Source of the DNA: Thermococcus barossii
GTDB lineage: Archaea > Methanobacteriota_B > Thermococci > Thermococcales > Thermococcaceae
Assembly: GCF_002214465.1 (NCBI RefSeq)
Contig: NZ_CP015101.1
Coordinates: 503,013-567,012, forward strand
Reading direction: 5' to 3'
Length of the DNA: 64,000 bases
The notes below the pieces were generated by a model that saw only the letters and a program-made list of their open reading frames with translations, did not search any database and was not told the DNA's origin. Of this stretch, positions 1-64,000 are shown in pieces (the stretch's first letter is position 1; each line of letters starts with the position of its first letter). The translations under genes and the position numbers were made by a program.

Positions 1-780
1 CACAGGCCTTGTAACCAGCTCGTTAACGAAGCCTCCGATGTCGGTCAGAGTATTCTGGAGTTCATTGGCGGTTACGTCTATTATCTCCGGTTCCAGGATT
101 GAGATGGCCACTGGGGCATATTTGGCAGTAAGCTGGACCAGAGTCTCGAACGGGGAGAGTAGTTCCGCCGCAAGGAGGCCTTTGAAACTCTCGCCTTCCA
201 TTTCCCCCTGGACGACAAGCTTGTTTATTCTGCATCCCTCAATGCTGAGAGCCTTCCCCATGGTAGTTTTAATGGCCTCTTCGCTCTCCCCGAAAACCTC
301 TATGACAAAGCGGTACAGGATGTTTCTGTCCTCGACGATAAGCTCCTCTATCTCATCCCTAGAATAGCTAATCCTGGGCTCGGGAATGTCATCGAGCTTT
401 GGATACACAGCCAGGCCACCAAACTGCTTCATGAGCTTCCCCATAAAGAGAGATACTTCCCCGAGCGTTTTCATAAGATCCTTGGCCGCTATTTCCAGTT
501 TCCCCGGTTTGAGAACCTCGACCACCGCGGGAGAATACCTGAGGGTCAGGCGAACGATGTCACCAAAACTTCCGGCCACCTGGGCCTCTATGACCCCTGA
601 GTACTTGAGAAGCTCATCTTCCGGACTCTCTATAACATCTTCCAGTTTTACGTACTTGATCTTGACACCCTTCTCATTCCGTAGGTTCTTAGCTGTCTCC
701 TCCAAGGCCCTTTCTAAAACTTTCTTGTCGTTCCCGACACCTTCGATGTAAAAGATAACCTCGATTTCGGCCAATTTCAC
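1..780 (-). CDS. Conserved hypothetical protein with tandem-duplicated domain (partial, C-terminus off window)
   Basis: An open frame reads leftward from a GTG at 780-778 through the window edge with no stop, giving 260 visible residues. The GTG overlaps the TGA of the upstream radical-SAM gene, so the two are translationally coupled. The protein contains two copies of one alpha/beta unit, about residues 6-120 and 153-260. Each copy has a beta strand and helix, then a segment with YSP/YAP-V-x3-L-x-P followed by a helix ending in a TLGE or TLTD-type motif. I do not recognise the family. Coupling to the AmmeMemoRadiSam enzyme suggests, but does not show, a related role. Confidence 0.8.
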   Translation of the reverse strand, partial: MKLAEIEVIFYIEGVGNDKKVLERALEETAKNLRNEKGVKIKYVKLEDVIESPEDELLKYSGVIEAQVAGSFGDIVRLTLRYSPAVVEVLKPGKLEIAAKDLMKTLGEVSLFMGKLMKQFGGLAVYPKLDDIPEPRISYSRDEIEELIVEDRNILYRFVIEVFGESEEAIKTTMGKALSIEGCRINKLVVQGEMEGESFKGLLAAELLSPFETLVQLTAKYAPVAISILEPEIIDVTANELQNTLTDIGGFVNELVTRPV

Positions 781-1823
781 CACCACATCCACTTATATCG
801 CTTTTTTTTGTACGTACCTACCACGGGGATGGGTTCGCCGCAGTATTTGCACTTCCCATCCTCGATGTTGTACTCGGTGATTTTGAATCCCCAGCGGACT
901 ATTAAAGGTTTGCCGCACTTCGGGCAGTATGTGTTCTCCCCCTCGTGTCCCGGCACGTTGCCGATGTAGACGAACTTTAAGCCCTCTTCCCTGGCAACGC
1001 GGTAGGCCATCTCAACCGTCTCTATCGGTGTCGGCGGCAGGTGGGAGAGCTTGTAGTGGGGGAAGAAGCGCGAGAAGTGGACAGGAGTATCGTCTCCGAG
1101 CTCTTCAACGACCCAGCTCGCGAAGGCCCTGATTTCTTCCTCCCTGTCGTTGAGCGTCGGGATTATTAGGTAGGTCAGCTCGACGTGGATTCCAAAATCT
1201 TTCTTCGCTATAACAGCAGTCCTCCTGCTCGGCTCGCCACTCGGAACGCTCGCTATCTTCATGTAGAACTCGTCGCTGAAGGCCTTGATGTCTATGTTCA
1301 TCGCATCTATGTACGGCGCCAGCTCCCTGAAGGGCTCCTCGTTGATGTAGCCGTTGGTTATGAGGAGGTTGTAAATCCCCTCCCTTTTAGCGAGCTTTGC
1401 CGTGTCGAGGACGAACTCGTACCAGATGACCGGCTCGTTGTAGGTGTAGGCTATGCTCTCGCAGGAGTAGCGCTTTGCCATCGCCACGACCATCTCGGGC
1501 GTCATGTCGTGGAGGTATGGGAAGCTCTCGTCGGCCTGGCTTATCTCCCAGTTCTGGCAGTGCTTGCAGTGCATGTTGCAGCCGACGGTGCTTATCGAGA
1601 GGGCGCACGAACCGGGCCAGAAGTGGAAGAGGGGCTTCTTCTCAACCGGGTCGGCGGCTATGGATGACACCTTTCCGTAGTTGAGGGTGTAGAGCTTGCC
1701 CCCGATGTTTTTCCTTATCCTGCAGGAGCCTCTTTTCCCCTCGTTGATGATGCAGTTGAGAGGGCACAGCCTGCACCTCACCTTGCCCCCTTCGAGGGGC
1801 TCCCAGTAGAGGGCCTCGCGCAT
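777..1823 (-). CDS. amrS: AmmeMemoRadiSam-system radical SAM enzyme
   Basis: This 348-residue radical SAM protein has the cluster motif C82-x3-C86-x2-C89, which binds the 4Fe-4S cluster that cleaves S-adenosylmethionine. Before it lies a Cys-rich N-terminus (CRLCPLNC, residues 17-24, plus C34). At the C-terminus there is a zinc-ribbon-like pair of CxxC motifs (CPKC and CKYC). This arrangement and length fit the pyruvate-formate-lyase-activase-like AmrS family, whose partners AmmeMemo (AmmB) and MEMO are not in the window. The natural substrate is not known to me. ATG at 1823 is preferred over the upstream GTG because GGTGAGA lies just before it. Confidence 0.9.
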   Translation of the reverse strand: MREALYWEPLEGGKVRCRLCPLNCIINEGKRGSCRIRKNIGGKLYTLNYGKVSSIAADPVEKKPLFHFWPGSCALSISTVGCNMHCKHCQNWEISQADESFPYLHDMTPEMVVAMAKRYSCESIAYTYNEPVIWYEFVLDTAKLAKREGIYNLLITNGYINEEPFRELAPYIDAMNIDIKAFSDEFYMKIASVPSGEPSRRTAVIAKKDFGIHVELTYLIIPTLNDREEEIRAFASWVVEELGDDTPVHFSRFFPHYKLSHLPPTPIETVEMAYRVAREEGLKFVYIGNVPGHEGENTYCPKCGKPLIVRWGFKITEYNIEDGKCKYCGEPIPVVGTYKKKRYKWMWW

Positions 1824-1850
1824 ATCTCTCACCGGATTATAGTTGGCTCA

Positions 1851-2570
1851 CTACCGTTTAAGTTTTTGGTACAGTTCGTAGTACTCCCCCATCGTGAGGA
1901 ACTTTGCTCCCTGCCTCCTGTAGTGATCGATGAGCATTCCGAGGAGCTCTATAGCCTTATTGCCGGTGTTGAACCTGCAGTCCCATCTGATTTTTTCCTT
2001 CTGCATCGGGACGAATTCCCACGGGTGGGCGAAGTAAACGCGGGGCTCCCTCAGGCGGGCGTGAATGAGTCTCTGCAGTCTCCAGGGGAGCCTTATGACG
2101 GACGAGGTCGTCGAGGCCGGAACCTCAAGAACCTCCCCGAAGAACCTAACCCCCTCGCGGTAGCCCTTGTAGGTCGCCTTTGATGAGTCAACGAGAACCC
2201 CGTTTTTTGCCAGTATATCATAATAGTAATTAGGAAACTGCAGGTTGGGGGCGCGGAATGAAACCACCTCTCCAAACTCACGAAGCACCTCAAGGGACTT
2301 CACGATGGTCCTCTCTCCCTCGTCTCGGGGGAGCCTGTCAAGCCGCTCGTGGTTGTAGTTGTGGCTTCCGAGCTCGTGTCCCTCGTCGATGACCCTCTTC
2401 ACGAGCCCCGGGAAGCGCTTCGCCATCTCTGCCGTGAAGAAGAACGTCGCTCTCACGTTTTTTTCAGCCATCAGATCGAGTAGCTTCGGAAGTCCCTCCT
2501 CCATTCCCCTCGTTGTCATGAGATACGGCGGGCAATCGTGTTCAACGTCAAACGTTATTGAAACGAGCAT
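1851..2570 (-). CDS. Polysaccharide deacetylase (NodB-type) family protein
   Basis: This 239-residue protein has the NodB fold signatures. They are TFDVEHD at residues 6-12, which holds the catalytic and metal Asp; an HxxxH metal motif (H70, H74) in GSHNYNH; FRAP near 105; and a late HPWEF. The family removes N-acetyl or related groups from carbohydrates in a metal-dependent way. No signal peptide is seen, so it probably acts in the cytoplasm on a lipid- or nucleotide-linked sugar. Its ATG shares one base with the TGA of the upstream glycosyltransferase (TGATG), and the neighbouring flippase-like gene supports a glycan or glycolipid pathway. The substrate is unknown. Confidence 0.88.
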   Translation of the reverse strand: MLVSITFDVEHDCPPYLMTTRGMEEGLPKLLDLMAEKNVRATFFFTAEMAKRFPGLVKRVIDEGHELGSHNYNHERLDRLPRDEGERTIVKSLEVLREFGEVVSFRAPNLQFPNYYYDILAKNGVLVDSSKATYKGYREGVRFFGEVLEVPASTTSSVIRLPWRLQRLIHARLREPRVYFAHPWEFVPMQKEKIRWDCRFNTGNKAIELLGMLIDHYRRQGAKFLTMGEYYELYQKLKR

Positions 2571-3793
2571 CAACCCAGCCTCCTCATCATTCTGTACATC
2601 AGGTACCTTCTGTCAACGTCTCTACCCATATCCATGGTATGGCGGTACACCCGCATCAGTCTTCTAAGCACAACCTCCCACGAAAACTCCTTCTCCGCCC
2701 TCTTCCGCGCTTCAATGCCCATGGCTACCAGTTTTTCTCTGTCCTGGAACACCTCGGCAAGGTTCTCTGCCATTCCCTCCTCACTGACGGCGAGAAGGCC
2801 GGTGATTCCGTTGAGCACCATGTCCGAGAGACCGCTCTCGTTCCGACCGATGACGGGATTTCCAGTTGCCATGGCCTCAAGCCCGACAACGGGGAAGGCC
2901 TCCAGAATGCCGGGCATTAGAACCAGGTCCGCCGCCCAGTACAGCGGAAGAAGCCTTCCTCTCTCCATGAAGTCGTACAGCTCGGTTATCTCGCCTATAC
3001 CGGTTTCTCTTAGGTTCCTCTCCAGCACCGGGCGCATCGGCCCGTTTCCTATCATCACGAGCTTTACCTTGCTTTTGGGGATCCCACTTCGCTTGAGAGC
3101 CTCCCTGACCATCACCGGTATTCTGTGGGCCTGCTTGCGCTCGGTCATCCTGCCCAGATAGAGCACGACTATCTCGTTCCTCACGCCGAGATTCCTTCTG
3201 GCCCTTTCCCTCTCCTCCGGCTCCGGCGGGCGCCACTTCCTTACGTCTATCCCGTTGGGAACCACTACAACCGGGCGGCCGTTGAGCTTGTTCCCCAGCA
3301 GGTTTCTGGTATCCTCTGCGACGGGGGTGCTGACGGCGACGAAGGTGTCTATCCTCTTGAGGTGATGCCTGAGGAATGGCCCGAGTAGGAAGTCCAGCGA
3401 ATGCTCCCCGTAGAATGAGTGGTTGGTGGCGACCACAGGGACGTTCCTTATTCCCCTCGATATCTTCGACACGGCAACCGCCAGGGGGGAGTATATGCTG
3501 TGGACATGGGTTATGTCAAACCCGACCTCCTTGTAGAACTCGTTTATCCTCCAGAACTGTGAGAAACCCACGCTGGAGTGGTATTTACGGAAATAAAGCG
3601 TCGCCGGAAACCTCACGACGCGGTATGGGAAGCTATCAACGTAGGGCTTCATGTACCTGTAATCGTGGGTCAGGACGTAGGGTTCATGCCCCAGGAGGAC
3701 GAGATTGCGGGCCAGTTCATCGATGTGGGATTCTATCCCCCCTATTTTTGGATAGAACCAGTCACTCGCTATTGCGATCTTAAGGCTTTCCAT
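2570..3793 (-). CDS. Glycosyltransferase family 4 protein
   Basis: This is a 407-residue GT-B glycosyltransferase. The N-terminal acceptor domain has the GGIE loop (18-21). The linker has PNGID (179-183), and the C-terminal donor domain has GRMTERK (214-220) and the EX7E-like segment beginning EAFPVVGLEAMATG (298-311). Such enzymes move a sugar from a nucleotide donor to a lipid or sugar acceptor. ATG at 3793 is chosen because GGAGGGG precedes it and the protein then begins at the first beta strand. The start lies 25 bp inside the flippase-like gene and the end overlaps the deacetylase start, so the three are probably one operon. Donor and acceptor are unknown. Confidence 0.92.
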   Translation of the reverse strand: MESLKIAIASDWFYPKIGGIESHIDELARNLVLLGHEPYVLTHDYRYMKPYVDSFPYRVVRFPATLYFRKYHSSVGFSQFWRINEFYKEVGFDITHVHSIYSPLAVAVSKISRGIRNVPVVATNHSFYGEHSLDFLLGPFLRHHLKRIDTFVAVSTPVAEDTRNLLGNKLNGRPVVVVPNGIDVRKWRPPEPEERERARRNLGVRNEIVVLYLGRMTERKQAHRIPVMVREALKRSGIPKSKVKLVMIGNGPMRPVLERNLRETGIGEITELYDFMERGRLLPLYWAADLVLMPGILEAFPVVGLEAMATGNPVIGRNESGLSDMVLNGITGLLAVSEEGMAENLAEVFQDREKLVAMGIEARKRAEKEFSWEVVLRRLMRVYRHTMDMGRDVDRRYLMYRMMRRLG

Positions 3794-4650
3794 ATCTCGA
3801 CCCCTCCGGACGTCAGGAGGACCGCTAGTCCCACTAGACTGCTGGCAACGTAGGAGACAAAGCGCTCCAGGAGGGTTATTGACACCGCCAGGGCCATTGG
3901 AATTCCAAAGTAAGTGAGGGTTCCAACCAGGCCACCCTCGATTATTCCCACGCCCCCAGGAGTAAAGGCGACGAGGCCGAAGAGGAGGTTTGCGATTGAG
4001 ATTACCGCTATGAAGCTCCACGCCAGATTGAGGCCGAATGCCAGGGCTATGAGCTTCAATCTGACGACGTCGAGGAGCCAGACGGTGGAGCTTAGCAGTA
4101 CTGCCACCATGTTGAGACTGTGCATGCTCCTTAGTGCCGTTATCTTTCTCATCTCGTCCTCCGTCACGGGGGTTCTAAAGATGCGGAGCGAGAGCCTCAC
4201 GAAGGCGTCCCACTTAATCCATATTAGAATCACTCCGGCTATGCCGAGGACTATGAACGGGAGGGGTTCCCCCGACGAGAAGTACATCATGCCCACGAGG
4301 AAGAGGGCGAATATGGGGATGGTCTCCAGTATGCGTTCGTAGATTATGCTGACCGCCGAAACCCCCGTTGGGATGTTCGCCTTTTTGGAAACCCATGCCA
4401 TCCTAAGCAGTTCTCCGCCGCTCCTGCTCATGGGGGTGACGTTGTTCATGAAAATCGAGGCGAGTATTGCCTTGACGAGCTCACGAAGGGGAGCGTCCCT
4501 GCCGACGCCCTTCAGAACGAGCTTCCAGCGAATGCCGTAGAGAACGACGCTCACGTAGTAGGTGAGGAAAGCCAAGAACAGGTACCTCAGAGAGGCGGTG
4601 CTCACCACTGAAAAATACTGCTGCGCTGACGTGGCAAGGCTCTCCAGCAT
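3769..4650 (-). CDS. UPF0104 / flippase-like integral membrane protein (LPG synthase TM-type)
   Basis: This is a 293-residue polytopic membrane protein with about seven or eight hydrophobic segments. It carries the family signatures NNVTPMSRSGGE (69-80) and TPGGVGIIEGG (230-240), typical of the AglD and MprF-type lysylphosphatidylglycerol-synthase membrane region. Family members are thought to move or modify lipid-linked substrates. Position directly upstream of a GT4 glycosyltransferase and a deacetylase supports a lipid-linked glycan role. Start choice between GTG 4656 and ATG 4650 is uncertain; ATG is taken. Confidence 0.85.
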   Translation of the reverse strand: MLESLATSAQQYFSVVSTASLRYLFLAFLTYYVSVVLYGIRWKLVLKGVGRDAPLRELVKAILASIFMNNVTPMSRSGGELLRMAWVSKKANIPTGVSAVSIIYERILETIPIFALFLVGMMYFSSGEPLPFIVLGIAGVILIWIKWDAFVRLSLRIFRTPVTEDEMRKITALRSMHSLNMVAVLLSSTVWLLDVVRLKLIALAFGLNLAWSFIAVISIANLLFGLVAFTPGGVGIIEGGLVGTLTYFGIPMALAVSITLLERFVSYVASSLVGLAVLLTSGGVEIWKALRSQ

Positions 4651-4690
4651 AGTCACAACCTACCTTAAGTCGGCCTAGGGTTTTAAAACA

Positions 4691-5656
4691 TTATCGGAAC
4701 ATCTCTCTATACGTCCCTTTTACTCTCCTGTTAAGGTGTTCCCAGCCGAGAACGGGCATTTCCTGTCTTTTTTCATCAGTGGTAATATAGACTCCCGTTC
4801 CCTTCAGAACCCTTCCTATGACAGTGCACCTCACCCCAAGGCATCTAAGCTTCTCCTCCGGCAGGGTAAAGACGAGTTCGAACTCCTCCCCGCTCGCGAG
4901 GGCTATCTCAATCGGGTTCAGCCCCAGAATCTCACCTACCGCCCTGACCTCATCTCTAATCGGAAGCTCCTGGGCCTCAATATCTATCCTTACCCCGCTC
5001 ATTTCAGCCAGGAGGTGAAGCTCCTTGCTCAGGCCGTCGCTTATATCGATTGCCGCGTTCGCAAGTTCGCTCAGTTCGATTCCCTCCTTAACCCTTGCCC
5101 TCGGTTCGAGGAGTTTCTCATATAGAGCCCGCCGCGCGCCCGCTGGAACGTCAAGTTCATGCTTCCAGGCGAGGAGGCCTGCCAAAGCCCTGCCGATATC
5201 GCCGGTCACGCAGACCAGGTCACCCGGCCTTGCCCCGCTCCTTGTGAGGAGTCTCCTGGTCCTTCCGAGGGCAATTCCGTCTATTACCAAATCGTCCGCC
5301 TCGTTCGTATCCGCGCTCAGAACAGGGACGCCGTAATGCTCAAGGGCCTTTCCTATCCCCTTCGCGACTCCCTCAAGGTAGTCCATTCCAATGTCCCGCG
5401 GAACTCCCAGCGAGAAGAGGAACCCCACCGGTCTGGCCCCCATAGCCGCGACATCGCTCACGTTCATTGTAACAGCCTTGAAACCCACCTGCTCGGGCGT
5501 CATTACTCCGGGAACGTCCGTTTTTCTCACGAGCATGTCGTTTGTAGCCACCAGCCATCCGTCACGGAGCCTGAGCGCGCCGGCATCGTCCCCGAGGGGT
5601 AGATCTCCCTGGAGCCTGAGGTGTCTCCTGAAGAGTTCGATTATCTCCTTCTCCAC
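4691..5656 (-). CDS. thiL: Thiamine-monophosphate kinase
   Basis: ThiL phosphorylates thiamine monophosphate with ATP to give thiamine diphosphate. The 321-residue protein shows the PurM/AIR-synthase-type features of the family: GDDAG (22-26) for Mg-ATP binding, the NVSDVAAMGA stretch near residue 65, a GDIG segment near 150, and DISDGL in the C-terminal half. Length is normal for the family. The start is a GTG preceded by GAGGG. A TATA element (minus strand, about 5695-5687) lies 35 bp upstream, so this is likely the first gene of its own transcript, possibly running on into the downstream flippase-like gene 40 bp away. Confidence 0.92.
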   Translation of the reverse strand: MEKEIIELFRRHLRLQGDLPLGDDAGALRLRDGWLVATNDMLVRKTDVPGVMTPEQVGFKAVTMNVSDVAAMGARPVGFLFSLGVPRDIGMDYLEGVAKGIGKALEHYGVPVLSADTNEADDLVIDGIALGRTRRLLTRSGARPGDLVCVTGDIGRALAGLLAWKHELDVPAGARRALYEKLLEPRARVKEGIELSELANAAIDISDGLSKELHLLAEMSGVRIDIEAQELPIRDEVRAVGEILGLNPIEIALASGEEFELVFTLPEEKLRCLGVRCTVIGRVLKGTGVYITTDEKRQEMPVLGWEHLNRRVKGTYREMFR

Positions 5657-5686
5657 CCCTATCCCTCACTCCCAGTTGGGTCATGG

Positions 5687-5714
5687 GATTTAAAGCCTTC
5701 GCCAAGCTTTTATG
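5687..5714. promoter_or_regulatory. Divergent thiL / galT promoter elements
   Basis: Two TATA-like boxes face away from each other. CTTTAAATC on the minus strand (5695-5687) lies about 31 bp before the thiL GTG. CTTTTATG on the plus strand (5707-5714) lies about 31 bp before the galT ATG. Only about 12 bp separate them. Confidence 0.55.
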
Positions 5715-5744
5715 CCCTTTCACCAATTTGGTGTAGTGGTGGAG

Positions 5745-6728
5745 ATGAGGGAGCTCCGCTATAATCCCCTGACCGGCCAGTGGATCATGGTCTCTTCAAC
5801 CAGAAAGAAGCGCCCATGGAGACCCAAAGACTTCTGTCCATTCTGTCCCGGAAACGAGGAGACCGGCTATGGCTGGGAGGTTCTGCTGCTTCCGAACAGG
5901 TTTCCGATGCTGTCCTTCGATGCCCCCAGACCGGAACGGGATGGATTCTACCGGAGGGCGAGGGCAATCGGCCAGTGCAGTGTGATAGTTGAAACGCCCG
6001 AGCACAATATCAGGGACCTTGATGAGCTTTCCCCGAAGGCCATGATTCGGGTTGTTGAATTATGGAAAAACTTAACCGCAGAACTGAAGAAAAATCCCCG
6101 CGTTGCCTACGTCTCAATCTTCCGGAACAAGGGTGAGGAGATAGGCGTCAGCCTTACCCACCCTCACGGCCAGCTCTACGCCACCCCCTTCATCCCTCTG
6201 AAGGTTCGTCTGAAGCTTGAGAACTCAAGGGGATACTTTAAGCGCTACGGGGAGTGCCTGTTCTGCAGGATTCTGCGTGAGGAGCTGTGGAGTGAGAGGG
6301 CAGTATACGAGAACGGGGACTTTGTCATCTTTCTGCCCTTCTTCGCGAGCTGGCCCTTTGAGATTCACATCTATCCAAAGAGGCACGTACAGTGGCTAAC
6401 CCAGCTGAGCAGGAAAGAACTCGCTGGCCTGGCCGATGCACTTCGCGTTGCGACGGGAACCCTCAACACAGTCCTTGGGAGGGAGATGCCCTACACGATG
6501 ATGCTCTATCAGGCCCCCTTCAGGGGAACCTACGACTTTTACCACCTCCACGTCGAGTTCTACCCAATCCTGGGGGAGAACGGCAAAATCAAGTACGCCG
6601 CTGGAATTGAGATGGGAACCTGGGACTTTACCTACGACGGCGTTCCAGAGGAGAACGCGGAGAAGCTGAGGAGAGCCTGCGGGGAGGTGGTAAAAAGGAT
6701 TGACGCGAGGGGGAAGTGCTTTACCTAG
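5745..6728 (+). CDS. galT: Galactose-1-phosphate uridylyltransferase
   Basis: GalT exchanges UMP between UDP-glucose and galactose-1-phosphate in the Leloir pathway. The 327-residue protein has zinc-type CxxC motifs at C31/C34 and C171/C174 and the active-site HPHGQ motif (139-143) with the nucleophilic His. A second histidine-rich segment, HLHVEFYP, lies near the C-terminus. ATG 5745 follows GGTGGAG and gives the family N-terminus (MRELRYNPLTGQW); an upstream in-frame ATG at 5712 falls on the TATA box and is rejected. The 3' end overlaps the convergent EndoQ gene by 8 bp. Confidence 0.93.
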   Translation: MRELRYNPLTGQWIMVSSTRKKRPWRPKDFCPFCPGNEETGYGWEVLLLPNRFPMLSFDAPRPERDGFYRRARAIGQCSVIVETPEHNIRDLDELSPKAMIRVVELWKNLTAELKKNPRVAYVSIFRNKGEEIGVSLTHPHGQLYATPFIPLKVRLKLENSRGYFKRYGECLFCRILREELWSERAVYENGDFVIFLPFFASWPFEIHIYPKRHVQWLTQLSRKELAGLADALRVATGTLNTVLGREMPYTMMLYQAPFRGTYDFYHLHVEFYPILGENGKIKYAAGIEMGTWDFTYDGVPEENAEKLRRACGEVVKRIDARGKCFT

Positions 6729-7986
6729 CCCCTCCAAGGAACTTCATAAGGCTCGTCTGCTTCGGCCGGTACTCCTCCCTTGGAACCTCGACCTCAAGGG
6801 CTTCGAGCTCTTCTATCCCTGCCCTTCTTATCTCCTCCGGTAGCTTTATCTCGCCGTACTTTCCGCCGCCGCCTGGAATGACCACCAGCTTGCCCTTCCG
6901 GTACGCCCAGACGGCCTTTGCAACCTCCTCATGAACTTCCGCCAGACCCTCCAGCGGAACGTCAACGAGAACCCTTATCTCGCTCCCGAATTCCCTCAAA
7001 AATCGCTCCCATATCAGTCTCACAGCCTTCGTCTCCACGCCTTTGCCTATCACCATCGCTATTATCTCCGCCAGCGGGGCAAGCCTCAGGTAGGGCGGCC
7101 TGTCCTTCGGTCTCTCATTGGTATCGGCAAGCTCAAGGATTCTGTCATGAACGCCCTTCTTTATCCTGCCGCCGCACCTGGGACACTTCCATCTGAAGGC
7201 TCTGGCATCGCTGAGGGAGTACTTCGTATAGCAGCGGGAGCAGGCGGTGAGGTGGTACTTTCCTAAGCGGGGGTCGAGGCCCGCGTTGAGGACTATCCTC
7301 CTTCCACCTCTCCTGAGGATGGCCTTCCGCACCTCTTCGAAGGTGACCTCTTTAATCTCGAAGCGGTTGAACTCCCTCCCGAGGCGGTGGGGCATCGGCG
7401 AGTGCGCGTCGCTGTTGCTGAGGTATGTTAGGGGGTGATGGGCCTTTATCATGTCCGCCATCTCGCTGTCGGCGGAGAGGCCAAGCTCAAGGAACTGGAT
7501 TTTTGCCCCATCATAGGCCTCCTTAAGGCTGTTGTACTCCTTGTAGAGGCTCGTCCAGGGGGTAAAGGCGTGGGCAGGGCCTATTAAAACGTCCCGCTCG
7601 TTCGCCAGGTCGGCTATTTCTGAAGCGGAAAGGCCCAGGTGCGGCCTGCCCTCCCTGTCTATGTCCTGGGAGTACGGCCTTAGCCTCTCGCGCATTTCCC
7701 TCACGGTCTCTATGCTCGGGAATATCAGCACGTGGTGAACCCTTCTGTCGTCCTCGACCTCGGCCGTCAGGAGGAACCTGACCCCTTTCCTCTCGTAGGT
7801 TCCCTCCTCCACTTTTTCCGCGTACCTCAGGAGCTCGGCCTCCCACATGGGATTGAGTATGTCCCCCGTTCCAACCAGGCCGAGGCCCTTAAATCTCGCG
7901 TTCTCGGCGAGATTGGGAATGGTCATGGCTTTTGAGACCGCTTTGGAGTAGCGTGAGTGAATGTGAAGGTCGGCATCAACCTGCAT
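6721..7986 (-). CDS. endoQ: Endonuclease Q (PHP-domain DNA repair nuclease)
   Basis: The 421-residue protein begins with the PHP metal motif DLHIHSRYS (6-14), continues with further His/Asp motifs (GPAHAFTPW, SNSDAHSP), and has a zinc-binding CxxC...CxxC region near residues 240-265. This matches the Thermococcales EndoQ family, which cuts 5' of uracil, hypoxanthine and abasic sites, damage that is frequent at high temperature. The ATG follows GAGGTGG nine bases after the stop of the ClC channel gene, so the two are probably co-transcribed although their functions appear unrelated. The identification is from memory of the family, not a search. Confidence 0.87.
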   Translation of the reverse strand: MQVDADLHIHSRYSKAVSKAMTIPNLAENARFKGLGLVGTGDILNPMWEAELLRYAEKVEEGTYERKGVRFLLTAEVEDDRRVHHVLIFPSIETVREMRERLRPYSQDIDREGRPHLGLSASEIADLANERDVLIGPAHAFTPWTSLYKEYNSLKEAYDGAKIQFLELGLSADSEMADMIKAHHPLTYLSNSDAHSPMPHRLGREFNRFEIKEVTFEEVRKAILRRGGRRIVLNAGLDPRLGKYHLTACSRCYTKYSLSDARAFRWKCPRCGGRIKKGVHDRILELADTNERPKDRPPYLRLAPLAEIIAMVIGKGVETKAVRLIWERFLREFGSEIRVLVDVPLEGLAEVHEEVAKAVWAYRKGKLVVIPGGGGKYGEIKLPEEIRRAGIEELEALEVEVPREEYRPKQTSLMKFLGGAR

Positions 7987-7995
7987 GGAACCACC

Positions 7996-9714
7996 TCAGT
8001 CTATGTACATTCCCTCCAGACCGCGGTAGTAGGCGCGGTATATGTCCCTTTTGGTCACGACCCCGATGAGCCTCCTGTTCTCCGGGCTTTCCAGGACGGG
8101 CAGAAGGTTCTGGTCGTAGGCCATGAGCTTCTCAAAGGCATCCTCGGCTGTCTCCGTCGGGTACGTTACCCCGTAGGGCCGGCGGATGAACCGCTTCACC
8201 GGCATTCTCTTGATGCCCGAGGGTTTTTTCAGGATGTCCTTTATGCCGATTATGCCCACTACCTCCATTTTCCCGTTGACAACGGGGAAGCAGTCGTGGC
8301 CGGTTTCGCCTATCAGATGCTCCACGTCAAAGAGGGTCTGCTCCTCCGTGACGTAAACCGGCTCCCGCGTCATTATCTCGCCGACCGAGATGGTTTCAAG
8401 GATGACGGGCTTTCCTGTCTTGACGTGGTAGCCCTTCCTGGTGAGCTTGAGAGTGTAGATGGACTCTCCCCCGAGAAAGAACCTGGCCGTCAGGAATCCT
8501 ATCGTTGCCGATGTCATCACCGCAGGCAGAACGGCGTAGCTCCTCGTCAGTTCTGTCACCATGAGTATCTGGGTGAGCGGGGCCTGCGTCATGCCGCTGA
8601 AGAAGGCCGCCATTCCCGCCAGGGCATAGACTGCGGGGTTCGGGTGAAGTGAGGGCAGAAGAATCTTCACCATCTGTCCGAAAGCCGCGCCGAACATAGT
8701 CCCTATGTACAGACTCGGTGCGAAGACGCCGCCGCTCTGACCCGAGCCGAGGGTGAGGGCCGTGGCGAGCATCTTGACGAGTCCAAGGATTATGAGCAGG
8801 CCTATCGCCAGCTCGCCGTAGAAGGCCATTTTCATGCCCTCGTAGCCGATTCCGAATATGCCATAGGCGGGGAACAGCATTCCGAGAACGCCCACACCAA
8901 AGCCGCCTATGGCCGGTTTCAGGGTTTCGGGAATCCGGGACTCGGAAAAGCCGTCAACCACGCGGTAGAGGAACCGGGCGTAGAAGGCCGCCAGAAGGCC
9001 GAGACCAAGGCCGAGGAGGAAGAACATGGGCAGTTCGGGGAGCGTATGCCCGATGTCCCCCGGGATATCTATCTCCACAGCCCTGTTGAGAACGGCGAGA
9101 GTTAGGGCATTGCCGGTGACGGCGGCGATGAAGATGGGCACGAGGTTTATCGAAAAGGCTCCCATGTAGACTACCTCAAGCGCGAACATTGCCCCGGCGA
9201 GCGGGGTGTTGAAAGTTCCCGCTATTCCTGCTGCCAGACCACAGGTCACGAGGAGCTTTTTCATCTCCCTCGATAGGTTGAACCATCGCGCCAGGATTGA
9301 TGTCAGCGACGCTCCGATGAACCCTATCGGCCCTTCCCTGCCAACACTGCCGCCGGAGCCTATCGTTATGGCGGTGGCTATCGTCTTCAGAACCGCAAAC
9401 CTGCCGGGGATGTTTCCTCCTTTGAATATGACCGCCTCTATGACCTCGGGGATGCCGTTTCCCTTGATCTCGGGGCATTCGATTACGAAGAGCGTGACAA
9501 CCAGCGCACCGAGCGTCGGCAGGAGTACGTAGCCGAGGTTAACACCACCAACCTCATAGGAAACGTTTGGGAGGAGCCATCCGAAAAAGAACCCGTGAAC
9601 CAGGCCTATTGCCAGCCTGAACACTATCGCACCGATTCCCCCGACTATGCCGGCCAGGATTGAAAAAGCTATGACAACTCCCCACTTTCTGAGGTACTGC
9701 CTTTTCGTTGCCAT
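7996..9714 (-). CDS. ClC-family chloride channel/antiporter with C-terminal CBS pair
   Basis: This is a 572-residue membrane protein. The ClC core has the selectivity motifs KGNGIPE (84-90), GSGGSVGREGP (119-129, with the gating or proton Glu at 127) and GSGQSGGVFAPS near 325. Two CBS domains fill about residues 440-572 and are expected to sense adenine nucleotides. ATG 9714 has no Shine-Dalgarno site and lies 26 bp from a TATA element, so the mRNA is probably leaderless. A TTG three bases upstream is less likely. Whether it is a channel or a Cl-/H+ exchanger cannot be read from sequence alone; retention of the gating Glu is compatible with either. Confidence 0.93.
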   Translation of the reverse strand: MATKRQYLRKWGVVIAFSILAGIVGGIGAIVFRLAIGLVHGFFFGWLLPNVSYEVGGVNLGYVLLPTLGALVVTLFVIECPEIKGNGIPEVIEAVIFKGGNIPGRFAVLKTIATAITIGSGGSVGREGPIGFIGASLTSILARWFNLSREMKKLLVTCGLAAGIAGTFNTPLAGAMFALEVVYMGAFSINLVPIFIAAVTGNALTLAVLNRAVEIDIPGDIGHTLPELPMFFLLGLGLGLLAAFYARFLYRVVDGFSESRIPETLKPAIGGFGVGVLGMLFPAYGIFGIGYEGMKMAFYGELAIGLLIILGLVKMLATALTLGSGQSGGVFAPSLYIGTMFGAAFGQMVKILLPSLHPNPAVYALAGMAAFFSGMTQAPLTQILMVTELTRSYAVLPAVMTSATIGFLTARFFLGGESIYTLKLTRKGYHVKTGKPVILETISVGEIMTREPVYVTEEQTLFDVEHLIGETGHDCFPVVNGKMEVVGIIGIKDILKKPSGIKRMPVKRFIRRPYGVTYPTETAEDAFEKLMAYDQNLLPVLESPENRRLIGVVTKRDIYRAYYRGLEGMYID

Positions 9715-9734
9715 CAAGGTTGATTTGGTGTCCC

Positions 9735-9759
9735 CAATTAAAAGCTTAAGCTTTTATAG
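9735..9759. promoter_or_regulatory. Overlapping divergent promoters on a 16-bp palindrome
   Basis: The perfect palindrome AAAAGCTTAAGCTTTT occupies 9740-9755. Its left arm, read on the minus strand, gives CTTTTAATT about 26 bp before the ClC ATG. Its right arm gives CTTTTATAG about 35 bp before the ATG at 9790. One short element therefore appears to carry both TATA boxes, so occupancy in one direction may exclude the other. Confidence 0.6.
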
Positions 9760-9789
9760 TGTCTCACGGTAACTGCTTCTGGTGAGACC

Positions 9790-10260
9790 ATGAAAGTTGA
9801 AGGATTCGTTGCCTCTCTTAGAAACGCTGAGACAATCGGCGAGCTCTTTAAGATACTCCAGGACAAGGGCTCACCGATAGTCGAGCTCGACGGCCAGAGG
9901 TTCCTGATAGTGGTGGAGGGCGACTTCGAGGGGAGGAAGTTCTGGACAGAGATAAACGGGGAGAAGGCCAACCAGGCTTTGGGCGATGCCATGCTCAACT
10001 CCTCAAGCTTCCCCTTCAAGTGCAAGAGGCCTTACACCGGCGGAAACGTGATATTCGTGAACTTCGACGACATTGAGGTGGAGAAGTTCCTCGTTGCCTA
10101 CCGCGACCCTGATTACGGGGTCTTCTACCTCGTCGAGAACGGCGAGGCCAGGGAGATTACCAAAGAGGACTACGAGAGGCTTGTCCCAGAGATGCCGGAG
10201 TTCAAAATAAAGTCCATGAGCGAAGAACAGATGGACATGATGGGGGCATTTTTTGGCTGA
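9790..10260 (+). CDS. Conserved hypothetical protein
   Basis: This 156-residue soluble protein is acidic, with mixed alpha/beta composition and no signal peptide or membrane segment. The middle contains a VIFVNFDDIEVEKF strand-helix pattern, and the C-terminus is Met- and Glu-rich. It is preceded by GGTGAGACC and a TATA box at 9751-9759. I do not recognise the family. It is transcribed away from the ClC gene and converges on the Kef-type antiporter gene, ending 18 bp before that gene's stop. Confidence 0.8.
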   Translation: MKVEGFVASLRNAETIGELFKILQDKGSPIVELDGQRFLIVVEGDFEGRKFWTEINGEKANQALGDAMLNSSSFPFKCKRPYTGGNVIFVNFDDIEVEKFLVAYRDPDYGVFYLVENGEAREITKEDYERLVPEMPEFKIKSMSEEQMDMMGAFFG

Positions 10261-10277
10261 TGTAAAAAGGAAAGGGC

Positions 10278-11597
10278 TTACCCAGAGCCCTTCAGCTCCT
10301 TTATCTTCCTCTTTGTGCTCTCTATTCTCTCGACCTTTGCGCTGGCCTTCTGGGCCTTTGCGGTTTCTATCTCCTCCCTGAACGCCCACTTGAGGAGTGG
10401 AGGAGTTATCAGCACGGAGACCGTTATGAATATCAGCGTAGCCGCTATGAACTCCGGGGCGTGCTCGGGGCTTATCGCACCGCCGTGTATCGCGACCATT
10501 AGGTCAACGAGCGCAACCTCGGTCCTCGGAACGGAACCTATGCCCATCTGGAGCGACATCCAGAAATTCTTCTTCGTGAAGAGAAATGCCCTTCCTCGCC
10601 CCCAGGCGGTTATCCAGGCCCCAAATCCCCTTCCGAGAACCTTCCCAAAGACGGCAACGGCCGTGAGAACCGCGGCCAGGATCAGGGCGTTGGCGTTTTC
10701 AAAGACCGTGAGGTTCAGCATAGCACCGGTATGGACGAAGAAGAAGGGTATCAGCAGGCCGTAACCGATGGCCTTCACGTCCTCCATGAGGCGCTTTCCT
10801 TCGGGGAGCTTTGAGAGGACGAGACCCATCATGAAGGCTCCCTCTATGGCCGCCGCGAACCAGCCTTCAGCCAATGCCGCGAAGAGGAACATCATCCCGA
10901 GAACCGCTCCGAGGATGCCCTTCTCAACGTGAAGCCTCTCCGCGAACTTTATGTAGTAATCGACAAGGAACCACCAGATGACACCGGTCAGAATGAAGAA
11001 CGCCACGATTTTAACCGAGAGCTCCAGAAGGCCGCCGCTCCCGACGGCAAAGATGACGAGGGCTATGCCCAGGAAATCGTCCATAACGCTCGCACTGAGT
11101 GATGCGGCTCCAACCTCGCTTTTGAGAACCCCCAGGTCCATCATGACGCGGACGGTCAGGCCGATGCTCGTTGCGGTGAGAAGCACACCGCCGGCGAAGG
11201 CCTCCCGGCTCGGATAGCCCATCTCCATGAGGGCGAACCAGCCAACGACAAGGGGAACGAAAACGCCCAGAACTGTCGAGACGGTGGCGGTAAGCCCGGT
11301 CTTCTTGAGCTGTTCAAGGTCGGCATCGAGGGCTCCGAGGAACAGGAGGAATATTATGCCCAGCTTGGCGAGGAAGTTGGCCACCACAGTCATATCGGTG
11401 GTAAACGCCTCCCCGGTGACTATAGGGAGGTACTGGGGAGCCACTATCCCGAAGTACACCAGGTTCCCGAGTATCATTCCCATGAGCAGCTCTCCCAGAA
11501 CGCCGGGAAGCTCGTAGCGTTCGATTATGCTGTCCCCTATCTTCGCCAGTATGAGCGACAGTCCAAGGGCGAAGAGCAGCCACGTCACGTTTTCCAT
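10278..11597 (-). CDS. Kef-type / CPA2 cation:proton antiporter
   Basis: This 439-residue protein has about twelve hydrophobic segments and resembles the monovalent cation:proton antiporter-2 family. Features include an N-terminal PGVLGELLMGMILGN-type motif, GIIFLLFLGALDADLEQL, and SLSASVMDDFLGIAL with the DD pair expected in the transport core. A charged Lys/Glu tail replaces the TrkA-N domain of larger KefB/C proteins. Its ATG sits 13 bp inside the upstream CBS-domain gene, so the CBS protein is likely a separate regulatory subunit made from the same mRNA. The transported ion (K+ or Na+) is not determinable here. Confidence 0.88.
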   Translation of the reverse strand: MENVTWLLFALGLSLILAKIGDSIIERYELPGVLGELLMGMILGNLVYFGIVAPQYLPIVTGEAFTTDMTVVANFLAKLGIIFLLFLGALDADLEQLKKTGLTATVSTVLGVFVPLVVGWFALMEMGYPSREAFAGGVLLTATSIGLTVRVMMDLGVLKSEVGAASLSASVMDDFLGIALVIFAVGSGGLLELSVKIVAFFILTGVIWWFLVDYYIKFAERLHVEKGILGAVLGMMFLFAALAEGWFAAAIEGAFMMGLVLSKLPEGKRLMEDVKAIGYGLLIPFFFVHTGAMLNLTVFENANALILAAVLTAVAVFGKVLGRGFGAWITAWGRGRAFLFTKKNFWMSLQMGIGSVPRTEVALVDLMVAIHGGAISPEHAPEFIAATLIFITVSVLITPPLLKWAFREEIETAKAQKASAKVERIESTKRKIKELKGSG

Positions 11598-12085
11598 TGG
11601 GCACCACCCACCCTCAGCAGTCTCAGCAGTTCGTCTATCAGGATGCGGAGGCTTACCTCTCCCACCAGTCTGCCGTTCTTTACGACGGCCAGCACCTGAA
11701 TCCTGTATTTGCGCATCTTCATCAGCGCTTCGAGGACCGTCGCGTCTTCATCCACCGTTAACACGTGCCTCTCGGCCACATCCTCGGCCTTTGTGGCACC
11801 GCCGAGCATCGAGCGCATGGTTTTGCTCGTCATCCCCAGCTTGAACCTGTGGGCCTCAGGTGGTAGAAGGACGTCTATGACGTCTATGTACCTGATAACC
11901 CCCACGAGCTTCATGTTTTCCCTGCTATCAACAACCCAGACGTGGTGCCTGGTTCTGAGTATCTTGAGGACGCTGAGGATGTCGGAATCGGCCGTTACCA
12001 CGGGCATTGTTTCCAGCTTGGGCATTATGTTGCCCAATTTAAGTGAGTGGAAGCTCTCAAGGGCGGACTCGACTTCCACTGCCAT
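11585..12085 (-). CDS. Two-CBS-domain protein, putative antiporter regulator
   Basis: This 166-residue protein consists almost wholly of a CBS pair, about residues 18-75 and 95-160, with typical HHVWVVD and RIQVLAVV strands. CBS pairs bind adenosine nucleotides. The frame overlaps the start of the Kef-type antiporter gene by 13 bp, which argues for coupled synthesis and a regulatory role. ATG 12085 is taken; in-frame GTG and TTG codons directly upstream are alternatives. The 150 bp on the other side separates it from a divergent NhaP-type antiporter. Confidence 0.88.
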   Translation of the reverse strand: MAVEVESALESFHSLKLGNIMPKLETMPVVTADSDILSVLKILRTRHHVWVVDSRENMKLVGVIRYIDVIDVLLPPEAHRFKLGMTSKTMRSMLGGATKAEDVAERHVLTVDEDATVLEALMKMRKYRIQVLAVVKNGRLVGEVSLRILIDELLRLLRVGGAQWKT

Positions 12086-12241
12086 CACCAATTCTGATTG
12101 ATGAAAAAAGTTCTATTTAAGGCTTTGTGGGGCAAACCCGACACCGGGGCAACGTTTAGAACATTGTACCAATAAGGATAACAAAAGAAACCCTCGGCAT
12201 GCTTATTAACCTTGAGGGCAAGATTAGCTGGAGGAATGCCG

Positions 12242-13588
12242 ATGTCTGTAACAGGCGCATCGAACGTTTTGGTTCCAACTGTTGACCTGATGGTCTATGT
12301 TTTCTTCGTAGTCCTGGCAGTAGGACTGGTTTCACTCATTATGAGCAAGAAGTTCAATGTCTCGTACATTCCCCTCTTCATGTTCCTCGGCATACTTGTC
12401 GGTCCGGTTCTCGGTCTTCTTAACAGGGGGCTCGCCAACGAGCTGTTCAACTACGTCCGTGTTTTCGGCCTCGTGATGATACTCTTCACCGAGGGGCACA
12501 CTCTGAGCTGGAAAATGCTAAAAAGAAACCTTAAGACGATACTTACCCTTGATACCGTTGGGCTCCTTCTCACCGCTTTCATCATCGGGGGAATCTTCTC
12601 GTGGCTCTTTCGTGTCCCGTTCATCGTCGGGTTCCTCTTCGGGGCGATCATAGCCGCCACTGACCCTGCAACCCTCATCCCGCTGTTCAGACAGTACCGC
12701 GTCCGCGAGGACATAGAGACTGTCATCGTTACCGAGTCGATATTCAACGATCCGATGGGTATAGTCCTTGCCTCCGTGGCCGTTGCAATGCTGGTTCCGG
12801 AGGCGTCCAGTGCAAGGTTCCTTGAGGCCATAGCCAGCTATATCGGCCTTTACCCGGCGGCCATCATTTTCTTTCTGTATCAGATGACGGCCTCTATACT
12901 GATAGGTATCCTCCTGGGCATCGTGGGATACGGCATCCTGAAGCGGGCTGAGGTTGATGATTTCCCGGAGATAGTTATATTTTCCCTCGTGATGGCCTTC
13001 GGAGGATTCCTTCTTGGGGAACTGGTTCAGGCCTCGGGCTATCTTGTGGCGACGGTTACCGGCATAGTTCTCGGCAACCACAAGGTTTTCTTCAAAGACG
13101 AAATCCCCGTGGTCAAGAGGGTTATGCGAGCCGTTGAGAGGGAGGTCCATTTCAACGAGAGCCTCTCGGCTATATTCACGATATTCATCTTCACCCTCCT
13201 GGGGGCGAGCCTGAACCCGGAGATAATAAAGGGGCACATCCTTCAGGGGGTCATTATAGCGTTTTTCCTGATGCTTGTTGCCAGACCGCTGGCGTCGCTT
13301 CCGATACTGCGGTGGCGGCCCTTCAAAGAGTATCTCTTCATATCGCTTGAGGGTCCGAGGGGTGTTGTTCCGGCCGCACTTGCGAGCCTTCCGCTGACTC
13401 TCGGAATAACGTACAACAACCCCGACTTGGTGCAGTGGGGGGAGATAATCCTGAGCGTCACCATAATCACAGTTCTCGTTACGGTACTGGTTGAGACCCT
13501 GTGGGTTCCCATCCTCAGGAGGAAGCTGCTCGAGGTAAGGAGTATCGAGAGGGAGATGAAGAGGGCAGGTTACAGCCCCCGATCTTAA
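12242..13588 (+). CDS. NhaP-type (CPA1) Na+/H+ antiporter
   Basis: This is a 448-residue membrane protein with about twelve hydrophobic segments. The CPA1 core motifs ATDPATL and ESIFNDPMG are present, containing the paired acidic residues used in Na+/H+ exchange, followed by a GPRGVVPAAL segment late in the protein. ATG 12242 is chosen because GGAGG lies seven bases upstream; in-frame ATG 12236 and TTG 12212 are less well placed. A TATA-like TGCTTATTAA lies around 12200. It is divergent from the CBS and Kef-type pair, and with the ClC gene forms an ion-homeostasis block. Confidence 0.92.
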   Translation: MSVTGASNVLVPTVDLMVYVFFVVLAVGLVSLIMSKKFNVSYIPLFMFLGILVGPVLGLLNRGLANELFNYVRVFGLVMILFTEGHTLSWKMLKRNLKTILTLDTVGLLLTAFIIGGIFSWLFRVPFIVGFLFGAIIAATDPATLIPLFRQYRVREDIETVIVTESIFNDPMGIVLASVAVAMLVPEASSARFLEAIASYIGLYPAAIIFFLYQMTASILIGILLGIVGYGILKRAEVDDFPEIVIFSLVMAFGGFLLGELVQASGYLVATVTGIVLGNHKVFFKDEIPVVKRVMRAVEREVHFNESLSAIFTIFIFTLLGASLNPEIIKGHILQGVIIAFFLMLVARPLASLPILRWRPFKEYLFISLEGPRGVVPAALASLPLTLGITYNNPDLVQWGEIILSVTIITVLVTVLVETLWVPILRRKLLEVRSIEREMKRAGYSPRS

Positions 13589-13722
13589 TGTTTCCCTTCG
13601 ACGTCTAACACAAGATGGTTTTTCCTTCACTCGTTTCGGTTTGAATATTGCCCATTTTTGGCCGGTAGGTATATAAAGTTGATGGATTATGGAATCATAT
13701 GGAAGAGGCTTGGGTGGTCTGA

Positions 13723-14412
13723 ATGAAAGCGTGGGAGAAAGGGGTGATAATGGGCGCCAGAGCTATCGTTTTTCTTGGCCTTATCAGTGCCCTCATGTAT
13801 GGGAAGATTGATCAAATCTATGCCGCCGCTGCGGGCTTTGTATCGCTCTTCGTTCCCAGCTTCGTCCGGTGGATTTATCCCAAGCCGAGCAGAAGAATCT
13901 GGCCGTGGGTAAGCCCCTTCTACAACGACAGCATTTACACTCTCTTCTCGATATTCATGGCGGCCCACATAACCTTTCTCAACGTCCCCTTCATCCACCT
14001 TGACCTCTACAACCAGGTATGGAAGGGCGCGGATATACCAAGCCATTACCTCGGCGGCCTGGTCACGTGGGTCATATTCAACGAGGTTGTTCTGGAGTCA
14101 TCGAGGACTTACAACCTCCACTGGAGCCCGCTGAAGATAGTCTCCATAAGCCTCTTTGCCCTGGTTCTCGTTGGAGTCACATGGGAGTTCTTTGAGGTCG
14201 CCATGCAGCCCGCGATGCCATGGCTCCATGAGAGCATGAGAAACAAGGCCCAGGACGTCATCATGGAGGTACTCGGCTTTGGGACGGGAATTCTCATGGT
14301 TCTCAGGTGGGAGTATCCTTACTCCCTGAAGAAGCCCCTCGAAAACGCTCCTGTACGCTTTGGGTCAACGTCCGTTGACATACTTCCCCAGCCGGACCAC
14401 GCGAAGGAATAA
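13723..14412 (+). CDS. Integral membrane protein, DUF2238/YjdF-like
   Basis: This 229-residue protein has about six hydrophobic segments. A central HYLGGLVTWV and the sequence TWEFFEV...QDVIMEVLGFGTG resemble the conserved acidic and Gly motifs of the YjdF/DUF2238 membrane family; this is a weak similarity judged by eye. The C-terminal 40 residues are hydrophilic and probably cytoplasmic. The ATG follows GGTGGTCTGA. It follows the NhaP gene in the same direction after 134 bp with its own TATA-like ATATAAAG near 13670. Function unknown. Confidence 0.7.
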   Translation: MKAWEKGVIMGARAIVFLGLISALMYGKIDQIYAAAAGFVSLFVPSFVRWIYPKPSRRIWPWVSPFYNDSIYTLFSIFMAAHITFLNVPFIHLDLYNQVWKGADIPSHYLGGLVTWVIFNEVVLESSRTYNLHWSPLKIVSISLFALVLVGVTWEFFEVAMQPAMPWLHESMRNKAQDVIMEVLGFGTGILMVLRWEYPYSLKKPLENAPVRFGSTSVDILPQPDHAKE

Positions 14413-14417
14413 AATGT

Positions 14418-15284
14418 TTACAATCTATCTTTTCCCATTGCACCTATGAAATGGAACAGCAACTTTGCCGCTGTTAGCGCAGTCACGTCGCCGAGTCCGC
14501 TTCCTGCCACCTCCATTATATCAAAACCGGCTATTCTCTTGTTCTCTACGAGCCATTCCATGGCCTCAACGACCTCCCAGAATCTCAGACCTCCAGCCTC
14601 GGGAGTTCCCGTTGATGGAACCAGGGACAGATCGAATACATCTATGTCAACTGACAGGTAAACCGGTTCCGGCAGGGGCTTCACCAGCTCGACGAAGGCC
14701 TCGAAGTCGTAGTCCCTCGCGTGGACCCACGCTATCTCCTCCTGCTCGGCGTACTCGACCTCCTCCCTCGTACCGCTCCTTATCCCGAACATCGCCTCCT
14801 TTACCCCTAGTTCCGATATTCTCCTTGCCACGCAGGCGTGGTTGTAGGGATTGTCCTCGTAGCTCTCGCGGAGATCCAGGTGGGCGTCGAAGACGACGTA
14901 GCTGGCAGGTTTCAATGCCTCAACGGCACCGAGGCTCTGGGAGTGCTCGCCGCCCAGGAGAATCGGGAGGGCGTTGGGATTTATGCGCTTGAGCTCGGTT
15001 ATTATCTCCCTAACCCTGTCCGCCGTTTTCCTGGGGTCGCCGGCAACGACCGCCACGTCTCCAATGTCAGCTATCGGGAGCTCGGCTATATCAACGTCGT
15101 AGTCTATGATGTAGCTCTCGAGGTTGATGGTGGCGTGTCTGACGAGGGTCGGTCCGAAGCGCGCGCCGGGTTTGAAGCTGGTGGTCCCATCGAAGGGAAC
15201 GCCGAGGATAACAAACCTTGCCCCCTCCGGCTCAACGAGTGGGAACTCCAGCTTGAGCGTCTCGTAAGTGTAAAGGAACTCCAT
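14418..15284 (-). CDS. speB: Agmatinase / N1-aminopropylagmatine ureohydrolase (arginase family)
   Basis: This 288-residue ureohydrolase has the dinuclear manganese motifs GGEHS (111-115), DAHLD (133-137) and SVDIDVFD near 212. It removes urea from agmatine or, as established for Thermococcus kodakarensis, from N1-aminopropylagmatine to give spermidine. GGAGGTG precedes the ATG. It lies 70 bp downstream of the eIF-5A gene on the same strand. eIF-5A carries a lysine modified from spermidine, so the pair may link polyamine supply with its main protein target. Which substrate is preferred cannot be told from sequence. Confidence 0.9.
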   Translation of the reverse strand: MEFLYTYETLKLEFPLVEPEGARFVILGVPFDGTTSFKPGARFGPTLVRHATINLESYIIDYDVDIAELPIADIGDVAVVAGDPRKTADRVREIITELKRINPNALPILLGGEHSQSLGAVEALKPASYVVFDAHLDLRESYEDNPYNHACVARRISELGVKEAMFGIRSGTREEVEYAEQEEIAWVHARDYDFEAFVELVKPLPEPVYLSVDIDVFDLSLVPSTGTPEAGGLRFWEVVEAMEWLVENKRIAGFDIMEVAGSGLGDVTALTAAKLLFHFIGAMGKDRL

Positions 15285-15354
15285 GACTGCACCTCCGGTG
15301 AGAACTAGAGGGATTTCCTTAAAAGGTTGCGGGAAATAGAAGAGCAGGAAGGGC

Positions 15355-15765
15355 TCACTCGCCCTTGAGCTTCATTATCTTTATCCTGCCGAGGGTCTCC
15401 CAGTACTCGACGTTGATGCCTTCCCTGAGCTGGTCCTTGATCTCGTCGGCGACGCCGGTTTCGATCGGGACGTCGTAGAGCTCGTAGGTTTCCATGTCCA
15501 TAATCTGGACGGTGTCGGGGGTCATGGCGATGATCTGGGCGGTTCTCTTGTCTATGATCGGAACGTCAACCTCGGCGCTGGTGGGCTTGACGATGCTCCT
15601 AACCTTGCCGTCGAAGATTCCAACGGCTTCAATTCTGGCCTTGGCGGAGCCGTGCTTTCCGGGCGAGGAAACGGTTATGTTGGCTATCCTGCAGGGCTCG
15701 CCGTCGATGAGTATGTACCTTCCCGGCTTGAGCTTGCTAACCTGAACCTTGGTCTTGTCTCCCAT
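15355..15765 (-). CDS. eif5A: Translation initiation factor 5A (aIF5A)
   Basis: This 136-residue protein has an SH3-like N-terminal domain and an OB-fold C-terminal domain. The loop SPGKHGSAK carries K37, the lysine converted to deoxyhypusine or hypusine from spermidine. The factor rescues ribosomes stalled on difficult peptide motifs and assists termination. AGGAGGTCTGAAAG provides a strong ribosome-binding site before ATG 15765. It is upstream of the agmatinase-family gene. Length and sequence are typical of archaeal aIF5A. Confidence 0.97.
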
Positions 15766-15838
15766 CTTTCAGACCTCCTATAAGCGTTCTAAAACCGATT
15801 GGGAAGGGTCTTTAAAAAATTTTTGAAAATGAAAGAGC

Positions 15839-17218
15839 TCAGCGGCGGGTCTTCATCAGCATGCTGTTCATGAGCACGGGCACGAAGAGGACGAGACCGA
15901 GCAGTGCCCCTATCTTGACCGGCGTTCCAGGGGCCCTGAAGGCGAAGTATAGGCTCACAATGCCGCTAATGAAAAGCAAAAGGATGACGCCTCCAATGGC
16001 TCCCCGATTGTGTGCAAGTTCGCTCGAGAGCAGGGGGTACGCCTCCACGGCCGCTACCAGAGCGCCGACACTGAAGGGCACGACGACGAACATTGTTCTG
16101 ATGTCACTTACCACCATCGTTGCAGAGAGCACGAGGCCCAAGATTGCCACCAGCGTCAGGCTCCTGCTCCTTCCAAGCTGCATGACCTCGGAGAGTATCT
16201 GGCTGCCCATCTCGATGAGGACTATGATTGTGGTCAGCCCGGCGAAGTAGAGGGACAGCATGAGGAGGTATATCAAACGGTCAGCGTTGGCGATGTTGCC
16301 CTTGAGCACGTAGGGAATAGAGTAAAACACCTCGATTGACGCCATGGGGCTCTTTTCACTGTTGGTGGCGTACTCCTTGAGGTTCTGGAAGCCAAGGTAG
16401 AGCTTCATTGACTCCTCTGCAGGGATGTTGGGGTTGTGGAACGCCTTTCCGAATCCCTGGTAGGCGGCACCGAGGGAATACGCAACGGTGAAGGCAGCAG
16501 CGAAGCTGAGGAGTATCTGGAGCACGAAAACCGCCGCGAGGACCTTCTTGAGGTCAAGCTCCTCCGGAGTGAAGCTACCGACCACGTAGTAAACGCCGGC
16601 ACCGAGTCCGAAGGAAACGAGAACGGATATGAGCATGTAGAGAACTCCTTTAAGGGAGAGTGGCTGGTCGAAGGAAGTTATCGCTGAAACTGCGTTGTTC
16701 ATGTAGTGGACGGCCTGGGGTGCTGTGACGGCACTGATGGCCTGATTCCTGATTATGATAGCCGAGAGGATTGCAAAGAGCACGAAGAGCACCGAGAGCA
16801 CGGAGATAACTTCGAGGGTCTTGCCCTTGGCGAGCAGGAGGAGGATAACCGAGAGGAGTATCGTTCCGAGGGCGATTACTGGGACGTATTTGGCCCCGAT
16901 TCCGAAGATGTATATAAGGCTGTACGAGGAGTAGTACGTAGTTATTCCGAGGATCACGAGGAGGAACATTATGAGGACGAATATCAGCGCCGGGGTGCGC
17001 GATATCTTGAAAAACAGCTCGTATATCAGGTACCTGGTGCGTTTGGTGCTCTCCGCCTCGCTGTATATCAGGAAAAGGGCTATGAGCATAGGTATCAGGG
17101 ATATCAGGAATCCCTTCAGCCCGAAGTTTATGTAGTACTTCGGCAGGACAAGGAAGTTCCAGATTCCAAGGATGTAGCCGGTTATCAAAAACGCCATCAG
17201 GAAGCTTATTTTTCTCAT
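15839..17218 (-). CDS. Divergent NSS-family-like sodium-dependent transporter
   Basis: This is a 459-residue membrane protein with eleven or twelve hydrophobic segments. Its first segment (GIWNFLVLPKYYINFGLKG) resembles the signature of neurotransmitter:sodium symporters, where GNVWRFP and an unwound helix bind Na+ and substrate, but several signature residues differ. The likely role is uptake of an amino acid or similar solute driven by Na+. GGGGGTGTGAATCG precedes the ATG. The assignment rests on the N-terminal motif and topology and is tentative. The neighbouring aIF5A gene, 74 bp away, is probably a separate unit. Confidence 0.65.
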   Translation of the reverse strand: MRKISFLMAFLITGYILGIWNFLVLPKYYINFGLKGFLISLIPMLIALFLIYSEAESTKRTRYLIYELFFKISRTPALIFVLIMFLLVILGITTYYSSYSLIYIFGIGAKYVPVIALGTILLSVILLLLAKGKTLEVISVLSVLFVLFAILSAIIIRNQAISAVTAPQAVHYMNNAVSAITSFDQPLSLKGVLYMLISVLVSFGLGAGVYYVVGSFTPEELDLKKVLAAVFVLQILLSFAAAFTVAYSLGAAYQGFGKAFHNPNIPAEESMKLYLGFQNLKEYATNSEKSPMASIEVFYSIPYVLKGNIANADRLIYLLMLSLYFAGLTTIIVLIEMGSQILSEVMQLGRSRSLTLVAILGLVLSATMVVSDIRTMFVVVPFSVGALVAAVEAYPLLSSELAHNRGAIGGVILLLFISGIVSLYFAFRAPGTPVKIGALLGLVLFVPVLMNSMLMKTRR

Positions 17219-17319
17219 CGATTCACACCCCCGTGGAATGTTTCCAGCCGTTATTCAAGGAAGCTTACGGGGGATTAAAAAGGAGGTAATATAAAAACGT
17301 TATGTCCCTACGGACGTTT

Positions 17320-19045
<1,726 letters not shown>

Positions 19046-19073
19046 ACCAACACCCCTTGGAAGTTGTGGGAAG

Positions 19074-19083
19074 GTATATATAA
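19074..19083. promoter_or_regulatory. Single symmetric TATA element serving divergent genes
   Basis: GTATATATAA lies 29-38 bp from ATG 19045 on the minus strand and about 22-31 bp from ATG 19105 on the plus strand. The TATATATA core reads identically on both strands, so it can act as the TATA box in both directions. The plus-strand gene has no Shine-Dalgarno site and is probably leaderless. Confidence 0.55.
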
Positions 19084-19104
19084 GCCCTGCTCCTAGTCTT
19101 TTCA

Positions 19105-19683
19105 ATGCCGTTTAAGCTGCCCATCTTCCGGAAAAAGGTACTCGACCTGCTCGCATCTTCGGACGAGACAAAAGTTATGCACGTGAGCGATACCCCCGAG
19201 AGCGTCTACCGGTTCATAGGCGAGCTAATTGAGAAAACGGACCCGGATTATGTCATCCACACCGGCGACCTGGCCGACAACATAAAACTGGAGAGGCGAC
19301 CCGAGCTGAGGCCCCTGTACAAGGGCGCGATAAGGAAGCTTGCCCACGTCCTCAAAGGTTACGGGGTGGAGCTTTACATCGTTCCGGGAAACGAGGACGA
19401 CCCCGAACTGGTCAGGGAGTTCTTCGGGAAGGCGGTGGTGGAGCCGGGAACGGTCATCGAGATAGAGGGGGTGAAGTTCGCCCTTGGCCATACGTGGAAG
19501 GACGTGGTGAACCTCGATGCCGACTTCAGGCTCTACGGCCACAACTTCAAGCTCATTGAGAGGGGCCTGAACGGCGTTCTCGGCGTCAACTTCGTCCTCC
19601 TGCCGAGCAGGCAGACCTACCGCGTTAAGTATCCCGGGGGAACGGATTTTGATAGGGGTTACAAGATGTGGAGGGGTATGTGA
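19105..19683 (+). CDS. Calcineurin-like metallophosphoesterase-family protein with altered metal motifs
   Basis: This 192-residue protein follows the YfcE-type phosphoesterase order: SDTP (28-31) at motif I, HTGDLADN near 55, VPGNEDD near 96, LGHTW near 130 and YGHNF near 147. Motif I normally reads DxH but has Pro here, and the last motif normally reads GHxH but has Phe. Metal binding may therefore be reduced or different. The stop overlaps the start of the next gene (TGATG), so the two are coupled. It may be a phosphodiesterase or a non-catalytic relative. Confidence 0.8.
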   Translation: MPFKLPIFRKKVLDLLASSDETKVMHVSDTPESVYRFIGELIEKTDPDYVIHTGDLADNIKLERRPELRPLYKGAIRKLAHVLKGYGVELYIVPGNEDDPELVREFFGKAVVEPGTVIEIEGVKFALGHTWKDVVNLDADFRLYGHNFKLIERGLNGVLGVNFVLLPSRQTYRVKYPGGTDFDRGYKMWRGM

Positions 19684-20657
19684 TGAAGGTTCTCCGCTTT
19701 GGGCCGTCCATAATCTTTCTGAGAACCAAAGACTCTGAATCCGTGAAAAAAGCCATTTCCGAGGCCTTCGGTGTCAAGGAACTGTCGACCGACGAGGCCA
19801 TTAAGCTCAGCAGTGAGTTTGAGACCGTCCTGTTCGTGACGGAGGAATGGGAGAAGGAAACCATACCGCCAGAGACGGCTTTCCTCATAGGCTCCCACGC
19901 TCCCGTCGTCCTGAGCGAGATAATCAACCGGAACCTCCCGGTGGAAAAGGTGCACGTTGAGAGCACCCTGATCCTCCTGAGGATACCGACCAACGTTGAG
20001 GAAGGGCTGAGGCTCCTGGCCGAGAAGTACGGCGGCGAGATTATGGACATCCGAACGGCCTTCGATGAGGGTGAGGCGGGGGACACGATAATCGGCGTGA
20101 CGACGAAGAAGCTGAGCGCTCCAATAGGGCCGGAGGAAATCGAGGGTGCGGTACTGATACGCAGGGACTTCCTGAGCGTCTACCGCGAGCTGACCATAGA
20201 TGTCCCCGTGCTCCTCCTCAAGCTCCTCCCGGAGTGGAAGGAGATAACCATCAAGATATACGACACCGACAAGCGCTACGACGAGAACATAGAGAGGCTG
20301 ATGATGGTCATAGAAGATTTGGACCTTGGCTTCGTCGTCGGCGAGGGCTGGGACTGGGACTATCCGAGACCATTCATGCGCGTCCCGGTTTACAAGCTCA
20401 AGCTCCTGACGTGGGAAGACCCGGTGCGCGTCAAGTTCCTGCTGAAGGGCATCGAGTACGTCGGCTACAAGCGCCTCTGCGACATCGACGTCTTCCTTGA
20501 GGGCAAGAAGATTCACTGGACGTCCCTTGGAAAGTACGACTCGAAGTTCGAGCTGGCCAAGGCCGCCCGTGAGGAGCTGGAGAAGAACCTCAGCTGGGAC
20601 GTCTTGGAGAGGTTGCACAGGATAGAGGAAGTCCTGGTAAGAGAATCCAGGGATTAG
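19683..20657 (+). CDS. Conserved hypothetical protein coupled to phosphoesterase-like gene
   Basis: This soluble 324-residue protein has mixed alpha/beta composition, many acidic residues and no membrane segment. ATG 19683 overlaps the upstream TGA and is served by GGAGGGG. A conserved-looking GEGWDWDYPRPF motif lies near residue 225, and the C-terminus is helical. I do not recognise a family. The coupling indicates a partner of the phosphoesterase-like protein. The 3' end overlaps the convergent NSUN gene by four bases. Confidence 0.78.
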   Translation: MKVLRFGPSIIFLRTKDSESVKKAISEAFGVKELSTDEAIKLSSEFETVLFVTEEWEKETIPPETAFLIGSHAPVVLSEIINRNLPVEKVHVESTLILLRIPTNVEEGLRLLAEKYGGEIMDIRTAFDEGEAGDTIIGVTTKKLSAPIGPEEIEGAVLIRRDFLSVYRELTIDVPVLLLKLLPEWKEITIKIYDTDKRYDENIERLMMVIEDLDLGFVVGEGWDWDYPRPFMRVPVYKLKLLTWEDPVRVKFLLKGIEYVGYKRLCDIDVFLEGKKIHWTSLGKYDSKFELAKAAREELEKNLSWDVLERLHRIEEVLVRESRD

Positions 20658-21583
20658 AGCTTCTTAATCTTCGCCACGAAGAAGCCGCTGGTTCCGTGTC
20701 TGTCTGGATAGAAACGCCTTGCCTTTGCTATTTCATCATTCAGCTCAACGCCGAAAGGATTCGTTAAAGCCGGCTCGCCATGGCGGAGGGGCAGGAGCTC
20801 AACGTCGAAGTTATCAAGAACCCACTGGATAACGAACTCATTCTCCTCCGGCTCGAGGGAGCAGGTGGAGTAGACGAGTATACCGCCCGGTTTGAGGTTC
20901 TCGAGGGCGACCTCAATCATCTGCATCTGGAGATTCTGACAGAACTTAACATCATCCATAGTCCTGTTGGACTTACGCTCCGGGTTTTTGTGGATTGTAC
21001 CGGAGCCGGTGCAGGGGGCATCGAGTAGGATTCTGTCGAACTCCACTCCAAGCTCCCCCATGTGGAGCGAGGACCTGTGGATGAGTACCGTGTTGGTCAC
21101 CCCGAGGCGGGAGAGGTTCAGGCGGGTTTCTTTCAGCCTTTCCTCACCGACGTCGAAGGCGTAAATGATGCCCTCATTCTCCATAAGCTGTGCCATGTGG
21201 CTCGTCTTTCCCCCTGGGGCGGCGGCCATGTCGGCAACCACCTCGCCGGGCTTCGGCTCAAGGGCGACGGGAGGGTACATCGAGCTTGCCTCCTGGATGT
21301 AGAGGAGACCGCTCAAGTATTCGGGGGTTGAGGTTATCGAGAACGGCTCCCTCGTCAGGCAGAAGCCCTCCCTCGCCCAGGGGACGCGCCTAAACTGAAA
21401 GCCCTTCTTGTTGAGGAGCTTGGTGAGTCTTGGAACCTCGATGCGGAGCGTGTTTACGCGGAAGCACCTCGGAAGGGGTTTCTCCATCGCCTCCGCTATT
21501 GCCAAGGCACGCTCGCCCCATAGCTCGTAATACCTTTCCGCGAAGATCTTGGAGTAGCCGAGGGAAAACAACCTTTCAAGCAT
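20654..21583 (-). CDS. NOL1/NOP2/NSUN-family RNA cytosine-C5 methyltransferase
   Basis: This 309-residue SAM-dependent RNA m5C methyltransferase has the SAM motif MAAAPGGKTSHMA. Two catalytic cysteines lie in DAPCTGSG and STCSLEPEENE, the pair that characterises RsmB/NSUN enzymes. The N-terminal region with CFRVNTLR fits a family member lacking a PUA domain. ATG 21583 starts the family N-terminus; no Shine-Dalgarno is seen, and a TATA-like TTTTTATATT lies about 25-30 bp upstream, suggesting a leaderless mRNA. The RNA target (tRNA or rRNA) is not assigned. Confidence 0.92.
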   Translation of the reverse strand: MLERLFSLGYSKIFAERYYELWGERALAIAEAMEKPLPRCFRVNTLRIEVPRLTKLLNKKGFQFRRVPWAREGFCLTREPFSITSTPEYLSGLLYIQEASSMYPPVALEPKPGEVVADMAAAPGGKTSHMAQLMENEGIIYAFDVGEERLKETRLNLSRLGVTNTVLIHRSSLHMGELGVEFDRILLDAPCTGSGTIHKNPERKSNRTMDDVKFCQNLQMQMIEVALENLKPGGILVYSTCSLEPEENEFVIQWVLDNFDVELLPLRHGEPALTNPFGVELNDEIAKARRFYPDRHGTSGFFVAKIKKL

Positions 21584-21665
21584 GGTTGGTGGTTGGAGCA
21601 CAAATATAAAAAGATGACCCAGTGAACGTTTCAAGGTTATGAGAACTGTTGAAGTTCCAGATATA

Positions 21666-22544
21666 CTAGGCTTTTTGAATTTTGGTTTTTAGTTTAAACC
21701 ATCTAATCTGATCCCAAGGAACAAAAAATCTTGTCATATAATCATCTGGGTCTATCATTATGAGATATGTTTTATCTGTAAAAGGATCTAAGATGAGTCC
21801 TTTTATCTTATATCCATCTGACAACCCTAATTCTACATAGGGCAATCTTCGAAGTTCTAAAAGACTTATCATATGATATGCCCATATCCGATTAGAAATA
21901 CTCCTATCTACACGATAAAAGATAAATACCCATACCAAACTCCACACAAGGATTTGGGGGAGTATTTCGGAATATTCTAATTTAAGTGCTTGTATTGAGA
22001 AGAGAATCATGAATATTTGGACTATGCCTGAAATAGTAAGAAATAACAGCAAATAACTTGCTGTGCGAAGTTTATTAAGTTTCTTTCCAGGGAAGTTTAG
22101 TCTGAAATCGGTAATAAGGGTATAATTCGGAAAAATTGACATTATGAGGTTCTCGCGGTATGCTATCAAAATAATTGCTAAGAAAGATATTAGAATAAAA
22201 CAATAAATGAATACGTTTGAAATTGATATTGCAAGTTGTCTGTTTTGCTGGGTCATGTATTGAGTTATATCATCCCGAAGAAGGTACTTTTCCAGCAAGG
22301 GAAACCCCAAAATAGCAAGTATAAGAACGGCTAAGTTCAGAATGTTATCCTTTCGCGTAGGTGGTCCTCCCAGATAGTACAACGTGTTATGTATAACCTC
22401 CTCCATTTCCCAATTTAGTCTCCTAAAAACCGGAACATTAGTAATTATAGCTTCTCTGTGAGGTTTTTTAATTATCGGGACTATTACTTCGAAGAAACCT
22501 TTTATCCCGTTCATGACGCCAAATATATCCATAATCCCGACCAT
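21666..22544 (-). CDS. AT-rich orphan integral membrane protein
   Basis: This 292-residue protein has about four strongly hydrophobic segments, near residues 70-88, 105-128, 165-185 and 195-212. A hydrophilic C-terminal domain contains YKIKGLILDPFTDKTYLIMID, which looks beta-rich. Codon use is strikingly different from all neighbours (AAA, ATA, TTA and AAT are frequent), and the whole stretch is clearly AT-rich. No family is recognised. It stands alone between the NSUN and argF genes. The composition suggests recent acquisition or a fast-evolving accessory gene. GTG and ATG starts within the first five codons are equally possible. Confidence 0.72.
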   Translation of the reverse strand: MVGIMDIFGVMNGIKGFFEVIVPIIKKPHREAIITNVPVFRRLNWEMEEVIHNTLYYLGGPPTRKDNILNLAVLILAILGFPLLEKYLLRDDITQYMTQQNRQLAISISNVFIYCFILISFLAIILIAYRENLIMSIFPNYTLITDFRLNFPGKKLNKLRTASYLLLFLTISGIVQIFMILFSIQALKLEYSEILPQILVWSLVWVFIFYRVDRSISNRIWAYHMISLLELRRLPYVELGLSDGYKIKGLILDPFTDKTYLIMIDPDDYMTRFFVPWDQIRWFKLKTKIQKA

Positions 22545-22693
22545 CTTAGTACATTTTAAAGGTCTAAACCTTAAAAGAATTATTGTTTAAGTATCTCACC
22601 CAACGAAACAATCCCTCTTAATCATAGTTATCCGTGGTTATCCATGCAGTATAATTCTACTGAGAACATGAAGTTAAGAAGAAAAGAAAGCCC

Positions 22694-23641
22694 TCAGACC
22701 TTTATCCCGCCCATGACGAGGGCCATAACAGCTTTCTGGGCGTGGAGCCTGTTCTCGGCCTCGTCGAAGACGACGCTGTTCGGGGAATCAACGACGTCGT
22801 CGGTAACCTCCTCGCCCCTGTGGGCCGGGAGGCAGTGCATGAAGATGTAGTCCGGCTTGGCATGCTTGACGAGGTCCTTGTTCACCTGGAACGGCTGGAA
22901 TATTTTCCTCCTCTCCTCTGCCTCGGCCTCCTGTCCCATGCTCGCCCAGACGTCGGTGTAGATGACGTCTGCATCTTTAACGGCCTGGACCGGGTCGTGG
23001 AGGAGCTCGAAGCTGCCGCCGCTCTCGGCCGCGTTCTGCTCGGCCCACTTGATGACCTTCTCGTCTGGCTCGTAGCCCTCAGGCGTGGCAACGACGACGT
23101 TCGCTCCAAGCTTGGTTCCGGCTATCATGAGGGAGTGGGCGACGTTGTTCCCATCGCCGACGTAGACTATCTTGAGGCCCTGAATCCTGCCCTTCTTCTC
23201 AAGGATGGTCTGGTAATCAGCGAGGGCCTGGCACGGGTGGGAGAAGTCCGAGAGACCGTTGATGACCGGGACGCTCGCGTACTTGGCGAGGTCTTCAACG
23301 TCCTTGTGGGCGTAAACCCTCGCCATTATTCCGTCAACGTACCTGCTGAGAACCCTCGCGGTGTCGGCTATCGTCTCACCTCTCCTCAGTTGGAGGTCCT
23401 GAGCGTTGAGGTAGAGTCCGTAGCCTCCGAGCTGATAGATTCCAACTTCAAACGAAATCCTCGTCCTGGTGGAGGGCTTCTGGAATATCATGGCGAGGGT
23501 TTTTCCCTCAAGAACGCGGTGCGGCTTGCCGATTTTGTTCCATATCTTCATCATTTCGGCCGTCTTGAGAATAGTCTCAAGCTCCTCCCTCGTGAAGTCC
23601 TGAAGGCAGAGAACATCCCTTCCTGCAAGGCTAACCACCAT
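22694..23641 (-). CDS. argF: Ornithine carbamoyltransferase
   Basis: This enzyme makes citrulline from ornithine and carbamoyl phosphate. The 315-residue protein carries STRTR (57-61) for carbamoyl phosphate, DFSHPCQAL for catalysis, and HCLPAHRGEE with the ornithine-binding Cys. It is very close in length and sequence to the Pyrococcus furiosus enzyme as I remember it, including the N-terminus MVVSLAGRD, which fixes the start at 23641; GGTGAT lies just upstream. A minus-strand TATA element (GTTATTAAAA, 23680-23671) lies 30 bp before the start. Confidence 0.97.
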   Translation of the reverse strand: MVVSLAGRDVLCLQDFTREELETILKTAEMMKIWNKIGKPHRVLEGKTLAMIFQKPSTRTRISFEVGIYQLGGYGLYLNAQDLQLRRGETIADTARVLSRYVDGIMARVYAHKDVEDLAKYASVPVINGLSDFSHPCQALADYQTILEKKGRIQGLKIVYVGDGNNVAHSLMIAGTKLGANVVVATPEGYEPDEKVIKWAEQNAAESGGSFELLHDPVQAVKDADVIYTDVWASMGQEAEAEERRKIFQPFQVNKDLVKHAKPDYIFMHCLPAHRGEEVTDDVVDSPNSVVFDEAENRLHAQKAVMALVMGGIKV

Positions 23642-23756
23642 GTGCATCACCGAAAAACCTTCGCAGGACGTTTTAATAACCCTTTCGTCGGATAAACCTG
23701 CTCCCGGCTGAAACCTTTTGAGCATTAACGCCCAAGAGCTTTCCAAACGTAATGGA

Positions 23757-23784
23757 CACCGATGCATTTCTTCCTCCATCGGTG
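23757..23784. promoter_or_regulatory. Inverted repeat upstream of argF
   Basis: CACCGATG (23757-23764) and CATCGGTG (23777-23784) form a perfect 8-bp inverted repeat with a 12-base spacer, and a further CCGATGG follows at about 23790. It lies roughly 80-120 bp upstream of the argF TATA box and about 50 bp upstream of the DUF996 gene TATA box. It could be an operator or a stem; no function is known. Confidence 0.4.
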
Positions 23785-23833
23785 CAATTCCGATGGGATC
23801 GTGTCTCAAATTTTATGGGTGGAAGTGAAAAGT

Positions 23834-23869
23834 CTTTTATAAACCACAGTCCAACATTATCTGGGTGAT
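23834..23869 (+). promoter_or_regulatory. Promoter and leader of first DUF996 gene
   Basis: CTTTTATA (23834-23841) is followed 23 bases later by the 13-base leader TTATCTGGGTGAT (23857-23869), which includes the ribosome-binding site. The same TATA, leader and spacing recur before the second DUF996 gene. Confidence 0.6.
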
Positions 23870-23874
23870 GCAAA

Positions 23875-24408
23875 GTGAGTGAATTGAAGAACGCCAAGCT
23901 CCTGGGAGGTGTGGGGGCGATCCTGACCCTCGTGGGGCTTGGCTTTGTGGGCTTCATACTGAAGCTCTTTGCGGTGAAGGATATCGCTGAGGCCACGGGC
24001 AGGGGCGAGATATTCAGCAAGTACCTCTGGGCTGCGATACTGAACATTGTGGCCGCCCTAATCCTCGTGGCGTCACTATGGGGCGTTATGTTTGCCATGG
24101 GTTCTTCCGAATCTCCAGAGGCTATCGTCGGGGCTATGGGCATAGGCGGCATCATAGCGGCGATCATAATGTTTGTTGGAGTGTGGTTCATGAAGCAGAG
24201 CTACGACATGATCTCCGAGGAGACCGGTGTTGGAACCTTCCACACCACAGCACTCCTGTACCTCGCGGGCGCCATCTTGATTCCCATCGGCCTTGGCCTG
24301 GTTATCCTCCTCGTGGCGGCCATCCTTGAGATAGTGGCCTTCTTCTCCCTGCCTGAGGAGCTTGCCAAGCCGGATGAAGGACCGGTTCCCGTTTCATTGG
24401 AGGAATGA
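23875..24408 (+). CDS. DUF996 integral membrane protein (paralogue 1)
   Basis: This 177-residue protein has four hydrophobic segments and the DUF996 pattern: an N-terminal GGVGAILTLVG, then LFAVKDIAEAT, a QSYDMISEETG loop, and a closing AFFSLPEEL. It starts at GTG 23875, using GGTGAT in the leader. The function of DUF996 is unknown. A second copy follows immediately, and two further members lie at 60.8-62.0 kb. The C-terminal tail after LPEEL is short and acidic. Confidence 0.83.
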   Translation: MSELKNAKLLGGVGAILTLVGLGFVGFILKLFAVKDIAEATGRGEIFSKYLWAAILNIVAALILVASLWGVMFAMGSSESPEAIVGAMGIGGIIAAIIMFVGVWFMKQSYDMISEETGVGTFHTTALLYLAGAILIPIGLGLVILLVAAILEIVAFFSLPEELAKPDEGPVPVSLEE

Positions 24409-24468
24409 TATTTCAGCTTCCTCCCCTTTTTGTTATGAATTCAACGTTTCTCATTTCGCTGGAAAACA

Positions 24469-24504
24469 CTTTTATATGCGGAAATCGCACCTTATCTGGG
24501 TGAT
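24469..24504 (+). promoter_or_regulatory. Promoter and leader of second DUF996 gene
   Basis: CTTTTATA (24469-24476) and TTATCTGGGTGAT (24492-24504) are identical in sequence and spacing to the elements before the first DUF996 gene. The surrounding bases differ, which suggests these were conserved under selection after duplication. Confidence 0.6.
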
Positions 24505-24507
24505 AAC

Positions 24508-25164
24508 ATGGGAAGTTTGAAAACCGCACGAACCTGGGGTGGCATCGGTGCCATCTTTAGCCTGTTCTACGTGACGTATTTTGTTGGCTTCATCATGAAG
24601 CTCTTTGCAGTGAAGGAGATAGCAGAGGCCACCAAAAAGGAGAAGATATTCAAGGACTACATATGGGCCGCGATGATGAACATCGCCGCCAGCTTCGTGC
24701 TCTCGTGGGCTTTCTACGATATGTGGGACAAGATGGCGGACGTTATTCATGACCCCGAGAAAGTGGCCGAGTTGATGTCCGTCTTTGGCATGTGGAGCTT
24801 CATTGCCGTGGTGCTCATGATAGTGGGCGTCTGGTTTATGAAGAAGAGCTACGACACGATAGCCCAGGAAACCGGCGTCGCGACATTCCACACGGCGGCG
24901 CTCTTCTACCTCATAGGCTCTATACTCATGCTCCTCATGGTGGGGTACTTCTTCATTCTGGTCGGTGCCATCCTGGAGGTAATGGCGTTCTTCGCCCTCC
25001 CGGAGGAGCTTCCCGGCGCGGTGAGCGGGACACCGACACCAGAACCAGTACCAGAAAAAGCTGAGGGCAGTACGGATGTTGAGGTCTCAGAGAAGCCCGT
25101 GACTTCTGAGGAGAAACCCGCCGAGGCCACTGGGGACGTCCCCGGGGAAACCCCGCAGGAGTAG
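24508..25164 (+). CDS. DUF996 integral membrane protein (paralogue 2) with acidic tail
   Basis: This 218-residue protein has four hydrophobic segments aligned with the first DUF996 copy (GGIGAIFSLFY, KLFAVKEIAEAT, KSYDTIAQETG, AFFALPEEL). A 45-residue Pro-, Glu- and Thr-rich cytoplasmic-type tail follows the last membrane segment and distinguishes it from the neighbour. It has its own promoter. Function unknown. Confidence 0.83.
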   Translation: MGSLKTARTWGGIGAIFSLFYVTYFVGFIMKLFAVKEIAEATKKEKIFKDYIWAAMMNIAASFVLSWAFYDMWDKMADVIHDPEKVAELMSVFGMWSFIAVVLMIVGVWFMKKSYDTIAQETGVATFHTAALFYLIGSILMLLMVGYFFILVGAILEVMAFFALPEELPGAVSGTPTPEPVPEKAEGSTDVEVSEKPVTSEEKPAEATGDVPGETPQE

Positions 25165-25255
25165 ACTCCTTTTGGAGCTCCATTCTCACCATTCAATTTT
25201 TTAGTCCCAAGGTAAACCTAATAAACCCCGGGCTCTTCTATCTCCGGTGGCGCGT

Positions 25256-26005
25256 ATGGGGGATGGGATCAAGGTCACGCTTGTCAATTATACAAAAAAA
25301 CCCCTTGAAACTGTCACCTGGGCGGCGCTCATAAGCTACTGGGATGAATGGGAGACCGAGGCTTTCGGGCGCATGGGCGAGGACGACGTTCGGATGCATC
25401 TTCCCAGGGTTCTCGGCTACGGTCACGAGTCCATTCTTGAACATGCTGTTCTGACGTTTGCGATTGAAGGTTGCTCCCGCGTTTGCAGTCACCAGCTTGT
25501 GAGACACAGGCTCGCGAGCTATACCCAGCAGAGCCAGAGATACGTCATCCTGAACCCCGAAGATGTCGAGGAGACCTTTGTAATTCCCGAATCCATAAAG
25601 GACGACCCGGAACTCCTCGGAGAATGGAAGGAGCTCCTGAAGCGCTCGATCGAGCTCTACAAAAAGACTGTGGAGATGGGAAAACATCAGGAGGACGCGC
25701 GCTTCATCCTTCCCCAGGCGGTAAGGACCAAGCTTGTTGTGACGATGAACCTCCGTGAACTCAAGCATTTCTTCGGCCTCCGTGCCTGCGAGAGGGCCCA
25801 GTGGGAGATAAGGGAAGTCGCCTGGAAGATGCTGGAGGAGATTGCGAAGAACGAGGAGCTCAGGCCGGTGATAAAGTGGGCAAAGCTCGGACCCCGCTGC
25901 ATACAGCTTGGCTACTGCCCTGAGGGCGAGCTCATGCCACCGGGATGCTGGAAGAGAACGAGGGAAAGATGGAGAGCTCTGGCGGGTTCCAAGCCAATGG
26001 TTTAG
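25256..26005 (+). CDS. thyX: Flavin-dependent thymidylate synthase
   Basis: ThyX makes dTMP from dUMP using FAD, NADPH and methylenetetrahydrofolate or a modified folate. The 249-residue protein has the diagnostic RHRxxSxxxxSxR motif as RHRLASYTQQSQR (83-95). It also has the FAD-contact region LRELKHFFGLR, and ends in a Cys-containing tail. ATG 25256 is chosen because GGTGG lies six bases upstream; GTG 25247 is the alternative. It is in the same direction as the DUF996 pair but separated by 91 bp, with a TATA-like CTAATAAAC near 25220. Confidence 0.96.
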   Translation: MGDGIKVTLVNYTKKPLETVTWAALISYWDEWETEAFGRMGEDDVRMHLPRVLGYGHESILEHAVLTFAIEGCSRVCSHQLVRHRLASYTQQSQRYVILNPEDVEETFVIPESIKDDPELLGEWKELLKRSIELYKKTVEMGKHQEDARFILPQAVRTKLVVTMNLRELKHFFGLRACERAQWEIREVAWKMLEEIAKNEELRPVIKWAKLGPRCIQLGYCPEGELMPPGCWKRTRERWRALAGSKPMV

Positions 26006-26047
26006 AAAACTTTTTACGTGGATTTTTTTACAGATTCTCGGTGAGTA

Positions 26048-26746
26048 ATGGTGAAAACCAGAAGCTACGAGGTAGAACTACCCCATTCTTGGGATAGCCT
26101 TCAGGTAATTCTCAGTGAGCCTGAAAAGACCCTTCCGTTCTTCCCGTATTTTGAAAACCTACACAATGATACGGTCAGGTTTAGAGTTCCCAGATTCATA
26201 TTTGACTTCGGTTACGAGTTCACGCTGGCTCTGGGATTTAGAAAGAACGCCGCTGTGTACACTTTTACCGGAGAAAAGGGAGTGCTCACAGTGACGTTTG
26301 AAATGCATGGAAAGAAACTCAAAGTAACTGCCAGCTGGTCGGGATTTGGTGAGCTTCTCATGGGCAAACCACTGGAAAACTTTGCCCGTGGAATAGCCGA
26401 GGCCATTAGGGACTTCTGCAGTGCCCAAGCAACCTGTCCAGCGCTGGAACTGGAGTCTGATGAGGGAGTTGTGCACCACGTAACTCCCGAAAGCGCCCCC
26501 GCTCTCATAAAGAGAATCGTTTGGGAGCTCAGAGGTGACGATTTCATCCTGGAAGGGGTGTCTAACAGGGGGATTAGAATTTCCGCAACTGTAAGGGGAG
26601 GACGGCTTGTAAGGCTTACGGTCAAAGACCCGCTGAACAAAGAAACAGTGATAGAGGCAGACCTGCCGGTTCTGGAGATAGGTCCTGAGCTCTTTGAGGA
26701 CCTTCCACTGGATGACACGTTCAGAATAAAAGTCAGGAGGATTTAG
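26048..26746 (+). CDS. SRPBCC (START-like) domain-type hypothetical protein
   Basis: This 232-residue soluble protein begins with the pattern typical of SRPBCC-fold proteins: a beta strand, then SWDSLQVILSEPEKTLPFFPYFE, resembling the first helix and strand of CoxG or polyketide-cyclase-like domains. Alternating strands and a long C-terminal helix (NFARGIAEAIRDFC) follow to about residue 130. The second half (about 140-232) may be another small beta domain. The fold suggests a hydrophobic ligand pocket; the ligand is unknown. Its 3' end overlaps the convergent HIT gene by 14 bp. Confidence 0.7.
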   Translation: MVKTRSYEVELPHSWDSLQVILSEPEKTLPFFPYFENLHNDTVRFRVPRFIFDFGYEFTLALGFRKNAAVYTFTGEKGVLTVTFEMHGKKLKVTASWSGFGELLMGKPLENFARGIAEAIRDFCSAQATCPALELESDEGVVHHVTPESAPALIKRIVWELRGDDFILEGVSNRGIRISATVRGGRLVRLTVKDPLNKETVIEADLPVLEIGPELFEDLPLDDTFRIKVRRI

Positions 26747-27239
26747 CAGTTTCTTCCACTATCTCTTCTATCGTCCTTTTGAGCTCGTCGTAGGCCTCCT
26801 CCAGCGATTCTGGAATGACCTTGGTGTCCGCTATGACGGGCATAAAGTTGGTGTCTCCGTTCCACCTCGGAACTATGTGAAGGTGCACGTGGTCATCTAT
26901 GCCCGCCCCCGCAACGCGGCCGAGGTTCACGCCGAGGTTGAAGCCGTGTGGGTTCATTGCCCTCTTCAGCGCCTTTATCATGAGCTGGGAAAGCTGCATC
27001 ATCTCAAGAAGCTCGTGGTCGGTTAAATCCTCCCACCTTCCCACGTGCCTGTAGGGAGCTATCATGACGTGACCGGGGTTGTAGGGGTAGTTGTTCATGA
27101 TTACAAAGCAGTGCTTCCCGCGGTAGAGTATGAGTCTCTCCCTATCGCGGTTTTCCTTCGGGAAGTCGCAAAATATGCAGCCATCGTACTTGGGTGAGCG
27201 TATGTATTCTATGCGCCATGGGGCCCACATTATCTTCAT
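26733..27239 (-). CDS. HIT-family nucleotide hydrolase/transferase
   Basis: This 168-residue protein carries the histidine triad HVHLHIVPRW late in the sequence, the N-terminal CIFC zinc-type pair, and the NYPYNPGHVMIAPYRH segment typical of HIT proteins acting on dinucleoside polyphosphates or adenylylated compounds. GGAGGTGAGGGG gives a strong ribosome-binding site at ATG 27239. The substrate is not assigned. Its upstream region abuts that of the divergent phosphoglycerate mutase gene. Confidence 0.94.
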   Translation of the reverse strand: MKIMWAPWRIEYIRSPKYDGCIFCDFPKENRDRERLILYRGKHCFVIMNNYPYNPGHVMIAPYRHVGRWEDLTDHELLEMMQLSQLMIKALKRAMNPHGFNLGVNLGRVAGAGIDDHVHLHIVPRWNGDTNFMPVIADTKVIPESLEEAYDELKRTIEEIVEETAKSS

Positions 27240-27367
27240 CCCCTCACCTCCAGTGGGAGAAAGGGGGAGGGGTTAAAAGCTTTTTTGGAACTCCGGGTGA
27301 TGAAGCCGTTCAAATCCGGCCAACAAAGCTTTTAACTCCAGGTCGCTACTCACTCCAGGTGGTAGGT

Positions 27368-28603
27368 ATGAGGCAGAGAAAGGGACTTCTTATAATCCTC
27401 GATGGTCTCGGCGACAGGCCGATAAAGGAGTTCGGAGGAAAAACTCCGCTTGAGTATGCAAACACCCCCAACATGGACGGGCTCGCGAGATGGGGGCTTC
27501 TCGGCCAGCAGGATCCGATAAAGCCCGGCCAGCCGGCCGGAAGCGACACGGCCCACCTCAGCATCTTCGGCTACGACCCGTACAAGGTCTACCGCGGCAG
27601 GGGTTTCCTTGAGGCACTCGGTGTCGGTCTCGACCTCGACGAGGACGACCTGGCCTTCCGCGTGAACTTCGCGACCATAGAGAACGGAGTCATCACCGAC
27701 AGGAGGGCGGGCAGGATAAGCACGGAGGAGGCCCACGAGCTTGCGAAGGCCATCCAGAAAAACGTAAAATTGCCAGTTGATTTCATATTCGTCGGGGCCA
27801 CCGGCCACAGAGCTGTTCTGGTTCTCAAGGGCATGGCCAAAGGCTACCGCGTCGGCGAGAACGACCCCCACGAGGCCGGAAAGTCACCCCACGAGTTCAC
27901 GTGGGAGGACGAGGAGAGCAAGAAGGTCGCCGAGATTCTCAACGACTTCGTGAGACAGGCCCACGAGGTTCTTGAGAGGCACCCCGTCAACGAGAAGCGC
28001 AGGAAGGAGGGCAAGCCGGTAGCCAATTACCTCCTCGTCCGCGGTGCCGGAACCTATCCGGACATACCGATGAAGTTCACCGAGCAGTGGAAGGTCAAGG
28101 CGGCGGCCGTTGTGGCGGTTTCCCTCGTCAAGGGTGTTGCAAGGGCGATAGGGTTCGACATATACACACCGGAGGGGGCGACCGGAGAGTACAACACCGA
28201 CGAGATGGCGAAGGCGAGGAAAGTCGTCGAGCTGCTCAAAGAGTACGACTTCGTGTTCCTCCACTTCAAGCCGACCGATGCAGCGGGCCACGACAACAAT
28301 CCAAGGCTGAAGGCCGAGATGATAGAGAAGGCCGACAGGATGATAGGCTACATAGTCGAGCACGTAGACCTTGAAAACGTCGTGATAGCGATAACTGGCG
28401 ACCACAGCACTCCATGCGAGGTGATGAACCACAGCGGCGATCCGGTTCCGGTCCTCATCGCGGGCGGCGGTGTGAGGCCCGACTACACCGAGAGCTTTGG
28501 TGAACGAGAATGCATGCGCGGCGGCCTCGGGAGGATAAAGGGCCACGATATAGTGCCCATCATGATGGACCTGATGAACAGGAGCGAGAAGTTCGGGGCT
28601 TAA
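27368..28603 (+). CDS. apgM: Archaeal cofactor-independent phosphoglycerate mutase
   Basis: This 411-residue alkaline-phosphatase-superfamily enzyme interconverts 3- and 2-phosphoglycerate. It shows ILDGLGDRP at the N-terminus, GSDTAHLSIFGYDP with the phosphorylated Ser, KPTDAAGHDN, and ITGDHSTP with C-terminal metal ligands. ATG 27368 follows GGTGGTAGGT and a TATA element (GCTTTTAACT near 27325-27335), and gives the family length; a longer open frame upstream overlaps the HIT gene and is not used. It ends in a four-base TTAA overlap with the convergent small membrane gene. Confidence 0.96.
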   Translation: MRQRKGLLIILDGLGDRPIKEFGGKTPLEYANTPNMDGLARWGLLGQQDPIKPGQPAGSDTAHLSIFGYDPYKVYRGRGFLEALGVGLDLDEDDLAFRVNFATIENGVITDRRAGRISTEEAHELAKAIQKNVKLPVDFIFVGATGHRAVLVLKGMAKGYRVGENDPHEAGKSPHEFTWEDEESKKVAEILNDFVRQAHEVLERHPVNEKRRKEGKPVANYLLVRGAGTYPDIPMKFTEQWKVKAAAVVAVSLVKGVARAIGFDIYTPEGATGEYNTDEMAKARKVVELLKEYDFVFLHFKPTDAAGHDNNPRLKAEMIEKADRMIGYIVEHVDLENVVIAITGDHSTPCEVMNHSGDPVPVLIAGGGVRPDYTESFGERECMRGGLGRIKGHDIVPIMMDLMNRSEKFGA

Positions 28604-28893
28604 GCACTCGCCCTTGTTCCCCTTTTTGCCATTATATATAGGGCCATCGGTATCAACGCCAGGGTGAAGGCCCATATCACCGCGGCATACATCGTTGAGC
28701 TTATTCTCCCCTCCCTAACGAGGATCGAGAAAAGTCCGAGCGTTATCAGGTAGGCGCCCATTCCCGCCGTGAAAAGCATCGAAAGCCTGCCTGCATTTTT
28801 CTTCCTCTTGGCCCGAAGGTCGAGAGCAATGTAGAGAGCGCCGAGGGCCATGGCGAGATACGAGGCGATTTGCCATGTCTCCACCTCACCCAC
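28600..28893 (-). CDS. Small integral membrane protein, hypothetical
   Basis: This 97-residue protein has three hydrophobic segments (about 8-25, 38-58, 65-88), with Lys/Arg-rich loops suggesting a cytoplasmic loop at residues 26-37 and a cytoplasmic C-terminus. The start is GTG 28893, with an alternative GTG at 28884 better spaced from GGTGGGTGAG. A minus-strand TATA-like CCTTTTAAG lies about 25-30 bp upstream. No family recognised. Confidence 0.65.
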   Translation of the reverse strand: MGEVETWQIASYLAMALGALYIALDLRAKRKKNAGRLSMLFTAGMGAYLITLGLFSILVREGRISSTMYAAVIWAFTLALIPMALYIMAKRGTRASA

Positions 28894-28997
28894 CGGTTTA
28901 GTGTATGCTCATCGGCTTAAAAGGATTTCAGCCGAAAGCTTTATAAAGTCGGTGTGCATATGTAATATTGAACTTACACATGGAGGAGGATGGGACC

Positions 28998-29831
28998 ATG
29001 AGAAAGATGTGGTTTGGAATTGGGCTGATCGCCCTGTTGATAGGAATGAGCCTGGGGGCAGTCTCGGCGTGGCGCGGACAGCCGGGGCCAAACCCCTACG
29101 CCCAGCTGGGAGCCGTTCAGGAGGCGCCAATGCTCAACGGCACGCTCACGGACTACTACGCCGACCTGAGCCAGGAGGAGATAGACGGCCTGCTCTACAT
29201 GGTCGAGGAGGAGAAGCTCGCGCGTGACGTCTACTTGACGCTTTATGAACAGTGGGGACTTCCGGTCTTCAGCAACATAGCCAAAAGCGAGCAGACCCAT
29301 ATGGACGCGGTGTTCAGCCTGATAGAGAAGTACAACCTCACCGCTCCCGATACCCTAGACCAGGTGGGCGTCTTCACCAACCCGGAGCTCCAGGAGCTCT
29401 ACAACCAGCTGGTTGAGATGGGAAGCCAGAGCGAGGTTGATGCACTCAAGGTCGGTGCGCTCATAGAGGAAACCGACATCAAGGACCTCGAGGACTGGAT
29501 AGTCCAGACCGACAACGAGGACATAAAGCTGGTCTACAGCAACCTCATGGCCGGAAGTGAGAACCACCTCAGGGCCTTCGTGAGCCAGCTTGAGGGCATG
29601 GGCGTTGACTACACGGCCCAGGTGCTTCCCCAGGAGCAGGTTGACGAGATACTCGCCTCAACCCCGAGCCACGGGATGAGGGGCGGCCACAGAATGATGG
29701 GACACGGAAGCATGAACGCCATGAACGGCCAGAGTGCCCAGCCCGGGTTCTGGGACTCGGTGGAGAACGCCTTCAGGCACGCCTGGGGCTGGATGAACAG
29801 GTTCGCCCACGGGCTCGGGATGCCCCTTTGA
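28998..29831 (+). CDS. Secreted DUF2202 ferritin-like protein (copy 1)
   Basis: This 277-residue protein has an N-terminal signal peptide (MRKMWFGIGLIALLIGMSLG, residues 1-20). The mature DUF2202 domain, about residues 45-205, has the four-helix-bundle motifs MVEEEKLARDVY, SEQTHMD, ALKVGALIEETDIKDL and SENHLRAF, whose Glu and His residues fit a ferritin-like di-iron site. The last 60 residues are Gly-, Met- and His-rich (RGGHRMMGHG), suggesting metal binding. The ATG follows GGAGGAGGA, with TATA at about 28938-28946. Probably located outside the membrane. Exact role unknown. Confidence 0.85.
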   Translation: MRKMWFGIGLIALLIGMSLGAVSAWRGQPGPNPYAQLGAVQEAPMLNGTLTDYYADLSQEEIDGLLYMVEEEKLARDVYLTLYEQWGLPVFSNIAKSEQTHMDAVFSLIEKYNLTAPDTLDQVGVFTNPELQELYNQLVEMGSQSEVDALKVGALIEETDIKDLEDWIVQTDNEDIKLVYSNLMAGSENHLRAFVSQLEGMGVDYTAQVLPQEQVDEILASTPSHGMRGGHRMMGHGSMNAMNGQSAQPGFWDSVENAFRHAWGWMNRFAHGLGMPL

Positions 29832-29910
29832 ACTTTCTTCCCTTTTCTTGATTCAGGGTGATTGTCATGGATTGGAGCTGCAGGTTTAAGTGCCCACCGG
29901 AGGTGAGAGG

Positions 29911-30531
29911 ATGAGAGCCTCGGCCCTCGTCAGGGGTGTCATCGACCTCCTGCTGACGCTCGTGTTCGTCGTGGTGCTGGTGACCGGAATAGGGCTGTAC
30001 ATCGCACCCAGCGGCAGAATCGCGGAGAGCATCGGCTGGACCTTCATGGGCATGGACAAGGACACCCTCACCGACGTCCACACCTACTTCGGCTTCGTGA
30101 TGGCTGGCCTGGTGTCGATACACCTGGCGATAGGCCTGAAGAGCATGTGGGTGATGCTGAAATCTGCCTTTAGGGGCTCGAGGCTCAAGGTGGCTGCTTC
30201 CCTCATCGTCCCGCTGCTCCTGATCGCCGCTGGCTACCAGGCGTTCTCGGCCTACACGGTGGAAGAGGAGCACACCACGACCTCATACGAGGAATATACG
30301 GATTCGGGGGTCTACATCACGGGGACCATGATGAAGTACTACACCGTCGAGCAGCTCGCCCAGGAGTTCAACGTTCCAACCTCCGGGCTGCTGGAAAAGC
30401 TGAGGGAGAAGGGCACAGACGCGGGTCCAGACGATACGCTGGCGGAGATTGAGTACGAGTACGACCTTGAGCGGGAGGAGTTCAAGGCGATGCTCGAGGA
30501 GATAATAACCGAGCTGAGGGGTGAGGATTGA
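29911..30531 (+). CDS. DUF4405 / cytochrome b561-like membrane protein
   Basis: This 206-residue protein has three or four hydrophobic segments. The first holds an LLLTLVFVVVLVTG sequence and the second region has LTDVHTYFGF and VSIHLAIGLK, whose membrane histidines fit haem b ligation as in DUF4405 or cytochrome b561-like proteins. The C-terminal 80 residues form a hydrophilic, acidic helical domain. It has an unusually complete Shine-Dalgarno, GGAGGTGAG. The stop overlaps the start of the second DUF2202 gene (TGATG). Position between two DUF2202 genes suggests electron transfer to or from those proteins. Confidence 0.75.
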   Translation: MRASALVRGVIDLLLTLVFVVVLVTGIGLYIAPSGRIAESIGWTFMGMDKDTLTDVHTYFGFVMAGLVSIHLAIGLKSMWVMLKSAFRGSRLKVAASLIVPLLLIAAGYQAFSAYTVEEEHTTTSYEEYTDSGVYITGTMMKYYTVEQLAQEFNVPTSGLLEKLREKGTDAGPDDTLAEIEYEYDLEREEFKAMLEEIITELRGED

Positions 30532-31229
30532 TGAAGAGGACCGGTGTTGTTATCGTTGGTCTGCTACTGCTCGCGGTACTGGGCGCGGGCTGCGTAACGA
30601 GTGACTCGACGGCAGGAACTACGACCCTCTCGCAGGGGGGAGGCCCTCCCGAGGACAGGGGTTACGGCGGGCCCCCTGACGGGGGTTACTCCGACGTCCC
30701 CAACGTCTCGGCGATGCCCTACCAGGAGCTGAGTCAGGACGAAATTGACGCTATACTCTACATGCGCGAGGAGGAGAAGCTCGCGCGCGACGTCTACCTC
30801 GTGCTCTACAACGAGACCGGACTCCCCGTGTTCCAGAACATAGCGAGGAGTGAGCAAACCCACATGGACATGGTGCTGAGCCTCATCGAGAAGTACAACC
30901 TGAGCGACCCCGTTGATGGTATGACCGTCGGGGAGTTCAACAGCACCGAGATGCAGGAGCTCTACGAGGAGCTGGTCTCGAAGGGGAGCGAAAGCGAGCT
31001 CGAGGCCCTCAAAGTCGGGGCGCTGATAGAGGAGATAGACATCAAGGACCTTGAGGAGTGGCTCAAGAGAACCGACAACGAGGACGTGAAGGCGGTCTTC
31101 GAGAGCCTAATGGCGGGCAGCGAGAACCACCTGAGGGCGTTCACAAGGCTGATGGAGAACAGGTACGACGTGACGTACTCTCCCCAGGTTCTGGGCCTGG
31201 AGGAGTACATTAACATAGTGGGCCGCTGA
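30531..31229 (+). CDS. DUF2202 ferritin-like lipoprotein (copy 2)
   Basis: This 232-residue protein starts with a lipoprotein-type signal ending in LGAGC, so Cys 22 is probably lipid-modified and anchored outside the membrane. A Gly/Pro-rich linker leads to a DUF2202 domain (about residues 60-215) closely matching copy 1: MREEEKLARDVY, SEQTHMD, ALKVGALIEEIDIKDL and SENHLRAF. It lacks the Met/His-rich tail of copy 1. The start overlaps the DUF4405 gene stop, so the two are coupled. Confidence 0.85.
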   Translation: MKRTGVVIVGLLLLAVLGAGCVTSDSTAGTTTLSQGGGPPEDRGYGGPPDGGYSDVPNVSAMPYQELSQDEIDAILYMREEEKLARDVYLVLYNETGLPVFQNIARSEQTHMDMVLSLIEKYNLSDPVDGMTVGEFNSTEMQELYEELVSKGSESELEALKVGALIEEIDIKDLEEWLKRTDNEDVKAVFESLMAGSENHLRAFTRLMENRYDVTYSPQVLGLEEYINIVGR

Positions 31230-31332
31230 GGCTGGGGATACTATCCCTTTCCACACTTTTGTACCTTCCATTTTAGCGTTCAGACCGAAACCTTAAAAGA
31301 GATTAAACGCTTCTATTTTATTAGGTGATAGC

Positions 31333-32160
31333 GTGAGCGCTTTTAGGGATCTGAAGGTTGTTGGAGAGGATAGGGTAACGGCCATCGGTCTGGGAACGTG
31401 GGGCATAGGCGGCTACGAGAGCCCAGACTACTCCAGAGACGATGAGAGCGTCGAGGTTCTGAGACACGGCCTTGAGCTCGGAATCAACCTCATCGACACG
31501 GCCGAGTTCTACGGGGCAGGTCATTCCGAAGAGCTCGTCGGGATGGCAATCAAGGGCTTCGACAGGGAGGAGCTCTTCATAGTCAGCAAGGTCTGGCCGA
31601 GCCACTTCGGTTACAGTCAAGCCGAGAGGGCCGCGAGGGCGAGTGCAAAGAGGCTCGGCACCTACATAGACCTCTACCTCCTCCACTGGCCCGGCGATAG
31701 CTGGAGGAAGATAGAGGAGACGCTCCACGCTCTGGAGGAGCTGGTCGATGAGGGCCTGATAAGGTACATCGGCGTGAGCAACTTTGACCTTGAGTTACTC
31801 AAACGCTCGCAGGAGGCCATGAAGAGGTACGAGATAGTAGCCAACGAGGTGAAGTACTCGCTCAAGGACCGCTGGCCCGAGACGAGCGGTCTGCTCGACT
31901 ACATGAAGCGGGAGAAGATTGCCCTTATAGCCTACACGCCCCTTGAGAAGGGCTCCCTCGCAAGGAACCCCTGCCTGGCGGAGATAGGGAGGAGGTACTG
32001 TAAAACGGCTTCTCAGGTCGCGCTCAACTACCTCATCTGGGAGGAGAACGTTATCGCGATTCCCAAGGCGGGGAGAAAGGAGCACGTAGAGGAAAACGCC
32101 GGGGCGATGGGCTGGAGGCTGAGTAAGGAAGACAGGGAAAAAGCTAGGGGGTGCGTCTGA
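31333..32160 (+). CDS. Aldo/keto reductase
   Basis: This 275-residue (beta/alpha)8 oxidoreductase has the catalytic tetrad in order: Asp and Tyr in DTAEFYG, Lys in VSKVWP, and His in LLHWPG. NAD(P)H contacts lie in IGVSNF and IPKAGRKEHVEEN. It reduces carbonyl compounds to alcohols. GTG 31333 is the start; a TATA-like CCTTAAAAG lies near 31290. Its TGA overlaps the ATG of the tungstoenzyme gene, so the two are made together and may act on the same aldehyde pool, one reducing and one oxidising. This pairing is inference. Confidence 0.93.
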   Translation: MSAFRDLKVVGEDRVTAIGLGTWGIGGYESPDYSRDDESVEVLRHGLELGINLIDTAEFYGAGHSEELVGMAIKGFDREELFIVSKVWPSHFGYSQAERAARASAKRLGTYIDLYLLHWPGDSWRKIEETLHALEELVDEGLIRYIGVSNFDLELLKRSQEAMKRYEIVANEVKYSLKDRWPETSGLLDYMKREKIALIAYTPLEKGSLARNPCLAEIGRRYCKTASQVALNYLIWEENVIAIPKAGRKEHVEENAGAMGWRLSKEDREKARGCV

Positions 32161-34016
32161 TGTTTGCCTACCACAACAAAATAGCGCGGGTAAATCTGAC
32201 AACTGGAAAGATTACCTACGAGGAACTTCCCGATGAGGTCATAAGGAAGTTCATCGGCGGGAAGGGCCTCGGCTACTACCTGATCTACCGCGAGGTTCCG
32301 CCGGGAACCGCCCCGCTGAGCGAGGCGAACAAGTTCGTCTTCGCCCCCGGTGGATTGACCGGCCTCATTCCTGGCTCAAGCAAGGTCATAGCGGTGAGCA
32401 AGAGCCCCGAGACGCGCTTGATAAGTGACTCCAGCGGCGGAGACGCCTTCGGGCCCAAGCTCAAGGGTCACTTCGATGCGCTGGTCATAGAGGGAAAGGC
32501 CGAGGAGCCGGTTTACCTCCACGTTCACGACGGGGAGGTCGAGATCAGGGACGCGAAGCATCTCTGGGGGAAGGGCAACTACGAGGTTGCCGGGGAGCTG
32601 TGGAAAGAATATCCTAAGGCGAGCATAGCCTCGATAGGCCCCGCCGGGGAGAGGCTGAGCAGGATAGCCAACGTCATCTACGACACGGAGAGGGCCAGCG
32701 GCAGGGGCGGTCTCGGCGCCGTTCTCGGGAGCAAGAAGGTCAAAGCTGTTGTCGTCGAGCCGGGTGAAAAACCCGGGGTTGCGGAGCCGGAGGAGTTCCA
32801 GAGGCTCTGGCAGGAGTTCTACGACCACTTCGCTACCGATCCAAAGTACGAGCACAGCAGGAACTACGGCACGAGCGATGGCCTGAGGAGCTCAGCTTCC
32901 CTCGGAATGAGCCCGGCCTACAACTTCTCGAGGCCCCACATACCGGACGAGCTTGCGAGCAAACTGGCTGGAGACGAGGTCAAGAAGTACGAGGTTGAGC
33001 CGGAGTGGTTCGTCCACGGCAAGAGCTGTCCGATAAAGTGCGCCCGTTACGTCGAGGTGGAATACAGGGGAAGAAAAATCCGCGTCAAGCCTGAATACGA
33101 AAGCATAGCCATGCTTGGAGCAGCAACCGGAGTGTTCAACTTCCCGGCGGTGGCCTACTTCAACTGGCTGGTGAACGACCTCGGGCTTGACAGCATAGCC
33201 ACCGGCAACACAATCGGCTGGCTCTTTGAGATGGTCGAGCGCGGTCTCGTCGGGGAGGAGGAGATAGGGTTCCCCGTTAAGGGGTGGGGCAACGAGGAGG
33301 CCGAGGAGAGGCTCATAAGGCTGATGGCCGAGAGGAAGGGCATCGGCGCGGTTCTGGCGGACGGTGTGAAGAGGGCCTGCGAACGCTTGGGCAGGGGCTG
33401 TGAACTGGCTGTCCACGTCAAGGGCATGGAAAGCCCCGCCTGGGATCCGCGCGGAAGGAGAACCTACGCTTTAAGCTACGCCACGGCCGACGTCGGAGCG
33501 AGCCACCTCCGTGGCTGGCCGAGGCCCCACCAGCTTCCGAACCAGGGGCCTGCGAAGGAACTGGTGCCTTCGCTCATCGAGGCGAGGGACGAGAGCTACA
33601 TCACCGACATGCTCGGAACCTGCAAGTTCGTGTCATACAGGATGGAAGATCTGGCCAAGTTCTACTCCCTCGCGACGGGCGAGGAGTGGACAGTGGAGGA
33701 GCTTAGAAAAAGGGCCTGGGCGGTTGAGAGCATCGCGCGGATACACGACGCCCTCGACTGGGTCACGCCGCCGCTCGACGACGTAATTCCGCCGCGTTGG
33801 TGGGAGCCGGAGCCGGACGGGCCGGCGGAGGGCAACAAAGCTTTCATGGACTACAACGACTTCCTAGAGGCGAGGAGGGAGTTCTACAGGCTCAGGGGCT
33901 GGCACGAGGAGCTTGGAGTTCCCCTGCCGGAGACGATGGAGAAGCTCGGTTACGGAGAGCTCAGGGGAGATGCGGAGAGGGCGCTGGAGGTTGTAAAGAG
34001 GAGAATGGGGCTTTGA
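32160..34016 (+). CDS. Aldehyde:ferredoxin oxidoreductase-family tungstoenzyme, WOR4-like
   Basis: This 618-residue protein is of the AOR family, whose members bind a tungsten bis-pterin and an iron-sulfur cluster. N-terminal motifs (FIGGKGLGYYL, GPAGERLSRIANV) and the C-terminal domain are intact. The cluster motif, usually C-x2-C-x3-C plus a later Cys, reads G287-K-S-C290-x3-C294, with the later Cys in DMLGTC. The first Cys is replaced by Gly, so a 3Fe-4S cluster or another fourth ligand is possible. From memory, a 3Fe cluster was reported for P. furiosus WOR4, and the length fits. Substrate unknown. Confidence 0.88.
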   Translation: MFAYHNKIARVNLTTGKITYEELPDEVIRKFIGGKGLGYYLIYREVPPGTAPLSEANKFVFAPGGLTGLIPGSSKVIAVSKSPETRLISDSSGGDAFGPKLKGHFDALVIEGKAEEPVYLHVHDGEVEIRDAKHLWGKGNYEVAGELWKEYPKASIASIGPAGERLSRIANVIYDTERASGRGGLGAVLGSKKVKAVVVEPGEKPGVAEPEEFQRLWQEFYDHFATDPKYEHSRNYGTSDGLRSSASLGMSPAYNFSRPHIPDELASKLAGDEVKKYEVEPEWFVHGKSCPIKCARYVEVEYRGRKIRVKPEYESIAMLGAATGVFNFPAVAYFNWLVNDLGLDSIATGNTIGWLFEMVERGLVGEEEIGFPVKGWGNEEAEERLIRLMAERKGIGAVLADGVKRACERLGRGCELAVHVKGMESPAWDPRGRRTYALSYATADVGASHLRGWPRPHQLPNQGPAKELVPSLIEARDESYITDMLGTCKFVSYRMEDLAKFYSLATGEEWTVEELRKRAWAVESIARIHDALDWVTPPLDDVIPPRWWEPEPDGPAEGNKAFMDYNDFLEARREFYRLRGWHEELGVPLPETMEKLGYGELRGDAERALEVVKRRMGL

Positions 34017-34031
34017 CACCCCCCAATCCTT

Positions 34032-34835
34032 TTAATCTTTAAGCATCTCAAGAACAGTCTTCTCATCTGGGATCGTGGCGTAGTGATAAGTCTCAGCCGG
34101 CATTACTCGGGTTTCTTCTCCCACCCGGTAGATGATGAGCGGCCTGATTACATACAGGTCGCCCAGCTCTGTTGTGTTCGCGATGGTTACCGTGAGATTG
34201 ACTGTCTTTCCCGCGGGAATCTCCTTGGGTTCAAAATTGGAAATCTGGAGGCCAAGGATATCAAACGTCACGTTTAATATCTCAACGGACTCATTGAACG
34301 GATTTAAGAGGCTATACATGAGGGTTGGAACCGAGGGCTCTGGGCCAACGGAACCACCTATGTAGGATTTTATCTTCAGGCTTTTTCCTTCCATGGGCTC
34401 CAAGATGTTGAACTCGACCCTTCCCAACGGCACTCGCTTGGTGAAGTTGTCCTGCTGGATTTCCAGATATGCGTTCCTCATGACACAGCGGCCGGGCTTC
34501 TTGAGGGTTAGCCGAACGCTTACAACCATCTCCTTTATCTCCGAGTCAGCGTACCCAACATCTCCGGTGAGAGTCACTCCATCCGCGTCGAGACAGGGGG
34601 GAAGCCCTCCAACTCCAATTGTGGCACTGAAATCTGTGTCTCCAACCTTTATCCAGTAAACGTTCAGGCTGATGGTTTCGTTCAAGTATCCAGCGACGTA
34701 TCCGGTGATGTTGGATATGAAGAGCTCTCCCCTCGGGAGTTCCTGGGATTCGTGAGCGTTTGTGGTGTAGTAGTATATAAATAACACAGCCAAAAGCGTC
34801 ACAACTATCACAATGACGGCATTTTTACCCCTCAT
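34032..34835 (-). CDS. Membrane-anchored extracellular hypothetical protein
   Basis: This 267-residue protein has an N-terminal signal anchor (residues 5-24, VIVIVVTLLAVLFIYYY) and a large exterior domain rich in beta strands and N-glycosylation sequons (NET, NFT, NES, NVT, NLT, NTT). A conserved pair, C81 and C112 (approximate), may form a disulfide. The last 110 residues look like an immunoglobulin-like beta sandwich. Its 3' end lies 15 bp from the tungstoenzyme stop (convergent). TATA-like AATAATAAAAAGG lies about 15-27 bp upstream of ATG 34835. No family recognised. Confidence 0.7.
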   Translation of the reverse strand: MRGKNAVIVIVVTLLAVLFIYYYTTNAHESQELPRGELFISNITGYVAGYLNETISLNVYWIKVGDTDFSATIGVGGLPPCLDADGVTLTGDVGYADSEIKEMVVSVRLTLKKPGRCVMRNAYLEIQQDNFTKRVPLGRVEFNILEPMEGKSLKIKSYIGGSVGPEPSVPTLMYSLLNPFNESVEILNVTFDILGLQISNFEPKEIPAGKTVNLTVTIANTTELGDLYVIRPLIIYRVGEETRVMPAETYHYATIPDEKTVLEMLKD

Positions 34836-35177
34836 TGTACACTACATCCCTTTTTATTATCTGGGAAACAAGAGCGTTTCCATCGTAAGGCATATACGGT
34901 AGCAGTCTCCCCTGCATAAGGTTTGGCCTCGATGTCAATCCTCAACAGTCTGAAAAGGACTGCCAACAGAGGCTTCCATTGCATATATTTTGCCCCCAGC
35001 GAGTTCCCATGACAAATTTGAACATTTTGCTATATAAATTTTTTTCCTTTTGATATAAATAAATTTTCTTTCTTTTTTGGTGTGAATTTATTCAAAATAG
35101 TTTCACGATGGAAGCGAACCAAAAGAAAGGAGAGCAATTGTTGAAGTGTGAGGGTACCAACGCCATGTTGTACTCCT
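34836..35177. other. AT-rich intergenic interval without recognisable gene
   Basis: This 342-base gap lies between two leftward secreted-protein genes. It contains the promoter of the gene ending at 34032, a short inverted repeat GGAAAC/GTTTCC (34862-34879), and a very AT-rich stretch around 35030-35080. No RNA gene, credible ORF or CRISPR-like repeat was seen. Confidence 0.6.
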
Positions 35178-35657
35178 TCAACCAACCCGAACAATCGCCG
35201 GAACAACGCACGTTCCATCGACATCTCTTGCGGTCCAGCTCCCGTTGTACGCGCTTTTCACGACTGAATTACAGTCAGAGACTTTCCCGCCGTGCTCCAT
35301 AAAGAAGTGAATATAGCTCTCCCTCACGCTTTCGTTCGCCAGAATTAGTCTCACACTTCCGTTTTCTAAATCAACGGATACCAAATAAGTTTCGTTCGAG
35401 CGGTTTACCAGACCTTCCGCCTTCACCACCGTGCAGTTTGGACATTCGCCCCTTACCCAGAGGGTGGTGTATAGTGGAGCAATCTCCACGTGGATTCCAT
35501 ACTCTTCCTCCAGCAGTCCCTGAATCTGAAAGTACGCGGAGAGAATCGGAGAAACCCTCTCCGGTTCGGAATCTCCTCTTGAATGAAGCGCCCAGAGGAG
35601 AGACAGTGCCATCATCAGGATGAGCATGAACGAGAGGAACTTTCTCACGTTTATCAC
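35178..35657 (-). CDS. Secreted hypothetical protein
   Basis: This 159-residue protein has an N-terminal hydrophobic signal (about residues 7-23) and an exterior domain with four cysteines (GECPNC, then SDC and GTC) and several N-glycosylation sequons. The Cys pattern suggests one or two disulfides or a metal site. The start is GTG 35657; no clear Shine-Dalgarno is present, and GTG 35648 is an alternative. I do not recognise a family. Confidence 0.6.
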   Translation of the reverse strand: MINVRKFLSFMLILMMALSLLWALHSRGDSEPERVSPILSAYFQIQGLLEEEYGIHVEIAPLYTTLWVRGECPNCTVVKAEGLVNRSNETYLVSVDLENGSVRLILANESVRESYIHFFMEHGGKVSDCNSVVKSAYNGSWTARDVDGTCVVPAIVRVG

Positions 35658-35706
35658 ATTACTATCTCAAGCTAAAAAGTTAAAAATTTTTCGACGGCGT
35701 AAAAAA

Positions 35707-36432
35707 TCACCCCTTCAAAAACGCCTCCACGAGGTTCCTCGTCTCGTTGAATGCCTCCAGCGGAATCCCCTTGGGCAGGCCACCTATTTCCCCCTTCACG
35801 TCCTTGAGGACGCCTTCACCAGCGCCGAGGAACATGCCCTCGCTCACTATTCCGCGGAAGTTGGCCGGCGGGAGCAGAGCGACGGCCACGCGGTTGCCCT
35901 CCTTGACGGTCAGGTCGTTCGTAACAACGGTAATGGCTCTGTCGCCGATGTTCACGTTGGTGACGAGAAGCCTGTCGGCGTTCGGGTGCTTGCCGACGCT
36001 CATGACCTCACCTACCTTGATGTCCACCGCTATGACTGGGTCGTTTATCTTCCCGAGGGCGAGGCGCTTGTCAAGGCCGAGGATGGTGTTCAGGAAGAAG
36101 CGGACCTTTGCAACCTGCTCCTCGACCTTCTCGCGCTCGCTCTTGTCTGCCAGGCTGATGAACTTGTGGTGCCAGTCCTCCCCGCCAAGGGCCTCGATTA
36201 TACCACTGGCCTTCTCCTTCAGTGCCTTCATCTGCGGTGTTTCAATCAGCTCCTTCGGCTCCACGTAGCTGTACCTCATCGCCTGTATCTCCGGAATCAT
36301 CTCCTTCGCCAGCTGAATCGCTCCCTTCTTGTTCCACTTCCCCTTGAACTTCGCGTGTTCCACCGTCTTCAGGAACAGCTCCACCGATTTCTCCGCCACC
36401 AGTAAGCGGTAATCCTTGCTCGTGTCCCACAT
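35707..36432 (-). CDS. tRNA-binding-domain protein (MetRS beta/CsaA-like OB fold)
   Basis: This 241-residue protein has a helical N-terminal half (to about residue 125) with basic residues. A C-terminal OB-fold tRNA-binding domain, about 130-230, has [35 protein letters not shown] and GIVSEGMFL, as in Trbp111, CsaA and the MetRS C-terminal domain. It probably binds tRNA or assists an aminoacyl-tRNA synthetase. ATG 36432 follows GGAGG. The upstream repeat-protein gene appears to read 191 bp into this one in another frame. Confidence 0.87.
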
Positions 36433-37474
36433 AGCTCTCACCCTCCAGTGCCTCTAAAACGCGGTTCTTAACGCTTTCGTCCCTTATTCCCTCGGCTATC
36501 GAGCGTGCCCTGGCTTTGTCACCCCAGCGGGCGTATGCCAAAGCCACCTCACCGAGAAGTTCCGACGCGATTTTATCGTCCTTGATAACGCCCGCCAGAA
36601 TCAGCGGCTCCTCCAGGAAGCCTATGCGCAGGAAGCGCCTTGCTATTCCCCCCAGCTCCCTGTCGGTCGGCCTGAACTTGCCCACAAAGATTATCTCGAG
36701 GGCGTCGTCAAAGACCCTCCTGCCGAGCCGGGGCTGCTCGTGCAGGTAGAGCCAGTAGGCCAGCTCAAGCATTGCTATGGCCCTCCCCTCCAGGGGGAGG
36801 AAGCGCATCATGGAGATGGCCAGCTCGACTTCTCCCCTTTCAAGCAGTTCCTCCACCGCTGCCTTGCCCCTCTTGAGAACGTCTTTGATGAGCTCCATTT
36901 TGTCTTCCATGTACTTCGCCTGAAGTTTGAAGAATATAGAGGCGTAAACGTCTCTGGCCAGTTCGTAGAACTCCAGTGCAATCTCGTTGGGTATCTCATC
37001 GGCGCTCTTCTCAATTAGCCGGCCGACCTTTATGAGCGATGAAGTGGCCGCTGATGACAGTCCCCGAGAAGCCTGGAGCAGCTCAACGGCTTCCCTGAAC
37101 AGCTCCAGTCCGTCCCTGTAACGGTCGGAAAGGACGAGGTTCCTCGCTATTCCCGCCAGAACCTCTCCCCGGACCCTCGGCGAGTCTATGCTCCTCGCCA
37201 GCACTACGGCGTTTTCAAAGTATGCCTCCGCATCCCTGTCCCGGTCGAGTGTGTACAGGGCCCTGCCAAGGATGGAGTAAGCCAAAGCCTTCTCAGGTGT
37301 TCCGGCTACCGATTCAAGCGTCTCCAGCATGTGGCTCAAAACCTCGTCCCGCGGAAAGGCCGTCAGGACTTCAGTCAGGGCTATCAGGCGTTTTATCCGA
37401 TCCTCAATATCCAGCGCGTTCCTCAATGCGTTCTTATAGTCTCCCTTTGACAGGTAAAGCTCCACGGCCTCCAC
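36242..37474 (-). CDS. TPR-like alpha-helical repeat protein with C-terminal overlap
   Basis: This 410-residue protein has the first about 340 residues as repeated paired helices of TPR/SEL1-like character ([49 protein letters not shown]). The final 64 residues change abruptly to a Gly/Glu/Asp-rich composition and are encoded by the same DNA, in another frame, as the tRNA-binding protein start. This suggests loss of the original stop near 36430 or a frameshift. A likely paralogue lies at 50809-51273. Start GTG 37474 follows GGTGG; GTG 37483 is possible. Such repeats usually mediate protein contacts. Confidence 0.78.
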
Positions 37475-37524
37475 GAGAACCACCAGCCGGTGAAAATAGG
37501 GGACGAAAGTAAAAAAGGCTATCG

Positions 37525-37851
37525 CTAACCCTTGACCTTTCTGTCCCAGTTCTCAAGCATTGTGTCGAGTGCCAGAAGGCTGTTGAGCCTTAGGCGAACC
37601 TTCCGGTTTTCCCAGTCTATAGAGCCCTTGAACTCGTTGAGCAGTGCAAACACCTTCTCCGCTTCTCTCGCCGGCAGATTTTCCCCGTAGAACTCCTCGC
37701 CACAGTGGGGACACTTGAAGACAAAGGACTCGAAGGTCGCCATGAACCGTTCACGGTCTTTGAAAAGCCCCTCGGCGTCCTCAAGCGACAACATCTGCTC
37801 GATCAGCTCCCCCCAGTCAAGGGCCGTTCCGCAGAGCGGACACTTCGCCAT
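37525..37851 (-). CDS. Zinc-ribbon hypothetical protein
   Basis: This 108-residue protein has two CxxC knuckles, CPLC (4-7) and CPHC (about 48-51), which could form one zinc ribbon, followed by a basic helical C-terminus. It starts at ATG 37851, overlapping the TGA of the DHH phosphoesterase gene (TGATG), so it is translated with it. A nucleic-acid or protein-contact role is possible. Family not recognised. Confidence 0.75.
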   Translation of the reverse strand: MAKCPLCGTALDWGELIEQMLSLEDAEGLFKDRERFMATFESFVFKCPHCGEEFYGENLPAREAEKVFALLNEFKGSIDWENRKVRLRLNSLLALDTMLENWDRKVKG

Positions 37852-38834
37852 CAGTCCACCTCCCTCAAAAACCTCTCTATCTCCTTCAGGATTAGTTTGA
37901 TTCCTTCGTCAAGGTTCCCCTTTCCGTTCGCCCCGGCGGCACCGGCGTGCCCCCCGCCCGAGCCATCTATGACCGGTCCGACCTTCTCCATGATTTTACC
38001 GAGGTGGAGGCCCTTCTTGACGAGACTCTCCTTTGCCCTCGCCGAAATCCTCACTCCCTTCTTCTCGCTCCCCACAACCGCTATATCGGCCCCGAGCTGG
38101 AGGAAGACCTTGCAGGCGAGCGACTCGTAGGCAGAAACCTTCGAGACGGCAATGATGTACCTCCTGAACTTCCTTATCTCCATTCTCTGGCAGGCCTTTA
38201 AGACCGCCATGCGCTTTGCCTGGTCGATGTTCTCGTCGCTGGCAGGGGCTACAAGCTGGAAAACCTCGCCCATCTGAACCGGAAAGCGCTCCAGCATCTC
38301 GCTTACCGCTTTGAAGGTCCTCGCGTTGGCGAAGCGGAAGTTGGCGGTGTCGGTGACTATTCCCGCCAGGAGGGCTTTAACGGCGGTCTCGTCGTAGAAG
38401 CCGAAGTATTTGAACAGCTCCCAGACTATCTCGGCGGTTGAGGTGCGTGATGAATCAACGACCGCTATGTCAGCTCTAATCGGTCTCTCCTTCTCGATGT
38501 GGTGGTCGATGAGAACGACGAACTTCCCGCGAGGAATTTCAATGGGTTCGAGCTGTTCGAGGGAGGAGGTGTCGAAGATTACAACAACATCTTCTTTAAC
38601 CGCCGGGTCCTTTTCAAGGGGAACGGGTGAGAGGGCTAAAAGCCGCTTGGCGTAGGAGGAGACGCTCTGGGCGACGCCTATCCTCACATTCTCAACGCCA
38701 AGGGATTTCAGGTAGAGGGCGAAGGCTATCGCCGAGCCGAGGGAGTCGGGGTCGGCGTTGTGATGGCAGAGAAGCAGGAAGGATTTGCCCCCTGAGCGCT
38801 CAAGGAAGCGTTTAAGCTTCAGTTTTCCCTTCAT
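37851..38834 (-). CDS. DHH/DHHA1-family phosphoesterase (NrnA/RecJ-like)
   Basis: This 327-residue protein has the DHH domain motifs: HHNADPDSLGSA (24-35, with metal-binding H and D), FDTSS near 90, IDHH near 115, and the DHHA1 signature GGGHAGAAG near 300. Such enzymes hydrolyse short oligonucleotides, cyclic dinucleotides or single-stranded nucleic acid with Mn. ATG 38834 is taken because GGGAGAT precedes it; it lies 23 bp within the DUF3194 gene. The preceding genes are translation-related, fitting an RNA-turnover role, but the substrate is not known. Confidence 0.92.
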   Translation of the reverse strand: MKGKLKLKRFLERSGGKSFLLLCHHNADPDSLGSAIAFALYLKSLGVENVRIGVAQSVSSYAKRLLALSPVPLEKDPAVKEDVVVIFDTSSLEQLEPIEIPRGKFVVLIDHHIEKERPIRADIAVVDSSRTSTAEIVWELFKYFGFYDETAVKALLAGIVTDTANFRFANARTFKAVSEMLERFPVQMGEVFQLVAPASDENIDQAKRMAVLKACQRMEIRKFRRYIIAVSKVSAYESLACKVFLQLGADIAVVGSEKKGVRISARAKESLVKKGLHLGKIMEKVGPVIDGSGGGHAGAAGANGKGNLDEGIKLILKEIERFLREVD

Positions 38835-39144
38835 TGGCAATCTCCCTCAGCTTCCTCTCAACTGCCTCGTAGGCCTTCTCAACGGCCTCCTCTATCAGCC
38901 CATCGACGTCCACCCTGACGAAGACCGGAACCTCCAGGTAAACCTCCATCTCAAGGTCAAGCGTTTCTTCGCGGTTTAGCCTCATCGTCACCTCGATGTC
39001 CTTCACGTCGCTCCGGTTGAGGGTGTCGAAGACGTGCTTTATCACAGTTTCCTGGGCGATCTCGCCTATCTCCATCAGCTGCTCCTCGCTCAGCTCCGGC
39101 AGACCAATGTGGACGACCCTTCTTCCGCTGCTTCCCTCGTCCAT
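38812..39144 (-). CDS. DUF3194 protein
   Basis: This 110-residue acidic protein of the Thermococcales DUF3194 type sits next to prefoldin beta, as in related genomes as I recall. Two helices (LMEIGEIAQETVIKHVF; IEEAVEKAYEAVERKLREI) bracket two strands with VTMRLNRE and MEVYLEVPVFVRVD. No catalytic motif. ATG 39144 follows GGGGTGAGAGCG. It may be a chaperone cofactor or assembly factor; this is guesswork from context. Confidence 0.8.
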   Translation of the reverse strand: MDEGSSGRRVVHIGLPELSEEQLMEIGEIAQETVIKHVFDTLNRSDVKDIEVTMRLNREETLDLEMEVYLEVPVFVRVDVDGLIEEAVEKAYEAVERKLREIANEGKTEA

Positions 39145-39174
39145 CGCTCTCACCCCGAAGGAAAAGAGAAGAGG

Positions 39175-39525
39175 TCAGCCTGCGGTGGGCCTGAGGGCGG
39201 ACTGTATCTGGGCGGTAAGTTCCTTGAGCTTCTCGTTGAGCTTCTTCTCCTGCCTCTCGAGGGCGTTGAGCCTGACTTCCAGCGTCTCGACCTTCTCCTT
39301 CAGCTCCTCGACGGCCTTGCCCTTCTTGGTCCTGACGATGAGCGTTCCGACGGTCTTGTATATGGTAGCTCCGTCATCCACCTTCTCAAGCTCCTCGAGG
39401 GCCTTCTTTGCCTCGGTGAGCTCGAGCTGGACTTTCTGCTTCTGCTGAATGACGAGCTGGAGCTGCTGCTGGTAGCTCTCAAGCTGACCGAGCATGGCCT
39501 GAACCTGGGGCGGAATGTTCTGCAT
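39175..39525 (-). CDS. pfdB: Prefoldin beta subunit
   Basis: This 116-residue protein is almost entirely two long coiled-coil helices joined by a short beta hairpin (DDGATIYKTVGTLIVRTKKGKA, about 53-74), the prefoldin beta architecture. Four beta and two alpha subunits form the jellyfish-shaped chaperone that captures unfolded proteins and passes them to the thermosome. ATG 39525 follows GGAGGTGTTGTTA and matches the family N-terminus MQNIPPQ. Confidence 0.96.
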   Translation of the reverse strand: MQNIPPQVQAMLGQLESYQQQLQLVIQQKQKVQLELTEAKKALEELEKVDDGATIYKTVGTLIVRTKKGKAVEELKEKVETLEVRLNALERQEKKLNEKLKELTAQIQSALRPTAG

Positions 39526-39588
39526 TAACAACACCTCCGTAATCGCGATGCCGGGTTAGAATAAGGGGCTGGCTTTAAATAGTTTCGG

Positions 39589-39846
39589 CTAAACTTCCAG
39601 GGAATCCATGGCTACCTTTATCCACCGGAGGTAGGAGTTCAGAGTTCCGCGCAGGGCGGAGTTGTCCCTGGCGAGAAAGCGGATTACTATCCTGTTCCCC
39701 TCTCGGAGGAACTCTATCCTGCTCCTCCTGTAGGGCACGCTCTCGTGCTCGTAGAGGACGCTCTCATGAACTATTCTCGCGGTTTCCTCATCGGGAAAGG
39801 CGAGCTCTATCACTCCTTCGATGGGCCAGTTTTCCTCTTCAGCCAT
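39589..39846 (-). CDS. pcc1: KEOPS complex subunit Pcc1
   Basis: This 85-residue protein matches archaeal Pcc1: an amphipathic beta-sheet with IELAFPDEETARIVHESVLYE, then RNRIVIRFLARDNSALRGTLNSYLRWI, in which SALRGTLNS is characteristic. Pcc1 dimerises the KEOPS complex (Kae1, Bud32, Cgi121) that makes threonylcarbamoyl-adenosine on tRNA. ATG 39846 follows GGAGGCGTC and lies 37 bp within the Brix-domain gene. A much longer frame running upstream is a shadow of that gene. Confidence 0.9.
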   Translation of the reverse strand: MAEEENWPIEGVIELAFPDEETARIVHESVLYEHESVPYRRSRIEFLREGNRIVIRFLARDNSALRGTLNSYLRWIKVAMDSLEV

Positions 39847-40451
39847 GACGCCTCCTTGTAGTCCCATCTCCGCCCGTCCTCCATTATCCATATCTTGACG
39901 CTTATGAGCGGGCCGACGGCCTTCTCCCTGCTGACGTCCAGGCGGTAGAAGTTCACCGCCATCCCGCGCGGGTGCCTCTCGATGACGCTCAGGACATCGG
40001 TGTTGTACCTGTCGGCTATGCCGAGGAGCGAGCGCTCCTTCCTCGGGACGAACACTCCCCCGGTGAGTTCTGCAAAAACCTGGGCGAAGGCAACGTGGTC
40101 GAGACCGACGCGCTTGGCGGTGGTCACCACGAGGGGCATCTCCTCCCGTATCGGCCTCACGTCCCTGAAACCGATCTCGCGCTGGAGCTTTATGCCGTGG
40201 AGGTATAGGTAGCCGAGGTAGCCCCAGTCCTCGGGATCGACCTTGATGAAGGTCATCTTGAGCGGGTTGCCCTTCCAGACGTTGATTATCAGGAGCCTCT
40301 CGTAGTTCCTGTCGTAGGCCTCCATTAGGAGATCCTGGATTGTTTTCTTGCCCCTCGTCAGGTAGAGGGAGTTGGGGAACACCTTCTCCAGGTCGTGCCC
40401 GAAGCTCCTCGTCCTTCTGGTGGGTCTGTGGGAAGTCGTTATCAGCATCAT
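39810..40451 (-). CDS. Brix-domain ribosome biogenesis protein
   Basis: This 213-residue archaeal Brix/Imp4-type protein begins MMLITTSHRPTRRTRSFGHDLEKVFPNS, the sigma70-like start of the domain, and includes VTTAKRVGLDHVAFAQVF and a basic C-terminal end. It is predicted to take part in ribosomal RNA processing or large-subunit assembly. It sits between rpoP and pcc1 as in many archaeal genomes. ATG 40451 or 40448 are both possible. Confidence 0.9.
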   Translation of the reverse strand: MMLITTSHRPTRRTRSFGHDLEKVFPNSLYLTRGKKTIQDLLMEAYDRNYERLLIINVWKGNPLKMTFIKVDPEDWGYLGYLYLHGIKLQREIGFRDVRPIREEMPLVVTTAKRVGLDHVAFAQVFAELTGGVFVPRKERSLLGIADRYNTDVLSVIERHPRGMAVNFYRLDVSREKAVGPLISVKIWIMEDGRRWDYKEASWLKRKTGPSKE

Positions 40452-40503
40452 GGCCCTCACTCAAAATTCGTTTAAGCGATAAAAGGTTTTCCAAACGAAA
40501 GAA

Positions 40504-40653
40504 TCAGATCGCCTTTACGCGCCTGGCCACCCTCGGCCTGGGCTTGTAGAGTATCTTGCTGCCGCAGTAGGGGCAGCGGACTTCCCTGGTGTTTTCGAGG
40601 TCGAGCTCGACCTCCCTTCCGCACTTTGCGCAGCGGTAAACGGCCATCACCAT
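40504..40653 (-). CDS. rpoP: DNA-directed RNA polymerase subunit P (Rpb12)
   Basis: This 49-residue zinc-ribbon subunit has CAKC (8-11) and CPYC (27-30), ending in a basic tail (KPRPRVARRVKAI). It is part of the archaeal RNA polymerase near the assembly platform. ATG 40653 follows GGGTGATAAAC; ATG 40647, two codons later, is possible. It is second in the L37Ae string. Confidence 0.95.
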   Translation of the reverse strand: MVMAVYRCAKCGREVELDLENTREVRCPYCGSKILYKPRPRVARRVKAI

Positions 40654-40687
40654 GTTTATCACCCTAAAACCAGGTAAAGGAAAGGAA

Positions 40688-40948
40688 TCAGGCCTTGGAG
40701 GCCGTGACACGCTTGGCAACCTTTCCCGCCGGAGTGGTCGGCAGGTAGGCACCGCCGGCGAAGGTGGCGCCGCACTTCTGGCACTGCCATATGCCAGTGC
40801 TTATCCTCCTGACAGCCTTCCTTCCGCAGACCGGGCAGACGTGCTTCTGCTTCATCTTGGCCTCAACGGCCGCGACCCTTCTTCTAATCTTGAGACCGTA
40901 CCTGGGACCGTATCTTCCGGCCGAACCAACCTTAGTAGTCCTTCCCAT
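40688..40948 (-). CDS. rpl37A: 50S ribosomal protein L37Ae
   Basis: This 86-residue ribosomal protein has a basic N-terminus ([24 protein letters not shown]) and a zinc finger, CPVC (about 38-41) and CQKC (about 56-59). GGGGTGATGCTC precedes ATG 40948. It is the first gene of the leftward string that continues through rpoP, the Brix gene, pcc1, pfdB and beyond. Confidence 0.97.
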
Positions 40949-41005
40949 GAGCATCACCCCTAATTATCAACCGATTTTCACGACTGGAGAGTGTTTCCGG
41001 AGACG

Positions 41006-41014
41006 TTTTATAAA
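41006..41014 (-). promoter_or_regulatory. TATA element of L37Ae-rpoP operon
   Basis: Read leftward, TTTATAAAA lies about 60 bp before the L37Ae ATG, predicting a leader of roughly 30 bases with a GGGGTGAT ribosome-binding site. Confidence 0.6.
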
Positions 41015-41024
41015 CCTTTGCCTG

Positions 41025-41691
41025 GAAACTTTGCGGAGCAAAGTTTCATCAAAATGTGTGATTCCTCTTTGAGGCTCCTTTAAAAAGGAATTTCAGCACC
41101 CAATTTAGCCCTTAGAAAGAGGATTTACGGTACCGAGCTTTTCCCATACGGGTTCCACTTAAACCGCGCTCCTACGGAGCGCTAAAAAACTTGAACCCGT
41201 CCAAAAAGCGCTTCTCTAAGAGAATCCACGTCTCAAAAATAACTCCCGGAGAAATCCCCCAAGATACGCCCTTCCAAAAGGAATCATGAATCTTGATCAA
41301 ACTCAACGGGACTATCGTCCCGTGCGTTGAAGCAGAGCTTCAACGTTGCGCAGGAGAACAAGCTTTAGGAAAGCTTGACCAAAGGAGTGCCCTTCTTACC
41401 AACAGACAAAAAATCAATCGTGCACTCCCGGATTAGCGTTAGATGGGGATTCCTACGGATGCCGTTTGTGTAGTGAAACCCTCATAAGAGAGCAAGTCGA
41501 AAAGAAACTCCCTACAATTGCTGAATTTCTGAAAAACGCACCCACTTTTCTGCCAGCGCTCTTTGGGAAGCGAAGCTTCCCGTGGTGTTGAGGCTTTGCC
41601 TCAACATGCGCAAGCAAGGACTGTGAGGGGGGCATTTGAGCTGTCGCCCCCCTGGGGGTCCCGACGTCATCGCAACCCAATACTCGTCGGG
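41025..41691. repeat. Gene-free interval packed with perfect short hairpins
   Basis: The 818 bases between L37Ae and the gene at 41776 hold no credible ORF but many perfect stem-loops. They are at 41025-41047 (10-bp stem, GGA loop), 41166-41182 (7 bp, TAC), 41306-41323 (7 bp), 41325-41345 (9 bp, AGA), 41359-41377 (8 bp, AGG), 41565-41581 (7 bp, GAA), 41586-41606 (9 bp, TTT), 41626-41653 (8 bp, longer loop) and 41660-41691 (7 bp, 18-base loop). The 41166 hairpin is nested in an outer stem of ACGGGTTC (41148-41155) and GAACCCGT (41193-41200). Stem sequences differ from one another. Could be structured RNA, a decayed transposon end or inserted palindromes; unresolved. Confidence 0.6.
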
Positions 41692-41775
41692 CACTGTATT
41701 GTAGTCACAGGTAATAAAAGACTTTTTCGGCCTAAAGCTAATAAACGTTGATGGGAACTGAACCGTGGTGATAAA

Positions 41776-42087
41776 ATGAATCGCCTGTGGGGTTCGGTGC
41801 TTCCTCTGGTTTACGTCTTTCTATTCGCTGGCCTCATGAGACAGTACGAAGTGCAGTTCACCCCTGTTGTTTACTGGGCCTTCATTGGAGGAATAGTGTT
41901 CTCCTCTGCCCTTGGCATATACCTCGACGGAAGAATTCCCGGAAGGAGCGTCCTTGTTTTCGGGCTGTTCACACTTATCTGGCTTATCCTCGGCCTGAAA
42001 TACCGGCCCGAGGGCAATTCATACGTTTTCGCCGGCATTCTCATAACATTCGTCCTGTCAATCGTTATGCAGAAAATTGGCAAGTAA
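41776..42087 (+). CDS. Small integral membrane protein, hypothetical
   Basis: This 103-residue protein has four hydrophobic segments (about 7-24, 30-48, 55-72, 80-98) and only short loops, with GIYLDGRIPG between the second and third. The ATG follows GGTGATAAA. No family recognised. It stands between the hairpin-rich interval and a soluble hypothetical gene 53 bp downstream. Confidence 0.65.
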   Translation: MNRLWGSVLPLVYVFLFAGLMRQYEVQFTPVVYWAFIGGIVFSSALGIYLDGRIPGRSVLVFGLFTLIWLILGLKYRPEGNSYVFAGILITFVLSIVMQKIGK

Positions 42088-42140
42088 AAGAACGCCAAAG
42101 CCTTATAACCCTCTTCTCAACTCAAAGTTGGGTGCAGACC

Positions 42141-42641
42141 ATGGCGGGAACGATAAGCAAGATAATCCACTTCCGCGATGAGGAGGAGTTTCTTGATGAT
42201 ATGACCGAGATAATGGAGCGCTTCTCCTATCTGGCGAGCAAATACGGTCACAATCCCGTTGAAGGTGTTCTCCTGTGGGACTATATCGGCATTCAGGACG
42301 AAGAAGGCGTGAAGATTTTCCGGGTGGGCGAGTTTCCCTACTTTGAGGGAACGTTAAAGCTTGACCTCGAAACGCTCCGCGTCATGGAGCGCTACTTCGA
42401 CGAGATGGAAAGCAAATGGGACGAGCTCACCGTCGAGGAGATAAACTACTTCGTCGAGATGCTCAACGAGGCCCTCGGCGAGCAGCGCGTTTACTACGAC
42501 GCCTACTCGCTCGGCTTGGACAGAAACACGGCCTACGTAATCCTCAACCTCGTCTCGCTCAACTACCTCGAGAGCGTTCTCGACGGAGGGGACAGGGAGA
42601 TATTTGAGGAGGCCGTTGAACTGCTGATGAGGTACCTCTAA
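42141..42641 (+). CDS. Conserved hypothetical protein, acidic and helical
   Basis: This 166-residue soluble protein is rich in Glu and Asp with predicted helices throughout, plus VEGVLLWDYIGIQDEEGVKI, which looks like strands. ATG 42141 follows GGTGCAGACC with TATA-like CCTTATAACC about 35 bp upstream; a longer in-frame upstream reading overlaps the membrane-protein gene and is rejected. No family or active site recognised. Confidence 0.75.
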   Translation: MAGTISKIIHFRDEEEFLDDMTEIMERFSYLASKYGHNPVEGVLLWDYIGIQDEEGVKIFRVGEFPYFEGTLKLDLETLRVMERYFDEMESKWDELTVEEINYFVEMLNEALGEQRVYYDAYSLGLDRNTAYVILNLVSLNYLESVLDGGDREIFEEAVELLMRYL

Positions 42642-42707
42642 GCGCTCAATTGCTTAACTGCATAATTAAATAAATGCAGAATTGTGCAGTTACATGGGGG
42701 TGATCGC

Positions 42708-42968
42708 TTGCTCTTCAAGAAGAGGGGAACCTTCACCGAGGAGGACGCCAGGAAGGTCATTGAGTTCGTGAGCGAGAGGCCCGACGAGAGGGAGATAATA
42801 GTTATGGCGGAGAGGATCACCGACGAGGCGAAGAGAAGATTGTGGGATTACGCGAGGGCCGTCAAGCTGATGGCTGACCTGACGGGGGAGGAGCGCGAGG
42901 TTAGGGTGGAGATACTCGAGGGCTACGTGAGCGAGAAGGTTAAGGGCATCGACGTGGAGGGGCTGTGA
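42708..42968 (+). CDS. Conserved hypothetical protein upstream of queE-like gene
   Basis: This 86-residue basic and acidic helical protein has the sequence FTEEDARKVIEFVSERPDE, then EIIVMAERITDEAKRRLWDYARAV. TTG 42708 is chosen because GGGGGTGATCGC lies directly before it; GTG 42684 would place the ribosome-binding site inside the gene. It ends five bases before the QueE-like ATG and is probably co-transcribed with it. Function unknown. Confidence 0.65.
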   Translation: MLFKKRGTFTEEDARKVIEFVSERPDEREIIVMAERITDEAKRRLWDYARAVKLMADLTGEEREVRVEILEGYVSEKVKGIDVEGL

Positions 42969-42972
42969 AAAG

Positions 42973-43734
42973 ATGAAGCTGATAATGGCCGAGGTCTTCA
43001 ACAGCTGGCAGGGTGAAGGGGGGAGCGTTGAAGGCTCAGCATTCGGCAGGAGGCAGATTTTCGTAAGGTTCGCCGGCTGCGACCTTAACTGCCTCTGGTG
43101 CGACTCCCGGGAGTACATCAACGCCTCCCGCGTTTTCCGCTGGCGCTCCGAGGTTGAACCCTTCACGGGGAAGTTCGAGTACAGGCCGAACCCTGCTCGG
43201 CTGGATGAGGTCGTTGAAGCGATACTCCGCCTCGATACCGGCGATATACACTCGATAAGCTACACGGGGGGGGAGCCGACGCTTCAGGTGAAACCGCTTA
43301 AGGCCCTCATGGGGGAGATGAAGAGCCTAGGCTTCGACAACTTTCTGGAGACGCACGGCGGTCTGCCGGAGCTGGTCAAGGAGGTTGCTAGCGTTACGGA
43401 TTACGCGAGCGTGGACATAAAGGACGAGACGGCCAAAGCAACCGAAGACTGGCGCTCGCTGGTTCTCCGCGAGGTCGAGAGCGTAAGGATTCTGAAGGAA
43501 GCCGGGGCCAAGGTTTACGCCAAGCTCGTCGTTACTTCCGAGACGAAGCCCGGGAACGTCCGCTGGTACGCGGAGCTGCTGAAGGGCCTGGCCCCCCTCG
43601 TAATCCAGCCGAGGGAGCCAATAGAGATAAGTCAGGAAAAGCTGATGAACCTTTACCGCGAGGCGGCCCTGGTCATGGGGAGAAAGAACGTCGGGCTGAG
43701 CTTTCAGGTGCACAAATACCTCAACGTCCTCTGA
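42973..43734 (+). CDS. queE: 7-carboxy-7-deazaguanine synthase (QueE-like radical SAM protein)
   Basis: This 253-residue radical SAM protein has C36-x3-C40-x2-C43 (CDLNCLWC). The N-terminal VFNSWQGEG...GRRQIFVRFAGC is characteristic of QueE, and SYTGGEPTLQ binds SAM. QueE makes the 7-deazaguanine core from carboxytetrahydropterin, which archaea use for archaeosine in tRNA. Other pathway genes (queC, queD, tgt) are not in the window. ATG 42973 follows a short GTGAAAAG. Confidence 0.9.
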   Translation: MKLIMAEVFNSWQGEGGSVEGSAFGRRQIFVRFAGCDLNCLWCDSREYINASRVFRWRSEVEPFTGKFEYRPNPARLDEVVEAILRLDTGDIHSISYTGGEPTLQVKPLKALMGEMKSLGFDNFLETHGGLPELVKEVASVTDYASVDIKDETAKATEDWRSLVLREVESVRILKEAGAKVYAKLVVTSETKPGNVRWYAELLKGLAPLVIQPREPIEISQEKLMNLYREAALVMGRKNVGLSFQVHKYLNVL

Positions 43735-43743
43735 GGTGGGAGC

Positions 43744-44184
43744 GTGAGGGGCGAGGTACTCATCGTGCTCTCCTTCTTCCTCGTGGCCCTCTCGGCGTAT
43801 TTCCAGAATTCGGGCGGCGGATTATCCCTCGCGCTTCTCCTGGTGGCGTTCTTCGTGCTCCTCGCGGGGATTCGAGAGCTTAACCGTTCAAGGCCGTCGA
43901 AGCGCACTGGAGACGCCCACCTGATCCTCGGCATTCTCCTGCCAATCCTGCTGTTCCTGACCTATGGAAACCCGCTCTACCTCCTGGCCGGGGCTTTCCT
44001 GATACCGGCCTTCTTCTGGAAGTCCGAGAAGGCGGTTTTGCTGCTCGTTCCCGCGGGCCTGCTGATGGGCTGGCTGGCACTGGGGGAGAACTCTTTCGTT
44101 GCAAGGTTCGTCGGTGCCTTCCTGCTCGCCGTATCCATCGTGGTCGGAACCGCCTCCCTGTACTTCTGGCTCAGATACAGGTGA
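43744..44184 (+). CDS. Integral membrane protein, hypothetical
   Basis: This 146-residue protein has five hydrophobic segments, the first beginning at residue 4, with a short basic loop (RELNRSRPSKRTG) near 40-52 that is probably cytoplasmic. GTG 43744 follows GGTGGGAGC, nine bases after the QueE-like stop, so the two are likely co-transcribed. No family recognised. Confidence 0.68.
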   Translation: MRGEVLIVLSFFLVALSAYFQNSGGGLSLALLLVAFFVLLAGIRELNRSRPSKRTGDAHLILGILLPILLFLTYGNPLYLLAGAFLIPAFFWKSEKAVLLLVPAGLLMGWLALGENSFVARFVGAFLLAVSIVVGTASLYFWLRYR

Positions 44185-44211
44185 GTTTTTAAGCTCCCGC
44201 CGAAACGGTCC

Positions 44212-44272
44212 ATGGCGATGATGACATTGGCCTTTGGGGTGAACGATGCCCGGGATCGACGGCCTGAGCCTC
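44212..44272 (+). ncRNA. Candidate C/D box sRNA (rRNA/tRNA 2'-O-methylation guide)
   Basis: The interval has a C box ATGATGA (44218-44224) and a D box CTGA (44264-44267), enclosed by a GGC/GCC terminal stem (44214-44216 with 44268-44270). Degenerate inner boxes fit GTGA as D' (44239-44242) and ACGATGC as C' (44243-44249). This leaves guides of about 14 bases each, 44225-44238 and 44250-44263. Overall length of about 60 is typical of Thermococcales guides. A TATA-like TTTTTAAG (44186-44193) predicts transcription starting near 44210-44220. Targets were not searched. Confidence 0.65.
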
Positions 44273-44332
44273 CGTCAAATTTTTAAATCTCTCTCTTTTA
44301 GTAACCCCTGGAAAGATTAAGGGGGTGGTGTC

Positions 44333-45655
44333 ATGCCGGTGATAGAGGAAGTGGCTCCCAGGAGCTTCGAGAGGGTCGGCATGCACTCCCACATAAGGGG
44401 CCTCGGTCTCGACGAGAACGGAAAGGCGAAGTTCATGGCCGACGGAATGGTCGGGCAGGTCAAGGCGAGGGAAGCCGCTGGGATAGCGGTCGAGCTCATC
44501 AAGCGCGGCAAGCTCGCCGGCAAGGGAATCCTCCTCGTTGGTCCGACCGGGAGCGGTAAGACGGCAATAGCCATGGGCATAGCGAGGGAGCTCGGCGAGG
44601 ACGTGCCCTTCGTCCAGATAGCGGGGAGCGAGATATACTCGGCCGAGGTCAAGAAGACCGAGTTCCTGAAGGAGGCCCTCAGGAGGGCGATTGGAGTTAG
44701 AATCAGCGAGGAGAGGAAGGTCTACGAGGGCGAAGTCAGGGAGATTAAAATCAACAGGACGAGACACCCCTTCAACCCCTACGTCGAAATCCCCGAGAGC
44801 GTCATCATAACCCTCCGCACGAAGGACGACGAGAAGACGATTAGGGCCGGCAGGGAGATAGCCTATCAGCTCATGGAGATGGGCGTCGAGGAGGGCGACG
44901 TTATACAGATAGACGCCGAGACGGGCAGGATTTCGAAGATAGGCACCACGAAGGAGGAAGAGGGGCTGTTCTTCAAGCGCAAGGTGAACCTTCCGAGCGG
45001 GCCGGTGCTCAAGATAAAGGAGTTCACCTACACCGTTACCCTCCACGACCTCGACGTTGCCAACGCCCGCGGCAACATCTTCGGCCTGCTCTTCAGCACG
45101 GGCATGGAGATAAGCGACGAGATAAGGCAGCGCGTTGACGAGACCGTCAAGGGGTGGATAGAGGAGGGGAAGGCGACGCTCGTGCCTGGAGTGCTCTTCA
45201 TAGACGAGTGCCACATGCTCGACATCGAGGCCTTCTCCTTCCTCGCGAGGGCGATGGAGAGCGAGCTGGCGCCGATTCTTATCCTCGCCACCAACAGGGG
45301 AAGGACGAAGATAAGGGGCACAGACATAGAGGCGCCGCACGGAATACCGATTGACATGCTCGACAGGCTTCTCATAATCAACACCGAGCCCTACAAGAAG
45401 GAGGAGATCAGGGAGATAGTGAAGATCCGCGCGAGGGAGGAGAAGATAGAGGTGAGCGAGGAGGCCATCGAGTACCTCGCGGAGCTCGGCGAGAAGACCA
45501 GCCTCCGCTACGCCGTCCAGCTCCTCGCCCCGGCGAGCGTCCTAGCGGGGGGCGGAAGGGTAGAAAGGGAGCACATCGAAAAGGCCAAGGACTACTTCGC
45601 CGACCTCAGGAGGAGCATGGAGTTCGTGGAGAAGCTGGAGGGCATGCTCAGCTGA
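44333..45655 (+). CDS. Archaeal RuvB-like AAA+ ATPase (Pontin/Reptin homologue)
   Basis: This 440-residue AAA+ ATPase of the TIP49/RuvBL family has Walker A GPTGSGKT (70-77) and an inserted OB-like domain, about residues 125-265, between the Walker motifs. Walker B is LFIDECHMLD near 287, sensor-1 ATNRG near 320, and sensor-2-like TSLRYAVQLL near 390. Eukaryotic relatives serve chromatin remodelling and snoRNP assembly; the archaeal role is not established. A GGGGGTGGTGTC ribosome-binding site precedes ATG 44333. It lies next to the candidate C/D sRNA, which is interesting given the snoRNP link of the eukaryotic proteins. Confidence 0.94.
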   Translation: MPVIEEVAPRSFERVGMHSHIRGLGLDENGKAKFMADGMVGQVKAREAAGIAVELIKRGKLAGKGILLVGPTGSGKTAIAMGIARELGEDVPFVQIAGSEIYSAEVKKTEFLKEALRRAIGVRISEERKVYEGEVREIKINRTRHPFNPYVEIPESVIITLRTKDDEKTIRAGREIAYQLMEMGVEEGDVIQIDAETGRISKIGTTKEEEGLFFKRKVNLPSGPVLKIKEFTYTVTLHDLDVANARGNIFGLLFSTGMEISDEIRQRVDETVKGWIEEGKATLVPGVLFIDECHMLDIEAFSFLARAMESELAPILILATNRGRTKIRGTDIEAPHGIPIDMLDRLLIINTEPYKKEEIREIVKIRAREEKIEVSEEAIEYLAELGEKTSLRYAVQLLAPASVLAGGGRVEREHIEKAKDYFADLRRSMEFVEKLEGMLS

Positions 45656-45725
45656 TTTTCCTCTTTCCACTCGTTTTTGGAGTAATACTTTTAAGTCTTG
45701 ACACCTTAACACTTCCGGTGGGATA

Positions 45726-46379
45726 ATGCGGGGAGGAGTTTTAACGGTCGTGGCCCTTCTGCTCGTCGGTGTCCTGCTCGTTGGGTGGACCCACATCGAC
45801 GGCGGTTTTCCCAAGGGAGAATTTGAAAACGCATCATCTCACTGGAACTCCAACGTGACGGTCTCTGTTGCCACCGTTGAGATCAACGGCCCCTTCACGG
45901 GCTACCTCACCGTCCCGAGGAGGTTCCTAAACGAAACGGACGCATTTCTCAACTCCCTTAACATCACCCTTTACGTCTTTACCGTCGAGGTGACGGGGAA
46001 GGAGCTAAACGCGAGCATGAGCATTCCCGTCCTTAGGCTCTCTCCGACCTTCGTTCCGAGGGACTTCAACGTGAGCATCAACGGGCACATGGTTACGGGC
46101 GTCACCTACGTCCCCTACGCCGAGAGGCTTCCCGTCGCGGTCTGGTCGGCGGAAGGAAGCCTTGAGACGACTTCATACCTCACGGTTCATCCGGAGGACG
46201 AAAAGGCAGTGTCAGGCAGGTGGAGCGCGGAGTACCTGAACGACGCCTCGGGGAGTGTTCTTCTGGAGGCTGGGGAACTTGAGCTTGCCCTCAACGTCAC
46301 GGAACCCAACCGTTTCAAGTTTGTGGTCCTCCACAACGGCACAGAGGTGTCCTCTGGAACACTGGGGGTGGACCAATGA
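45726..46379 (+). CDS. Membrane-anchored secreted hypothetical protein
   Basis: This 217-residue protein has an N-terminal signal anchor (about residues 4-22) and an exterior beta-rich domain with repeated N-glycosylation sequons (NAS, NVT, NET, NIT, NGT). Several strands carry alternating Val/Thr typical of surface beta sandwiches. TATA-like ACTTTTAAG lies about 35 bp upstream. Its stop overlaps the next ATG (ATGA). No family recognised. Confidence 0.68.
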   Translation: MRGGVLTVVALLLVGVLLVGWTHIDGGFPKGEFENASSHWNSNVTVSVATVEINGPFTGYLTVPRRFLNETDAFLNSLNITLYVFTVEVTGKELNASMSIPVLRLSPTFVPRDFNVSINGHMVTGVTYVPYAERLPVAVWSAEGSLETTSYLTVHPEDEKAVSGRWSAEYLNDASGSVLLEAGELELALNVTEPNRFKFVVLHNGTEVSSGTLGVDQ

Positions 46380-46663
46380 GGAGGCTTTTCTATGCGCTCC
46401 CGTTCCTCGTCTTCGGGCTGGGCCTGCTGTTCTGGGAACCCACGGTCGCGAGGGCCGCTGTCGTCCTTCTTGGCTGGCTCACCTTCGCGCTGGAGTACCG
46501 CTACGGTGGCGGGAGCAGGGAAGGGGAAGAGCTGGTTGCGCTCGGGGTCTCGGTGCCCCTCTATCTCCTGCTCATCAACCAGACCCTCGCGGAGCTTCTG
46601 GCCGTTTTCATGTTCGTGCTCGAGCTGGCGGCCCTTTTCGTGAAATTCAAACTGAAGGCCTAG
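46376..46663 (+). CDS. Small integral membrane protein coupled to secreted protein
   Basis: This 95-residue protein has three hydrophobic segments and a short basic loop (YRYGGGSREGEE). Its ATG overlaps the upstream TGA by ATGA, so it is translationally coupled to the secreted protein and may form a complex with it. The 3' end shares CTAG with the convergent PIN-domain gene stop. Confidence 0.65.
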   Translation: MRRLFYALPFLVFGLGLLFWEPTVARAAVVLLGWLTFALEYRYGGGSREGEELVALGVSVPLYLLLINQTLAELLAVFMFVLELAALFVKFKLKA

Positions 46664-47661
46664 TCATTCATTATCTCCATCAGCTTTCTTGACAGCTTGA
46701 GGTGGAATTCGAACTCGTGGTAGGCTCTGTTCTCGGTCGGAAAGACCAGTTTAAGCTCGTTTAATCCACCCTTTCCACCGAACTCGCCGAAGACGGTTAT
46801 CCCGTTCACCTCTATGACGCCGAAGACGGCCGCGAGGTTGAAGAGGAGCGTCCTGAGCTGGTAGGCCGAAACCTCGTGCCTTCCAATCTCCTGCCGGGGG
46901 TACCTGAAGAGGAAGTACTCCAGGCCCTCCATCTCGGCCACATCGGTTATCGCTATGTCGGCAGTAAGGAAGACGAGAAGCGTGGGCGTCATGTTGTCGT
47001 AGTGCTTCAGGGACTTGACGATTATCTCGTCGTTGTTGTGGGCCGGCTCCTTAACGCTTTCGGCTATGATTATCCTGTCCTTCAGCCTCTCGAACTCCTT
47101 GAGGGCTATGTAGGCAGCCTTCCTGCTCCTCTTCGTTCTCCTGTTGCTGAACTCTCTGAGCAGGCTCGTGTTCCTCACCTCGCGCCTTATCTCCTCCAGC
47201 TCCCTGTGCCTGTACTTGTAGTTCATGGCGTTCTCTATCTCCTTCTTGACCCCCTCGGCCACGACTATCTGGTACCCGTCGAGGGGTCTGAACCCGGAGA
47301 TGAAGCGGTGGTAGAAGAGGTTGGTGTCGGGCGCGAAGGCGACGCCCTTCTTGAGCCTCTCGTAGAGTTCAAGGTTCTGGAGGAACTCGTCGATGTTCGC
47401 GTACCGCACTATTCCGGCGGATATGAAGCACTCGTAGAAGTCGGTCCAGGTTGGAAGCTCGCTGGAGAGCCTTTCCGGGACCCTCTCGTTGAACTCCCTC
47501 CTGCTCACGGTGAGCTCGACGCGGTAGCCGGTTTCTGTCGGCTTCGCCCTCAGCAGGGGAAGGCCGTAGAGGGGATAGCTGACCCGTATTTCCCCCAGGA
47601 CGTTGAGGAGTATCTGGAGCTCCGGCTTTTCGATGACCTCGCTAATCTCCCTCACTCTCAT
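46660..47661 (-). CDS. PIN-domain putative ribonuclease
   Basis: This is a 333-residue protein. The PIN domain lies about residues 105-245, with acidic residues at the expected places: D112 in APDTNLF, E141 in EGVKKEIENA, D211 in NNDE, and D235 and D240 in TADIAITD. PIN domains are Mg- or Mn-dependent RNases. About 100 residues precede and 90 follow the domain and are not recognised. The start, ATG 47661, lies 20 bp inside the CARF-like gene, so the two are made together. PIN domains are among the effector domains known to be linked to CARF sensors, giving a testable function. Confidence 0.78.
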   Translation of the reverse strand: MRVREISEVIEKPELQILLNVLGEIRVSYPLYGLPLLRAKPTETGYRVELTVSRREFNERVPERLSSELPTWTDFYECFISAGIVRYANIDEFLQNLELYERLKKGVAFAPDTNLFYHRFISGFRPLDGYQIVVAEGVKKEIENAMNYKYRHRELEEIRREVRNTSLLREFSNRRTKRSRKAAYIALKEFERLKDRIIIAESVKEPAHNNDEIIVKSLKHYDNMTPTLLVFLTADIAITDVAEMEGLEYFLFRYPRQEIGRHEVSAYQLRTLLFNLAAVFGVIEVNGITVFGEFGGKGGLNELKLVFPTENRAYHEFEFHLKLSRKLMEIMND

Positions 47662-48124
47662 CACCTAGGAAGTTCTTTATCGGCTGGAGATGGATTGGAA
47701 TCATCATGTAGGGCCTGTCCGGGAACTCGGTGTCGAGGAGACCCATGTAGACGATGAACGACACCGGAAACTCCTTTATCTGGACTATGGCGGCTGCAAC
47801 GAGGGCCTTCCTGCCGGAGGTTATGTCCAGGCCCATGCGGTAGCCCTCGCGCTCCAGCTTCGAGAAAAGTTCCCTGAACTTCCTGTCCGCCACGAAGAAC
47901 CCGTAGTCCGGCACCACCTCGGTCTCTATCTTCGGGTGGAGGTTGTAGGCCTCAGATATTGCCCTGATTGCCGAAACCACCTTTGGAAGGTTGTGCTTGT
48001 ACCTCTCCTCGGTGAACACGTATATCCTCTCCGCCTTCCCGCCCCTCGTCAGGAGCTTGTAGTAGGTGTTCACGACCGCCCAGGGGGAACGGCCGAGAAG
48101 GGTTATGTAGGCCACCTTCACCAT
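47642..48124 (-). CDS. CARF-like Rossmann-fold protein
   Basis: This 160-residue protein has two hallmark motifs of CRISPR-associated Rossmann fold (CARF) domains. The first-strand loop is YITLLGRSPWAVVNTYY (GRSP at 11-14), like LGxSPxVVTE. The other is DITSGRKALVAAA (100-112), like DxTGGTKAM. Such domains bind cyclic oligoadenylates, and stand-alone copies can be ring nucleases. No cas genes or array are present in the window. It overlaps the membrane-protein gene upstream (7 bp) and the PIN gene downstream (20 bp). ATG 48124 is chosen; ATG 48139 is possible. Assignment is by motif only. Confidence 0.72.
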   Translation of the reverse strand: MVKVAYITLLGRSPWAVVNTYYKLLTRGGKAERIYVFTEERYKHNLPKVVSAIRAISEAYNLHPKIETEVVPDYGFFVADRKFRELFSKLEREGYRMGLDITSGRKALVAAAIVQIKEFPVSFIVYMGLLDTEFPDRPYMMIPIHLQPIKNFLGDESEGD

Positions 48125-48573
48125 GAGACATACCCCCATGCGTACGCCAGAACCGCATAAACCACGGCCAGGACAAAGGGAGTCGGGGAAAGCCTTCCCT
48201 TGACTGCCCTGTGTGAAAGGACGAACGGGACAAGGCTCAGAGCGAAGTAGTAGAGGACCTCAACGTACCAGCTTCCCCTCCCGCCCAGGGCGAAGGAGAG
48301 GAGCAACGCGGCCCCAAGACCGGCGGGGACGGTCAAGATCGTCATCAGGAGCACGTCCTCCCTCTTATAGGACTTCAGCTCCGGGACGAGGACTATCCAG
48401 AAGAGGAAGCTCAGGAGGAGGAAATGGGAGAGCAGTCCCCAGAACGTGACGTCCAGCTCCGGCTCCCCCCTCGACGGCAGGTAGTAGAACCACGTGGCTC
48501 CGAAGGCATAGACGAGCGTCATCAGGAGCGATATCCCCCACTTCAGGCGCGGGGGTGAAACGTTTTCCTTCAT
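48118..48573 (-). CDS. Integral membrane protein in CARF-PIN operon
   Basis: This 151-residue protein has four or five hydrophobic segments. A basic cytoplasmic-type N-terminus (MKENVSPPRLKW) precedes the first segment, and short charged loops follow. GGTGGTAAG precedes ATG 48573. Its stop overlaps the CARF-like start and its start lies 11 bp after the DUF2284 gene stop. No family recognised. Its place in the operon makes it a candidate membrane partner. Confidence 0.68.
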   Translation of the reverse strand: MKENVSPPRLKWGISLLMTLVYAFGATWFYYLPSRGEPELDVTFWGLLSHFLLLSFLFWIVLVPELKSYKREDVLLMTILTVPAGLGAALLLSFALGGRGSWYVEVLYYFALSLVPFVLSHRAVKGRLSPTPFVLAVVYAVLAYAWGYVSW

Positions 48574-48583
48574 CTTACCACCT

Positions 48584-49045
48584 TCACTCAATTAGCACCA
48601 TCCCGTACAAAACGCTTTCGGAGAAGTCTATCTCGACGAGTTCTCCAATTTCAATCCCTACAGCGTCTATGCTCGGCCTGACCTTCGTTGGAAGCCTGCA
48701 CGGCTCCCCCCTCTCGAAGGGGCAGTCGTCGCAGAGGTTGCAGTTCCCGGGAAAGAGCGCCATCGCGTAGAGCTTCCCCTCCCTGAAGAGCTCGGCCTCG
48801 CGCCTGAGCAGGTAGAGGATTGCCTCCCGCTTCTCCTCCTCAAAGCGCTCCATGTCGATTTCGAACTTGATTATCAGGGCCCTCCTGAAGTGCCGCACCC
48901 ACTCTCTGGTTTCCTTCCAGTCCGGCGCGTGGGGCGGACAGCTTGGCCTCCTTCCGTACATCGGGCAAGTTCTGCACTTCCAGACCGGTCTCGGCGAGAC
49001 GACTATGCTCTCCGCAGGTATCTCCTTCTCCCAGAGCACCTTCAT
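48584..49045 (-). CDS. DUF2284 metal-binding protein
   Basis: This 153-residue cysteine-rich protein of the DUF2284 type has WKCRTCPMYGRRPSCPPHAPDW near residues 22-43 (CxxC plus a later C), and a second Cys group, GNCNLCDDCPFERGEPC near 100-116. The Cys spacing fits metal or iron-sulfur binding. It appears first in the leftward operon with the membrane, CARF-like and PIN genes. Function not established. Confidence 0.83.
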   Translation of the reverse strand: MKVLWEKEIPAESIVVSPRPVWKCRTCPMYGRRPSCPPHAPDWKETREWVRHFRRALIIKFEIDMERFEEEKREAILYLLRREAELFREGKLYAMALFPGNCNLCDDCPFERGEPCRLPTKVRPSIDAVGIEIGELVEIDFSESVLYGMVLIE

Positions 49046-49081
49046 GGGGCATCAGGGAAAAATGGAGCCGGAGCTTAAAAA

Positions 49082-49810
49082 TCAATCCATCAGCCTGCCG
49101 CCGTTGACATCTATCACCTCCCCAGTTATGTGGTCGTTTTCAAGGAGGAAGATTACCGCGTGCGCTATCTCCTCAGGCCGGGCTATCTCCCCGGTCAGAG
49201 AGAGCGGGCGGAGCCTCTCCTTTATCTCAGGGGTTATGAGTTCTGTATCCACCGGTCCGGGGGCGACGGCGTTGACGAGTATATCCGGGGCGAGGTGTCT
49301 CGCAAGGTTGAATGTGAGGGCTATGAGGCCGCCCTTCGATGCCGCGTAGTGGGGGCCAACGGTTCCTCCATCCTTGCCGGCTATGGAGGCTATGTTGACT
49401 ATTTTGCCCCTTTTCATGTACCTGAGAACTTCCTGGGTGACTATGAAGGCCCCCTTGAGGTTCACCCCGAGAACCGCGTCCCACTCCTCATCGGTAACTT
49501 CCATCGGTCTCAGAGCCTTCCCCAGGATTCCGGCGTTGTTGACGAGGATGTCTATCCCTCCAAAGTGCCCCACGACCTCCTCAACCATTCCTCGAACCTC
49601 ATGGCGGTTGCTCACGTCGGCCTTCACCGTTATCACATCGACGCCATGGGAGCGGCAGAGTTCGGCTACCTCTTTAGCCTCCTTCCTGCTGTGGGCGTAG
49701 TTAATCGCAACGTTTGCTCCCTTCTCCGCCAGCGCAAGGGCTATGGCCCTTCCGATTCCCCTTCCGGCACCGGTAACGAGGGCAACCTTTTCCCTCAGCT
49801 CCACGGGCAT
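49082..49810 (-). CDS. Short-chain dehydrogenase/reductase
   Basis: This 242-residue classical SDR has TGAGRGIG (about 14-21) for the dinucleotide, NNAG near 89, and the catalytic YAASK near 152 with Ser in NIASIAG. It has a C-terminal region typical of 3-oxoacyl-ACP reductase and glucose dehydrogenase-like enzymes. The substrate is not determinable. GTG 49804 and ATG 49810 are both possible starts. Confidence 0.93.
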   Translation of the reverse strand: MPVELREKVALVTGAGRGIGRAIALALAEKGANVAINYAHSRKEAKEVAELCRSHGVDVITVKADVSNRHEVRGMVEEVVGHFGGIDILVNNAGILGKALRPMEVTDEEWDAVLGVNLKGAFIVTQEVLRYMKRGKIVNIASIAGKDGGTVGPHYAASKGGLIALTFNLARHLAPDILVNAVAPGPVDTELITPEIKERLRPLSLTGEIARPEEIAHAVIFLLENDHITGEVIDVNGGRLMD

Positions 49811-49890
49811 CACCGGGTACTAATTTGGTGGCTGAACTTAATAAAGTCTAGCGCCGAAATATTTTTACGTTTGAAAAAGGACTTATTAAC

Positions 49891-50448
49891 ATGAAGGGGT
49901 TCGCGGTAGTGGCGGTTTTGATTTTAGGGGTGTGCATCGCTGGATGCACCTCCCATGAAAAACCCGAAGGGGGTGTGAGTATGGATCTTGAGATAGGTTC
50001 GGTGTTTCACAACGGGGAGTACATACCCGTTGAGTTCACGTGCGATGGGGAGAACGTCAATCCTCCGATATTCATTGGGCACATAGACCCTGAGGTCAAG
50101 AGCCTGGTCATCATCATGGACGACCCCGATGCCCCAGGCGGAACCTTTACCCACTGGATAGCGTGGAACATTCCGCCCCTGGGTGAGATACCAAAGGGAG
50201 TTCCGAAGCAGGAGGAGGTTGATGCGCCCGTGCATGTTGTTCAGGGGCGTAACGATTTCGGGATGATAGGCTACGGCGGACCATGCCCGCCGAGGGGTCA
50301 CGGAGTTCATCACTACCACTTCAAGGTTTACGGCCTCGACACAACGCTCAACCTCAAGCCCGGCTCAGGAAGAAGGGAACTGGAGGATGCCATGAAAGGC
50401 CACGTCATCCAGAAGGGGGAGCTTGTGGGACTTTACGAAAGAAAGTAA
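49891..50448 (+). CDS. YbhB/PEBP-family lipoprotein
   Basis: This 185-residue protein has a lipoprotein signal ending in CIAGC (Cys 19), then a phosphatidylethanolamine-binding protein (PEBP, YbhB/YbcL) domain with DDPDAPGGTFTHWIAWNIPP and GPCPPRGHGVHHYHFKVY. These contain the ligand-pocket Asp and His residues. The usual bacterial homologue is cytoplasmic or periplasmic; here lipid anchoring outside the cell is predicted. The ATG has no Shine-Dalgarno, and a TATA-like AAATATTTTTA lies about 25-34 bp upstream, so the mRNA may be leaderless. Confidence 0.92.
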   Translation: MKGFAVVAVLILGVCIAGCTSHEKPEGGVSMDLEIGSVFHNGEYIPVEFTCDGENVNPPIFIGHIDPEVKSLVIIMDDPDAPGGTFTHWIAWNIPPLGEIPKGVPKQEEVDAPVHVVQGRNDFGMIGYGGPCPPRGHGVHHYHFKVYGLDTTLNLKPGSGRRELEDAMKGHVIQKGELVGLYERK

Positions 50449-50450
50449 CC

Positions 50451-50708
50451 CTATCCTTTCTTTTCCATGAGCTTAACCAGGAGGTTTATACCGCTCTGGA
50501 AGGCCGAGAGGAAGTTCAGGGTGAAAAATATCCAGTCCCCTATGATGTACGAATAAACCGTCAGCAGACTGGCCGCTAGGACGTAGATTAGGATGAACTC
50601 AAGGTTCAGCGGGCAGTGCTTCTTTCTTATCGTTTCCACGGTCTGAGGGATCCATGAGCCCACGAGGAGCAGCATTCCCAGAAGTCCGATTATCTCTCCC
50701 CCGTTCAT
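50451..50708 (-). CDS. SemiSWEET / PQ-loop-type small membrane protein
   Basis: This 85-residue protein has three hydrophobic segments. GSWIPQTVETIRKKHCPLN near residues 20-38 contains the PQ motif in place, and NFLSAFQSGINLLVK follows in the third segment, as in SemiSWEET sugar or PQ-loop transporters. Length fits a SemiSWEET half-transporter that dimerises. ATG 50708 follows GGGTGAGAAAA. Substrate not assigned. Confidence 0.8.
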   Translation of the reverse strand: MNGGEIIGLLGMLLLVGSWIPQTVETIRKKHCPLNLEFILIYVLAASLLTVYSYIIGDWIFFTLNFLSAFQSGINLLVKLMEKKG

Positions 50709-50808
50709 TTTTCTCACCCGGACGGGAAATGAGGGAGCCTAAAAAAGCCTTGTGGATTGTTCCATGTCAAATTTTTAAAAATATCGCAGGAAAATAGGCA
50801 AATTTGAG

Positions 50809-51273
50809 CTAAAGCTGGCTGGCCAGTCTGGACATCGCCCACGTCTTAACGTCGTCATCCATGATGCCGTTGATAATTTCCATTGCCTCCGAGACCTTTC
50901 CGGCCTTGGCTAGAGCCAGGGCAACCTCGGCCTCCACTTTGGACCGGTTTGAGAGGTCGGTTATATACCCGGATATCCTCATGGCCTCATCGGGTTTCCC
51001 CAGGTTTAGGAACTCGAATGCCAGACTCATGAGCGCCTTCGTGCTCTCATCGTGGTTTTCTATATCAAGGGCCGCCTTTATGGCCCGGTCAAGGGCCTCC
51101 CCGTAATCTTGACCCCTCCTGGCGACCTCAACGGCGATATGTGAGAACGCCTTGGAGCGGATCACCTTGTCTGGTATTCCATCCGCCATCTGAAGTGCTT
51201 CCCCTGTCTTTCCAGAGTTGACGAGTTTGAGAACCGCCTCGTACAGTGCCCTGGAGCGGTACCACTCCTGCAT
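50809..51273 (-). CDS. TPR-like repeat protein, short paralogue
   Basis: This 154-residue protein of paired helices has repeated segments such as ALYEAVLKLVNSGKTGEALQMADGI and EAEVALALAKAGKVSEAMEIINGI. These resemble the repeats of the 410-residue protein at 36242-37474, so the two are probably homologous. ATG 51273 follows GGGGATGATC. Expected to mediate protein contacts; partner unknown. Confidence 0.75.
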   Translation of the reverse strand: MQEWYRSRALYEAVLKLVNSGKTGEALQMADGIPDKVIRSKAFSHIAVEVARRGQDYGEALDRAIKAALDIENHDESTKALMSLAFEFLNLGKPDEAMRISGYITDLSNRSKVEAEVALALAKAGKVSEAMEIINGIMDDDVKTWAMSRLASQL

Positions 51274-51365
51274 GATCATCCCCAAGAATTTTGCAACCCG
51301 GAGGATTTAAGCTTTCCGCGGCCAAGGTTTATAACTTCCCGCGGGAATATGTTTCAGGTGAGAAA

Positions 51366-51959
51366 ATGAGGAAATTGGTTTTGATTATCATCGGACTGCT
51401 GTTTATCTCGACGGTCTCGTACGCCGTCGCAGAGGCGCAGGTGAATCCGGACAAGCTCCACTTCTACATGTACGGTGCAAAGACATGCCCGCACTGCAGA
51501 AGAATGAAGGAGGAGATACCGAGGGTCTACGGAAATGACAGCCTGACGTACTACGAGCTGGTTGACAATGCCGAGAATCAGGCCCTCTTCAGCGTTCAGT
51601 ACCAGTACACGGGCATAGCCGGAGTCCCCGCCATAGGGATAGCCTATGACGGTGAACTCAAGGCCATAGTTGAGGGGGAGTTCAACGTCTCAATGGCGCC
51701 GGAGATAGTTAAGGTTGCGATGGACAACGGTGGCCTTATTCTCGTAACCGGCGGCAAGGCGTACATAATAAAAAACGCAACCATAATTCAGAAGCTCCAG
51801 ATTATCTACGTTGAGCACAGGAACCCTGATGAGCCCGTAACGACGACCACAACACCAACGAATACCACCACGGGTTCATCGGATAACGGGATATGTGGGC
51901 CGGGAATACTGGTCGCCCTTGCGGTTGTCCCCCTGGTTCTCCTCAAGCGGAAACGCTGA
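51366..51959 (+). CDS. Secreted thioredoxin-fold protein with CGP-CTERM tail
   Basis: This 197-residue protein has a signal peptide (about residues 1-23), a thioredoxin-like domain with the redox pair CPHC (41-44) and a GVPAIG cis-Pro loop. It ends with a Thr-rich linker and a C-terminal tail that begins with CGP and continues as a hydrophobic segment with KRKR, the CGP-CTERM surface-sorting signal of Thermococcaceae. It is therefore predicted to be exported, anchored outside, and to act on disulfides of surface proteins. ATG 51366 follows GGTGAGAAA. The next gene is a CcdA-like electron carrier. Confidence 0.9.
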   Translation: MRKLVLIIIGLLFISTVSYAVAEAQVNPDKLHFYMYGAKTCPHCRRMKEEIPRVYGNDSLTYYELVDNAENQALFSVQYQYTGIAGVPAIGIAYDGELKAIVEGEFNVSMAPEIVKVAMDNGGLILVTGGKAYIIKNATIIQKLQIIYVEHRNPDEPVTTTTTPTNTTTGSSDNGICGPGILVALAVVPLVLLKRKR

Positions 51960-52020
51960 CCTTTCGTTCCCAACTTTTTGTTTTCGAAAGCCACAAAAAG
52001 GCCCGCGATAACTTTCTACC

Positions 52021-52749
52021 ATGAGAAGTGAGATAAAGGGACTGGCGATAATCCTTCTGGCCTCCTTTGGGGTCAGCTCCCTTGCGCTGTGGCTGATAGG
52101 CATAGTGGACTTTGTACCAAAGTTCTTTGCCCTCGCCATGAGCGACTCGATAAACCCATGTACATTCGTTATCTACACGATGCTTCTCATAGCCCTCTCC
52201 GTCCGGGAAGTATCGAAGAGAAGGCTCTACCTCATCGGTGCGGCCTTCATTGCTGCCGTTTACGTCTCCTACTACCTCCTTGGAGTTGGCCTGCTGTACT
52301 TCGCCGGCTACCTCCCCCTGTGGGTCGCGGGGGTTGCCGCAATAGTCTTCGGTGCCTACACCATAGCAACCGGCCTGATGGAGAAGTCCCGCGTGGGTGA
52401 TAAAAGCAAAATCCGGAGGAAAATATTCAGCAGCGACGCGACCGCTCTCGGGGCGTTCACGCTTGGCGTTATCGTCTCGACGACCCTGCTACCGTGCTCC
52501 GCTGGCAGCTACCTCGTCTATGCCATAATAATCTCAAAGGCCGGGAAAGCTCTCGCCTTCCTTCTCCTTGCCCTCTACAACCTCGTCTTCGTGCTCCCGC
52601 TCGTTGTAATCCTGCTGGCGATGGGAAGCGTCACCGAGAGCAAGCGCTTCTCGCAGGCCATGGTGAGGCACAGCAGGGAGCTGTCGGTTATAGCTGGAAC
52701 GCTACTGATTGCGATAGGGGTGTGGGTTCTTACGGGGGCATCACTTTAG
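52021..52749 (+). CDS. CcdA/DsbD-type transmembrane thiol electron carrier
   Basis: This 242-residue protein has six hydrophobic segments. Cys 47 lies in DSINPCTF and a second membrane Cys in TTLLPCSAGSY near residue 160, the pair that shuttles electrons across the membrane in CcdA proteins. It lies 61 bp downstream of the exported thioredoxin-like gene in the same direction, which fits a donor role for that protein. Its 3' end overlaps the convergent glutaredoxin-like gene by nine bases. Probable start at ATG 52021 without a clear ribosome-binding site. Confidence 0.9.
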   Translation: MRSEIKGLAIILLASFGVSSLALWLIGIVDFVPKFFALAMSDSINPCTFVIYTMLLIALSVREVSKRRLYLIGAAFIAAVYVSYYLLGVGLLYFAGYLPLWVAGVAAIVFGAYTIATGLMEKSRVGDKSKIRRKIFSSDATALGAFTLGVIVSTTLLPCSAGSYLVYAIIISKAGKALAFLLLALYNLVFVLPLVVILLAMGSVTESKRFSQAMVRHSRELSVIAGTLLIAIGVWVLTGASL

Positions 52750-53091
52750 GCCGAGCTTTCCCCTCACCCTTCTCTCGAACTCCCCGAAGTTGGGCACTCC
52801 CACGAACTCAACGCGGTCGTTTATGAGCACTGTTGGGGTTCCCATTATGCCGTGCTCCATGGCCTTTCTCTGGCCTTCGGGTGTTGCAACGCTCAATTCC
52901 CTCGCTATTACGCCCTCATATTTCCTCTCAAGCTCCCGGGCCATCGCCCACGCTATCGGACAGTAGGGGCAGCCGGGTGAAGTTATGACCTCAATCACGA
53001 CCCTGGGTTCCTTTGGTTTGACCTCTATCATCCCGGCTTTTTTCATGAGTTCGAGCATCTTCTTTCTCCTTATCATCTCAAGCTCGTCCAC
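52741..53091 (-). CDS. Glutaredoxin/thioredoxin-fold protein
   Basis: This 116-residue protein has a charged N-terminal helix and a thioredoxin-like domain with CPYC (41-44), ending in GTPTVLIND with the cis-Pro. The start GTG 53091 follows GGGGGGTGGAAGG; the codons upstream translate to sequence of no family character. It converges with the CcdA-like gene. It is likely the cytoplasmic thiol donor to that carrier. Confidence 0.85.
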   Translation of the reverse strand: MDELEMIRRKKMLELMKKAGMIEVKPKEPRVVIEVITSPGCPYCPIAWAMARELERKYEGVIARELSVATPEGQRKAMEHGIMGTPTVLINDRVEFVGVPNFGEFERRVRGKLGLK

Positions 53092-53156
53092 CCTTCCACC
53101 CCCCGTTGGAATGGAGAAGAAGCGGTTTAAAAAGAAATTCCTGAAAAGATTCAATC

Positions 53157-53969
53157 TCAGAAGGCCCCACTTCCGAGTCCGCATATCTTCGCGAACGGAC
53201 AGACCGAGCAGTCCTCGGTGTAGGGCTTGAGGTATGGCTCTCCCTTAACGGCCTTCGTTATCTCTTTTGCCCTCTCCATTGCCTCGTCCTCGCCTTGAAG
53301 CACGAGGGTGACGCTGCCCTCGGCCCCACCGGTTCCTCCGGCCGCTATTGGAATTGCCTCAACGTTCGCCAGAATCCTGTACGCTTCCACCTCCGTTACC
53401 GGGTGGGAGTGGGGTATCGGCACGAGGGCTGAATAAAGCCCGGTTCCCCAGTCGAAGGAGTAGATTCCGGTCAGCCTGGCGCTCTCCTCGACGGGCGTCG
53501 GCACAAACTTCTCAAGGCTTACCGGCGTTATCGTGAAGACTCCTTTCGTTATGGTCCAGCCGAAGGTCTTGCCTATCGTTCCACCGTCGGGGGCGGCGGC
53601 GAAAACAGCGACGTTCCAGTTGATATCTATCGCGTTGGCACCCTTGATGAACACGTCCTTTGGTCCCATCTGCTTGAGCGCTTTGAGGGGGTCGTCAAAG
53701 GGTTCACCCTTGTAGAGGACGAGGTGCTTGGGCCAGGTGGCCTTTGGGGTAACACAGGTTCTGCCCTTGCTTATTACTCCAACCGTCCACTTCTCCTTTT
53801 CGATTTCCTCCCCCAGTATCTCCTCCGCTATGTAAGCCGCGGTAGTGCCGGTCGCTATGTAAACGAAGCCGTGCTCTAGGGCATGCTGAACCTCTGGCAT
53901 AGCTACGACCGCCTTTGCGATAAGCCTCTTGCTCTCCGGAGGGGTTAAAGTTACGAGTGCCCTTTTCAC
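53157..53969 (-). CDS. Conserved hypothetical protein with C-terminal Cys cluster
   Basis: This 270-residue soluble protein has a nucleotide-like N-terminal segment IATGTTAAYIAEEIL and a GGTIGKTFGW stretch. The C-terminus EDCSVCPFAKICGLG contains three cysteines that could bind metal. GTG 53969 is chosen because GGTGAT lies before it; GTG 53978 is possible. I do not recognise a named family. Confidence 0.72.
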   Translation of the reverse strand: MKRALVTLTPPESKRLIAKAVVAMPEVQHALEHGFVYIATGTTAAYIAEEILGEEIEKEKWTVGVISKGRTCVTPKATWPKHLVLYKGEPFDDPLKALKQMGPKDVFIKGANAIDINWNVAVFAAAPDGGTIGKTFGWTITKGVFTITPVSLEKFVPTPVEESARLTGIYSFDWGTGLYSALVPIPHSHPVTEVEAYRILANVEAIPIAAGGTGGAEGSVTLVLQGEDEAMERAKEITKAVKGEPYLKPYTEDCSVCPFAKICGLGSGAF

Positions 53970-54040
53970 GCCAATCACCGGGCTAAAATAGGCATCGAAA
54001 GGTATTAAACCTTCCCTTAGAGACTCCGAGAAGCCTTAGC

Positions 54041-54427
54041 TCAGCCGAAAAGTTCGAGGCATACGTTGCACTCCGATGGATTCACCTCGGGGTCAATTTT
54101 GGAGTGGAATGCACAGACGTAGCCTCTACCGAGCATTTCAAGGGACATCTTAACGAGTTCTGAATGGATTTTGTACTCGCTCGGCCTTTCTCTGACTATC
54201 TTCTCAGCCAGCGCCGTCACCTCGGCGTCTATGTCTGGAAACTTCGAGACATCTATGAACGCTCCTCTGTCCATTTTCAGGTAACGAGAGACGGCGGACT
54301 GGGTTATGTGGAGGAGTTCCGCTATCTCCGTCTGCTTGAGACCCTTCTCGCGGAGCACCTCAACGAGACGCCTTCGGATGGAAGGATAAACGTAGCGCGA
54401 GGCAACTTCAAAGGCGTTGGTCTTCAT
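54041..54427 (-). CDS. HTH transcriptional regulator with C-terminal Cys motif
   Basis: This 128-residue protein has an N-terminal helix-turn-helix, LKQTEIAELLHITQSAVSRYL near residues 30-50, similar to XRE/Fis-like archaeal regulators. It has a C-terminal segment YVCAFHSKIDPEVNPSECNVC with three Cys and a His that could bind iron, zinc or an iron-sulfur cluster. Motif CGCGCGTCAT lies just downstream of its TATA box (TTAAATATT, minus strand) and again at the next gene to the right, so it may regulate itself and that gene. ATG 54427 is taken. Confidence 0.85.
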   Translation of the reverse strand: MKTNAFEVASRYVYPSIRRRLVEVLREKGLKQTEIAELLHITQSAVSRYLKMDRGAFIDVSKFPDIDAEVTALAEKIVRERPSEYKIHSELVKMSLEMLGRGYVCAFHSKIDPEVNPSECNVCLELFG

Positions 54428-54437
54428 GGATATCACT

Positions 54438-54447
54438 ATGACGCGCG
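54438..54447 (-). promoter_or_regulatory. Operator-like CGCGCGTCAT before HTH regulator gene
   Basis: CGCGCGTCAT (read on the minus strand) lies between the TATA element (TTAAATATT, about 54457-54448) and ATG 54427. It is an exact ten-base match to the element at 54950-54959. Confidence 0.5.
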
Positions 54448-54453
54448 GAATAT

Positions 54454-54930
54454 TTAAGCCTTTTCCAGGGCCTTGAGCTCTTCCATCATCTCTTTGAACT
54501 TCTCATTGCTCATTCCGAGGAGGCGCTTTGCCTGCTTCAGCGTTATTGTTCTGGCAAGCGTTTTCCTCATAGCTGGATTCTCAAGGGGCGAGAAGCCGTA
54601 CTTGACGAGTATCTTAAGGGACTCGGGATAGGCCTTCAGGAGCTTGGCCACGTTGGTTTCCTCGGTTATCTCGTCCAGCTTATCGTCGCATTCCTTGACT
54701 TCCATTGCAGGTTCCTTCGAGTTCTCGGTCTTGGTTATCTTGAGCACGAAGGCCCTGCCGACCTCCCTCAGCTCAACAAGGTAGCCCGCTTCCTCAAGCT
54801 TCCCCACCATGTCAATGAAGGGTTTATCACCAATCACTTCGAGCGTTTCTCCGGTCTTTAGCTTTCCAAGGGCCTCCAGAATCATAACTGCCGGCTGAGG
54901 GGGCTGTAATCCCCGAACATCGAGCATCAT
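54454..54930 (-). CDS. DUF2249 plus DUF1858-type protein
   Basis: This 158-residue protein has a TusA-like DUF2249 domain (residues 1-75: LDVRGLQPPQPAVMILEALGKLKTGE) and a DUF1858-type helical domain (about 95-155: AKLLKAYPESLKILVKYGF, then LLGMSNEKFKEMMEEL). DUF1858 often precedes DUF438 or hemerythrin domains and is linked to iron-sulfur or nitric oxide stress (the ScdA/Ric type), which fits the divergent DUF438 neighbour. ATG 54930 follows GGTGGTGATGAAC. Minus-strand TATA is TTTATATG (54969-54962). Confidence 0.82.
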   Translation of the reverse strand: MMLDVRGLQPPQPAVMILEALGKLKTGETLEVIGDKPFIDMVGKLEEAGYLVELREVGRAFVLKITKTENSKEPAMEVKECDDKLDEITEETNVAKLLKAYPESLKILVKYGFSPLENPAMRKTLARTITLKQAKRLLGMSNEKFKEMMEELKALEKA

Positions 54931-54949
54931 GTTCATCACCACCCATTTT

Positions 54950-54959
54950 ATGACGCGCG
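54950..54959 (-). promoter_or_regulatory. Operator-like CGCGCGTCAT before DUF2249 gene
   Basis: The same ten-base element as at 54438-54447, placed directly after the TATA box TTTATATG. The wider sequence TGTCGCGCGTCA is a near-perfect palindrome. Confidence 0.5.
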
Positions 54960-54970
54960 ACATATAAACT

Positions 54971-54994
54971 TTGCTGGGCAAACATGCCCAGCAA
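54971..54994. promoter_or_regulatory. 10-bp perfect inverted repeat between divergent promoters
   Basis: TTGCTGGGCA (54971-54980), spacer AACA, and TGCCCAGCAA (54985-54994). It occupies the BRE side of both the minus-strand TATA (54962-54969) and the plus-strand TATA (TGCTTATAAATA, about 54995-55006). A bound regulator would be able to affect both promoters. Confidence 0.6.
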
Positions 54995-55010
54995 TGCTTA
55001 TAAATATCTC

Positions 55011-55028
55011 TCATGACACCTGTCATGA
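55011..55028. promoter_or_regulatory. 8-bp perfect inverted repeat before DUF438 gene
   Basis: TCATGACA (55011-55018), spacer CC, TGTCATGA (55021-55028). It lies between the plus-strand TATA and the ATG at 55040, near the expected transcription start, a position suited to repression. Confidence 0.6.
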
Positions 55029-55039
55029 AGGTGGTAAAG

Positions 55040-56380
55040 ATGACTGAGTTACTGAACAATCGCGAATACAAGAAGGAGCAGCTGAAGAGACTTCTCCTTA
55101 GAATCCATGAGGGGGAGAGTGTTGAGAGCCTGAAGAAGGAGTTCCGGGAGATACTGAGTTCGATCTCACCCCTTGAGATTCCGATCATAGAACAGGAGCT
55201 CGTGAAGGAGGGCGTTTCCGCCAAGGACATAGCGAAGATGTGTGACCTTCACGTGGAGCTCGTGAGGGAGGCTGTCGCCGGGACCGACGAGCTTGAGGAA
55301 AGGGGCCTGCCCGACGGACATCCGCTCAAGATAAGGTACGACGAGAACAGGGAGATAATGAAGGACGCGGAGATGCTCAACCTCTACGCCAGAACCCTCG
55401 CGACGACGAAGGACGAACGCATGCGGCAGGAAATCCTCGGCGTTCTGGAGGAGATAGTTGGTAACCTCAGAAAGGTCGGCTTCACCCACTACAACCGCGA
55501 CGAGATGCTCACCTTCCCCTACATCGAGCGCCGCGGTCTTACCGCTATAGCCACCGTCCTCTGGACGAAGCACGACGAGATAAGGTTCATGATAAAGTAC
55601 CTCGCCGAGCTTTTAAGGAAGAGGGACGAAATGCCCTGGGAGGAGTTTGTGGAGCGGTTGAAAAACAAGGCCGCTGAAGCTTCATTTGCCCTGAGCGACA
55701 TGGTGTTCAGGGAGAACAACATCTACTACCCCACGCTGAAGGCCCTTCTGAGCGACGGGGAGTGGAAGGCTGTGAGGATGCAGGACGATGAGATAGGATT
55801 TTACAAGGTCAACCCGCCCGCATGGGACCCCGGGGAGGACGTTAAGCCCCTCCACCCCTGGGAGATTGACCCCGAACTGAGCGCCGAGGAACTCCTCAGC
55901 CTTCCGAGGGAAGTTCAGGAGGCACTGAGGGGCCAGCCACTGGAGTTCGACAGGACAGAGCTGAGGCGCGAGGGGGACATAGACCTCGGAACGGGCTACG
56001 TCAGCGTCGAGGAGTTAAAGGCGATATTCGAGGCCCTGCCCGTTGATGTTACCTTCATAGACAGGGACGACAGGGTGAGGTTCTTCTCCCCTGGCGAGAG
56101 GATATTCGCGAGGACCCCCTCAGTCCTCGGAAGGCCCGTCCAGCTCTGTCACCCGCCGAAGAGCGTCCACATCGTGAACAAAATCCTCAAGGCCTTCAAG
56201 GAGGGACGGAAGAAGGAAGCAACCTTCTGGCTCAGGCTTGGCCCCAAGTACGTTTACATCAAGTACGTGCCCCTCTTTGACAGGAACGGGAACTACCTGG
56301 GAACGCTGGAGATGACGATGGACATCGAGCCATATAAAAGGATTGAAGGCGAGAAGAGACTGCTCGACTGGAAGGACTGA
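55040..56380 (+). CDS. DUF438-hemerythrin-PAS sensor-like protein
   Basis: This 446-residue protein has three regions. A DUF438 domain (about 1-75) has HEGESVESLKKEFREIL and AKMCDLHVELV. A hemerythrin-like HHE domain (about 95-230) has GHPLKIRYDENREI, THYNRDEMLTFPYIE and WTKHDEIRFMIK, giving His/Glu residues for a di-iron site that could sense oxygen or nitric oxide. A C-terminal PAS domain (about 325-440) starts at VSVEELKAIFEALPVDVTFID and has a Cys-His in LCHPPKS. No kinase or DNA-binding domain is seen, so output is unclear. ATG 55040 follows GAAGGTGGTAAAG. Confidence 0.92.
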   Translation: MTELLNNREYKKEQLKRLLLRIHEGESVESLKKEFREILSSISPLEIPIIEQELVKEGVSAKDIAKMCDLHVELVREAVAGTDELEERGLPDGHPLKIRYDENREIMKDAEMLNLYARTLATTKDERMRQEILGVLEEIVGNLRKVGFTHYNRDEMLTFPYIERRGLTAIATVLWTKHDEIRFMIKYLAELLRKRDEMPWEEFVERLKNKAAEASFALSDMVFRENNIYYPTLKALLSDGEWKAVRMQDDEIGFYKVNPPAWDPGEDVKPLHPWEIDPELSAEELLSLPREVQEALRGQPLEFDRTELRREGDIDLGTGYVSVEELKAIFEALPVDVTFIDRDDRVRFFSPGERIFARTPSVLGRPVQLCHPPKSVHIVNKILKAFKEGRKKEATFWLRLGPKYVYIKYVPLFDRNGNYLGTLEMTMDIEPYKRIEGEKRLLDWKD

Positions 56381-56389
56381 GGTGGGACG

Positions 56390-57466
56390 ATGAGAGGGGA
56401 CGAGAAGATATTCATGCGAAGGGTTGAGCGCTTTCAGGAACTCCTGAGGGAGAACGACATCGACGGGGCGGTTATAAGGACCCTCTCCAGCTTCATCTAC
56501 TTCACAGGTACAAAGTGGCTCCGTCCGAGCCTTCTCATCCCCGCCGAGGGGGAACCGAGGGTCTTCGTTGTCAGGAACGAGGTCAAAACCTTCAGGAAGC
56601 GGAGCTGGATAAGGGACGTCGTTGAATACCAGCGTGTCGAGGACCTCATGGCCGGCGTTGTTAGCTGGATACAGAGAAACGGGTTGGAGCGCGTGGGCCT
56701 GGAGTTTGGCGTCGAGAGGGACGCCTACCTGCTCTTCCTCAAGCTCTTCGAAAGGCTTAACCCAACGGTCGAGGTGGTCGATGTCCTCGACCTGACGATG
56801 AAGCTCAGGATGGTCAAGGAGGAGTGGGAGCTGGAGAACATCAGAAAGGCCGGGAAGATAGCAAAGAAGGGCATGAAGGTGGCGGAGGAAGTGATAAGGC
56901 CCGGCCTCAGCGAGCTTGAGATAGCGGCCGAAGTGGTGAGGGAGCTCATGCTAAGCGGCAGTGAAGACCCGAAGGTCTACGTCTCCACAACCCCGAGGGC
57001 ACACGCCGAGCCCTTCCGCGACATGAAGGTTCCTGAGAACGGCGTCGTCACCGTCGTCATAGGAGCAGACTGGAACCACTACTACGCGAACATGGCCAGG
57101 ACTTTCGTTGTAGGAGAGCTGGGCGAAAGGGTCAGGGAGGCCATAGAGGTCAAAGAAGAGGCCTACAGGATTGCACTTGAGGAAACCAAAGTTGGGGTCC
57201 CACTGAACACCGTCGAGAGAAAGCTCGCTGACTTTTTCAAGGAGAGGGGCTTTGAAAGGGAGTACATAGCCGGCTACACCCACGGCGTAGGACTGCTCAT
57301 CGAGGAGCTCCCGATGCCAACCATAGTGGTCCCCACGAGGGCCCAGCGGGTGATGGAGAACATGGTGCTGAGCATAATACACTCCCCGCTGATGCTCCCC
57401 GAGGGCACGATAAAGCATGAGGACACTTACATTGTCAAGAAAGACGGGCTGGAGAGGGCCACCTAA
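56390..57466 (+). CDS. Peptidase M24-family protein lacking most metal ligands (probable pseudoenzyme)
   Basis: This 358-residue protein has the creatinase-like N-terminal domain and pita-bread C-terminal domain of Xaa-Pro dipeptidases. Compared by eye with active members, the first metal Asp is V223, the second Asp is N234 (in VVIGADWNHYYANMARTF), His 298 is kept (THGVG), the first Glu is I330 and the last Glu 344 is kept (HEDTY). Three of five ligands are therefore missing, and catalysis is unlikely. GGTGGGACG precedes the ATG; it is 9 bp downstream of the DUF438 gene. It may bind peptides or proline without cutting. Confidence 0.88.
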   Translation: MRGDEKIFMRRVERFQELLRENDIDGAVIRTLSSFIYFTGTKWLRPSLLIPAEGEPRVFVVRNEVKTFRKRSWIRDVVEYQRVEDLMAGVVSWIQRNGLERVGLEFGVERDAYLLFLKLFERLNPTVEVVDVLDLTMKLRMVKEEWELENIRKAGKIAKKGMKVAEEVIRPGLSELEIAAEVVRELMLSGSEDPKVYVSTTPRAHAEPFRDMKVPENGVVTVVIGADWNHYYANMARTFVVGELGERVREAIEVKEEAYRIALEETKVGVPLNTVERKLADFFKERGFEREYIAGYTHGVGLLIEELPMPTIVVPTRAQRVMENMVLSIIHSPLMLPEGTIKHEDTYIVKKDGLERAT

Positions 57467-57924
57467 AACACCCTCGCGTAGCCCCACTTCCTGACGCTCG
57501 TGAGGATTGACGTTTCCGTGCTTCTTATCCCCTCTATCCTCCCAAGCTTCTCGATGAGGAAGCTCTCAAGCTCCTGGAGGTCCTTGACGGTCACCTGCAT
57601 GAGTATGTCATGGGCTCCAGTGGCTATCCCCAGAACGTCCACCTCCGGCAGCTTGCTCAGCTCCTCCGCGGCCTTCTTGACCCTGCTCGGCTCGACATCG
57701 ACCGCTATGAAAGCAACGATGGAGTAGCCCGCCTTGAAGGGATTTATAAGGGCCGAGAACTTCCTTATGACGCCCCTTTCGACGAGCTTCTTCACCCTTA
57801 ATCTGACGGTCGATTCCGGCACCTTCAGCCGTCTCGCTATCTCGGAGTAGCTGGCCCTTCCGTCCTCCTGAAGGACATGCAGTATCATCCTGTCGAGTTC
57901 GTCAAGGTGTTCATTAATACGCAT
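57463..57924 (-). CDS. Lrp/AsnC-family transcriptional regulator
   Basis: This 153-residue regulator has an N-terminal winged helix (LDELDRMILHVLQEDGRASYSEIARRLKVPESTVRLRVKKL) and a C-terminal RAM domain that usually binds amino acids (DVLGIATGAHDILMQV). It is divergent from a class III aminotransferase gene, and the 117-bp interval contains an operator-like inverted repeat, so it is likely that it controls that gene and itself. It ends in a four-base CTAA overlap with the M24 gene stop. Confidence 0.95.
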   Translation of the reverse strand: MRINEHLDELDRMILHVLQEDGRASYSEIARRLKVPESTVRLRVKKLVERGVIRKFSALINPFKAGYSIVAFIAVDVEPSRVKKAAEELSKLPEVDVLGIATGAHDILMQVTVKDLQELESFLIEKLGRIEGIRSTETSILTSVRKWGYARVF

Positions 57925-57974
57925 TTTTTCACCCCGATTTTTGTCATTATCTTGCTACTCTTTTAATCCTTTCT

Positions 57975-58006
57975 GCGAAATTAGCAAAATTTTGGCGAAA
58001 TTGCTA
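57975..58006. promoter_or_regulatory. Lrp-type operator candidate
   Basis: TAGCAA (57982-57987) and TTGCTA (58001-58006) form an inverted repeat with a 13-base AT-rich spacer. GCGAAATT occurs twice, 57975-57982 and 57995-58002, exactly 20 bases apart (about two turns). It covers the BRE side of the aminotransferase TATA box (CTATTAATT, about 58004-58012) and lies close to the Lrp gene TATA (GGATTAAAAG near 57957-57966). Confidence 0.6.
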
Positions 58007-58041
58007 TTAATTCCAAGCGCGTATAGCAGTACGGTGAGAGC

Positions 58042-59385
58042 ATGGACTATCCAACGAGCAAGGAGGAGGTTCTGGAGCGATACTCACGGGTTTTTCCGAG
58101 GTCGGCGCGCGTTACCTACGCTCCGATAGTTGGGGTTAAGGCCGAGAACGCCCGCGTCTGGGACATCGAAGGGAGGGAGTACATAGACTTCCTGAGCGAT
58201 GCCGCAGTTCAGAACGTCGGGCACAACAACCCCCGCGTTGTCCAGGCGATAAAAGAGCAGGCCGAGGAGCTAATCCACTTCACGTTCATCTACGGCTTTC
58301 CGGTTGAGCCGCTTCTCCTTGCGGAGAAGCTCGCCGAGATAGCTCCGATTGAGCGTCCAAAGGTCAGTCTCGGCATGACTGGTAGCGACGCCAACGATGG
58401 CGCGATAAAGCTTGCGAGGGCATACACGAGGAGAAGGACAATACTCAGCTACCTCAGGAGCTATTACGGGGCGACCTACGGGGCGATGAGCATAACCGGC
58501 CTTGACTTCGAGGTTCGCTCCATAGTCGGAGAGCTGAGCGACGTTCACTACGTTCCGTATCCGAACTGCTATCGCTGCCCCTTCGGGAAGGAGCCAAAAA
58601 CCTGCAAAATGGAGTGCGTAAGCTATCTAAAAGAGAAGTTCGAGGGGGAGGTCTACGCCGAAGGAACCGCCGCCCTCTTCGCCGAGCCAATTCAAGGCGA
58701 CGCTGGAATGGTTGTCCCGCCGGAGGGCTACTTCAGGAGGGTGAAGAGGATCCTCGATGAGTATGGAATCCTCCTGGCGGTTGATGAAGTCCAGAGCGGG
58801 CTCGGAAGGACGGGGAAGTGGTTCGCGATAGAGCACTTCGGTGTTAAGCCCGACATAATAACCCTGGCCAAGCCCCTCGGAGGCGGGCTTCCGATAAGTG
58901 CGATAATAGGTCGCTCTGAGGTCATGGATTCCCTCCCCCCGCTCGGACACGCCTTCACCCTGAGCGGCAACCCGGTGACGAGCAGGGCAGCCCTTGCCGT
59001 TATCGAGGAGATAGAGGAGAAAGACCTACTGAGGAGGGCGGAAAGGCTCGGAAGGTACGCAAAGAGGAGACTCGAAAAGATGAAGGAAGAGCATGAGTTA
59101 ATCGGCGACGTCCGAGGGTTAGGACTGATGCTCGGCGTTGACCTCGTGAAGAACAGGGAAACCAAGGAGAGGGCCTACGAGGAGGCAAGGAAGGTCGTCT
59201 GGCGGGCATATGAGCTCGGTCTCGTCCTGGCCTTTTTGCAGGGCAACGTGCTCAGGATTCAGCCGCCCCTGACGATAGAGGAGGAACTCCTGGAGGAAGG
59301 TCTGGACAGGCTGGAGCGGGCTATAAGCGACGTCGAGGAAGGAAAAGTGCCGGACGAGGTTCTGACGAAGGTTCAGGGCTGGTGA
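58042..59385 (+). CDS. Class III PLP aminotransferase (or racemase of that family)
   Basis: This 447-residue fold-type I enzyme has D248 in LAVDEVQSG and K277 in [11 protein letters not shown] as the PLP lysine. The Thermococcales-type insert [13 protein letters not shown] near residues 176-188 could bind zinc. Relatives include ornithine or 4-aminobutyrate aminotransferases and the broad-specificity amino acid racemase of Pyrococcus; the substrate is not settled here. The ATG follows GGTGAGAG. The divergent Lrp gene and operator-like repeat suggest control by amino acids. Confidence 0.92.
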
Positions 59386-59461
59386 TTGACATAAATCTGT
59401 TTATTTTTCCATTCCTCGAAAACTTTTTAAACAAAATTCCACACAGCTTGAGCGGGCTTCA

Positions 59462-60763
59462 ATGGAAACCCTTGAAATGGTGGAAAAGCCGGTAATGAAA
59501 ATAGGAATCGAGGATAAGGTCGAACCTTCCAAGGCTTTGGTTTTTGGCCTTCAGCACGTTCTCGCGATGTTTGGAGCGACTGTCACTGTGCCTCTCGTCG
59601 TTGGGGGCGCCGTTGGATTGAGCGGCTCCGAGATTGCCCTCATGATACAGGCTGTTCTGCTGGCAATGGGCATCGCCACGCTGCTTCAGACGAGTATAGG
59701 CTCGCGCTACCCGATAGTTCAGGGTTCAAGCTTTGCATTCATTCCCGGCCTGATAGCAATAGGCTCAAGCCTCGGAATGGCCGCGGTCCAGGGCGCACTA
59801 ATCGTCGGCGGTTTGATAGAGGCCGCCATCGGATGGCTCGGAATAATCGGTAAGGTCCGGAGGCTCTTCACTCCGCTCGTGACGGGAGTTACGATAACCC
59901 TCATAGGCTTCAGCCTTGCGGATGTGGCGGTGAAGAACTTCTTTAACTTCTACGCAGATCCCTCCGGGGGGACCATCGCCAGGGCGATCCTGGTCGCGGT
60001 CATAACTTTCCTCACGACGGTCTTCGTTGCCCTGCGGGCGAAGGGAAGTCTAAAGGCGATGCCCGTTGTCGTGGGGGCGGCGGTGGGCTACACCGTGAGC
60101 GTTCCCCTCGGTTTAACCGATTTCGGGCTCGTGAAGAGCCTTCCCATCGTGAGCGTCCCAAGGCTCTTTCCGTGGGGCGAGCCGATATTCGACACCACGG
60201 CGATAGTCCTGCTCCTCTTCGCCTTCATGGTGAGTATAATCGAGAGTGTGGGCGACTATCACGCCATAGCCACCGTCACAGGTTCGGAGATAACCGGGAG
60301 GCACATAGCGCGCGGAATAGGAAGTGAAGGTCTGGCATGCTCGATAGCGGGCCTTCTGGGTGCCTGCGGGACGACGAGCTACTCCGAGAACATAGGCGTC
60401 GTTGCGCTCACCAAGGTGGGCAGCAGGCACGTGGTTCAGGTGGGAGCGGTTATACTCATACTCCTCTCACTGGTTCCAAAGTTCGCCGGGATTCTCGCCT
60501 CAATGCCCGCACCGGTGCTGGGCGGACTCACGCTGGCCCTCTACGGCATGATAAGCGTCACCGGCCTGAGGCTGATAAAGGAGCGGGTCGAGTTCAACGA
60601 CAGGAACACGCTGATACTGGCCGCTTCGCTTATAGCTGGCCTCGGCGCTCCACAGCTTCCGGCAGAGTTTCTCGCCAGCTTTCCAAAGCTGATAGCCAGC
60701 ATACTGGAGTCGGGAATGGCAGTTGGAGCGCTTACGGCAATAGTGCTTGACAGGATTCTCTGA
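59462..60763 (+). CDS. NCS2-family nucleobase permease
   Basis: This 433-residue protein has about fourteen hydrophobic segments and the NCS2 (uracil/xanthine permease, UraA-like) motifs: GLQHVLAMFGATVTVPL near residues 29-45, QGSSFAFIPG, and IESVGDYHA with conserved Glu in the substrate site. It imports uracil, xanthine or a similar base with H+ or Na+. No Shine-Dalgarno; a TATA-like TTTTTAAAC lies 30-38 bp upstream, so the mRNA may be leaderless. Confidence 0.93.
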   Translation: METLEMVEKPVMKIGIEDKVEPSKALVFGLQHVLAMFGATVTVPLVVGGAVGLSGSEIALMIQAVLLAMGIATLLQTSIGSRYPIVQGSSFAFIPGLIAIGSSLGMAAVQGALIVGGLIEAAIGWLGIIGKVRRLFTPLVTGVTITLIGFSLADVAVKNFFNFYADPSGGTIARAILVAVITFLTTVFVALRAKGSLKAMPVVVGAAVGYTVSVPLGLTDFGLVKSLPIVSVPRLFPWGEPIFDTTAIVLLLFAFMVSIIESVGDYHAIATVTGSEITGRHIARGIGSEGLACSIAGLLGACGTTSYSENIGVVALTKVGSRHVVQVGAVILILLSLVPKFAGILASMPAPVLGGLTLALYGMISVTGLRLIKERVEFNDRNTLILAASLIAGLGAPQLPAEFLASFPKLIASILESGMAVGALTAIVLDRIL

Positions 60764-60797
60764 CTCCCTTACTCTTCTTTAAAGGGTAAAAAAGAGG

Positions 60798-61373
60798 TCA
60801 CCAGATTACTTCCTCTTCAGCCCGGGCCTGCTCCGGTTCCTCCCCCAGCTCGGAGGGCATCTTGTTGAAGGCTATTATGACGAACACGCGTGCGACCAAG
60901 AGCAGTATGAATCCAACGAGGATAATGGCCGTCAGCGCACCCCACCATATCCACGTGGCGGCGTCCTTGAACTCCTTGGTGCCGGTTATTTCGTACATTG
61001 CAAGCCAGGCCCTCTTCTGGAAGTAGGCCGCCCCGATTATCAGGGCCACGAAGAGTATGAAGAGCAGTATTGCCAAGCCTATGCCGGCCGATTCGCTGAG
61101 ACGCCATCCCGCCGGAGCGATGGCAAATGTGCCGAACAGCAGGGCCAGAATGACTATCAGGCCACCTATCGCAAAGATGACAGCGTAGAGGTAGTTCTTG
61201 AAGGGTCTCTCGTCACCCACTGCGTCACCTATGCCCTTCAGGGCCAGCAGTATCAGGATGAAGCCGATCAGCGAGAGTATGCCCCCCACGTACGGGATGA
61301 ATCCACCAACGAGTGCGAAGATGGCTCCCCACATACCCATGTTCTTTTCGCTGCTGACATTGACAACGGCCAC
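60798..61373 (-). CDS. DUF996 integral membrane protein (paralogue 3)
   Basis: This 191-residue protein has four or five hydrophobic segments and the DUF996 pattern: MWGAIFALVGGF, LLALKGIGDAVGDERPFKNYL, RAWLAMYEITGTKEF and FNKMPSELGEE at the end. Start GTG 61373 is preferred by comparison with the sister gene, which has the same GGTGGTxTC-GTG context; upstream frames are unsupported. Function unknown. It lies 66 bp downstream of its close paralogue. Confidence 0.82.
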   Translation of the reverse strand: MAVVNVSSEKNMGMWGAIFALVGGFIPYVGGILSLIGFILILLALKGIGDAVGDERPFKNYLYAVIFAIGGLIVILALLFGTFAIAPAGWRLSESAGIGLAILLFILFVALIIGAAYFQKRAWLAMYEITGTKEFKDAATWIWWGALTAIILVGFILLLVARVFVIIAFNKMPSELGEEPEQARAEEEVIW

Positions 61374-61439
61374 CGAAACCACCGTATAGAAAATCAACCT
61401 CAAGCTTAAAACGTTACCTAAAAGAGTGAGAGGGCAGAC

Positions 61440-62039
61440 TCACGGTTCCATGAGCACGCGGTTTTCTGGTTCAAGCTCCTCAGGCAGGTTCGCGAAGCCG
61501 ATTATCTGATACACCGCGGCCACAAGGAGCAGTACGAAGCCCACCAAGATTATAGCAGTCAGTGCACCCCACCAGAGCCACTTCGCCGTTTTCTGAAATT
61601 CCTCAACGCCGGTTATTTCATACATTGCTTCCCACGCCCCCTTCGCGAAGTATACTCCCAGTACGAGCACTGCGATGAACGCAAGGAAGCCGAATACCAG
61701 CATGCCCGTTCCGAAGAAGCCCCAGGGATGTTCTAAGGCCCTCATTCCAGCGATGGTTGCATTGGATATGGACAGTGCACCCACCAGAATGAATATCATA
61801 GCAATCACCGAACCGACGAAGGCAACCACAATGGAGTACAGGTAGTACTTGAAGGGTCTATCGTCGCCGACCTTGTCCCCTATTCCCTTCAAGGCCACCA
61901 GAACAAGTATGGCACCCACTAAGGACACGGTCCCCATGAATACGCCCACGTAGGGTATGACACCGGTAAAACCGCCGACGATTGCCAGCACGGACCCAAC
62001 GAGACCGAGGGTCTTTTCGCTCTTTATATCAACGCCCAC
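61440..62039 (-). CDS. DUF996 integral membrane protein (paralogue 4)
   Basis: This 199-residue protein has four or five hydrophobic segments and strong similarity to the neighbour: SVLAIVGGF, LKGIGDKVGDDRPFKYYL, GAWEAMYEITGVEEF and IGFANLPEELEPE. The start is GTG 62039 or ATG 62051. It lies between the mbxN gene and the paralogue. The shared sequence shows a recent tandem duplication, separate from the pair at 23.9-25.2 kb. Confidence 0.82.
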   Translation of the reverse strand: MGVDIKSEKTLGLVGSVLAIVGGFTGVIPYVGVFMGTVSLVGAILVLVALKGIGDKVGDDRPFKYYLYSIVVAFVGSVIAMIFILVGALSISNATIAGMRALEHPWGFFGTGMLVFGFLAFIAVLVLGVYFAKGAWEAMYEITGVEEFQKTAKWLWWGALTAIILVGFVLLLVAAVYQIIGFANLPEELEPENRVLMEP

Positions 62040-62106
62040 CGACACCACCATGCGTATAAAACCACGAGACCTAAAAAAGTTTACGATTGGAAGATAAAAG
62101 AAAAGG

Positions 62107-62853
62107 TCACTCCTTCTTCTCTTCGGACTTGGGCTGAGCCTTTTCCTCGGCTTTCTCTGTAGCCTTCCCGGCAGGCTTCTCTTCCTTCTTTTCGGCAGGT
62201 TTCGAGGCCTCTTTCTTCTCCGGGGCTTTGGCAGGCTTTGCCGCTGGCTTGGCCGGAGTGGGCTTCTTGGGTGGCCTCAGTCCGTAGCCGAGTATCTTGA
62301 ATTCCAGTGTGTCACCGTCCCTCAGGTGGTACACGTAGGTGCCGTCCTCCTTCTTCTCGATCCTCTCGACAGGGAAGCGATAGTCGTTGAACTTCTCGTT
62401 TATTTCCCTGACCTTGTCAGGGTGTATCGGCACCCAGTCGTAGAGCTCCAGGTCCTCCTCAAGTCCGCCAGTGGTGAGGTAGTAGTTCTCGGTGAAGTCG
62501 AGCGCTCCGGTCGGGCAGACGTCAACACAGAACTGGCAGAACGTACAGCGGCCGTAGTCCACCTTCGGGTGGGGCCTCTTCTCCATCTTGCCGTCCACTT
62601 CTATCCACGTCATCTCTATTGCCCTTGCCGGGCATATCTGGCCGCAGAAGTTACAGCCGACGCAGGTCTTCCAGTTCAGCGTGTGGAATCCCCTGTACTT
62701 CGGTGCAGGCTCTATCGTCTCGAAGGGTATCTTAATCGTCACCGGCTTCTTGAAGAGGTACTTGATGCCCATCCACGGCTTGACGAATGATTTCTTGAGC
62801 TTGACTTTCTCCTCGCCGACGACCCTAACTTTTGGCTTCTCAACGCTCTCCAT
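62107..62853 (-). CDS. mbxN: Membrane-bound Mbx/MBS complex ferredoxin-like subunit
   Basis: This 248-residue subunit has two 4Fe-4S motifs: C64-x2-C67-x2-C70-x3-C74 and C103-x2-C106-x2-C109-x3-C113. They carry electrons from ferredoxin to the catalytic subunit, as in NuoI and MbhN. The chain after about residue 190 is a 55-residue Lys/Pro/Ala/Glu-rich tail of low complexity, unusual for the family as far as I know. It is last in the operon, as for P. furiosus mbxN. ATG 62853 follows AGGTGATG and overlaps the mbxL stop region. Confidence 0.85.
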   Translation of the reverse strand: MESVEKPKVRVVGEEKVKLKKSFVKPWMGIKYLFKKPVTIKIPFETIEPAPKYRGFHTLNWKTCVGCNFCGQICPARAIEMTWIEVDGKMEKRPHPKVDYGRCTFCQFCVDVCPTGALDFTENYYLTTGGLEEDLELYDWVPIHPDKVREINEKFNDYRFPVERIEKKEDGTYVYHLRDGDTLEFKILGYGLRPPKKPTPAKPAAKPAKAPEKKEASKPAEKKEEKPAGKATEKAEEKAQPKSEEKKE

Positions 62854-62858
62854 CTTCA

Positions 62859-63989
62859 TCACCTGTCTATGTCGGGCGGGCAGTTGTCAAGGGTCTTCAG
62901 GATGACCGGAACGTCCGCAAGGCGGGCTCCCTTGAGCAGTTCCTCAAGCACTGTGACTCCGTGGCTCTGACTCGGTCCCCTGACGTGGACGCGGTAGGGC
63001 TTGTGGGTTCCGTCGCTGACGACGTATGCCCCGAAGTCTCCCTTCGTGCTCTCGACGTGGGCGTAGGCATCTCCCTTGGGTGGCTTGAATCTCGGCAGGG
63101 CCTTGAGCCTGGCGTCCTTGACCATGTACGGTCCGCTCGGCGGCCCCATGTCGAGGAGCTGTTCGAGGAGGTAGAGGTCCTGCTCCATCTCATACCTCCT
63201 GACGAGAACCCTGGCCAGGCTGTCGCCCTCCTTGAGCACGGGCACTTCAAACTCCAGCTCTGGATAGAACAGATACGGGTCATCCTTCCTGACGTCGTAG
63301 GGGACACCGGTGGCACGGAGGTTCGGTCCGGTGACTGCGTGCTTGAGGGCGAACTTCTTATCCATGACCCCAACGCCCTCAGTCCTCTCGAAGGTGATGT
63401 AGTTGTCAAAGAGTATCTCATCGAAGTCCTTCATCTTGCCTTTGAGGTACTCGACCGTGTCCCTGAGCTGGCGGAGCCACCTGTCGCCGGGTATGTCCCT
63501 CCTTACTCCACCGGGCACGGTGTAGATGTGGTAAACCCTTCCGCCGGTGAGCTCCTCGAAGAGGCGCATGAACCTCTCACGGTAGGCGGCAGCCCACTGA
63601 CCGGCTGTATAGAGACCTATCTCGTTTCCAAAGCCCATTATCCAGAACATCCACGCGCTCATCCTGGCCATCTCAAGGACTACCGTCCTTATCCACTGGG
63701 CCCTCTCAGGAACCTCCCAGCCGACTATCTCGTCAACTGCCATTGAGTATATATTCTCGGGCACGTCGCTCTCGGGAACGCATATACGGAGGAGCAGGGC
63801 TATGTTGGTGAAGTAGGGCCTCTGCTCGGCGAGCTTCTCGAAACCACGGTGGAGGAATCCGGGGTTGACTATGGCCTTCTCAACCCTGCTTCCGTCCATC
63901 TTCAGGATTATGCTGAAGTTCTCGGTGGCCATGTGCTGCGGACCGAAGAACAGCTCATAGGTATCCTTGTCTATGGGATGGAGATACAT
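62859..63989 (-). CDS. mbxL: Mbx/MBS complex large subunit (NuoD-like); N-terminus may extend beyond window
   Basis: This protein has at least 376 residues and is homologous to NuoD and hydrogenase large subunits (GPQHMATENFSIIL, GFLHRGFEKLAEQRP). Both nickel-iron ligand pairs are absent: the N-terminal motif reads RICVPE and the C-terminal one DNCPPDIDR, with a single Cys 370. This excludes a hydrogenase and fits the Mbx/MBS sulfur-reducing complex, where one Cys at this end is implicated in polysulfide reduction (from memory). The frame is open to the right window edge, so ATG 63989 may not be the true start. Confidence 0.85.
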   Translation of the reverse strand: MYLHPIDKDTYELFFGPQHMATENFSIILKMDGSRVEKAIVNPGFLHRGFEKLAEQRPYFTNIALLLRICVPESDVPENIYSMAVDEIVGWEVPERAQWIRTVVLEMARMSAWMFWIMGFGNEIGLYTAGQWAAAYRERFMRLFEELTGGRVYHIYTVPGGVRRDIPGDRWLRQLRDTVEYLKGKMKDFDEILFDNYITFERTEGVGVMDKKFALKHAVTGPNLRATGVPYDVRKDDPYLFYPELEFEVPVLKEGDSLARVLVRRYEMEQDLYLLEQLLDMGPPSGPYMVKDARLKALPRFKPPKGDAYAHVESTKGDFGAYVVSDGTHKPYRVHVRGPSQSHGVTVLEELLKGARLADVPVILKTLDNCPPDIDR

Positions 63990-64000
63990 ATCGTGCGCCT

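Follow-up and report, generated by a model that had tools for sequence, protein, structure and literature searches.

The window analyzed here is a stretch of 64,000 nucleotides from the genome of Thermococcus barossii (G000 below), and within it the interval 40970-41770 is flanked by the L37Ae gene (minus strand, 40688-40957) and an open reading frame on the plus strand (41776-42087). Neither this open reading frame nor the one at 42141-42641 (plus strand) has a Pfam match; the latter recurs at the corresponding position in most of the L37Ae loci compared. Inside the interval the open reading frames are short and overlapping, with at most 75 amino acids, and a coding region was dropped as a reading for that reason.

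Six perfect hairpins in the interval combine a 3-nt loop with a stem of at least 7 bp (41025-41047, 41166-41182, 41325-41345, 41359-41377, 41565-41581, and 41586-41606), and one further perfect hairpin has a 4-nt loop (41306-41323). By comparison, 100 dinucleotide shuffles of 40970-41770 gave a mean of 0.07 and a maximum of 1 for loop-3 hairpins, and a mean of 0.29 and a maximum of 3 for loops of 3-8 nt; the remaining 63 kb of the window hold just two loop-3 hairpins with stems of at least 7 bp. The hairpin cluster reported in the initial annotation is thus real. Its count of nine hairpins, however, requires criteria looser than those that yield the six loop-3 hairpins and one loop-4 hairpin, such as admitting a stem of the sRk28 gene described below (GGGGGGC/GCCCCCC near 41627-41655, with a 12-nt loop). 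One hairpin is indeed nested in an 8-bp outer stem (ACGGGTTC/GAACCCGT, surrounding 41166-41182), and four do share GC-NNN-GC at the loop, with loops GGA, AGA, GAA, and TTT. Two checks that accompanied these claims also bore out: the 801-base interval folds far better than shuffled sequence on both strands (z -5.3 and -4.9), and both homologs and compensatory changes were found in other Thermococcales, for sRk28 as well as for the repeat.

A single large structured RNA over the interval was rejected because the parts of the interval have separate histories among species. The interval is three things, namely an sRk28 gene, two tandem copies of a repeat, and two double-hairpin modules, arranged as follows (the repeat features have no assigned strand).

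41025-41358: repeat copy 1, type 1, distal to sRk28, with an interrupted sRk28-side end hairpin and relatives in the own genome.
41025-41047: end hairpin A of copy 1, GAAACTTTGC-GGA-GCAAAGTTTC, a perfect 10-bp stem.
41042-41072: left arm of the terminal inverted repeat, pairing with 41273-41303 (31 nt, 77% complementary).
41148-41200: central stem-loop B, the outer stem given above around the inner hairpin GCGCTCC-TAC-GGAGCGC (41166-41182).
41273-41303: right arm of the terminal inverted repeat; the same arm occurs in the own-genome copy at 398930-398961.
41304-41345: 42-bp double-hairpin module 1, interrupting the end hairpin on the sRk28 side of copy 1; its hairpins are 41306-41323 and 41325-41345.
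41359-41623: repeat copy 2, type 2, adjoining sRk28, aligned with same-locus copies in G059, G001, and G032 and with none in G027.
41359-41377: A-type end hairpin of copy 2, CAAGCTTT-AGG-AAAGCTTG, kept in L017 and L012.
41449-41464: what an internal deletion has left of copy 2's central stem-loop; near-intact in L017 (GGCGTCC-TTC-GGACGCT).
41552-41623: C-type end of copy 2, GCCAGCGCT ... TGCGCAAGCAAGGACTG, abutting the sRk28 3' end.
41561-41606: 46-bp double-hairpin module 2, interrupting the C-type end of copy 2; its hairpins are 41565-41581 and 41586-41606.
41621-41692, minus strand: non-coding RNA gene with two stem-loops, identified as sRk28 with covariance model R1; 5' end at 41692, last stem ending at about 41626.
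41710-41721, minus strand: predicted TATA-like box TCTTTTATTACC, located some 18-29 nt ahead of the sRk28 5' end.

About twenty Thermococcus genomes carry near-identical versions of the approximately 70 bases of the RNA gene at the same locus. Between species, stem 1 shows a compensatory C-G to G-C change (CCCGACG/CGTCGGG to CCCGAGG/CCTCGGG) and stem 2 a coordinated G/C swap. The R1 model matches 77 of 94 Thermococcales genomes, once in each matching genome and in all six genera. In G064, which we take to be P. abyssi GE5, the match lies at C1:527724-527797 on the minus strand. The published P. abyssi sRk28 occupies 527697-527833 on the same strand with a 5' start at 527798 (PMC3124441), within 1 nt of the start of the R1 match. 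On sequence grounds we therefore identify the RNA at 41621-41692 (minus strand) as the known sRk28, given that model, coordinates, strand, and 5' end agree with the published locus. The covariance-model search advised in the initial annotation, run with Rfam, returned no known family at the locus, and sRk28 itself has no Rfam match in the window, neither at E 1 nor at the gathering score. This RNA was likened to preQ1 riboswitches by its discoverers, and in T. kodakarensis it is a small orphan transcript (PMC4247193). Whereas P. abyssi sRk28 was placed in the leader upstream of PAB1992, with no promoter seen (PMC3124441), in most of the Thermococcus compared it diverges from the next gene and is preceded by a TATA-like box at about -25 and followed by the repeats. 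TTTTAT or TTATAA stands at the matching place in nearly all fetched Thermococcus copies, and the surroundings differ. G019 differs from the other genomes that carry sRk28 here: at L022 / L081 the gene lies in the opposite orientation with respect to L37Ae, and no element stands behind it. The reading of the cluster as structured RNA therefore applies only to its last 70 or so bases (sRk28, minus strand); the other hairpins are DNA repeats.

The anatomy of the repeat was derived from twenty species at the sRk28 locus and nine loci of the own genome. The unit is a palindrome of about 290 bp with hairpins at its ends and a nested stem-loop in the middle, and its parts follow the order end hairpin A, arm ATCAAAGTTCGTGATTCC, central stem-loop B about 140 bp inwards, inverted arm, and second end. 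End hairpin A has the form [CG]AAACTTTGC-nnn-GCAAAGTTT[CG], with compensated variants such as CTTCGC/GCGAAG, CTTTTGC/GCAAAAG, and AAGCTT/AAGCTT. Type 1 copies have A ends on both sides and type 2 copies one A-type and one C-type end, the latter of the form CAGC-CCTTTGC..GCAAAG-CGCTGGCGGAAA. In stem-loop B, an outer stem encloses an inner CGYCC-nnn-GGRCG hairpin. Two such copies in tandem make up 41025-41623. The initial annotation was correct that the stems differ in sequence, but they are different parts of one composite repeat, pieces of which recur at about 15 places in the own genome; hairpins of the CTTTGCnnnGCAAAG type occur at about 20 places, as against 2 for a reversed-pattern control. 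Copy 1 has an uninterrupted counterpart, CAAACTTCGCgcagGCGAAGTTTG, at the same locus in G027 and G004 (L019 and L025), where module 1 is absent; the module is present with compensated stems in L030, L023, and L020. Similarly, module 2 corresponds to a clean 46-bp gap in G059, in which CCGCCAGCGCT is joined directly to TGCGCAAGCAAGG, and an 87% identical piece of its region lies behind tRNA-Pro (genome positions 399142-399236).

Remains of an IS200/IS605 end with its guide RNA, as proposed in the initial annotation, are a very unlikely source of the interval. Hairpin-rich ends are in its favor, and IS605 pieces do exist in the genus, but Y1 transposase (PF01797) is absent from the own genome, as it is from G014 and G018 and from 46 of 61 genomes in total, which makes mobilization by IS200/IS605 or RAYT enzymes unlikely. 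Furthermore, the HgcC family, which we take to be the TnpB guide RNA, has no match in 40400-42200 even at E 1. This negative is informative because the same Rfam library flagged a sub-threshold HgcC piece in G014 (L159:1403-1518, minus strand; 37 bits against a cut-off of 50), inside a repeat copy behind tRNA-Trp; the piece resembles a fragment of an IS605-type end that was inserted into the repeat. An IS200/IS605 end or TnpB guide RNA was accordingly rejected for the own genome on the strength of these searches.

Stem-loop B was used to follow the family with a hand-seeded covariance model, R2, which gathered 117 matches at E 0.001. A few of the seeds had been edited by hand, with one or two loop bases trimmed or adjusted, and the covariation figures come from untouched matches at 60 distinct places. 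Over these places 96.0% of the pair cells are paired, compared with 86.4 on average and at most 88.4 in shuffles, and 110 cells are changed on both sides, compared with a shuffle maximum of 54; both figures lean upwards because the copies share ancestry and were aligned to fit the structure, and the excess is still large. Stem-loop B covaries strongly. R2 matches occur in 43 of 45 near-complete Thermococcus genomes, at 9 to 55 each (palindromic copies being counted on both strands), in none of eight Pyrococcus genomes, and in small numbers elsewhere in the family. G022 and G060 are near-complete Thermococcus genomes with zero R2 matches. Rather than being confined to the strain, a case that the initial annotation had considered, the repeat family is genus-wide. 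The window's own B is divergent and does not reach E 1 with R2; it was assigned by alignment to relatives, and it is 83% identical over 47 nt to the own-genome copy at 440666-440712.

Covariation and low folding energy are what one would look for if the elements were transcribed, as trailer-encoded or independent small RNAs, and 55 small orphan transcripts without a known function are on record for T. kodakarensis (PMC4247193). We nevertheless consider this reading unlikely, given that the repeats have no Rfam match, that no fixed promoter was seen in the element, that stem-loop B is nearly palindromic and scores on both strands, and that copy number and orientation vary freely.

Placement was counted in three complete genomes with 44 tRNAs each, namely the own genome G000, G014, and G018, and the window's own B was added by hand to the cluster list. 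A tRNA 3' end lies within 250 bp of B for 8 of 11, 9 of 17, and 12 of 19 clusters, whereas random rotation of positions put a mean of 0.08-0.17 elements near tRNA 3' ends; 1, 1, and 0 clusters lie near tRNA 5' ends. An Rfam scan placed most of the remaining clusters at tRNA-Trp (which carries an intron sRNA and was missed by the tRNA model), at C/D box sRNAs including sR36, or among the outer elements of a chain leading up to a tRNA, and some further clusters adjoin sRk28. In all, 10/11, 16/17, and 17-18/19 clusters are found at the 3' end of a stable RNA. The exception in G000 is a cluster behind a truB-like gene (L172), and those in G014 and G018 (L160 and L166) lie beside a Methyltrn_RNA_3 (RNA methyltransferase) gene; there may be an unannotated small RNA at L160 and L166. 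The family is therefore almost confined to the 3' ends of stable-RNA genes, that is, tRNA, C/D box sRNA, and sRk28 genes. In a census of the own genome, an element end directly follows the CCA in about 17 of 39 tRNA-unit 3' ends, some of the elements being degraded, with a spacer of 0-12 nt between the encoded CCA and the element end. Either an A-type or a C-type end can face the RNA gene, and the elements occur in both orientations and often in chains; C-type ends stand directly behind the CCA at the own tRNA-His and tRNA-Arg and at L188 and L191.

A second kind of hairpin cluster also occurs directly behind tRNA and sR36 3' ends, at L213 (G000:C1:829550-829910), L169, L170, L173, and L191. 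Its stems are AAGGGGGC-nnn-GCCCCCTT, GTGGGGC-nnn-GCCCCAC, and GGGAAAC-nnn-GTTTCCC, and in places it stands between the RNA gene and the repeat element.

Copies behind different tRNAs of one genome are far more alike than copies behind the same tRNA in different species. In the own genome, the tRNA-Ile and tRNA-Val copies are 86% identical over 310 bp, the Arg2 and Val2 copies 82% over 308 bp, and the His, Arg, and Pro copies 85-89% over 137-157 bp. When the own copies are compared with those of G018 behind the same tRNA, by contrast, His, Arg, Pro, and Val1 give no match or at most 52 aligned bases, and Arg2 gives 72%. This likeness within the genome therefore argues that copies spread or convert there rather than descending quietly with their tRNAs. 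The Ile/Val similarity continues into the tRNA genes, and gene conversion between similar flanks could homogenize the copies of a genome. At the sRk28 locus, a single copy is present in G027; in the window and in G059 another copy stands between that copy (or its equivalent) and sRk28, and G001 has a third, nearest sRk28. This one locus suggests that additions take place at the 3' end of the RNA gene and that the inner copies of a chain are the younger ones. Gain or loss is also evident from copy 2 and both double-hairpin modules, which are missing at the same place in relatives. No target-site duplication was recognized and no clean whole-element empty site was found, the orthologous flanks of G000, G018, and G014 being too diverged for alignment. 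Several central stem-loops, that of copy 2 included, are eroded, so many copies may be dead.

In L016 and L021 the interior between the end hairpins has been lost, as is expected of palindromes. Such internal deletions, together with loops that are free to vary, reverse-complement forms included, would suit an origin by mutation alone, through template switching, hairpin-templated correction in a neutral spacer, and palindrome deletions. This origin is quite improbable, however. Different genomes share homologous elements made of several parts at a fixed spacing, and the dispersed copies already weaken the case for this origin; moreover, the outer stem of B pairs over 30-40 nt, and placement is specific to stable-RNA genes.

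The main rival holds that the elements are parts of the host, RNA hairpins of the 3' flank that serve in termination, processing, or insulation and are selected for correct 3' ends or for separating convergent genes. The near-exclusive 3' placement at 0-12 nt past the mature end, the strong structural covariation, and the T4 run that some end hairpins have 10-14 nt past the CCA all fit such a role. We regard it as doubtful, since more than half of the tRNA units of the own genome lack an element, Pyrococcus and two near-complete Thermococcus genomes have no matches, both orientations are in use, and copies do not follow orthologous tRNAs. Furthermore, the T run is not conserved (CTTCGC variants), whereas the pairing is.

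We consider it probable that the repeat is a non-autonomous mobile palindromic element that is targeted to the 3' ends of stable-RNA genes and recognized in folded form. The family itself, its conserved structure, its placement, and the likeness of copies within a genome are observed; active copying, a folded substrate, and a polarity of stacking are what we infer. A putative enzyme would copy the element by recognizing its folded ends, as single-stranded DNA or RNA, and the need to be recognized for copying would put selection on the fold. Insertion behind a stable-RNA gene would be harmless, and each new copy landing at the 3' end of the gene would push the older copy outwards, giving rise to chains. 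No transposase or other mobilizing enzyme was found for the repeat, and none of the fetched loci contains a long element sharing its ends. Insertion of small palindromes, one of the interpretations offered in the initial annotation, comes closest to the preferred reading: the interval does appear to be built from inserted palindromic repeats, but the unit is an element of about 290 bp together with modules of 42-46 bp, and the site is specific, on the 3' side of a stable-RNA gene. Overall, that annotation is partly supported.

A bolder proposal, which we put forward tentatively, is that the repeat represents a new class, a gene-free archaeal mobile element recognized by its fold and inserted behind stable-RNA genes via an enzyme, possibly targeted by the 3' end of the RNA gene or by its transcription. 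Stable-RNA genes are known landing sites of integrases and of some eukaryotic retroelements. In the open-access literature, with subscription papers outside the search, we found no earlier description of this repeat family or of a small gene-free element that sits genus-wide almost only behind tRNA, C/D sRNA, and sRk28 genes. A mobile element would point to a new transposition machine in genetically tractable organisms (T. kodakarensis), and a functional one would instead expose a new layer of stable-RNA 3'-end biology. The family is also a warning to read hairpin-dense spacers behind Thermococcus RNA genes as repeats and not as new non-coding RNAs.

Several known systems resemble the repeat in part. 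Integration at a tRNA attachment site was rejected: an attachment-site integrase is expected to duplicate the tRNA tail on the far side of the element, and stretches of up to 1200 nt behind ten tRNAs of the own genome contain no copy of the tRNA 3' end longer than 9 nt. REP/BIME sequences, moved by RAYT/TnpA-REP, are likewise tandem intergenic hairpin units with structure kept better than sequence, but RAYTs are Y1 transposases and the element-rich genomes G000, G014, and G018 have no Y1. Repetitive hairpin-forming elements reportedly invade intergenic spacers in sponge mitochondria; they are alike as spacer-invading hairpins and differ in belonging to another domain of life. Dictyostelium TRE3 and yeast Ty3 share the tight positional preference for RNA genes, a safe site, but these tRNA-targeting elements are autonomous eukaryotic retroelements, whereas the Thermococcus element has no coding capacity. 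MITEs are likewise short, non-coding, and dispersed, with terminal inverted repeats such as those of type 1 copies (31 nt, 77% complementary); the family is multi-copy, and its unit of about 290 bp lies below the MITE size limit of approximately 600 bp. Unlike MITEs, the repeat has no apparent parent transposon in the fetched loci and no recognized target-site duplication, its type 2 copies have ends that are unlike each other, its central stem-loop covaries, and its placement at stable-RNA 3' ends is strict. sRk28 has been described before; the repeat family we would class with the palindromic, MITE-like repeats, as a variant that is unusual in its choice of site.
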